Assembly (NCBI GenBank): GCA_938082375.1
Contig: CALKCJ010000036.1
Location: forward strand, 1-33,502
Direction of reading: 5' to 3'
Source: an uncultured Thermomicrobiaceae bacterium
GTDB lineage: Bacteria; Chloroflexota; Chloroflexia; Thermomicrobiales; Thermomicrobiaceae
Length of the DNA: 33,502 nt
Shown here in pieces: positions 1 to 33,502 of this stretch (the first letter of the stretch is position 1; every line of letters starts with the position of its first letter). Below the pieces are notes generated by a model. It saw nothing but the letters and a program-made list of their open reading frames with translations, made no database searches and had not been told where the DNA came from. The translations under genes and the position numbers were made by a program.

Positions 1-207
1 AACGACCGGTGTGCTCGTTGCCGGTTCGAGGAAGAGGTCAGCGATGGTCCCCGGGGATGCGGAAAGGAGCAGCTCGGCGAGCTGCTGGATCAGCCAGCGC
101 TTGGCCTCGTCACGACTGGCAAGCCACGTCGATGGGCTGCAGGCGAGCCGGAGCGTTTCCTGGACGAGCTCGGCCCCCTTCGACCCCGCGTCTGGCAGCG
201 CGAGCTC
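1..207 (-). pseudogene. Continuation of the helical-repeat protein reading frame past an in-frame TGA (runs off left edge)
   Basis: On the minus strand the frame of the 208-2397 gene continues directly after its TGA stop for 69 further codons without another stop. Of the first 40 codons after the TGA, 34 end in G or C, as in the real genes nearby. The translation looks like folded helical protein (for example LVQETLRLACSP and RWLIQQLAELLLS). No ATG, GTG or TTG occurs in frame, so it cannot be a separate gene starting here by normal initiation. The simplest reading is that the TGA interrupts a longer protein. No domain is recognised. It could also be chance high-GC open frame, but the codon bias argues against that. 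Confidence 0.5.
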
Positions 208-2397
208 TCAGAAGGTGCGGACGACGAGCTCGGCATAGTCTCTGGCCTTCTTCGGGGATACTCTTTGAACTTCCCGGAGGGTACGGACAAGGTAGGAGGC
301 AGCGTCGTGGTCTCGCCCAGCGCGCGCCGCCAGGAGAGCGAGCAGGTAGAGGGCAGCGCCGCCCTGCCTCTCCAGATCGCTTTGCACATGCTCTGCAAGA
401 CCATGCCAGGTTTCATCGGGGATTGGTGGTGCGCTCCTGAGTAGCTTACAGGTATCGAACAGGGCGGGAGCAGAACTCAAGAGGGCCTCTGTCTGAGTGA
501 GCCGCCGAACAGTGCCGGCCAAAGTCGCCATCGTCTCCGCGGGTGACCGTGCGGCTAGGCCGAGCACAAGTTCCAGGGTCGCGAGCGCGCTCTCGCTGGT
601 CACAAATGACCCATGCTGCGGCTCGGTCAACGCCGCAAGGAACGGAGTGAATTGCTCTTCCGGAACATCGCTGAGCCTGTCGCGCAGCACCGGCAGCGCC
701 TGCTCAACGACCGTTCTGACCTGTGGCTCGTGGAGGTGGGCTGTAACTGTGCCGACGAGAGGCCCGAGAACGGTAGGTTCGCGACACTTGGCTGACGAGC
801 GCAGGAGCAGGGCGAAGGCACGCGCTCGTTGCTTCGGCTGGAGCGGAGGCAGGGTCTGCTCCTGGAGCAGGGTGAGCCATGAAGCCGGATACCGGAGCAC
901 CGCGTCTTCCGGTGTCCGCTCGAGCAGGCCCCACAGTGTCGTCGGCTGGCCCGATAGTGCCTCGAGGATCTCGTATATCGGCTCACGACCCAGCCGCACG
1001 CGGTGTGCTGCGAGGTCAGTCAGGAGACCCAGGGCGGTCGCAGGCTCTCGCCCGCTCAGCCGCCCCAGGATCTGCGCCAGGTCTTGCCGATCCTTCAGCG
1101 TCGTCGAGTCGAGAGCGGGGAGCAGGGCTTCGGCGTAGCGCTCTTCCAGCCTGGTCTCGGCCCATGGGGATAGGGGCTCGAGGAACGGGCGGATCGCGCG
1201 CAGCTCGTCGAGTCCGAGGGGTGGTTGGAACGAGTCGAACCTCTGGTCGAGTTCATCGGCGAGCTGGCACACCCGGTCTTCACGTTCAGGATGCAGCCAG
1301 GTAGGGAGCAGCGCTTCGGAACCGGTGCTCCACCAGGTGCGCCGGTACCGGCTGATCCACAGCTGCTCATCAACCAGGCGGCCGGGCGTCCAGTTCGGGA
1401 GCCCGACTCGTTCGTACCAGACTCGTGCCTGGCGACCGTCATCGAGCAGCCGTGCCAGGCGGAGGGCAGCGCCGGCAGCCCGCTCCTGGTCGGCCGTCGC
1501 CTGATACAGCGAGTAAAGACGTTCCAACGCTTCCCGGGTGCGCGCTGGCTCAGACTCGTGCTCGGCAAGCCACTCGAGCTCGCGCGCTGCCGCTTCTCGT
1601 TCCCCGAGCCGCTCCCAGAGTTCGCCCAATCGCCACCGTGCCTGGAGGAGATGCTGGAACATCGTCGTGCCGGGTTCCGCCGAACCCAGTTTCGTCTTGA
1701 GCTGGTCGAGCTCGGCGACGGCCTCCTCCAACTTTCCTTGCCGCTCGCGCCAGTCCGCACGTACGAAACGGAGAAGCTGGACGAGGGACAGTGCGGGCGC
1801 ACGCTGCAGGAATAGGCTAGTCTCCTCGATCAGGAGCCGCTCAACGGTCGTATCCCTATCCTCATTGGTCAGCTTGACAGCACGCTCGGCGAGCTGGACG
1901 ACCTCGTCGGGAGGGAGATCAAACCACCCCCGGCAGGTGGCTAGCAGGCGCGACGCGATCGCCGGACGGTGCTCCGGCGTGTCGCTGAGGAGCCGGTTGG
2001 TTCGCCCGAGCAGGTGGTCGCCCAGCCGCTTGCCCTCGGCTATCTCACGCTCGACCAGGACAACGAGCTGATTCAGCTCGTCCAGCGTGGGCCAGCGCTC
2101 AGGCTCGTGCTCGAAGCGGTCGAGCAGCTCTCCGAGCTCCTGGCGGATGCGAGCGATGGTACGGCGGCGCTGCTCGATGTCGGTGGCAAAGGAGAGCTCA
2201 GGGACACAGCGGCTGCAACTGAACCAACTCTCGCCGACGACCTCGTAGGTCTTCAGATAGCCGAGCACGACGCCGCGCAGGCAGGGGAGCCGGCCAGAGC
2301 GCGGCTTCCAGTTCCCGCTATCCGCACGCTCGACGCCGATGTACTCGGTCAAGAAACGCTCGTAGGCTTCCCAGTCGTGCTTTTGCCGCCGCTCCAT
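208..2397 (-). CDS. Large helical-repeat (TPR-like) protein of unknown function, probably fused to the upstream helicase
   Basis: A 729-residue frame from ATG 2397. I do not recognise a named family. The sequence is rich in paired amphipathic helices of TPR type (for example LWERLGEREAAARELEWLAE near the middle) and has a CSRC pair near residue 60. No enzyme motif was seen, so a scaffold or regulatory role is a guess. Coding character extends upstream of the ATG in the same frame to about 2532, giving WRELEHPRGWEV and LSEAFAHPEKLERYVDAF, inside the 3' end of the helicase gene. That upstream part has no start codon and begins just after a TAG. Adding one base to the C5 run at 2529-2533 would join this frame to the helicase. 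Its own TGA at 208-210 also looks like an interruption. The ATG start is therefore nominal. Confidence 0.6.
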   Translation of the reverse strand: MERRQKHDWEAYERFLTEYIGVERADSGNWKPRSGRLPCLRGVVLGYLKTYEVVGESWFSCSRCVPELSFATDIEQRRRTIARIRQELGELLDRFEHEPERWPTLDELNQLVVLVEREIAEGKRLGDHLLGRTNRLLSDTPEHRPAIASRLLATCRGWFDLPPDEVVQLAERAVKLTNEDRDTTVERLLIEETSLFLQRAPALSLVQLLRFVRADWRERQGKLEEAVAELDQLKTKLGSAEPGTTMFQHLLQARWRLGELWERLGEREAAARELEWLAEHESEPARTREALERLYSLYQATADQERAAGAALRLARLLDDGRQARVWYERVGLPNWTPGRLVDEQLWISRYRRTWWSTGSEALLPTWLHPEREDRVCQLADELDQRFDSFQPPLGLDELRAIRPFLEPLSPWAETRLEERYAEALLPALDSTTLKDRQDLAQILGRLSGREPATALGLLTDLAAHRVRLGREPIYEILEALSGQPTTLWGLLERTPEDAVLRYPASWLTLLQEQTLPPLQPKQRARAFALLLRSSAKCREPTVLGPLVGTVTAHLHEPQVRTVVEQALPVLRDRLSDVPEEQFTPFLAALTEPQHGSFVTSESALATLELVLGLAARSPAETMATLAGTVRRLTQTEALLSSAPALFDTCKLLRSAPPIPDETWHGLAEHVQSDLERQGGAALYLLALLAARAGRDHDAASYLVRTLREVQRVSPKKARDYAELVVRTF

Positions 2398-4910
2398 CTG
2401 CTCGACGAAGGCATCGACATAGCGCTCGAGCTTCTCAGGGTGAGCGAACGCCTCACTGAGCCTGACTTCCCAGCCACGGGGGTGTTCGAGTTCTCTCCAG
2501 GAAAACCAATCGTCGAGGATCGGTCTTTCCCCCTATGCCCCATCGCCCGTCGCTCGCCTTCGGTCTTCGAGGCGCGCTTGTAGGCTCCGGCATAGTCGCG
2601 CCAGACCTGCAGAGTTGTCTTTCCGGCCGCCGGGCCGCGGAGCGGCGGCCGAATCGTCTTGAAGTCGAGCAACGTGCCTCGCCAGCGTCGCTGGCGATTT
2701 GCCCCGTTCTCCCGCTGTCCCTCGGCCTGACGGAGATCAGTGAGGAGCGCACTGGCCTCATGGACGGGTAGCGCGAGGAGATCCGCCAGCGCGCGGACGT
2801 CTCCCCCTGTCACCAGCTCGTAGAAGCTGGATCGGAGATCGCGAAGTTGGTGCTCTTTGTCACGAAGGAGACAGCCGAAGTACAGGTTCGAGGCGAAGAT
2901 CCGATCCACGTTCTGGCGTTCTAGGGACACGTCGTCGAGTTCGGCTCCGCAGTCGTGCACCTCGTCGACCAGCGAGACGAAGTGTCCGTCGATGTACGGC
3001 CGGTAGGACTGCAATGCTTGGAGGATGCGGTCGATGTACCGGCACTGTTCGCCGTACTGATGGCCGTGGTCGAGGATGGCAGCGTGCTGTGGCGATTCGT
3101 TCCGGTAGCGGCGTCGTTCTGGGAAGGTAGGCCACGCGAACCCGCGCTCCGGATGCTCGAGGAACACGATCGCTTCGTCAGCGGTGAAGTAGAGCGTGCC
3201 GGCCCGCGTTGACTCTCGTGTGCGGAGGAACGCCACCATTGCCTCGACGTCCTCGCGGCGGACGTATTTCTCCTGCAAGAAGAACTCCTGGATCTCGTAA
3301 TCCGATTTGCCGGTTCCTGGAGAGTCGGGGCTGAAGTAGACGACGACGTCAGAGAAGTCGCCGTCGCGCCCGGCGCGCCCTGCCTCCTGCCAGTATGCTT
3401 CCATGTTGGCCGGTGGCGTGCGGTGGAGGATAAGCCGGATGTTCGGCTTGTCCACGCCCATGCCGAATCCCTTGGTCGCCACCGTGACCGCCCGCTCGCC
3501 GCGGATGAAGGCCTCTTGCTCGGCCCGGCGCGAGCGGTCGCTCATATTGCCGAGTTCCTTCGGCGGGGCGGTCGCGGCACGTTGACCGTGCTCGTCTTCG
3601 GTCGCTGCATCTGCTGCAGGGTCGTCGTCCATCTTGCCATGGTAGATGGAGACCTTGGAGCCGAGTTCAGTCTCCAGCCAGGCCGCGAACTCGGTCACCC
3701 GGGGACTCGCCCTGTCAGGCTTGGCATCATCCTGTCCTGTCCAGGGCATGAAGACGATGGCTGCCCCCGGCTTGGCCGGATCGGCGCGGTTCCGCGCAAG
3801 GAGAGTGTGGAGCTGGTTCGCAATCTCCTCGGCCTTGCGCTCAGTCGAATCGAGGACCTGGACGATCAGGTTGAGCTCCGGCCGGTTCGAGGTGTCGACC
3901 AGTACGTCGCCTCCCTGCTCGATCGGGCGCTGGTCGAGCTGCAGCTCGCGAGAGAGATCCTCCCGCACCGGTGGGCTGGCGGTGGCGGTGAGCGCGATGA
4001 CGTTCGGCTCCAGGCCATGTTGGCGCAGGCGTTGAACAATGTTCAAGTACACTAGCTGGAAGTCGTGCCCCCACTGGCTTACGCAGTGGGCTTCGTCCAT
4101 CGCCAGGTAACGGAAGCCGCCAGGGACTTTCTGGTGCGCGCGCTTGAGGCTCTCGATCACCCAGTCGCGCTGGAGTTGCTCTGGGGTGACGTAAACGAGC
4201 TTGAAGCATCCCTGCTCCAGCAGCCGAAGCCGGCGGTCCCGCTCGCGCATCGGCACCTCGCCGTTGAGGTAGGTGCAGAGGAAGTCCAACCCGTACCGCT
4301 CGCGGATCCGCTGCTCGAACTGGTCTTGCATCAACGCCTTGAGTGGCGAGACCACGACGGTGAAACCGGGCAGCAGCATCGCCGGCAGGATGAAGCATTC
4401 GCTCTTGCCGGAGCCGGTGGCGGCGATGCCGAGCACTGAGCGGCCGGTCAGAGCCCGTTGCAAGATGAGGTGCTGGAAGGGGCGGAGAGCGGGGAAGCCG
4501 AAGAGGCGGTAGGCGATGTCGTCGAGCGCATCCCGCACGTCGTCGTTGTAGACAGGCAGGAAGCCGGCAGGTTCCGCTCGGGTGGTCTCTTGCACCTGAA
4601 CGGTCGTCTGATCGCCGTTCGGCCTCAGGATCCATTGAGCGCTTTCACTTTTCGCGAGGGCCTGTGCGATCGCCCGCACGATGCGCACCTCGGCGCCGTG
4701 CGGCAGGTGTGGCAGGACGAACCCTGGCTCGCGCACGAAGGCGAGGTTGGAGATGCCGGCATAGGCCGGGCAGCGTTTGAGATATTCGTGTTCGTGCGAG
4801 CCGATGCTGGCGTCCCCCAAGCTGCGGCTTGCGAGCGGATCACGATTGGGGTCTGGTGCGATCGGGGTTCGGCCGCGGTAGCGGCCGATGCACCGGAAAG
4901 TGAGCGTCAT
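2349..4910 (-). CDS. RecQ-type DEAH-box ATP-dependent DNA helicase with N-terminal extension
   Basis: An 853-residue frame from ATG 4910. It carries RecQ-family helicase motifs: Walker A ATGSGKSE at about 164-171, motif II DEAHCVSQWGHDF at 272-284, motif III TAT at 308-310, ATKGFGMGVDKP at 478-489 and motif VI QEAGRAGRDG at 508-517. RecQ enzymes unwind DNA 3'-5' using ATP; activity here is inferred. About 140 residues precede the helicase core, and no RQC zinc site or HRDC domain is evident after it, so it is not housekeeping RecQ. The last 60 or so residues (after GERRAMGHRG) lose protein character because the neighbour's frame is coding there. Upstream, the same frame remains codon-biased back to a TAG at 4986-4988, so the true N terminus may be longer than ATG 4910. 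It resembles accessory or defence-type RecQ helicases (DpdF is one RecQ-like example) more than a repair enzyme. Confidence 0.8.
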   Translation of the reverse strand: MTLTFRCIGRYRGRTPIAPDPNRDPLASRSLGDASIGSHEHEYLKRCPAYAGISNLAFVREPGFVLPHLPHGAEVRIVRAIAQALAKSESAQWILRPNGDQTTVQVQETTRAEPAGFLPVYNDDVRDALDDIAYRLFGFPALRPFQHLILQRALTGRSVLGIAATGSGKSECFILPAMLLPGFTVVVSPLKALMQDQFEQRIRERYGLDFLCTYLNGEVPMRERDRRLRLLEQGCFKLVYVTPEQLQRDWVIESLKRAHQKVPGGFRYLAMDEAHCVSQWGHDFQLVYLNIVQRLRQHGLEPNVIALTATASPPVREDLSRELQLDQRPIEQGGDVLVDTSNRPELNLIVQVLDSTERKAEEIANQLHTLLARNRADPAKPGAAIVFMPWTGQDDAKPDRASPRVTEFAAWLETELGSKVSIYHGKMDDDPAADAATEDEHGQRAATAPPKELGNMSDRSRRAEQEAFIRGERAVTVATKGFGMGVDKPNIRLILHRTPPANMEAYWQEAGRAGRDGDFSDVVVYFSPDSPGTGKSDYEIQEFFLQEKYVRREDVEAMVAFLRTRESTRAGTLYFTADEAIVFLEHPERGFAWPTFPERRRYRNESPQHAAILDHGHQYGEQCRYIDRILQALQSYRPYIDGHFVSLVDEVHDCGAELDDVSLERQNVDRIFASNLYFGCLLRDKEHQLRDLRSSFYELVTGGDVRALADLLALPVHEASALLTDLRQAEGQRENGANRQRRWRGTLLDFKTIRPPLRGPAAGKTTLQVWRDYAGAYKRASKTEGERRAMGHRGKDRSSTIGFPGENSNTPVAGKSGSVRRSLTLRSSSAMSMPSSSRWSGGKSTTGKPTSVS

Positions 4911-5220
4911 CTCGGCTCCGTGCTTCAGCTCGACAGTGGGTAGCTGTTTCCGAGAGACAGGAGTCGTTGCGCGCTCCAGGACGACCTACGTCCAGGAGAG
5001 CAGCTGGTTCTCGAACTCGTCTAGCGAGCGCTACGACGAGTTCGAGCGTGGGGCAGCGTTCGACGAAGGCGTGGTACAGCGCGGTCTGGTGCACACCCTC
5101 GCGCCGGCTCGGCCAGCAGGACTCACAACACAGCGGTAGCTCTGCACCGAACTCCTGCCCGCAGGGAATCACCGTGCGAAACTCGGGGTGAGCGCGCAGG
5201 AACCGGCGCCGCCAGCGCAT
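4840..5220 (-). pseudogene. Cys-containing small ORF coupled to the methyltransferase; probable N-terminal piece of the helicase protein
   Basis: ATG 5220 overlaps the stop of the upstream methyltransferase as TGATG, a classic translational-coupling junction. The first 62 or so codons are strongly G/C-ending and protein-like, with a possible metal site (PCGQE followed by LCCESCW). The frame stays open to 4840, but after about 5033 it loses codon bias: 6 of 20 codons end in G/C, against 13 of 14 in the frame one base later, which reads SLDEFENQLLSWT then TAG and then runs into the helicase frame. This suggests one indel near 5015-5033 and a TAG at 4986-4988 separating this segment from the helicase. 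A real stand-alone small protein ending in scrambled sequence is the alternative. Confidence 0.5.
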
Positions 5221-6114
5221 CAACCCGCGTCGTCCTTCGTACCCGATTCGAGCAGCAGCACGAGCGTGCCCGGCTCGGCTGCAGCCAGCACCGTGCTCAG
5301 GTTGTCCCCGCTCCCAGCGTCCTGGAGCTCCCGTAGCACATAGCTGACGACGATGACGTTGGCCCAGCGCGCGAGTTCCTGCCCACGGGCGAGCTGCTCA
5401 GCGCGCGTGAGGTCGATCTGCTCCCACCTGGCCGTCGCTGCGGCGCTGCGGATCTGTTCGGCCCAGGCACGGCCCGGCCACTCCTGGTCGTCCCGCCCGC
5501 TCTCGTGAAGCACCCGCTGACGTGTCTCGATCCAGCGCTGAACCTCCCGGCCAAAGGCGACGGACACGCGGCGCGCGTAGTCGAGCGCTGGCTGGCTGCG
5601 GTCGATCCCGACCAGCTCGACCGAGTCGAGCGGGAAGGGCTGACTCCACAGGCGGCACCAGCTCTCCCAGGCGAGGAGAAAGTCGAGCACCGCAAGTGCG
5701 GTCGTGCCCGGGCCGACACCGATGTCCAGGACGCGCAGCGCGCGCTGGCCATCTTGTGCAGGCGGGGGGGAAGGCGCCCACCCGGAGCAGGTCGGTCAGG
5801 ACGGCTTGCAGCTTGGGTGCATTGCTGGTGGTGTAGTAGGCCAGATAGCTGCGGAGGAACGTGCCCTCGTAGGTGTGCCGGTCGCTGAACGGCTTATTCG
5901 TGGCCCGGAACCGTTCCCAGGCCTGCGCCATCCGGTCGAGCTGCTGCTGGGGGCGCGTGCGCTCGAGGATGGCGCGGATCGATTCGGCCCGCCGCCGGTC
6001 GTCGAGTGTCCGGCCGAAGAGCACCCGGAGTTGCGTCGCCTCGACCAGCGGTGAGAGGCGAAATCGGCGGCCCGGGGCAAGCAGCGTCTCCAGCGTGTCG
6101 GCGACCTGCTGCAC
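5220..6114 (-). pseudogene. SAM-dependent methyltransferase, Rsm22-like, frameshifted in a G7 run
   Basis: GTG 6114 is chosen because a strong purine-rich Shine-Dalgarno (GGGGAGGGG on the minus strand) lies just upstream; the product then begins MQQVADTLETLL. The N-terminal half (including YLAYYTTSNAPKLQAV) is in one frame and the C-terminal half in another. Read across the run of seven G at 5764-5770 as if it were six, the two halves join as a single 298-residue protein with a clear methyltransferase motif I, RVLDIGVGPGTTALA, followed by a second acidic strand VELVGIDRS and VIVVSYVLREL. The architecture is reminiscent of the Rsm22 family of ribosome-associated methyltransferases, but the substrate is unknown. 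The stop overlaps the next start. The frameshift could be a real lesion, a sequence error in the homopolymer, or slippage-based phase variation. Confidence 0.7.
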
Positions 6115-6149
6115 AGCGATCCCCTCCCCGTACCAGCCTGTCGAGTGTT

Positions 6150-7328
6150 CTACGCCTCCCCTTTCTCGCGACACGGTGATCGGTAGTACCGGTGGTTCGG
6201 GTTCGCGTAGCAGTAGACGCAGGCGTAGCCGCACTCCTGCCAGGCGTAGTCGCCGATGTCAGCGTGGCGGTGGCAGCCGCAGGCCTCACGCCGGGCCATC
6301 TGTACATCAGTCGCCGGGGGCGGCGCGCCCCGGCGGTACTCCCAGCGAGGATCGAGCAGCCGGGCGTCGATGCAGGAGGCGGCGCAGAAGCCAGGCTGGC
6401 CCGCCAGCGCCGTTTCGGTACAGGCCTCGAGGCGGACGCCGTAGCGCTGGCCGATCTCGACCATGGCGCTGGTAATGGCGGCCAGCTCCTCAGGGTGTGG
6501 CTGGCGCAGGCGCCGGTGGGGAAAGTGGCGTCGCATGCGGAGCTGGAACTTGCGATAGTGGTCGGCGACGCTGGTGATGCAGCGGCGGATGCCGAGCGCG
6601 CCGAGATGCCGGCACATGTCTTCGAAGAAGTCCGGATCCCAATTGCTGAGTGGTTGGCCGTCCTCTTCCCAGAAGACGAGCGGGTCATAGCGCCAGGCGA
6701 GCATCTTCGGGCCGAACCGCTCAGCCAACGCGCGGAACTGGCGCAGTGCCTCGTCGAGTGGTGGCACGTCCGGCTCCAGCCAGCGGAGATCGTCGCGACG
6801 CGGGTTGACGGTGAAGTGGAAGAACTGTCGCTCGTACTGTGCGAAGCGGTCGGCGTGGCGTAGGTAGACGGCATAGTTCTTCGACCACCAGACGATGGCG
6901 ATCACATGCTGAGGTCGCAGCGAGACGTGGGTGAAGAGGCGAGTGAGCCGCCCGTCGACCTCCTCCGGTAGGTCGGAGCGGGCCAGTACCCGGTCGAGAG
7001 CGGCCCGGCTCGGTGGGCCAGCGGCTCGCCCTGGCACTGCCTGATCGTCGTACGGCGCGATCGCCTGGAGGATCGGCTGGCTGAAGAGCGGGTTCGGCAC
7101 GTCCACCCAGCCGATCTCTATCCGCCGCAACAGCCAGGGGAGGTAAAAGGCGGGGATATCGGTGCGCTTGCTGGCCGAGAGGATGCGCGGCCGCTCGTTC
7201 AGGCCGAAGCCGGTACGCCCGTGGGGACAGCAAGGAGTGGTATCTCGATGGGAATCGCCCTCGTCGACGGGTATCAGCTCCGAGATCGGTAATCCGAGCT
7301 GTTCTGCGGACTCGCGTTCGCTCTCCAT
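6150..7328 (-). CDS. DUF1848 family protein (radical-SAM-like)
   Basis: Recognised from the N-terminal motif ILSASKRTDIPAFYLPWLL and the C-terminal cysteine cluster with CGCHR, then CGYACVYCYANPN, both typical of DUF1848. The C-x3-C-x2-C spacing suggests a 4Fe-4S cluster and relation to radical-SAM/spore-photoproduct-lyase-like proteins; no biochemical function is established that I can name. ATG 7328 gives a product of 392 residues; a TTG seven codons upstream is possible. It is the first gene of the minus-strand run leading through the methyltransferase to the helicase. It ends 36 bases before the methyltransferase GTG, and the intervening bases contain that gene's ribosome-binding site, so co-transcription is likely. 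Confidence 0.85.
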   Translation of the reverse strand: MESERESAEQLGLPISELIPVDEGDSHRDTTPCCPHGRTGFGLNERPRILSASKRTDIPAFYLPWLLRRIEIGWVDVPNPLFSQPILQAIAPYDDQAVPGRAAGPPSRAALDRVLARSDLPEEVDGRLTRLFTHVSLRPQHVIAIVWWSKNYAVYLRHADRFAQYERQFFHFTVNPRRDDLRWLEPDVPPLDEALRQFRALAERFGPKMLAWRYDPLVFWEEDGQPLSNWDPDFFEDMCRHLGALGIRRCITSVADHYRKFQLRMRRHFPHRRLRQPHPEELAAITSAMVEIGQRYGVRLEACTETALAGQPGFCAASCIDARLLDPRWEYRRGAPPPATDVQMARREACGCHRHADIGDYAWQECGYACVYCYANPNHRYYRSPCREKGEA

Positions 7329-7788
7329 AACGATTGCCTGAGCCAGCAACGTCAGGGCGTACGATGAGCGGTTGGAGCCGCATCATGCCCTGCTCGACCT
7401 TGCCTTTACCTCTCGCCGCTTATCCACGAGAAGGCAATGCTGTGAGCGGCACTATACCGAATCATCGTCATGAGCACGAGAGGAAACGGGAACGCTGTCG
7501 CTCGGTAGCGCTCCAGTGCGAACCGGGCATGCGCCCCTCGCATCAGTCACACCACGACAGCCGGATGCGCTCCTCCCGCCTCCCCGCCAGCGATCGCGCC
7601 GCGCTTGTTCCAGAAGCAGCCATCAGCAGGCAGCCGTCCCCGCCCGGGCGAACAGGAGGTGGCCGTTCGCAGTGGCTTGGCCTGCACCCGTACCTTGTCG
7701 TCACGACCAGCGCAGTCGCGGCCGGTCGAACTCTCGACGCGCACCTTGCCTCCCCGGCCGGTGGCGTTGGCGTTTCAGCCGGAGTGCC
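7329..7788. other. Intergenic region with no recognised gene
   Basis: About 460 bases between the DUF1848 gene and the Lrp/AsnC-like gene, both on the minus strand. Several frames are open, as expected in high-GC DNA, but none has convincing codon bias, a ribosome-binding site or a recognisable product. It must hold the promoter for the DUF1848 cluster, but I could not identify a good -35/-10 pair. Confidence 0.5.
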
Positions 7789-8022
7789 TCAGCCGACGAC
7801 GACGTGGGTGCTGGTAGCCGTCACTCCGCTGGTCGCGTGGATGTGCTCCATGACGAGCTTCCCCAGCTCCTCGGTCGTCGCCTGCTCGATGGCGACGATC
7901 AGGTCATAGTCACCGGTCACGATGTCGGCGCTGCGTACCCCCGGAAGGTTGGCCAGTGCCTCCTTGACCGACTTCGCCTTGCCCACCTCAGCCTTGATCA
8001 GGACATAGGCTCGTGCAGCCAT
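7789..8022 (-). CDS. Stand-alone Lrp/AsnC ligand-binding (RAM) domain protein
   Basis: A 77-residue protein beginning MAARAYVLIKAEVGK. It matches the effector-binding (RAM/ACT-like) half of Lrp/AsnC regulators: alternating beta-alpha-beta pattern and the typical VRSADIVTGDYDLIVAIE core. There is no helix-turn-helix, so it cannot bind DNA by itself. Such single-domain proteins are known and may form oligomers that sense amino acids or modulate full-length Lrp proteins. ATG 8022 is preferred over a start seven codons upstream because the protein-like sequence starts here and GGGAG sits about 10 bases before it. A good promoter lies just upstream and the sortase gene diverges from it. Confidence 0.85.
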   Translation of the reverse strand: MAARAYVLIKAEVGKAKSVKEALANLPGVRSADIVTGDYDLIVAIEQATTEELGKLVMEHIHATSGVTATSTHVVVG

Positions 8023-8069
8023 GGCTCTGCTCCCAGCGCTCACAGATGTCGACTGAGAATGCTGACATG

Positions 8070-8098
8070 ATTATCGGCCGGATCCGCCATAAGATCAA
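8070..8098 (-). promoter_or_regulatory. Predicted sigma70-type promoter for the Lrp-like gene
   Basis: On the minus strand TTGATC (8098-8093) and GATAAT (8075-8070) are separated by 17 bases, close to the consensus. The -10 box is about 48 bases before the ATG at 8022. Confidence 0.6.
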
Positions 8099-8154
8099 CT
8101 CGGTGTGGAGTGGGCCAGCATCGGCGCGGTGCCGGCAACTCCTGCCGCGCGCGG

Positions 8155-8183
8155 TTGGTTCTCGCAGAAACGGTCAGTATACT
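8155..8183 (+). promoter_or_regulatory. Predicted sigma70-type promoter for the sortase gene
   Basis: TTGGTT (8155-8160) and TATACT (8178-8183) are separated by 17 bases, on the plus strand. The start codon is about 50 bases downstream, giving a short leader. It is back-to-back with the promoter of the minus-strand Lrp-like gene. Confidence 0.55.
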
Positions 8184-8233
8184 GAGCACGATGCCGGATC
8201 TATCCATTCACCCCCTGACCGGCCGGAGGTGGA

Positions 8234-9016
8234 ATGGCCAGCGATCCGAATCCGACCAAGCCCGCGCGGCGCCGCTGGAGCGCTGGCAACCTGCTGATCG
8301 TCCTGGGAATCCTCCTCCTGGGTGCGGCCCTGGGTACGGCCGCATTCGAGCCCTCAGCCGTCAAGCGGCAGCCCCCGCCTGACCAGGTTGCGACTCCCTC
8401 GAGCACGTTAGCGTCGCGCTGGCCGGCGCTGGTGCAGGCGCCGGTCTCCACGCCTACCCCCGTACCCTCGCCGACACCACGTCCCCAGCCGACGCCGTCT
8501 GTGGGAGCAGCGGTAGAGCCCACCCCGCTTCCCAGCCCCACTCCGACGCCGGTACCGGATATGCCTCCACCGACGCATATCCGCATCCCCTCGGTTGGGA
8601 TCGATGCCCCGGTCGTCGAGGTCGGCTACGAGGTCGTCGAGATCGAGGGCCAGCAGGTCATCCAGTGGCAGGTCGCTGACTACGCTGCCGGCCACCACAG
8701 CACGTCGGCCAGCCCGGGCGAGGGCGGCAATATCGTTATCTCTGGCCATAACGACTGGCGTGGCGAGGTGTTCCGCACCCTCGAGTTCGCCAAGATCGGC
8801 GACGAGGTGATCCTGACGACCCCCAACGGCGAGTACCATTACCAGATCGTCGAGATCCACTACCGCAAGGAGGTCGGTGTCCCCCTGGAGGAGCGGATCG
8901 CGACTGGACGGTTCCTCGATCCGATGCCGGAGGAGCGGGTCACGCTCATCACCTGCTGGCCCTACGGCGTGGACGACCACCGGATCATCGTCGTGGCGAA
9001 GCCGATACAGCAGTAA
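8234..9016 (+). CDS. Sortase (cysteine transpeptidase), membrane anchored
   Basis: A 260-residue protein. A short basic N terminus is followed by one membrane segment (about residues 18-37), a long Pro/Thr-rich spacer (about 45-115) and a sortase catalytic domain. The catalytic triad is visible: His172 in ISGHND, Cys241 in TLITCWP and Arg250 in DDHRIIV. Sortases cleave a C-terminal sorting motif of exported proteins and join them to a cell-surface acceptor or to each other. ATG 8234 follows GGAGG at ideal spacing. No canonical LPxTG substrate is encoded beside it, but the CHRD protein at 28.1-28.7 kb has a related C-terminal tail. The class (D/E/F-like) cannot be decided by eye. Confidence 0.9.
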   Translation: MASDPNPTKPARRRWSAGNLLIVLGILLLGAALGTAAFEPSAVKRQPPPDQVATPSSTLASRWPALVQAPVSTPTPVPSPTPRPQPTPSVGAAVEPTPLPSPTPTPVPDMPPPTHIRIPSVGIDAPVVEVGYEVVEIEGQQVIQWQVADYAAGHHSTSASPGEGGNIVISGHNDWRGEVFRTLEFAKIGDEVILTTPNGEYHYQIVEIHYRKEVGVPLEERIATGRFLDPMPEERVTLITCWPYGVDDHRIIVVAKPIQQ

Positions 9017-9158
9017 GGCGCGCCGCGCTCAGTTCGGCTCTCTGCCGGTCAGCCCCGCATGCTGCCCTCAGCCGCGTGCGAGTATGTTCTGTCGAGCACT
9101 GTGACGAGGCGACCCTTCACAGCCCGTACGGCCTACACCTGGGCGGGAGGCGTGTGCG

Positions 9159-9189
9159 TTGGGAAACACGCTCGCCCAGGCCGTACAAT
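9159..9189 (+). promoter_or_regulatory. Possible promoter for the Ser/Thr kinase gene
   Basis: TTGGGA (9159-9164) and TACAAT (9184-9189) lie on the plus strand with a rather long 19-base spacer. The kinase start is about 65 bases downstream. The -10 is good and the spacing is poor, so this is tentative. Confidence 0.35.
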
Positions 9190-9255
9190 CGAGTGGGCGC
9201 TGGATGATGGCCTGTCAGGCGTTTACCGGGGAACTCGAGGAGGACAGGAGGACGC

Positions 9256-10962
9256 TTGCCGCCGACCGGATCACGCGTCATCGCCGGCCGCTACCACCTG
9301 CTCCAGCGACTGGGCGATGGCAGCACCGCCACCACCTACTTGGCCGAGGACGAATTGCTCGGCCGTCGCGTGGCGGTCAAGCTCTTCCGATCAGAATACC
9401 TTGTCGATCCGCGCGAGCGGGCCCGCTTCGAGCGAGAAGCTCGGGCTGCGGCGGCTGTCTCCCACCCCAACGTCGTCCAGGTCTTCGACGTCGGCCAGGA
9501 GGGCGACACACGCTACCTGGTCATGGAGTGGGTGGACGGCACCGACCTTAAGCGCCTGATCCGTGAGCGGGCGCCCCTGCCAGCGGAGGAAGCTGCGCGG
9601 CTTATGCTCGACCTGCTTCGCGGGCTGGCCGCGATTCACCGCGCCGGCATCATCCACCGCGACGTCAAGTCCCAGAACGTGCTGATCGATCGCTCGGGCC
9701 GCGCGAAGCTCGCCGATTTCGGCATCGCTCGCACGGCGCGCGATACGGGCCTGACCGAAACCGGCTCGGTGATCGGCACAGCGGCCTACATGGCGCCGGA
9801 GCAGGCGACCGGCCGGCCGGTCTCACCGGCGACCGATCTCTACGCTGCCGGCGTGATCCTCTACGAGCTGCTCACTGGCCGGCTACCCTTCAGCGGAGAG
9901 AACCCCCTCGAGGTCCTCTACCAGCACGTCCACGAACCACCGATTCCACCGCGACGCCACAACTCTGCGATCTCCCCAGCGCTGGAGGCGGTGGTGTTGC
10001 GGGCGCTGGCCAAGAGCCCGGAAGAGCGGTTCCGCTCGGCCGAGGCGATGGCCGCGGCGCTGGAAGCCGCCATCGCCTCGCCGCAGAAGGTTCCACCGGG
10101 GATCGCGCTCATGCCCTCGCTCTCGCGCCGCGGACAGGTCCGCGCCCTCGCCCGGCCAGCCCAGCGTGTCGCTGGGCGCTCCGGCTGGCAGCCGGTGCTG
10201 ATGGCCGGAGGGGTCACCGTGTTGGCGCTGGTCCTGGTGCTGGCCCTGACCCTGGCGTCCTCCGGCGGCGGTGACCCTGTGGCGACGCCGACGCCAGCCT
10301 CGGAGCCGACTGCGACCGTCCCTGTCGTCGTCCCTGCGCCGTCTCCGACCCCGACCGCGACGCCAGCGCCGACGGCTACGCCGATGCCTTCTCCCACACC
10401 TTCACCGACGGCGACGCCGGAGCCGACACCGACCCCGCGGCCGACCGCAACCCCGACGCCGGAGCCGCGGCCGCCGGTCGAGCTCGTGCTTCCGCCCGAA
10501 GTGCGGCGATTCCTCCAGCGGCTGGGCAATGGGTGGGAGAGACAGAGCTTCAATCCGAGCGATCTGGCAGGCGCCTACGTGCCGGAGCGTGACGGTGCGC
10601 GTGGCTTCCCCAGGGAGCTGCGAGACGCGGCGCTGTTGTTCGGAGAGCCGAGCGGCTTTCACACCGGCACGGTGACGATGCAGGTGGCGAGCACCCGAGG
10701 GCCGCTGCTCCTCGAGATCGAGGGGCGGAGCAGCAACGGTGCTCCCTTCCAGCTCCTCGTGAACGGGACGACGGTCTGGGAGGGTGAGGCTCCCTTCTCA
10801 GATCGCCAGTGGGAGCGCGTCGTCTTCTCGCTCGCTGCGCTCCCAGCGAGTTCTGACGGCACGCTCACGGTCGCACTCCGAAACGCGAGTCCCCGGGGAG
10901 AGATCGCCGAGGAGCCCTGGATCGCTGTGCAGGCGCTTACCCTCTACGTCCAAGGCGACTGA
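9256..10962 (+). CDS. Transmembrane eukaryotic-like Ser/Thr protein kinase with extracellular sensor domain
   Basis: A 568-residue protein from TTG 9256, chosen for the AGGAGG four bases upstream and the kinase fold starting at residue 10. The kinase domain spans about 10-275 with a glycine loop (LGDGSTATTY), VAVK lysine, catalytic HRDVKSQN, DFGIA, and GTAAYMAPEQ. A membrane segment lies near 312-335, then a Pro/Thr-rich stalk (about 345-415). The last 150 residues form a beta-rich extracellular domain of unrecognised family; no PASTA repeats. This is the PknB-type layout in which an outside domain signals to a cytoplasmic kinase. The downstream genes do not reveal its substrates. No phosphatase gene is adjacent. 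Confidence 0.92.
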   Translation: MPPTGSRVIAGRYHLLQRLGDGSTATTYLAEDELLGRRVAVKLFRSEYLVDPRERARFEREARAAAAVSHPNVVQVFDVGQEGDTRYLVMEWVDGTDLKRLIRERAPLPAEEAARLMLDLLRGLAAIHRAGIIHRDVKSQNVLIDRSGRAKLADFGIARTARDTGLTETGSVIGTAAYMAPEQATGRPVSPATDLYAAGVILYELLTGRLPFSGENPLEVLYQHVHEPPIPPRRHNSAISPALEAVVLRALAKSPEERFRSAEAMAAALEAAIASPQKVPPGIALMPSLSRRGQVRALARPAQRVAGRSGWQPVLMAGGVTVLALVLVLALTLASSGGGDPVATPTPASEPTATVPVVVPAPSPTPTATPAPTATPMPSPTPSPTATPEPTPTPRPTATPTPEPRPPVELVLPPEVRRFLQRLGNGWERQSFNPSDLAGAYVPERDGARGFPRELRDAALLFGEPSGFHTGTVTMQVASTRGPLLLEIEGRSSNGAPFQLLVNGTTVWEGEAPFSDRQWERVVFSLAALPASSDGTLTVALRNASPRGEIAEEPWIAVQALTLYVQGD

Positions 10963-11228
10963 CGGCGCTAGTCGCGCGGCCGAGACGCCCGCGATACCGG
11001 CTAGGCGCTCGTCTTGTGCTGTACGTCTAGCGTACTCGCCGCATCACGTCGTGTTCGCGCTCGTTGCCTTCCGCCACGCGGTGCCTTTCGTCGTTCCTAT
11101 CGCCAGTGGGATGCGCAGCGTAAGCGTGATTACGGTCGCTGTGTCAACCGGTGTGATACGCTGGAGACGCGGCGCGGCTGGGTGGCCGCGCTGGCGCGTG
11201 CTGGCTCGCGAACCGGAGAGGCGCTGAC

Positions 11229-12089
11229 GTGTTCGAGGTCACTATCGGGATGGATCCGAACATCGCCCGGGTGGGGCCATTTCTCTTGACCTGGCACGGC
11301 GTGTTCACCGCGCTCGCGATCCTGGCCGCGCTGCCGATCGCACACCGCGAGCTGCGCCGTCGTGGCCTGGAGCTACCGAACTTCGATACCTTCGCCTTCT
11401 TCACCGTGATCGGCGGGGTGATCGGTGCCCGGCTCTTCTATGTGCTCGACCATCCCGAGCTGTTCGTCGACGACCCCCTGCGGGTCCTGGCCGTGCAGGA
11501 AGGCGGCCTGGCGATCTATGGCGCAGTCTTCGGTGGCTTCGTCACCGTACTCCTGCTCAGCCGTATCTACCGGCAACCCTTCGGCGTGCTGGCCGACTCG
11601 ATCGCGCCAGGGCTGCTCCTTGCCCAGGCCATCGGCCGGATCGGCTGCGTGATCAACGGCGACGCTTGGGGCGGTCCCTGCACCTGTCTCGCCTGCGCGG
11701 GCGCCCAGGCTGCGGCCCCGGCAGGTGGTGGGCTGGGCTACTGCCCCTTCGCCTTTACCTATACCCATCCCGACGCGATCATCCCCCACGACCTGCTCGG
11801 CGTACCGACTCATCCCTACCCGGTCTACGACATTGTCGTGAACCTGCTGGTGCTCGCGGTGATCTGGCGGCTGCGCGGTCGCGCGCTACCCTCTGGCGCG
11901 CTGTTCGCTCTTGCGGCCGTGCTCTATTCAGTGGGCCGCTTCTTCATCAGCTTCGTGCGCCAGGAGCGCGTCTGGCTCTGGGGACTCCAGCAGGCACAGG
12001 TCGTCGCGATCGCTGCCGGGCTCGCCGCTCTGATCGCCCTGATCTGGCTGCTGCGCCGCCCGTCCCCGGCAACCACGCCGGCCGCCTAG
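11229..12089 (+). CDS. lgt: Prolipoprotein diacylglyceryl transferase
   Basis: A 286-residue polytopic membrane protein. It transfers diacylglycerol from phosphatidylglycerol to the lipobox cysteine of prolipoproteins, the first step of lipoprotein maturation. The Lgt signature is present as GRIGCVINGDAWGGP, and the N-terminal WHGVFTALAIL, the HRELRRRG loop and a GARLFYVLDHP region fit the family. Two details differ from the usual form: Cys replaces the common Asn/Cys-variable position after GRIG, and a Cys-rich insertion (GPCTCLACAG and a later GYCPF) follows the signature. GTG 11229 is preceded by GGAGAGG. Its clients in this window include the cupredoxin lipoprotein and the ABC binding protein. 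Confidence 0.93.
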   Translation: MFEVTIGMDPNIARVGPFLLTWHGVFTALAILAALPIAHRELRRRGLELPNFDTFAFFTVIGGVIGARLFYVLDHPELFVDDPLRVLAVQEGGLAIYGAVFGGFVTVLLLSRIYRQPFGVLADSIAPGLLLAQAIGRIGCVINGDAWGGPCTCLACAGAQAAAPAGGGLGYCPFAFTYTHPDAIIPHDLLGVPTHPYPVYDIVVNLLVLAVIWRLRGRALPSGALFALAAVLYSVGRFFISFVRQERVWLWGLQQAQVVAIAAGLAALIALIWLLRRPSPATTPAA

Positions 12090-12252
12090 CGGGGTGCGCC
12101 CGCCGCTCAGAGGGTGCGAATCGCCTCGATCCGCGCGTCATCGCCTTGAGCCCCTTGCGCCTCTCGCTTACGCTTAGCGTCAACGGCGACCGCCCATGGA
12201 GCGATTGCCGCGTGGGCGGATCGGGCCAGCAAACGGGGTAGGGGGTGGGCGC

Positions 12253-13902
12253 ATGAAGGTCGCCGACGCTGTAGCCGAGATCCTCAAGCGTGAGGGCGTC
12301 GAGTTCCTCTTTGGATATCCGGTCAACCCGATTATCGAGGCCGCCGCGCGGGCCGACATACGGACCGTCATCGTGCGCCAGGAGCGAACCGGCATCCACA
12401 TGGCCGACGCCGTCAGCCGAATAACCTCCGGCGAGCGGATCGGTGTCTTCGCTATGCAGCACGGGCCGGGCACCGAGAACTCGTTCGGCGGCGTGGCCCA
12501 GGCCTACGGCGACTCCGTGCCGATCGTCGTGCTGCCGGCCGGCTACCCGCGCCAGCTCACCAACATCCCGCCCAACTTCAACGCGTTCCTCAACTACCAG
12601 CACATCACCAAGTGGGCCGAGCAGGTCACGGTGGCCGCAGCCGTGCCGGAAGCCTTGCGGCGCGCCTTCACCCAGGCCAGGAACGGCCGGCCTCGCCCAG
12701 CGCTGGTCGAAATCCCGACCGACCTCTTTGCCGAGGAGGTGCCGGAGCCGCTCAGCTACCGCCCGGCGCCGCGGCTGCGCACGGCCCCCGACCCGCAAGT
12801 GGTGGACGAGGTCGCTGGCGTGCTGGTCGCGGCCGAGCGGCCGGTCATCTACGCCGGCCAGGGGGTCCACTATGCCCGCGCCTGGAACGCCCTGCGCGAG
12901 CTGGCTGAGCTGTTGGAGGCGCCGGTCACTACCAGCCTCCAGGGGAAGAGCGCCTTTCCGGAAGACCATCCCCTCGCGCTCGGCTCGGGCGGCCGGGCAA
13001 TCCCGAAGACCGTGCACCATTTCCTGCAGCGGGCCGATGTGATCTTCGGCATTGGCTGTAGCTTTACGACGACCAACTACGGGGTGGCGATCCCGGCCGG
13101 CAAGACGATCGTGCATGCCACCCTTGATCCGACGGACGTGAACAAGGACGTGGCGGCTGACTACGCACTGCTTGGTGATGCCCGGCTGATCCTGGAGGCG
13201 CTGGTCGCAGCGGTGCGCGAGCGCCTCGGCGGGCGACCGCGGGGCCGGGCCAAGACGGTGGTTGGTGAAATCCGTGCCGTGCGGGAGGAGTGGCTGCGGG
13301 AGTGGATGCCTCTCCTCACCTCGGACGAGAAGCCACTCTCGCCGTACCGGGTGATCTGGGATCTGATGCACACGGTTGATGTCGCCAACACGATCATCAC
13401 CCACGATGCCGGCAGCCCGCGGGATCAGCTCTCGCCGTTCTGGGTGTGCCGGGAGCCGCTGACCTATATCGGCTGGGGCAAGACCACGCAGCTCGGCTAC
13501 GGGTTAGGCCTGGCGATGGGGGCCAAGCTCGCCCGGCCGGAGAAGCTGTGCATCAACGTCTGGGGTGACGCGGCGATCGGCTTCACCGGCCTCGATTTCG
13601 AGACCGCTGTGCGCGAGCGGATCCCGATCCTCTCGGTGCTGCTCAACAACTTCTCGATGGCGATCGAGCTGCCGGTCATGCCAGTGGCTACAGAGAAATT
13701 CCGAGCGACCGACATCAGTGGAAACTACGCCGAGTTCGCGCGGGCGCTGGGCGGCTATGGCGAGCGCGTGACCGAGCCGGGCGAGATTGTGCCGGCGATC
13801 CGGCGGGCGATTCGCCAGGTCGAGGACGGCACGCCTGCCCTGCTCGAGTTCATCACCGCTAAGGAGATCCGCTTCTCGCTTCCACCGGTGGCGACGCCGT
13901 AG
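12253..13902 (+). CDS. Thiamine diphosphate-dependent enzyme, acetolactate-synthase-like large subunit
   Basis: A 549-residue protein beginning MKVADAVAEILKREGVE, the typical start of the POX/AHAS family. The N-terminal PYR domain has the conserved catalytic glutamate in VRQERTGIHMADA. A middle domain contains YAGQGVHYA, and the C-terminal PP domain has the ThDP/Mg signature from GDAAIGF to LLNN. Such enzymes decarboxylate 2-oxo acids. The exact reaction is not evident: it is unlike biosynthetic IlvB in several places, and there is no small-subunit gene (ilvN) nearby, so 'acetolactate synthase' should be used loosely. ATG 12253 follows a G-rich site and is preferred over an in-frame ATG 57 bases upstream. 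Confidence 0.85.
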   Translation: MKVADAVAEILKREGVEFLFGYPVNPIIEAAARADIRTVIVRQERTGIHMADAVSRITSGERIGVFAMQHGPGTENSFGGVAQAYGDSVPIVVLPAGYPRQLTNIPPNFNAFLNYQHITKWAEQVTVAAAVPEALRRAFTQARNGRPRPALVEIPTDLFAEEVPEPLSYRPAPRLRTAPDPQVVDEVAGVLVAAERPVIYAGQGVHYARAWNALRELAELLEAPVTTSLQGKSAFPEDHPLALGSGGRAIPKTVHHFLQRADVIFGIGCSFTTTNYGVAIPAGKTIVHATLDPTDVNKDVAADYALLGDARLILEALVAAVRERLGGRPRGRAKTVVGEIRAVREEWLREWMPLLTSDEKPLSPYRVIWDLMHTVDVANTIITHDAGSPRDQLSPFWVCREPLTYIGWGKTTQLGYGLGLAMGAKLARPEKLCINVWGDAAIGFTGLDFETAVRERIPILSVLLNNFSMAIELPVMPVATEKFRATDISGNYAEFARALGGYGERVTEPGEIVPAIRRAIRQVEDGTPALLEFITAKEIRFSLPPVATP

Positions 13903-14520
13903 CGCGGAGCTGGCCAAGCTGGGCATGGCAGCCGACTTCCAGGCGGCCGGTCGCCAGGGCTTGATTGCGCTCGCGTCCCAGCCGCTGATCCCTGGCAGCA
14001 GAGTCGCCGGGTGGTGCTCACCGTGCGGCGGGGGCAGGACGACAACCTGCTGGCACACCACCGGATGGAAGCGCCTGCACGGCCAGTGGCCGTACGTACG
14101 GCCACGCACCGGGCCCTGAGCCGGTAGCGCGTGGGTGCGCTCCTCGTCATTCAGTCCGAGGCATGTGGGGCGGCTGTGCTGCTGGTGGGACGGCGCAGCG
14201 GGGTGTGAGCGGGCACTGATCGATGGCCGGTCGCCCATCTGGACGAACGTTGTGTGCACGTGCGGTCAGCGGCGTGGTTGGCACGATCGATTCCTGAATG
14301 AGCTGAAATTCGGGCTGAAGCGGCATGTGGTGGCCCTGGAGTGGAGTGGCCAAGGGCGCTAGAGAAGAAAGGGCGGCAAAGGGCACGGTTCGGTGCAGCA
14401 CTGCCGCTGCCCTGGGGGTACTGACACCGGCCTTGCTGGATGCGCCGGGAGCGGTTTGGTCGAGGTCGCCTGTCCGCTCGTGCGGCACTTGGTGGTGCGG
14501 TGGTGGCAGCTCTACTGGAA
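13903..14520. other. Intergenic region between convergent genes, no recognised gene
   Basis: Some 620 bases between the ThDP enzyme and the terminator of the ABC operon. Frames open on both strands give low-complexity, Arg/Ser-rich products with no family resemblance. The only structures I see are the 20-base palindrome at 14086-14105 and the hairpin starting at 14521. It may contain decayed sequence. Confidence 0.45.
14086..14105. repeat. 20-bp perfect palindrome
   Basis: GTGGCCGTAC followed directly by its reverse complement GTACGGCCAC. It lies 184 bases after the ThDP-enzyme stop in non-coding sequence. It has no loop and no T tract, so it fits a protein-binding site or cruciform better than a terminator. 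Confidence 0.5.
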
Positions 14521-14556
14521 AGCCGGATCCCTGCTTACTGTAGCAGGGATCCGGCT
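14521..14556 (-). terminator. Hairpin terminator after the ABC transporter operon
   Basis: Two perfectly complementary 14-base arms (AGCCGGATCCCTGC at 14521-14534 and its complement at 14543-14556) enclose an 8-base loop. It lies about 40 bases past the stop of the binding-protein gene. On the minus strand it is followed by CTTTCC, a weak U tract. It could also stop plus-strand transcripts from the ThDP gene. Confidence 0.7.
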
Positions 14557-14594
14557 ACCGGCTCGGTCAGCTCGGTCTACCACAGACGAGTTAG

Positions 14595-16031
14595 TTAGCC
14601 CTCGCGGCGCTTTAACTGTTCGATGACCGGTTTGGCCTCACGCTCGAGCGTGCGCGCGACATCATTGAGGACGGACTTGGGATCCTCGAGCTGAATCGTC
14701 AGGCGCTCGAGCCCTTTGCCGATGATTTGGTCTCCATTTGGAATCCAGACGCGCGCTGCATCTTGTGGCTGCGTCTTGGGCAATTGGTTGACGGCGGTTT
14801 GGAAGTTCGGGTTTTCCTGATAGAACTTTTCCATCTCTGGGCTTGTCACGGCCGATTTCCGCACCGGCATGTATCCGGTATTCTGAGACCACCATGCGGT
14901 CTGCTCGGGTGACGTCGCAAAGGCCAAATACCTGAAGGCTGCCTCCTGAATTTCCTGCGGCTTGTTACGCAAGATGGCGAGTCCCGAGCCACCGGTACAA
15001 CACCCGAAACCCTTCGGCCCTTCGGGCAGAAACGCTGTCCCAACCGGGAAGCTGGCCGACTTCGTAATACCGCGGAGGGAAGCCGTTGAGGCTTTCATCG
15101 CAGCGGTGCCGCCGTTGACGAACTCGGCAACGATATCCTTGGACGGGACCGCCCATCCGTCGCGCACCGACGCGAGATAGAACGTAGCAGCCTCGACAGC
15201 CGGATCTTCCTGAATGCGGATCGTGAAGTCCGGATCAGAGTACCGTCCACCCCACTGCCAGACGACAGGCTGGAACAGCCATGCGATGTAGGAAGCAGCG
15301 CTGGGATGAGCGAATGCATAGCGAACCGTGTTGCCTCCCTCTTGTTTGACAAGCTTCGGTACCCACTCGAGAAACTCGCTCCACGTGTTCGGCCCGCGAT
15401 CCGGTAGGCCAGCCTCCTCCCAGACCTGTTTGTTGTAATAGAAGAGCGGTGTCGATCGGGCAAAGGGAACCCAGTAGACGACGCCCTTGCGTGTTCCTTC
15501 ATTGATCAGCGGATCGACATAGTCCGAGGTGTCGATTCCGTTCGCCGCGAACAGGTCGTCCAGAGGCAACAGCACCTCGTTGAGGTAGAACTTGAACCAC
15601 CACACATCGGAGAGGAGCACGATGTCCGGCGTTGCACCGGCTGCCAGAGCTTGCGTTAACTTCTGTGCCGTTTCCTCGTAGTTGCCTTGATACTGATAGT
15701 CGACCTCAACTTCGTCTTGGGACTGGTTGAACCGCTGCACCATCCCTTGCTCGGCTTCGCCGAGGACTCCGCTGAACGAGCCCCAGTAGACGACTTTCAC
15801 TTTCGTGGTCGGCTTCGCGCTTACGGCTGGCGCTGTTGGGCTGGCCATCGGTCTGCTCTGCTGTGCCGGTGTCGCAGTCGGTGCTGAACCACCCGTAGGT
15901 GCTGCGGTCCCGGAGGGTGCTGCAGTCGGTGTAGTCGCATTCTGACCACAGGCAGCAAGCAGAGCCGTCGCGGTCAGGCCGCTCAAAGCGACCAGCAGGC
16001 GCCGTCGGGTGATCATTCGCTCAAGCTTCAT
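14595..16031 (-). CDS. ABC transporter extracellular solute-binding lipoprotein (UgpB-like)
   Basis: A 478-residue precursor. The N terminus has twin arginines (TRRRLLVALSG), a hydrophobic stretch and a lipobox ending LLAACGQ, so it is a lipid-anchored exported protein, possibly Tat-routed. A Pro/Thr/Ala-rich linker (about 30-75) tethers the binding domain, which begins VKVVYWGSFSG and has the type-1 sugar-binding pattern (PDIVLLSDVW, FYYNKQVWEEAGLP, GGSGLAI). Members bind oligosaccharides or glycerol-3-phosphate/glycerophosphodiesters. Divergence from a glycerophosphodiesterase favours the latter, by inference. It is transcribed last, after the two permease genes. ATG 16031 has GGAGGA about 10 bases upstream. 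Confidence 0.9.
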   Translation of the reverse strand: MKLERMITRRRLLVALSGLTATALLAACGQNATTPTAAPSGTAAPTGGSAPTATPAQQSRPMASPTAPAVSAKPTTKVKVVYWGSFSGVLGEAEQGMVQRFNQSQDEVEVDYQYQGNYEETAQKLTQALAAGATPDIVLLSDVWWFKFYLNEVLLPLDDLFAANGIDTSDYVDPLINEGTRKGVVYWVPFARSTPLFYYNKQVWEEAGLPDRGPNTWSEFLEWVPKLVKQEGGNTVRYAFAHPSAASYIAWLFQPVVWQWGGRYSDPDFTIRIQEDPAVEAATFYLASVRDGWAVPSKDIVAEFVNGGTAAMKASTASLRGITKSASFPVGTAFLPEGPKGFGCCTGGSGLAILRNKPQEIQEAAFRYLAFATSPEQTAWWSQNTGYMPVRKSAVTSPEMEKFYQENPNFQTAVNQLPKTQPQDAARVWIPNGDQIIGKGLERLTIQLEDPKSVLNDVARTLEREAKPVIEQLKRREG

Positions 16032-16086
16032 CTTTCTTCGTCCTCCTCTGCTGTAAGCCTGCGCTCTGCCCTGGCACTCCGCGTGC

Positions 16087-16929
16087 TCAGCCTTTCAGCG
16101 CGCCACCTCCAATCCCTTTGACAATCCAGCGCTGAGCGGCGATGTACACGGCCAGCATGGGCAAAAGGGCCATCACCGTTCCGGCCAGGATTGACCCCCA
16201 GTTCTGCACCCCCTCCACCTGGTAGAGGTAGGCCACTCCCACGGGTACGGTTCGCCACTCCAACCGGTTGGTCACGACGAGTGGCCAGAGGAAGTCGTTC
16301 CAGTGCGCCACCAGATAGATCACTAGGAAGGTCACGATGACCGGGCGAGAGAGCGGGATCACCACGTGCCGGAGTAGGCCCATGTGTCCACACCCATCAA
16401 GCCGCGCCGCATCGAGGAGGTCTCGCGGTAGGGTGAGGAAGTGCTGACGGAAGAGGAAAACGCCAAAAGCCACCGCAGCAACTGGGATGATGAGTCCTTG
16501 GTAGGTATTGATCCAGTTCAGTCGCGCAGCGGTCAGGTAGTTGGGTAGAAGCGTCACCGTGTTTGGTACCAACAGCGCAGCAAGAATGACCGAAAAGACG
16601 AGTCCCTTCCCACGCACGCGCAGGAACACGAGTGCATATGCTGACAGTAGCGCGAACGTCAGCTCCAGCGCGACAGCTCCGCTCGTCGTCACGAGGCTGT
16701 TGACGAAGAAGCGCCCCAAGGGCACCGCCCGCCACGCTTCGACGAAGTGGTTCCATTGCGGCTCACGCGGGATCCAGACCGGTGGGAAGGTATAGATTTC
16801 TCGATTGGTCTTGAGCGCTCCGGTCATCACCCAATAGAGGGGGAGTCCCATGACGATGACCACCAGCGTGACGAGCAGACTGGCAAGGAGCCGGCCAGCG
16901 TGGCGCCGCAGTTTGGTCGGCCTAGTCAT
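16087..16929 (-). CDS. ABC sugar transporter permease, UgpE/MalG type
   Basis: A 280-residue integral membrane protein with about six segments. It has the MalG/UgpE N-terminal YWVMTGALKTNREIY pattern and an EAA loop, DAARLDGCGHMGLLRHVVIP, which contacts the ATPase. It forms the membrane channel with the other permease. Its start overlaps the end of the upstream permease gene by 8 bases, consistent with coupled translation, and the binding-protein gene follows after 55 bases. No ATPase gene is present in the operon, so a shared MsmK/UgpC-type ATPase elsewhere is expected. Confidence 0.92.
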   Translation of the reverse strand: MTRPTKLRRHAGRLLASLLVTLVVIVMGLPLYWVMTGALKTNREIYTFPPVWIPREPQWNHFVEAWRAVPLGRFFVNSLVTTSGAVALELTFALLSAYALVFLRVRGKGLVFSVILAALLVPNTVTLLPNYLTAARLNWINTYQGLIIPVAAVAFGVFLFRQHFLTLPRDLLDAARLDGCGHMGLLRHVVIPLSRPVIVTFLVIYLVAHWNDFLWPLVVTNRLEWRTVPVGVAYLYQVEGVQNWGSILAGTVMALLPMLAVYIAAQRWIVKGIGGGALKG

Positions 16930-17884
16930 ACGAAACCCTCCGCTCGCCGATGCGGACTTGCACGAAACTGATCACGGCAAGCAGGGCAAACAACACGACC
17001 GCCGCGGCTGCTGCACGGCCGGCGTTGAAGGCGACGAACCCTTGCTCCCAGATGTAGAAGAGCAGCGTTGTCGTCGCGTTGACCGGTCCACCATCGGTCA
17101 GCACCTTGATCAGGTCAAAGGCCTGGAAGGAGCTGATCGTCGAGACGACGAGGAGGAACAGGGTAATCGGCCCAAGCTGCGGTAAGGTGACGAAGCGGAA
17201 ACGGTCTGGTATTCCCGCACCGTCAACAGTCGCTGCCTCGTAGAGCTCCTGGGGAATGCGCTGCAACCCAGCGAGATAGACGATCGTCGCGAAACCAACG
17301 TTCTTCCAAAGGGCGACGAGGATGACCGCCACCATCGCCAGCTTTGGGTGATTCAACCAGTCGGGCGACACCGTGCCGAGCCAGCTCGCCACTTGTGCCA
17401 CGATGCCGAAACGGGGATTCAACATGTTGACCCAGAAGACGGCGACGGCCGCTCCGCTGAGCACGTATGGGGCAAATACGACGCCTCGGGCCAGAGCGAT
17501 CCCGCGAAGTGGCTGATCGAGCAACAGCGCAAACGCGAGCCCGAGGAGGACCGTCCCGCCAACCGTCCCGACGGTAAAGACAATCGTGTTGCGGAGCACC
17601 TCTCGAAACTCACTGTCCTGGAGCAGGAACCGATAATTGTCCGCGCCTACATAAAGCTTCACTGGACTAATCAGATCCCACTGCATAAGACTGAGGTACA
17701 CGCTGTACAGAAGTGGCCAATAGGTAAAGACAAGGAGGAGAACCAAATTTGGTGTCAAGAACAGCACAAACAGCGGCCAATCGCCGAACCGTCTTAAGGC
17801 GCGCGTCACCAGTGAACTACCCTCGGCCGGCACCGCCATCCACGACGCGTGCCTCTGCTTTACTGTCTCCACCGAGTGCTCCAT
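16922..17884 (-). CDS. ABC sugar transporter permease, UgpA/MalF type
   Basis: A 320-residue membrane protein, first gene of the three-gene operon. Typical features are LFLTPNLVLLLVFTYWPLLYS in the first segment, the NTIVFTVG periplasmic-side pattern and the EAA loop YEAATVDGAGIPDRFRFVTLP. It pairs with the following permease to pass the solute delivered by the binding protein. The ATG at 17884 is at the edge of the shared control region with the diverging phosphodiesterase gene. Confidence 0.92.
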   Translation of the reverse strand: MEHSVETVKQRHASWMAVPAEGSSLVTRALRRFGDWPLFVLFLTPNLVLLLVFTYWPLLYSVYLSLMQWDLISPVKLYVGADNYRFLLQDSEFREVLRNTIVFTVGTVGGTVLLGLAFALLLDQPLRGIALARGVVFAPYVLSGAAVAVFWVNMLNPRFGIVAQVASWLGTVSPDWLNHPKLAMVAVILVALWKNVGFATIVYLAGLQRIPQELYEAATVDGAGIPDRFRFVTLPQLGPITLFLLVVSTISSFQAFDLIKVLTDGGPVNATTTLLFYIWEQGFVAFNAGRAAAAAVVLFALLAVISFVQVRIGERRVSYD

Positions 17885-18020
17885 GTCCTACCTCATCGCT
17901 TCGGAGCGGTCACGAACCCCTTTGTCACTTGTACGTAGTCGATTTCACGGCGAAATGTGTTGCAATCGTGTTGTGTGACCCGGCAGATGGGCTGAGGAGC
18001 TTGCGATTTCACATCCAGGC

Positions 18021-18030
18021 AAAACGTTTT
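18021..18030. promoter_or_regulatory. Possible operator AAAACGTTTT between the ABC operon and the phosphodiesterase gene
   Basis: A perfect 10-base palindrome centred on CG, in an A/T-poor genome, within the 182-base divergent control region. CG-centred palindromes of this form are typical of LacI-family operators, which often control sugar transporters. No regulator gene is adjacent, so this is tentative. Confidence 0.35.
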
Positions 18031-18066
18031 CCCGTCACGGTGATGGAACCTATGGAGGCGGGAGTC

Positions 18067-18948
18067 ATGCCCAAGTGGAGAGGAAGCCAACTCATGAGCA
18101 AAAACCTGCGACTCCAACACCTCACCGACCGCTGGCCGAACCGACCATGGGTGATTGCGCACCGTGGTGCCTCAGGCCTGGTTCCCGAGAACACCCTCAC
18201 CGCCTTCGTCCTCGCCGCCGAACAGGGCTCAGCTTTGGTCGAATTGGATCTACGCCTGACGCGGGATGGGCATGTGGTTGTACTCCATGACGCGTCACTC
18301 GAACGAATGACCGACGGTCAGGGTCTTGTCCATGAGCACACGCTTGCCGAGCTCCAAGAGTTGGATGCCGGGTACGCCTTCACGCTCGACGACGGAGCGA
18401 CCTATCCCTTCCGTGGGTTACACCTCCGCATCCCGACTCTCCAGGAAGTGATCGCTTCCCTGCCACCCCACGTTGGGATGAACGCCGAAATCAAGTCCAC
18501 GCCGTGGGATCCAAGCGATCGCCAGCGTGGGCAAGTCATCGCCGAAGACCTGGTGGCGCTCGTTCAGCGGCACCCGAGCCTCCGCGAGCGGCTCCTCGTT
18601 TCCTCCTTCGACGCCGCCGTACTCGACACTGTCCGGCGCCTCTCGCCGAACCTGCCGGTCGGTCTCTGTACAGTGCCGATTGCCCCCTTACCGGAGCAGG
18701 TGCGCTGGGCAATTGAAGCCGGTTACGATGCCTTTCACCCAACGGACAGGGGTTTTGACGAGCACGGGGCCGCAGTCGTCACCGCGGCTCACAGCGCCGG
18801 GCTTGTCGTCAACGTCTGGACGGTTGACAGACCGGAGCAGGCGGTCGAACTCACCGCGCTGGGAGTCGATGGGATTATCACCGACTATCCGGAGGCGACG
18901 CGCAAGGCGATCCAACAGGCGCTCGACTCGTTGGTGATCCGCGGTTAA
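18067..18948 (+). CDS. Glycerophosphodiester phosphodiesterase
   Basis: A TIM-barrel GDPD-family enzyme of about 293 residues that hydrolyses glycerophosphodiesters to glycerol-3-phosphate and an alcohol. Motifs: AHRGASGLVPENTL, ELDLRLTRDGHVVVLHD (metal and catalytic residues E, D, H) and NAEIKS; the C terminus has VNVWTVDRPEQ and GVDGIITDYP. There is no signal peptide, so it is cytoplasmic, like UgpQ. The start is uncertain: ATG 18067 has GGAGGCGGGAG upstream, while ATG 18094 nearer the fold has GAGAGGAAG. Divergence from a Ugp-type importer gives a coherent uptake-and-hydrolysis unit. Confidence 0.92.
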   Translation: MPKWRGSQLMSKNLRLQHLTDRWPNRPWVIAHRGASGLVPENTLTAFVLAAEQGSALVELDLRLTRDGHVVVLHDASLERMTDGQGLVHEHTLAELQELDAGYAFTLDDGATYPFRGLHLRIPTLQEVIASLPPHVGMNAEIKSTPWDPSDRQRGQVIAEDLVALVQRHPSLRERLLVSSFDAAVLDTVRRLSPNLPVGLCTVPIAPLPEQVRWAIEAGYDAFHPTDRGFDEHGAAVVTAAHSAGLVVNVWTVDRPEQAVELTALGVDGIITDYPEATRKAIQQALDSLVIRG

Positions 18949-19462
18949 CGGTCGCGTACGTCTGGCCTGTTGTCAGTGAGACCGGATCAGCAGTTCAGCA
19001 TACGTTACGGTTCCTAACCTACACGCTCCTGGCAAGTAGGCTGTAGCTCAACGGACGCACCCCCAGTGACGGGCCACAGTGTTCCGGTACGTTCGATCCG
19101 ACACGACCTCGACGCAGCCCGCAGGAGCATCGAGCAGCTGATACCCGATACCACGAGGGCAGAATCTCGGAGAGCGGATTCTCGAGGCGCCACGCTCGGT
19201 CTTGACGTTGGGGGCGCGGTTCATACTGACGGCTGCGTGGAACCCGGTGGCGCCGAGCCAGGAGGAGCACAAGCATGGGGAGGCCATCGATCAGCCTGTC
19301 GCATGCAGGCCAATGAGACGACGCTGTCCACCATCACCCCCGTTCTTCGGGCGCCGTCTCGTTCGCACGTACGGGGGACGGGGCACAGGGAACAAGGGGT
19401 GTCGAGGGCGTTCGACCCGATCAGCGCTTAGGCTGCCAAGCACGGTCGGCAGAGCTCGACCG
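18949..19462. other. Intergenic region, no recognised gene; contains a G-rich tract
   Basis: About 510 bases between the ends of the phosphodiesterase and fabF genes, which converge. No frame has convincing coding character. At 19373-19399 on the plus strand there are four G runs of 5, 4, 3 and 4 with loops of 2, 4 and 5, which fits the simple G-quadruplex pattern. No clear terminator hairpin with a T tract was found for either gene. Confidence 0.45.
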
Positions 19463-20701
19463 TTACCCCTCGTAGCGGCGAAAGACGGCGACGGCGTTCT
19501 GGCCGCCGAAGCCGAAAGCATTAGCGATGGCCGTGTTCACCGGCATCGGGCGCGCGACATTCGGCACGTAGTCGAGGTCACATTCGGGATCCGGGTTCTC
19601 CAGGTTGATCGTCGGTGGCACGATGTTGTCGCGGATCGCCAGCACGCAGACGACGCCGGACACCGCGCCGGCTGCCCCGACGAGGTGGCCGATCATGCTC
19701 TTGGGCGAGCTGATCGCGACCCGGTAGGCGTGCTCGCCGAAGGCCGTCTTGATCGCTACTGTCTCCGAGACGTCGTTCAGCGGCGTCGAAGTGCCGTGCG
19801 CGCAGATGTAGTCGATCTCCTCCGGCCGCAGGTGCGCGTCGGCGAGCGCCAGCTCCATCGCCCGAGCCGCACCGGCCCCGTTGGGCGCCGGGGCGCTGAT
19901 GTGAAACGCGTCGCCGGTGACCGCGCCACCGACCAGTTCGCAGTAGACGCGAGCGTCACGCCGGCGCGCGTGCTCTTCGGTCTCGAGCACCATCACCGCG
20001 CAGCCCTCGCCGAAGACGAAGCCGTCCCGGTCGCGGTCGAAGGGCCGGCTGGCCTTCTGCGGCTCGTGATTGCGCCGGGAGAGGGCGCCCATGTTGGCGA
20101 AGGCGGTCACGGCGACCGGCTCGAGCCCGGCCTCGGTGCCGCCGGCGATCATGACGTCTACCTCGCCGAGCCGGAGCATGCGCAGCGCATCGACGAACGC
20201 TTGGGCACCAGCGGCACAGGCAGCCACCGAGGCCATAATCGGCCCGGTGATCTGGTAGACGATCGAGATCTGGCAGGCGCCCATGTTGGGCGCGAACATC
20301 GGCACGAAGAACGGGCTCACCCGGCTCGGCCCGCGCTGGTAAAAGTTCAACACCTCGCGCACCATGCTGTGGATACCGCCACCGCCGGTGTTGAGCATGA
20401 CGCCGATCCGCTCGGCGTTCTGCGGAGTGATCGTCAACCCGGCGTCCCGGATAGCTTGCCCGGCTGCTGCCACAGCGAACTGGGCGAATCGATCCATGCG
20501 GCGAGCGGCCTTGAAGTCCATGAAGTCCTTCGGGTCAAACCCCTTCACTTCAGCAGCGATCTGCACCTCGAGGTTGCTCGGGTCGAAGCTGGTGATGCGG
20601 TCGATCCCAGATTCGCCGTTCAGCAGCCGTGACCAGAACGTTTCAGTGTCCAGACCCAGCGGGGTGATCACGCCGAGCCCGGTGACGACGACGCGATGCA
20701 C
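19463..20701 (-). CDS. fabF: Beta-ketoacyl-ACP synthase II
   Basis: A 412-residue condensing enzyme, the normal length for FabF. It elongates acyl-ACP with malonyl-ACP in fatty acid synthesis. It begins HRVVVTGLGVITPLG. The catalytic cysteine is in SVAACAAGAQA, the two histidines in CAHGTSTPLND and KSMIGHLVGAAG, and the glycine-rich end is ANAFGFGGQN. GTG 20701 has GGGAGG seven bases upstream. It lies 117 bases downstream of fabD; no acpP or fabG lies between them, unlike the common fabD-fabG-acpP-fabF order. Confidence 0.95.
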   Translation of the reverse strand: MHRVVVTGLGVITPLGLDTETFWSRLLNGESGIDRITSFDPSNLEVQIAAEVKGFDPKDFMDFKAARRMDRFAQFAVAAAGQAIRDAGLTITPQNAERIGVMLNTGGGGIHSMVREVLNFYQRGPSRVSPFFVPMFAPNMGACQISIVYQITGPIMASVAACAAGAQAFVDALRMLRLGEVDVMIAGGTEAGLEPVAVTAFANMGALSRRNHEPQKASRPFDRDRDGFVFGEGCAVMVLETEEHARRRDARVYCELVGGAVTGDAFHISAPAPNGAGAARAMELALADAHLRPEEIDYICAHGTSTPLNDVSETVAIKTAFGEHAYRVAISSPKSMIGHLVGAAGAVSGVVCVLAIRDNIVPPTINLENPDPECDLDYVPNVARPMPVNTAIANAFGFGGQNAVAVFRRYEG

Positions 20702-20818
20702 TCCTCATCCTCCCGTCGGAACCCAGCAATCAGCCGGGCCCCGGCCATCGCGAACCCCCTTCTCCGTGTGAGTCTAGCGCATGTCGCCGGCCGAGGCCGA
20801 CTGTGCGACGTGCTCGGG

Positions 20819-21769
20819 CTATGGTTCGAAGCCGAAGTCTCGCACCGAGTAAGCCTCAACGTCCTGTCGGATCTTGCGCACCAGCCCGGTCAGTACTTGC
20901 CCCGGCCCCACCTCAAGAAACGTCGTCGCGCCGCGGTTGGCCATCTCGCGTACCGTTTCAGTCCACTGCACTGGTGAGATGACCTGCTGGGCGAGCTCGT
21001 GCCGGATCTCCTCGACCGTCGCAAGGATCTTGCCGGTGATGTTGGCCACGATCGGGATCTCCGGCTCGCGCAGCGGGATGCGACCCAGCAGCTCGCTCAG
21101 CGCCTGAGCTACCCGTTCCATCAGCGGCGAGTGCGAGGCAATGGTCACGCCGAGGCGGACAATGCGTCGGGCGCCCCGCTCGTGCGCCAGCTCCATCGCC
21201 CGTCGTAGTGCCGCCTCCTCGCCGGAGATCACGAGCTGCCCCGGGCAGTTGTCGTTCGCCACCACAACTAGCCCCAGTTCACTCGCCTCCCGGCAGATCT
21301 GCTCGAGCGCTGCCCGATCCAGCCCGATGACGGCCGCCATCCCGCCGGGACGCTCTCGCCCGCTCTCCTTCATGAGCCGGCCACGCTCACGTACCAGCGC
21401 CAGCGCGTCCTCGAAGCTGAGTACGCCGGCTGCGACCAGCGCGGTGAACTCTCCCAGGCTGTGCCCGGCCACGAAGCTCGGCTGGATAGTCTGCCCCAGC
21501 TCGCGCAGGCGCTCCCGCAGGGCCTCGAGATAGGCAAGGCTGACCGTCAGGATCGCTGGCTGGGCGTTGAGCGTGTCCGCCAGTTCATCGGCCGGGCCTT
21601 TGAAGCAGAGCTGGGACAACGGGAAGCGCAAGAGCTCGTCGGCCTGGCTGAAAATCCTGCGAGCGGCCTCCGAGATTTCGTGGATTCGCTTCCCCATACC
21701 CACGTGCTGGCTTCCCTGGCCAGGGAAGATGAGAGCCAATCGCTTGCCGACGAGCGCCGAAAGTTCCAT
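20819..21769 (-). CDS. fabD: Malonyl-CoA:ACP transacylase
   Basis: A 316-residue enzyme that loads malonyl groups onto acyl carrier protein. It begins with the expected LALIFPGQGSQHVGMG, contains the nucleophile motif GHSLGEFTAL, the conserved arginine region (RGRLMKESG), a catalytic histidine in IASHSPLM, and ends with FLEVGPGQVLTGLVRKI. It is the first of a fabD-fabF pair on the minus strand and is preceded by about 145 bases of non-coding DNA after the transporter gene. The ATG at 21769 gives the usual N terminus. Confidence 0.95.
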   Translation of the reverse strand: MELSALVGKRLALIFPGQGSQHVGMGKRIHEISEAARRIFSQADELLRFPLSQLCFKGPADELADTLNAQPAILTVSLAYLEALRERLRELGQTIQPSFVAGHSLGEFTALVAAGVLSFEDALALVRERGRLMKESGRERPGGMAAVIGLDRAALEQICREASELGLVVVANDNCPGQLVISGEEAALRRAMELAHERGARRIVRLGVTIASHSPLMERVAQALSELLGRIPLREPEIPIVANITGKILATVEEIRHELAQQVISPVQWTETVREMANRGATTFLEVGPGQVLTGLVRKIRQDVEAYSVRDFGFEP

Positions 21770-21914
21770 AGGCGGTCGCTTCCCCTTCCCCAGGTATTCA
21801 CCATGCGCATTGTCGCCGTATCTTACCAGTTGACAGCCGGTTGTGCGTCGATCGACACGCGCTCGAACAACGAGCCGTTTCGGTCACGCAAGCCGCGCAG
21901 CGCGCGTCGTGCCG

Positions 21915-22658
21915 CTACTGTTCCAGCCGGAAGGGGGAGAAACTGACGCCGTAGTCGTAGGTGTCGATCCCCTCGACCCGCTTGAGGGCATTCACGACTG
22001 CGTAGGTCAGCGGGGTGGCGAGCGCCTCGTAGGCCGACTTGACCAGCCAGGCTGTGACGATGGTGCGCAGGAGGTCGCCGCCAGCGACGGTGCCGATAAA
22101 GGCGACAGTCACGAAGACCAGCGAGTCGAGCCCCTGTCCCACCAGGGTGGAGCCGATGGTACGCGTCCAGAGCCAGCGGCCTCGGGTCAGCAATTTCATC
22201 CGCGAGAGGACGGCAGCGTTGGCGAATTCGCCGACCAGGTAGGCCAGGAACGAAGCCGTCAGCAAGCGCGGCGTATAGCCCAGGATCCGCTCGTAGGCTG
22301 CCTGCGCGTCCCAGAAGGTGGCCGGTGGCAGGTACTGGGTGACGGCGATGGCGATGACGGCCAGCAGGTTACAGGCGAACCCGAGCCAGATGACTACCCG
22401 CGCCCGGCGGTAGCCGTAGACCTCGGTCAGGACGTCACCGAAGATGTAGCTCAAGGGGAAGACCGTCACCGTGCCGGCCGGGACGACCAGCCCACCGATG
22501 TCGACGATCTTGACGGCCACGATGTTGGACGTGATGAGTGCGGTGACAAAAATGGCGGTAATCACGACGAACCAGGGGCTATAACCGGGAGCCGTGTTAC
22601 GGCTGGGCATCGTCGCGCGCGCGTCGGGATGCCTCGACTCGAGCGGTTTCTGCGCCAC
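21915..22658 (-). CDS. Queuosine precursor transporter family (YhhQ/VUT) membrane protein
   Basis: A 247-residue protein with about six membrane segments and the family's marks: ITSNIVAVKIVDIGG, FPLSYIFGDVLTEVYGYRRAR and STLVGQGLDSLVFV. Characterised members import queuosine precursors such as preQ0/preQ1 for tRNA modification; substrate here is by family only. GTG 22658 follows GGAGGGA, and the gene starts 15 bases after the ftsH stop, so the two are probably co-transcribed. Confidence 0.88.
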   Translation of the reverse strand: MAQKPLESRHPDARATMPSRNTAPGYSPWFVVITAIFVTALITSNIVAVKIVDIGGLVVPAGTVTVFPLSYIFGDVLTEVYGYRRARVVIWLGFACNLLAVIAIAVTQYLPPATFWDAQAAYERILGYTPRLLTASFLAYLVGEFANAAVLSRMKLLTRGRWLWTRTIGSTLVGQGLDSLVFVTVAFIGTVAGGDLLRTIVTAWLVKSAYEALATPLTYAVVNALKRVEGIDTYDYGVSFSPFRLEQ

Positions 22659-22673
22659 AGGCTCCCTCCAGCA

Positions 22674-24665
<1,992 letters not shown>

Positions 24666-24738
24666 GTACGATCCTCAATGTACTAAGCCATGGCCACGCT
24701 CGCCGGTCGAGCGCGCACATGGACGGTGAACTACCGTG

Positions 24739-24768
24739 ATTGTACCCAGCGGGTGCGAGCGATGTCGG
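24739..24768 (-). promoter_or_regulatory. Predicted promoter for ftsH
   Basis: On the minus strand CCGACA (24768-24763) and TACAAT (24744-24739) are separated by 18 bases, about 75 bases upstream of the ftsH ATG. Confidence 0.45.
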
Positions 24769-24791
24769 CCAGTACCATAGTCCGAACCGCA

Positions 24792-24820
24792 CGAGGCAGC
24801 CGAGTCGATCGGCTGCCTCG
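24792..24820. repeat. Hairpin in the ftsH-M24 intergenic region
   Basis: Perfect 12-base arms CGAGGCAGCCGA (24792-24803) and TCGGCTGCCTCG (24809-24820) around a 5-base loop. No T tract follows on either strand, so it is not a standard terminator. A very short frame (24835-24891, 18 codons, MRLVCSVGSREQSALDRS) follows directly with a purine-rich GAGGAGGAG in front, but spacing to its ATG is too tight to be sure. The rest of 24666-25090 shows nothing recognisable. Confidence 0.5.
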
Positions 24821-25090
24821 CACGTGAGGAGGAGATGAGACTGGTGTGCTCGGTTGGGTCGAGAGAGCAATCTGCTCTTGACCGTTCTTAGTATGCCTCA
24901 ACTGGCTCAGCGTGTCCAGGGCCAGCGGCGGTACCGTCGTATGAATTTCTCGTGACCCTCAGCTCCCAGTGGGCGTGGTTTGTCCCCGGACACGGCGTGA
25001 GCGGCATCGGTCTCCCTTGGCAAACAGTGCCTGACCGGGCAAGATGGACAGTACCAGGTCAGCGGGACGACCCGGGATGAGGAGGGCACT

Positions 25091-26227
25091 GTGGTGTTGG
25101 GGGAAGCCTTTCATTGTCAGGTCGTGTCCGCACTCGCCGCCCGCCTGAGCGAGTTGAACCAGCAGGCCCTGCTCCTGTTCGATCCGGCCAATGTCCGCTA
25201 TGTGACTGGCGTGAGCCTCGCCCCGTCGCCGCTGCCGGCGGCCGCCTGCATCTGGGCCGATGGTCGCGTGGCCCTGTTGCTACCAGCGTCCGAACTCGAG
25301 CTGGCAGCGCAGAGCTGGGTGCGTGACGTGCGCCACTACGACGACGCCATCGACGATATCGAACCCTTCCGCTGGATAGCCCGCGAGGCTGGCGGGCCAC
25401 TGCTGATCGATACGCTTCCGGCCGCGGCCTGGCAGGTGATGGCAGCCGAGGTGGAAGAGCTCGCGCTTCAAGATCTCGCGGGGGAGCTTCGCCGCGTGAA
25501 GACCCCGGCAGAGCTGGCCTTGATCGAGCGCGCGGCCGAATACGCCGATATCGCGCTCGAGCGGACATTCGCCCGGCTAGCGAGCGGGAGCACCGAGCTC
25601 GAGATCCTGGCCGATGTGGTGCATTCGGTGACCATGCTGATGCGCGACGAGCTGGGTGAGTACTTCGAGCTGGTGGAGCCAGCGCTGACCGGTGTCATCC
25701 AGAGCGGGACGCGCGCCGCGCTGCCGTCGGCCCCGGCCAGTACCCGGCGGCTCAGCCGCGGCGACGTGGTGGTCGCCGAGTTCACGGCCTGCGTCGCCGG
25801 CTATCATGCCCAGGCTGGCTGCACCTTCTTCGTCGGCGACCCGCTACGCGATGCGGTGCGCTGGGTCGAGACGGCGGTGCAGGCGCAAGCCGCGACACTC
25901 GAAGCGGCCGTCAGCGGCGCGACGGCCGCGACAGTCGACCGGGCAGCGCGCCGGGTCATCGAGCGGGCTGGCCTGGCCAAAGCCGTCCAAGGGGTCACCG
26001 GGCACGGGATCGGGCTGGCGCGCTGGGAAGCACCGTGGCTGCGGGCGAGCGACCAGACACGGTTGGCCGAAGGCATGGTACTGGTGCTTCGCCCCGGTGT
26101 GAGCATCACCGGGCGCACTGGCGCGCGTCACGCGCAGACGGTGGTCATCGAGGCTGAGAGATCGCGCGTCCTCAACCCCCGGCAGGAGCGCTGGGCCAGG
26201 CTCGAGGATCGTCTCAAGGAGTTCTAG
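25091..26227 (+). CDS. M24 'pita-bread' fold protein, creatinase/aminopeptidase-P-like, metal site lost
   Basis: A 378-residue two-domain protein: a creatinase-N-like domain (about 10-135, with LLLFDPANVRYVTGV) and a C-terminal M24 domain. In M24 peptidases five residues (D, D, H, E, E) bind two metals. Aligning by the conserved spacing, position 1 is Glu230 (VVAEFTA), position 2 is Gln241 (YHAQAGCTF), the His is kept (His305 in GHGIGL), Glu313 is kept (RWEAPWL), and the last is Ala348 (RHAQTVV). So it is probably not a di-metal peptidase. Creatinase uses this fold without metals, so a non-peptidase hydrolase or binding role is possible. GTG 25091 follows GAGGAGGG. Confidence 0.85.
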   Translation: MVLGEAFHCQVVSALAARLSELNQQALLLFDPANVRYVTGVSLAPSPLPAAACIWADGRVALLLPASELELAAQSWVRDVRHYDDAIDDIEPFRWIAREAGGPLLIDTLPAAAWQVMAAEVEELALQDLAGELRRVKTPAELALIERAAEYADIALERTFARLASGSTELEILADVVHSVTMLMRDELGEYFELVEPALTGVIQSGTRAALPSAPASTRRLSRGDVVVAEFTACVAGYHAQAGCTFFVGDPLRDAVRWVETAVQAQAATLEAAVSGATAATVDRAARRVIERAGLAKAVQGVTGHGIGLARWEAPWLRASDQTRLAEGMVLVLRPGVSITGRTGARHAQTVVIEAERSRVLNPRQERWARLEDRLKEF

Positions 26228-26237
26228 CCGGGCGAGC

Positions 26238-26645
26238 TCACGGGCCGGTCTGCCGAACGAACTCGATAAGCGCTGCTAGATCGAAGTAGCAGGCCTGGCG
26301 CACGATCAGCCCTTCGCGCACGGTGTAGAAGGCGGCCATCGGCTGGGCGATCCGCTGGCCGTTGTGGGTGGCGACCGCCACCAGCTCCACCGCGACGTGC
26401 TCGCCGTCGACCACCACCGTCTTGACGGCGCTCCACATGTCGGGCCACTGCGCCTCGCTGGCTTCGAGCAGAGCGCGCAGCTGTTGTTTGCCCGTGATTT
26501 CCTGTCCGTCGAGCTGCGGGCTGGGCACCCAGACCACGATATCGTCTGCGCAGTAGCGGAGCGCGTCCTCGATGTCGCCGCGGTTCAGTGCGGCGATCGA
26601 GGCGCGGACGACCTCGGACGGCGTACGGGCTCGCTCCTCGACCAC
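26238..26645 (-). CDS. NTF2-like / SnoaL-type small protein
   Basis: About 135 residues with the cone-shaped NTF2/ketosteroid-isomerase pattern: an N-terminal helix SEVVRASIAALNRGD, then ALRYCADDIVVWVP and beta strands ending FYTVREGLIVRQACYFD. Such proteins range from isomerases to binding domains; the reaction is unknown. GTG 26645 is preferred because the fold starts immediately after it, although an upstream in-frame ATG at 26741 would add 32 residues of poor character. It ends 10 bases from the stop of the convergent M24 gene. Confidence 0.7.
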   Translation of the reverse strand: MVEERARTPSEVVRASIAALNRGDIEDALRYCADDIVVWVPSPQLDGQEITGKQQLRALLEASEAQWPDMWSAVKTVVVDGEHVAVELVAVATHNGQRIAQPMAAFYTVREGLIVRQACYFDLAALIEFVRQTGP

Positions 26646-26749
26646 GGATCCGATACCGCCTCCGTACCACTCACCATATTGCGGCGTCCTATCATACCCC
26701 CTGTTGGGCTGGCCCGGGGTACGAGAGGTGATCCAAGCCAAGGCGAGAG

Positions 26750-27445
26750 CTACGCCCCGCTGACCGTCACGACGAGGCGATCTTGCTCGAGGGTGACCGC
26801 CTCAACGGTGGCTCCCTCAGCAGCCAGGCGTCGTTGGAGCTCCTCCGTGAGCCGTGCGCGTAGCTCGTCAGCGTCGAGCAACAGCCCCAGCGGCCCCTCG
26901 ACGCGGGGGTCTTCGAGCTCGATCGTGCCGTTGTGCGCGACCGGTCGGGCGCTGAAGGCTCCGCTCAGCCCGTACGCTGAGAAGCGCAACGTGATGCCAG
27001 CCGGGTCGATCTCCGCCCGCACGTTGCGCGTGGGGCCGAAGGACTGTGAGTTCTCGGCGATCTCCCGGTTCAGCTCCTCCTCGGTGAGCACCACCTGGCC
27101 AGTGGCGGTGCCGGGAGTCACCTCGGCCGGTTTGGGCGGAGGAGACAGCGGCGGAGCAGGCGAACTCGAACTCGCTGGCGTGCTGGTCGTCGGCCGCTGC
27201 GCTTGCGAGCTCAAAAATGCCGCCAGTGTGACCAGGATGAGTGCGCTCGACACGGTGGTCATCAGGCAGCCCAGCGCCCGGCCGCCGACTCTGCCTCTGC
27301 GCTCCCACCGCGTGCCGGGCTGTGGGCGACGACCGGCCAACAGCGGTCTCTGGGGTCGGCTGGCCTGGACGTGCGTGAAGGAGGCACCGCAGGCCACGCA
27401 CCGGCGTCCGGGTGGCTGACGCGTGCCGCAATAGGGGCAGTACAT
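26750..27445 (-). CDS. Zinc-ribbon membrane protein with extracytoplasmic domain
   Basis: About 231 residues starting MYCPYCGTRQPPGRRCVACG, a four-cysteine zinc ribbon (CPYCG and CVACG). A basic stretch, a membrane segment (LMTTVSSALILVTLAAFLS), and a Ser/Pro/Thr-rich linker follow. The C-terminal 120 residues are beta-rich with LTEEELNREIAE and end LEQDRLVVTVSGA; this resembles lipid-binding DUF2993/LmeA-like domains, but that is a weak guess. The upstream codons (to 27523) lack protein character, so ATG 27445 is preferred. Orientation suggests cytoplasmic ribbon and external C terminus. Confidence 0.7.
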   Translation of the reverse strand: MYCPYCGTRQPPGRRCVACGASFTHVQASRPQRPLLAGRRPQPGTRWERRGRVGGRALGCLMTTVSSALILVTLAAFLSSQAQRPTTSTPASSSSPAPPLSPPPKPAEVTPGTATGQVVLTEEELNREIAENSQSFGPTRNVRAEIDPAGITLRFSAYGLSGAFSARPVAHNGTIELEDPRVEGPLGLLLDADELRARLTEELQRRLAAEGATVEAVTLEQDRLVVTVSGA

Positions 27446-27573
27446 CTCGCCGGCTTTCTCTCTCGGTAGCGCTCGAGCGCGAGCACCGGGCGTGGTTCTA
27501 TCCACGGCCCGGTGCTCAAGCATACCTGACCGGGGAGGTGACGGCCGTGAGCCCGCTCAACAGCGCTGCCCCC

Positions 27574-28089
27574 CTAGCGGACGATGACTTTCCCCTCCAT
27601 ATTCGGGTGGAGCAGGCACCAGTACGCGTACTCGCCAGGCGTGTCGAAGGTCATCTGGTAGCGCTGACCTGCCTCCAGGAAGCCAGAATCCCAGCGCCGC
27701 TCCTTGTCGGTGACGGTGTGGGTCGTCGGGCTCGTGTTGATCCAGACGACGGTCGTCCCCGGCGAAATCGTGATCTCGGCAGGCCGAAAGCCGAAGTTGA
27801 ACACCTCCACTTTCACCTGCTGCCCGCCAGCCGGGGTCGCGCCTGCTGCCGCAGCCTGTTCCGGCGTCGCGGTCGCCGTCGCTGGTGCCGCTCCGTAGCT
27901 CCCACTGGCAGGCTGGTCGTAGCTGTACGAGCGGTAGCCCGGTGTGGGCGCTGCGGCAGGCGGTGTCACACCCATCGTCGAGCTACCAGACCTCGGGCCA
28001 TAGCCGCCACCCAGCCTACCGCAGGCGAGCGCAGGCAGCGCCAGCGCGAGCATCACCGCGATGACCACGAGTGTCCGAGTGTGAGCCAT
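27574..28089 (-). CDS. Cupredoxin (plastocyanin/azurin-like) lipoprotein
   Basis: A 171-residue precursor. The signal peptide ends ALPALACG, a lipobox, so it is probably attached to the membrane by Lgt. A low-complexity Pro/Ala/Tyr linker (about 25-85) precedes a cupredoxin domain with type-1 copper ligands visible as His in TTHTVTD and the Cys, His and Met of YWCLLHPNMEGKV. It should bind copper and carry electrons or buffer copper outside the cell. The gene lies 40 bases downstream of the CHRD gene on the same strand and is probably co-transcribed. Confidence 0.9.
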   Translation of the reverse strand: MAHTRTLVVIAVMLALALPALACGRLGGGYGPRSGSSTMGVTPPAAAPTPGYRSYSYDQPASGSYGAAPATATATPEQAAAAGATPAGGQQVKVEVFNFGFRPAEITISPGTTVVWINTSPTTHTVTDKERRWDSGFLEAGQRYQMTFDTPGEYAYWCLLHPNMEGKVIVR

Positions 28090-28129
28090 GGCCCAACCTC
28101 CGAGTGAGGGGCAAGGGGCGTCACAGTGC

Positions 28130-28663
28130 TCAGGCGCGGGCGCGGCGCAGGGCGACCCCGGCGCCGACGGTCACGAGGGCGAGTGCAGCCAGCCCACCGA
28201 ACAGCGGGAGCTGGGCCGCGCCAGCGTGCGGTTGCCCAGTCGCCGGAGCCACCTGGGCCCGGGCGGGGATATTGCCGCAGGCCACGTAGACGGAGATTTC
28301 CTGCCCTGACTTATGGACGTTGATCGCGAAGTTTCCGGTGAGCAGATTCGCCAGCGGGACGTCGACCACTGTCTCCGAGGTTCCATTGACGACGTTGTTC
28401 AGTGGATACTGTGGCTTCGGGTTCAAGTTCGCGCAGGTGCCCGGGTGGATGTGTGCCGGTTGGGGCGTGTCGGCGGGCGGGTTGCTCAACTGGATTGTGA
28501 CCCGCGTCTGGTTGCCCACCGCCGTCAGCGTGGCTGTCCCCGATTGGCCTGAGCCGCTCTGCTCCGACAGGGTGACCGTGACGGTCTCCTGGGCGGATGC
28601 GGTAAGGGCCGCCGCTGCCGCCCCCAACAGCGCGATCACGAGCGCGAAAGCAATCCGTCGCAT
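28130..28663 (-). CDS. Exported CHRD-domain protein with sortase-like C-terminal tail
   Basis: A 177-residue precursor from ATG 28663, which has GGAAAGGAGAG upstream. A signal peptide ends near ALTASAQE. The middle is a CHRD-type beta domain (PAHIHPGTCANLNPKP and NFAINVHKSG, with two conserved Cys that may form a disulphide). The C terminus is QLPLFGG, a hydrophobic segment, then RRARA: the layout of a sortase sorting signal or a C-terminal anchor, but with LPLFG instead of LPxTG. The function of bacterial CHRD proteins is poorly known. Downstream neighbour is the cupredoxin. Confidence 0.82.
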   Translation of the reverse strand: MRRIAFALVIALLGAAAAALTASAQETVTVTLSEQSGSGQSGTATLTAVGNQTRVTIQLSNPPADTPQPAHIHPGTCANLNPKPQYPLNNVVNGTSETVVDVPLANLLTGNFAINVHKSGQEISVYVACGNIPARAQVAPATGQPHAGAAQLPLFGGLAALALVTVGAGVALRRARA

Positions 28664-28873
28664 GCAGCTCTCCTTTCCTGAGCGACGACCTCTCGTGTCC
28701 GGGCGACTGTCATCCTCGCCCGGACTCTCGACAGCAATACGAGCGCGGCTGCCGTTCGGATTGCGCGGATCGGGCTCGGACTCGTGGTAGACTTCTCTGT
28801 TGGCCTGGCCGTCGGTCGCTTCTGGCCCTTCGGTGCGGGCGAGATTGAATTCGAACACCGGCGAGGGAACGCT

Positions 28874-29623
28874 GTGCCGATCCTTCTCAAACGACCCGAG
28901 CAGCTCCGGCTGATGCGCGAGGCGGGCAGAATCGTCGCCGAGACGCTCCTCCTTCTCCAGGAAGCTGTTCGCCCCGGCCTCACGACTGCCGAGCTGGACG
29001 CCTTGGCCGAGCGCCACATTCGCGGGCGCGGCGCCGTCCCCTCGTTCAAAGGCTACCGTGGCTTCCCAGCCACGATCTGTGTCGCGGTCAACGACGAGGT
29101 CGTCCATGGCATCCCAGGCTCACGGGTGCTGCACGAGGGCGACATTATTGGTATCGATATCGGGGCACGCTACCGCGGCTTCCACGGCGACGCCACGATC
29201 ACCGTCCCAGTGGGGCGAGTCTCCCCCGAAGCCGAGCGGCTGCTGCGGGTCTGCCGCGAGGCACTGGACATCGGCATCGAGCAGGCGCGGGCCGGCAACC
29301 GGCTAACCGACATCTCCGCGGCGATCCAGCGACATGTCGAGGCGGCCGGCTTCTCGGTCGTGCGCGACCTGTACGGGCACGGCATTGGCCGCGCCCTGCA
29401 CGAGGAGCCGATGCTCCCGCACTACGGGCCTCCAGGGCAGGGGCCACTGCTGCGGCCCGGGATGGTGCTCACCATCGAGCCGATGATCGCGGCCGGCAAG
29501 CCGGATACCCGCCTGCTCGACGACCGCTGGACCATCGTCACCGTCGACGGCAGTCTCTCGGCCCAGTTCGAGCACACCGTGGCCATTACCGAGAACGGCC
29601 CGGAGATCCTGACCCTCCCCTGA
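28874..29623 (+). CDS. map: Type I methionine aminopeptidase
   Basis: A 249-residue enzyme from GTG 28874, with GAGGGA upstream; the product begins MPILLKRPEQLRLMREAG. It removes the initiator methionine. The five metal ligands are present: two Asp in IDIGARYRGFHGDATIT, His in YGHGIGRALHEEP, Glu in LTIEPM and Glu in QFEHTV. The intact site contrasts with the degenerate M24 protein at 25.1-26.2 kb. Usual neighbours (rpsM, infA, adk) are absent. The gene diverges from the CHRD gene. Confidence 0.95.
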   Translation: MPILLKRPEQLRLMREAGRIVAETLLLLQEAVRPGLTTAELDALAERHIRGRGAVPSFKGYRGFPATICVAVNDEVVHGIPGSRVLHEGDIIGIDIGARYRGFHGDATITVPVGRVSPEAERLLRVCREALDIGIEQARAGNRLTDISAAIQRHVEAAGFSVVRDLYGHGIGRALHEEPMLPHYGPPGQGPLLRPGMVLTIEPMIAAGKPDTRLLDDRWTIVTVDGSLSAQFEHTVAITENGPEILTLP

Positions 29624-29626
29624 GGC

Positions 29627-29689
29627 CGTTCCCCCGGCTGTGCCCTTACCGTGGCCGGTTGCTGAGTAGGTGAGAGCAGCGGGGGAACG
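29627..29689. terminator. Possible bidirectional terminator between map and the EamA gene
   Basis: CGTTCCCCCGGCTG (29627-29640) pairs with CAGCGGGGGAACG (29677-29689), 13 pairs with one bulged base, around a loop of about 36 bases. It lies between two convergent stop codons. There is no T tract on either side, so the termination role is inferred from position. Confidence 0.45.
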
Positions 29690-29703
29690 ACTTCCAGCCC
29701 TAA

Positions 29704-30624
29704 CTACTGTTCTGCTATGCAGGCCGGCGCTTGCCGCAGCCGCCGCAGCGAGGCCGGAACCTTGCCCTGCACCACCGCTAGCCCGGCCAGGATGCCGATG
29801 ACACCGACCACTGTCCGCCAGCCGACCGGCTCGCCGAGCACGAGCCAGCCCAGGGTCACGCCGACCGGTGGCATGAGATAAGTCGAGAGCGAGGCGTTCA
29901 CCGCCCCTATCTGGGCAATCAGGCGATAGTAGAGGATGTAGGCCAGCCCGCTGCTCACCGCGCCCAGCCCGACCCAGGCCGCCAAGCGGGGCAGCGTGAG
30001 CTCGATCGCCGTCAGATCGCTCAGCAGGAAGGCCGGTGGGGCCAGGAGCATGCTGGCGAGGAGGATCTGCCCAGCCGAGAGCGCGAGCGGTTCGCCGCGC
30101 AGGCGCGTCCGAGCGTAGGCGAAGCCGAAGCCGTAGCAGGCGCTCGAGAGTAGGATCGCGAGTTGCCCCTGGGCCGACGAGCTGGCCAGCGTTGCCAGGT
30201 CGGTGCCGGTGAGCACGAGCACGCCGCCGAAGCCGAGCAGCAGCCCGGCCAGCTTGGCGCGGTTGAACCGCTCGGCACGGAAGGCGAGGACGGCGAACAG
30301 CACGGCGAAGAACGGCGTGGTGGCATTGAGCACGGCCGCCAGCCCCGAGTCGATGTGCTGCTCGCCCCAGGCGATCAGCAGGAACGGGGCGATGTTGCCG
30401 GCCAGTGCCATCACCGTGAGGTGAGCCCATGTGGCCGGGCGGCGCGGCAAACGGATGCCTCGCAGGGTCAGTACCGCGAGCAGCGTGGCGGCGCCTAGCA
30501 CCAGCCGGCCGCCGACGAGCGGGAGGGGTGGGATACCGGCGACGGCGACTTTGATCATTAGGTACGAGCTGCCCCAGATCGTGCCGAGCAGCACGAGCTG
30601 GAGGAGTTGCCCAAGCGTCATCAC
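29704..30624 (-). CDS. EamA/DMT-superfamily transporter (RhaT-like)
   Basis: A 306-residue membrane protein with ten predicted segments in two EamA repeats. The first begins GTIWGSSYLMIKVAVAGIPP and the second carries SSGLAYILYYRLIAQIGAVNAS and GEPVGWRTVVGVIGILAG. DMT transporters export metabolites or amino acids; the substrate cannot be told from sequence. Convergent with map, and directly downstream (2 bases) of the unrecognised gene at 30627-31034, so the two are probably co-transcribed. Confidence 0.9.
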   Translation of the reverse strand: MMTLGQLLQLVLLGTIWGSSYLMIKVAVAGIPPLPLVGGRLVLGAATLLAVLTLRGIRLPRRPATWAHLTVMALAGNIAPFLLIAWGEQHIDSGLAAVLNATTPFFAVLFAVLAFRAERFNRAKLAGLLLGFGGVLVLTGTDLATLASSSAQGQLAILLSSACYGFGFAYARTRLRGEPLALSAGQILLASMLLAPPAFLLSDLTAIELTLPRLAAWVGLGAVSSGLAYILYYRLIAQIGAVNASLSTYLMPPVGVTLGWLVLGEPVGWRTVVGVIGILAGLAVVQGKVPASLRRLRQAPACIAEQ

Positions 30625-30626
30625 GC

Positions 30627-31034
30627 TCAGCTCGCCAGGAGCTGGAAGCGGGGCGCCCGCTGCTCGATCAGCGCCTTGACCTGCTCAGGGGTGTGCTGGC
30701 GGAAACTGGCGATCTCTTCGGTATTGTGCACGTAGACCTTGATCTCGAAGGGAAGAGCGTCGCGGCGCTGGGCTTCGCGCCACCAGCGGTACAGTGCGTC
30801 GACCCATCCCAGCCCGGTCGCCTCGAGGCGGAAGAGCGAGACTCCCTGCCCCTTGAGGTAAGCCAGCGCCTCACTGAAGTAGACCCGCGCCTCGCCGGTG
30901 GACTCGATCACGTCCTTGATGTCCCGGTAGTGGTGAGGCACCGAGCGGAGCGTGAGCAGCCAGGCCCCCGGCATCGTCGGCGCGCTTGTCTTTTGCTTGG
31001 GTTGGAAAGGACGTCCTCGGCCGAACTCCGGCAT
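30627..31034 (-). CDS. Small protein of unknown function
   Basis: A 135-residue protein from ATG 31034, where GGGAGGAG sits about 7 bases upstream. Not recognised. It is soluble, mixed alpha/beta, with SVPHHYRDIKDVIESTGEA and WVDALYRWWREAQRRD as conspicuous segments, and no signal peptide. An in-frame extension upstream to 31184 lacks protein character. It sits at the head of a pair with the EamA transporter, the stop and start being almost adjacent. Confidence 0.65.
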   Translation of the reverse strand: MPEFGRGRPFQPKQKTSAPTMPGAWLLTLRSVPHHYRDIKDVIESTGEARVYFSEALAYLKGQGVSLFRLEATGLGWVDALYRWWREAQRRDALPFEIKVYVHNTEEIASFRQHTPEQVKALIEQRAPRFQLLAS

Positions 31035-31184
31035 CTCCGCTCCTCCCTCGGCAGGCGTCTCGCTTCGCCGTCGCCTGCACCGTGGCAACGGCCACCGCAG
31101 CCGATTGTACCGGAGCGGGCAGCGAGTTGAGAGTACGGGCATTACCAGCGGATATCGATGGCCCCCGCAATCCACCCACGGCAT

Positions 31185-31273
31185 CCCCTCTCCCGCACAG
31201 GCGAGAATGGGCGGTGCTCAATGTCCTGGTGACGGAGGGGTCACTCCCCTCTCCCGCACAGCCGGGAGAGGGG
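31185..31273. repeat. Direct repeat with embedded hairpin (REP-like intergenic element)
   Basis: The 16-mer CCCCTCTCCCGCACAG occurs at 31185-31200 and again at 31246-31261. The second copy continues as a hairpin: CCCCTCTCCCG (31246-31256) pairs with CGGGAGAGGGG (31263-31273) around a 6-base loop, followed by a G-rich GGCTAGGGGGTGAGGG. The first copy is a half-site. It lies in the gap between two minus-strand genes and looks like a dispersed intergenic repeat rather than a terminator. Confidence 0.55.
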
Positions 31274-31315
31274 CTAGGGGGTGAGGGTGGGAACTGACGG
31301 TATACCATGCTCCCG

Positions 31316-32776
31316 CTACCGCGTCTCCAGCGCCGGCCGGCCCGGTGCGCGGGTGACGCGCTCGGATGGGCCGACCAGCAGCAGCGCCAGGAATAGGGCG
31401 ACCGCGGCGACCAGGAACGCCAGCAGCCGCTCGTCCAGCGGGGCCTGGGCGTACGGCTGGAACGGCACCAGCCAGCGGCCTAGATCGACTCCCAGCCATC
31501 CGGAAACGACGCCGACCAGCTTGTTGACGCCGTCCGGGTGGTGGTAGAAGCGCTGCGGGTCGAGGTAGCCGATGGCCGTCAGCAGCGCTCCCCAGCCCCA
31601 GAGCAGACCGGTCGCCAGCCAGCCGGGCCAGCGGGCGCGGGCGAGCCAAGCGCCGAGCGGAGCCGCTGCCAGCGGGACGACCGGCACGAGATACCGGGCT
31701 GGCGGCCCCCACTCGCCCCACCAGACCTTGTAGGCGGCCACCAGCGCCAGGTAGGGCGCCACCGCCGCCAGCGCGATCCAGAAGGATCGTCGCTCGGCCT
31801 GGAGCCACCACGGCAGCGCCGCCACCGCCAGGATCGTGACCGGCGCAGCGACCCAGAGACCCCACTGGGCGTCCAGCAGCAGCCCAGCCGCTCCGTTGAG
31901 GGCGCCGGGAAGGCCGTTGAAGCCGGCATGGTCTGTGGTGCGCTGCCAGGGCACCCCATAAAGCCAGAGGTTATAGCCGAGCAGCGCCAGCCCGCCGGCC
32001 AGCGCGGGCGTGATCGCCAGTGCCACCGGCCAGCGCGGCCGCGCGCGGAGCCAGCGGCCGAGCGCGACGACGCCCAGCACGGCGGCGGTGAAGACGAAGC
32101 GCTGGTGCAGCCAGGGCAGGAAACCGATCGCGCCGCCGGCCAGCAGCCACTGCCAAGGGCGGTTGGCCGGCGCGGCCAGCCGCCGGACGGCGTAAATGAG
32201 GTAGAGCGCCGCTGGCACCTCGGGGAACAGGAGGAGAGCGTAGGGGCCGAGCGGCATCGCCAGGGCGAGCCCGAGCGCGACCACGCCAGCGATGGTCGGC
32301 GGCGCGCCGCTCTCCCGGGCGAGGAGGAACATCTGGCCAGCCAGCAGCACGCCACAGGCCAACGGCACCAGCACGGCGCCCAGCCGGCCGAGCGCGGCCC
32401 AGGGGAGGGCGATCAGTAGGGTGAGCCCGAGCCCGTGCTTGGTGTGGAGGCCGGGCAGGCGGGAGTGGGCGGGGTGCGGCGGCAGCTCGCGGGGGAAGCT
32501 GGGCCAGCCCTGCCAGCCCGGCGGCAGCGGGTCGGGCGGGTAGAACTGCTCGTAGTCGCGCTGGGCGTAGTTGTTGGACTCGTCGAGGTCGCCGTCCTGG
32601 AGGAGGCTGATGGCGGTCATCACATAGAAGGGCTCGTCGCCGGTCAGCGGGTCGAGCCGGGTGAGAAAGCGGGGCAGCAGGGCCAGCCAGGCGAGCAAGG
32701 CCAGCCCGCAGACGACGAGCAGGCCGTGCTCGAGCGGTCTGCGGACGGGAGCAGCGTGTGCGGCCGGTCGGGTCAT
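31316..32776 (-). CDS. Polytopic membrane protein, possibly GT-C-type glycosyltransferase
   Basis: About 486 residues from ATG 32776, preferred over one nine codons upstream because GAGGGGA precedes it. It has about ten membrane segments. After the first segment comes the extracytoplasmic loop LTRLDPLTGDEPFYV; an acidic pair there is typical of GT-C enzymes that use polyprenyl-phosphate sugars. There are also NNYAQRDYEQFYPPDP and HTKHGLGL in the same loop, and a Tyr/Trp-rich region (VWWGEWGPPARYLVP) later. It is not clearly placed in a named GT family, so glycosyl transfer is inferred. Confidence 0.7.
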   Translation of the reverse strand: MTRPAAHAAPVRRPLEHGLLVVCGLALLAWLALLPRFLTRLDPLTGDEPFYVMTAISLLQDGDLDESNNYAQRDYEQFYPPDPLPPGWQGWPSFPRELPPHPAHSRLPGLHTKHGLGLTLLIALPWAALGRLGAVLVPLACGVLLAGQMFLLARESGAPPTIAGVVALGLALAMPLGPYALLLFPEVPAALYLIYAVRRLAAPANRPWQWLLAGGAIGFLPWLHQRFVFTAAVLGVVALGRWLRARPRWPVALAITPALAGGLALLGYNLWLYGVPWQRTTDHAGFNGLPGALNGAAGLLLDAQWGLWVAAPVTILAVAALPWWLQAERRSFWIALAAVAPYLALVAAYKVWWGEWGPPARYLVPVVPLAAAPLGAWLARARWPGWLATGLLWGWGALLTAIGYLDPQRFYHHPDGVNKLVGVVSGWLGVDLGRWLVPFQPYAQAPLDERLLAFLVAAVALFLALLLVGPSERVTRAPGRPALETR

Positions 32777-33081
32777 CGCGTTCCCCTCGGATGAGGATAG
32801 CATGCTCAGGGGCCGGGCGGTCTCGTAGTCAAGGGCGTCGAGAGCGGAGAAGGAAGCTACTCCCGCGTGTAGGGACTACCAGACCGGCGGAGCGGACGAG
32901 GGACGCTGGCCCCCGATGGCAAGGACGAGAGCGGCTGCAGTTTGCAAACACGGTAGGGGCGACCGGCCGGTCGCCCCTACCTCGTGCTGGCGGGCTTGTG
33001 TGGGGCTTCCTTGAAGCGGCGAGTGGCCGCGACTCCTCGGGTGGTGGTTTCCGTCGATTGGGCGATAGGTACGGAAGTACC
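32777..33081. other. Intergenic region with a palindromic repeat
   Basis: About 305 bases between the divergently oriented GT-C-like gene and the next promoter. Apart from the 28-base palindrome at 32953-32980 I see no gene or clear signal. Confidence 0.5.
32953..32980. repeat. 28-bp perfect palindrome (dispersed REP-like element)
   Basis: GTAGGGGCGACCGG followed immediately by its exact reverse complement. It is flanked by ordinary intergenic sequence. The GTAGGGGCGAC...GTCGCCCCTAC type is a familiar intergenic element in several GC-rich genomes, which would be checked by counting copies in the full genome. Confidence 0.65.
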
Positions 33082-33110
33082 TTGATCGTCCTAGCATTTC
33101 CGGGTTAGAC
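33082..33110 (+). promoter_or_regulatory. Predicted promoter for the exported-protein gene at the right end
   Basis: TTGATC (33082-33087) and TTAGAC (33105-33110) on the plus strand are separated by 17 bases. Transcription would start near 33117, leaving about 235 bases of leader before the ATG. Confidence 0.5.
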
Positions 33111-33116
33111 TAGCGA

Positions 33117-33352
33117 CAGAGGGTGGCTAGCCCTCCGGTACCGGTATCGGTACCCATTACCAAAGAGTGACCGAGAGCGTTGAAGCGCGGGCTGTAGCTG
33201 GGCGCCTGGCCCGCGTGGAGCGAGTGGCGCAACCGGCCGGTGCGTGATCGGCCGGTTTTCTGTTCAAAGGGGTGGTGTGTGGAAGGTTCTCTCGACTCAG
33301 TGCGAGCCGTGTCTTATGTCTTAGGGCGAGACGTTGAGGAAAGGTAACGGTG
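33117..33352 (+). ncRNA. Structured leader with terminator-like hairpin, candidate cis-regulatory RNA
   Basis: A chain of hairpins: GAGGG/CCCTC (33119-33123 and 33131-33135), a perfect 7-bp stem GGTACCG/CGGTACC (33137-33143 and 33148-33154) with a 4-base loop, GCGGGC/GCCCGC (33187-33192 and 33209-33214), and a terminator-like stem AACCGGCCG/CGGCCGGTT (33231-33239 and 33249-33257) followed by TTCTGTT. A ribosome-binding site GAGGAAAGG precedes the ATG at 33353. I could not match it to c-di-GMP, c-di-AMP, cobalamin, TPP, ZTP, glycine or Moco riboswitch consensus. It may be a new attenuator, or an independent terminator after a short transcript. Confidence 0.4.
33231..33262 (+). terminator. Terminator-like hairpin in the leader
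   Basis: Nine perfect pairs (AACCGGCCG and CGGCCGGTT) around a 9-base loop, followed by TTCTGTT in a GC-rich context. It lies 96 bases before the next start codon, a position suiting attenuation. Confidence 0.5.
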
Positions 33353-33502
33353 ATGAGCGGACGGGGTGTTAACTCGAATGGACAGCGCCAGCGCGGTGGC
33401 TGGCCCTTCCTGTTCTGGACTGTGGCGGTGACGGTCGCTGTCCTGCTCGTGGCCAGCGTCGCGGCTTCACTTAGCCCTGCCTCTAGCTTCGCTGCCTCCG
33501 TG
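33353..33502 (+). CDS. Start of an exported protein (runs off right edge)
   Basis: Fifty codons from ATG 33353 are visible, preceded by GAGGAAAGG. The product has a basic, Gln-rich start, a hydrophobic stretch (WPFLFWTVAVTVAVLLVAS) and a small-residue region with SSFAAS, matching a signal peptide with a likely cleavage site near residue 48. The mature protein is beyond the window, so its function is unknown. The long structured leader suggests regulated expression. Confidence 0.65.
   Translation, partial: MSGRGVNSNGQRQRGGWPFLFWTVAVTVAVLLVASVAASLSPASSFAASV

Follow-up and report, generated by a model that had tools for sequence, protein, structure and literature searches.

The left 7.3 kb of the contig analysed here are occupied by a giant gene that is broken in several places and by its DUF1848 partner. 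We give even chances to the reading that this region is a two-gene surveillance or defence module that was recently inactivated, and the copy described here probably no longer makes the giant protein. The window comprises one whole contig of 33,502 bp, from a genome of 3.36 Mb in 61 contigs (99.97% complete), and thus the end of the contig truncates the giant gene as well.

Results

A single giant gene in several pieces

The ORF listing of the minus strand shows open frames at 2349-4910 and 208-2397, with shorter frames beginning at 5223 and 5690. When the long ORFs of relatives were compared by tblastn with the left 7.4 kb, each homologue crossed several of these window frames, in order, and the window pieces are collinear with single proteins at 39-47% identity. 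Since each intact homologue is encoded by one ORF of about 1,700-2,680 codons, the longest with 2,682 codons in Candidatus Chloroploca, the minus-strand pieces belong to one gene, as the initial annotation had proposed from the letters of the sequence.

Breaks were mapped by frameshift-aware alignment of the minus strand to the one-ORF proteins of G100 and of G005, the sister copy, and agree with a codon-usage Viterbi scan of the contig (Table 1). All stops and frame changes listed in the initial annotation are present: its frameshift near 5015-5033 corresponds to a frame change mapped between about 5060 and 5022, its TAG at 4986-4988 aligns with a Tyr that relatives conserve, and its frameshift at 2529-2533 falls within the interval mapped around the C5 run. 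However, that list was incomplete, as at least two more lesions lie upstream (5764-5770 and about 5221-5231), and the gene does not begin at ATG 5220 as had been assumed. The upstream methyltransferase (about 6174-5222), taken for a neighbour, is instead the N-terminal domain of the same polypeptide, encoded with it in one ORF in homologues; ATG 5220 is start-like only because the frame change creates a TGA overlapping it.

Table 1. Features of the giant gene and its partner at the left end of the window
Feature	Positions	Strand	Basis
DUF1848 (radical-SAM-like) partner gene, intact; alternative ATG 7328	6150..7349	-	PF08902, E 4.5e-61
Piece 1: N-terminal helical part, METTL17/Rsm22-like domain	5771..6174	-	alignment, codon scan
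Lesion: frame change in G7 run (plus strand)	5764..5770	.	alignment, codon scan
Piece 2: SAM-binding core, motif I LDIGVGPGT and acidic ESG motif	5222..5755	-	alignment, codon scan
Lesion: frame change, makes TGA overlapping ATG 5220	5220..5231 (about 5221-5231)	.	alignment
Piece 3: Cys cluster PCGQEFGAELPLCCESCWPSRRE, predicted METTL17/Rsm22-type ligands	5061..5220	-	alignment
Lesion: frame change beside perfect 12-bp inverted repeat	5022..5060	.	alignment
Lesion: in-frame TAG where relatives have a conserved Tyr codon (SW[SC]Y)	4986..4988	-	alignment
Piece 4: RecQ helicase core, preceded by the OB-like end of the Rsm22 domain with the fourth Cys (YLKRCP)	2553..4985	-	
DEAD domain	3966-4484	-	PF00270, E 1.1e-24
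Helicase_C domain	about 3360-3551	-	PF00271, E 3.9e-12
Lesion: frame change around C5 run 2529-2533	2522..2552	.	alignment, codon scan
Piece 5: RecQ-like Zn motif, then TPR-like helical solenoid	211..2521	-	alignment
RecQ-like Zn motif CLRGVVLGYLKTYEVVGESWFSCSRC, one Cys changed to Trp	2206-2283	-	alignment to homologues
Probable lesion: in-frame TGA, or natural end	208..210	-	codon scan
Same coding frame continuing to contig end	1..207	-	codon scan

Both ends of the gene are less sharply defined. Piece 1 may start at GTG 6174 or GTG 6114, with GTG 6234 also open; it aligns from 6105 with residues 47 onward of homologue L025, and the codon-scan frame covers 5770-6128. Piece 4 contains an 853-codon ORF from ATG 4910. 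The TGA at 208-210 had been counted as a break, and the same frame does run on to base 1; nevertheless it may be the true end, because this region is poorly conserved and homologues vary in length from about 1,700 to 2,682 codons. We consider an internal lesion likely here, though unproven. Alignments also indicated frame changes near 880-911 and 307, which we rejected, as the region is weakly conserved and the codon scan shows none. A search of the other contigs with the C-terminal part of G005 found no missing C-terminus, which shows little given fast divergence.

The inverted repeat in Table 1 has arms at 5010-5021 and 5035-5046 (CTCGAACTCGTC / GACGAGTTCGAG) separated by a 13-nt loop and lies exactly at one frameshift, a location that fits a templated (quasipalindrome) mutation. 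Two further perfect hairpins, of 15 bp (14521-14556) and 12 bp (24792-24820), fall in stretches that the codon scan reads as non-coding and are possible terminators.

Could the pieces be separate working proteins, produced from a split gene, by translational restart at TGATG 5220 or by programmed frameshifting? The overlap of ATG 5220 with a TGA resembles that of coupled genes, two ORFs in L051 overlap by four bases, and in L047 and L052 the split falls between methyltransferase and helicase. However, nine homologues consist of one ORF, and the breaks in the window interrupt the SAM core, the Cys-cluster domain and the linker between helicase and Zn motif. Furthermore, break positions differ in each broken copy; homologues are not consistently divided at the same places, as a conserved split or programmed frameshifting would lead one to expect. 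We regard separate proteins as very improbable.

Probable recent decay rather than sequencing error

The initial annotation had suspected that the gene is decaying, and the lesions are indeed confined to it: in the remaining 26 kb, the codon scan found no further frame change within a strand except at gene ends, although this part contains 45 further five-base runs. Genome-wide, all 56 strong ABC-ATPase domains (56/56) lie in one frame free of stops. Generally poor sequencing is therefore unlikely. A more local explanation is that the organism carries an intact giant gene and that errors of sequencing or assembly accumulated near the contig end, where the gene sits; two of the breaks, G7 and C5, are in homopolymers. 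That a single 6-kb gene carries five to six lesions, with none in the rest of the contig and none in the ABC-ATPase domains, speaks against this, as do the nature of the lesions, one being a nonsense change and another lying at a perfect inverted repeat, and the loss of a Cys from the RecQ-like Zn motif (C1331W).

The tree of the helicase part bears on both explanations. The branch of the window copy measures 0.25, against a median of 0.31 and 0.76 for its sister G005, so that the window copy seems to have been under constraint until recently, and this short branch suggests recent decay. Yet it shows no sign of long relaxed selection and would also suit local sequencing errors near the contig end. 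At positions invariant in all other members, the window copy has changed at 9 of 161, the highest count (others 0-8); as G005 has 8 such changes and L040 has 7, this excess is weak evidence. C1331W is among these changes. Altogether, we consider local error rather unlikely.

The N-terminal domain resembles METTL17/Rsm22 methyltransferases

Members of the METTL17/Rsm22 family (PF09243) carry a [4Fe-4S] cluster and act in mitoribosome assembly. An AlphaFold2 model of the N-terminal 510 residues of the L035 homologue (mean pLDDT 80.6) found METTL17/Rsm22 chains as the best Foldseek matches (E 1.9e-09). VIA-align, applied to residues 24-490 of this model, gave Z scores of 21.7-23.1 to 11 METTL17/Rsm22 chains in alignments of 311-347 residues, compared with Z 14.3 for the next-best family, and the SAM-methyltransferase fold is followed in the model by an OB-like C-terminal domain. 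By sequence, PF09243 is matched by 9 of 11 members (best E 5.6e-07); L035 scores 23.0 bits against a cut-off of 23 and the window piece falls below it. A sequence profile search of the PDB with the N-terminal domain gave no match.

The Cys cluster that had been noticed at the outset is present, but belongs to this methyltransferase family and not to the helicase. Judged by sequence, counterparts of the four ligand Cys (PCG..C..CW, then K.CP about 115 residues later) appear conserved in almost every member, and those of the window are spread over two different pieces. In METTL17, the four Cys were reported to bind a [4Fe-4S] cluster (PMC11046306), and in a trypanosome protein of the METTL17/Rsm22 family the corresponding Cys were reported as zinc ligands (PMC8171064); a loop provides three of the ligands and the C-terminal domain the fourth (PMC11046306, PMC8171064). 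Members linked to DUF1848 retain SAM motif I (D.GVG.GT), which is changed in the clade formed by L043, L048 and L053.

A RecQ-like motor followed by a helical solenoid

The RecQ-type helicase and helical-repeat region of the initial annotation are supported by a RecQ-family match and by a solenoid model. The motor is RecQ-like, with DEAD and Helicase_C domains carrying RecQ motifs; it scores 220.8 with recQ_fam (cut-off 219.8) and misses the cut-off of the recQ equivalog. In homologues, the motor is followed by a RecQ-like Zn motif, CLRxVxLGYLKT...NCxSCSRC. When three homologues of giant or near-complete length were searched, Pfam, which may miss remote versions, matched neither an RQC winged-helix nor an HRDC domain. 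Modelling of the last thousand residues of L036 gave an all-helical solenoid (pLDDT 75.7, pTM 0.49), for which fold searches returned only generic TPR/HEAT-like solenoids with low TM-scores.

The DUF1848 partner

Adjacent to the giant gene, the initial annotation had also placed a radical-SAM-like protein, and an intact DUF1848 gene does lie directly upstream. It has a full-length PF08902 match, is the only copy in the genome, shows no frame break relative to L039, and keeps all Cys that are invariant in an alignment of 10 homologues; the C-terminal CxxxCxxC and the upstream CGC and C..C motifs are present. In the sister G005, DUF1848 is present and broken by two frame changes.

Of the 14 homologues with enough flank, 10 have DUF1848 immediately upstream of the giant gene (L034-L037, L039, L041, L042, L046, L047 and L052), often overlapping it or within a few bases, and the other four (L040, L048, L051 and L053) have none nearby. 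Two of these four, L048 and L053, have also lost SAM motif I; this would agree with a shared function, albeit in small numbers. Within a side branch (L043, L044, L045, L048, L049, L050 and L053), the four Cys are kept and SAM motif I is altered where readable (L043, L048 and L053), while the two members with flanks (L048 and L053) have no DUF1848; this branch is perhaps a non-catalytic form.

Distribution, intact copies and neighbourhoods

Family members were found by an alignment-based scan of genome contigs; a single-sequence scan of the same kind of material recovered none. In a sample of 400 genomes of the phylum, nine carry the N-terminal domain. Nine one-ORF copies hold methyltransferase, helicase, Zn motif and solenoid: L034 and L035 from Candidatus Chloroploca (2,682 codons), L036 from Viridilinea (2,223), L037 from Anaerolineales (1,697), L038 and L040 from Desulfobacterales, L039 and L041 from Chloroflexota, and L042 from an Actinobacteria MAG. 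Among the 14 assessable copies, five have breaks (the window copy, G005, L047, L052 and L051), and as some lie in draft metagenome bins, single breaks there may be errors. In the G005 copy (L024:5200-7200), a TAG at 7193 interrupts the methyltransferase part, and a helicase-solenoid frame of 2,163 codons is open. In Thiocystis minor (L046:9992-13138), a stop closes the giant frame just past the helicase core and 136 bp from the end of the contig, which represents either a truncated copy or an assembly edge.

Members are scattered over Chloroflexota, Thermomicrobiota, Thermodesulfobacteriota, Pseudomonadota and Actinomycetota, together with a cyanobacterial MAG (bins may be misassigned), and the family tree mixes phyla. 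Other genomes of the same genera, searched with the profile or the helicase, lacked the family. Two queries against a plasmid collection retrieved no member, and in viral contigs only generic RecQ-like helicases matched, giving no direct link to phages.

Known defence genes occur in two of about eight informative neighbourhoods, most neighbours being ordinary. The L042 copy lies in a defence island: on L042:1345-16566, the giant gene and its DUF1848 are flanked on the same strand by a DrmMI/type IIG-like methylase and Mrr_N on one side and by a WYL-Mokosh-like helicase on the other. The L035 copy, an intact Chloroploca copy, is surrounded by a CHAT-NB-ARC-TPR protein of 1,869 residues, a JetD-like gene and an OLD/AriA-like ATPase (L035:3173-8782 and 20969-27963).

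Discussion

What might the intact copies do? Nucleic-acid surveillance or defence takes about half of our confidence, repair or modification, the main rival, receives clearly less, and the remainder is unaccounted for. In the proposed mechanism, the RecQ motor would load on phage, plasmid or damaged DNA where single strands are exposed and unwind it, the Fe-S/OB methyltransferase domain would hold the displaced strand and, with the radical-SAM partner, modify or mark it, and the solenoid may organise the complex or sense the trigger. Surveillance or defence against foreign nucleic acid would explain the patchy spread and frequent loss of the family. The initial annotation had suggested a nucleic-acid defence or modification system; this is plausible in that two loci hold defence genes, yet most neighbourhoods are ordinary. 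Against our preferred explanation also stand the plasmid and viral searches described above and the four informative homologues without a nearby DUF1848, two of which have a degenerate SAM motif.

The main rival holds that intact copies form a module for DNA repair or nucleic-acid modification rather than defence, in which radical-SAM and methyl-transfer chemistry would act on damaged or structured DNA or RNA after RecQ has opened the substrate. RecQ proteins are known to function in repair, the hosts include several phototrophs or thermophiles (Chloroploca, Roseiflexus, Thiocystis, Thermomicrobiaceae), housekeeping genes make up most neighbours, and a uracil-DNA-glycosylase-like gene precedes one copy (L048). 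However, a repair module sits poorly with the rarity and patchiness of the family, including its absence from those other genomes of the same genera, with its frequent inactivation, and with the two copies that have defence genes beside them, and we hold it to be on the unlikely side.

Within the surveillance or defence reading, we tentatively propose an undescribed two-gene system, in which a radical-SAM protein of the DUF1848 kind and a METTL17/Rsm22-like methyltransferase, carried on a RecQ-solenoid giant, would act together to modify or destroy nucleic acid that invades the cell; bacteria would thereby use a fold otherwise known from mitoribosome assembly. In the open-access literature, we found no paper on an Rsm22-helicase fusion, on DUF1848, or on a defence pair of RecQ and radical-SAM proteins. 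The family adds a bacterial giant that joins a predicted METTL17/Rsm22-type Fe-S methyltransferase to a RecQ motor and is paired with a radical-SAM gene, forming a helicase-centred two-gene module of which the window holds a probably decayed member. If defence is true, its chemistry would be one that known helicase systems do not use; if repair or modification is true, METTL17-type proteins would gain a relative with a link to DNA. Either reading can be tested with the intact copies, and the window illustrates the loss of genes of this kind.

Comparison with known systems

Among known systems, DpdF of the Dpd 7-deazaguanine DNA system shares with our family a RecQ-like helicase in a defence context, and PADLOC DpdF models match at E 2e-84, because DpdF is itself RecQ-like. 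However, the NCBIfam DpdF model gives only 117.6 bits against a cut-off of 550, far too low, and Dpd membership was therefore rejected; no other Dpd proteins were called among the flanking proteins scanned. RTasDUF1848 of PADLOC, in which DUF1848 stands beside defence reverse transcriptases, involves the same protein family (E 3.5e-32), but the partner here is the methyltransferase-RecQ giant, and no reverse transcriptase was called among the flanking proteins scanned. With METTL17/Rsm22, our proteins share the whole fold including the OB-like end, four Cys in the same order and, in the DUF1848-linked clade, SAM motif I. In contrast, three of the Cys are here spaced PCG..C..C without a CPH motif, the sequence match to PF09243 lies no higher than its cut-off, there is no evidence of a ribosomal role, and the domain is fused to a RecQ helicase and a solenoid. 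Finally, RecQ helicases (E. coli RecQ 1oyw, BLM and RECQ5) have in common with our family the motor domains, the SQWGHDF aromatic loop, GRAGRDG and the Zn Cys motif, whereas here HRDC has no Pfam match, a large insert occupies the region between the two motor domains, and the motor is embedded in a giant fusion on both sides.
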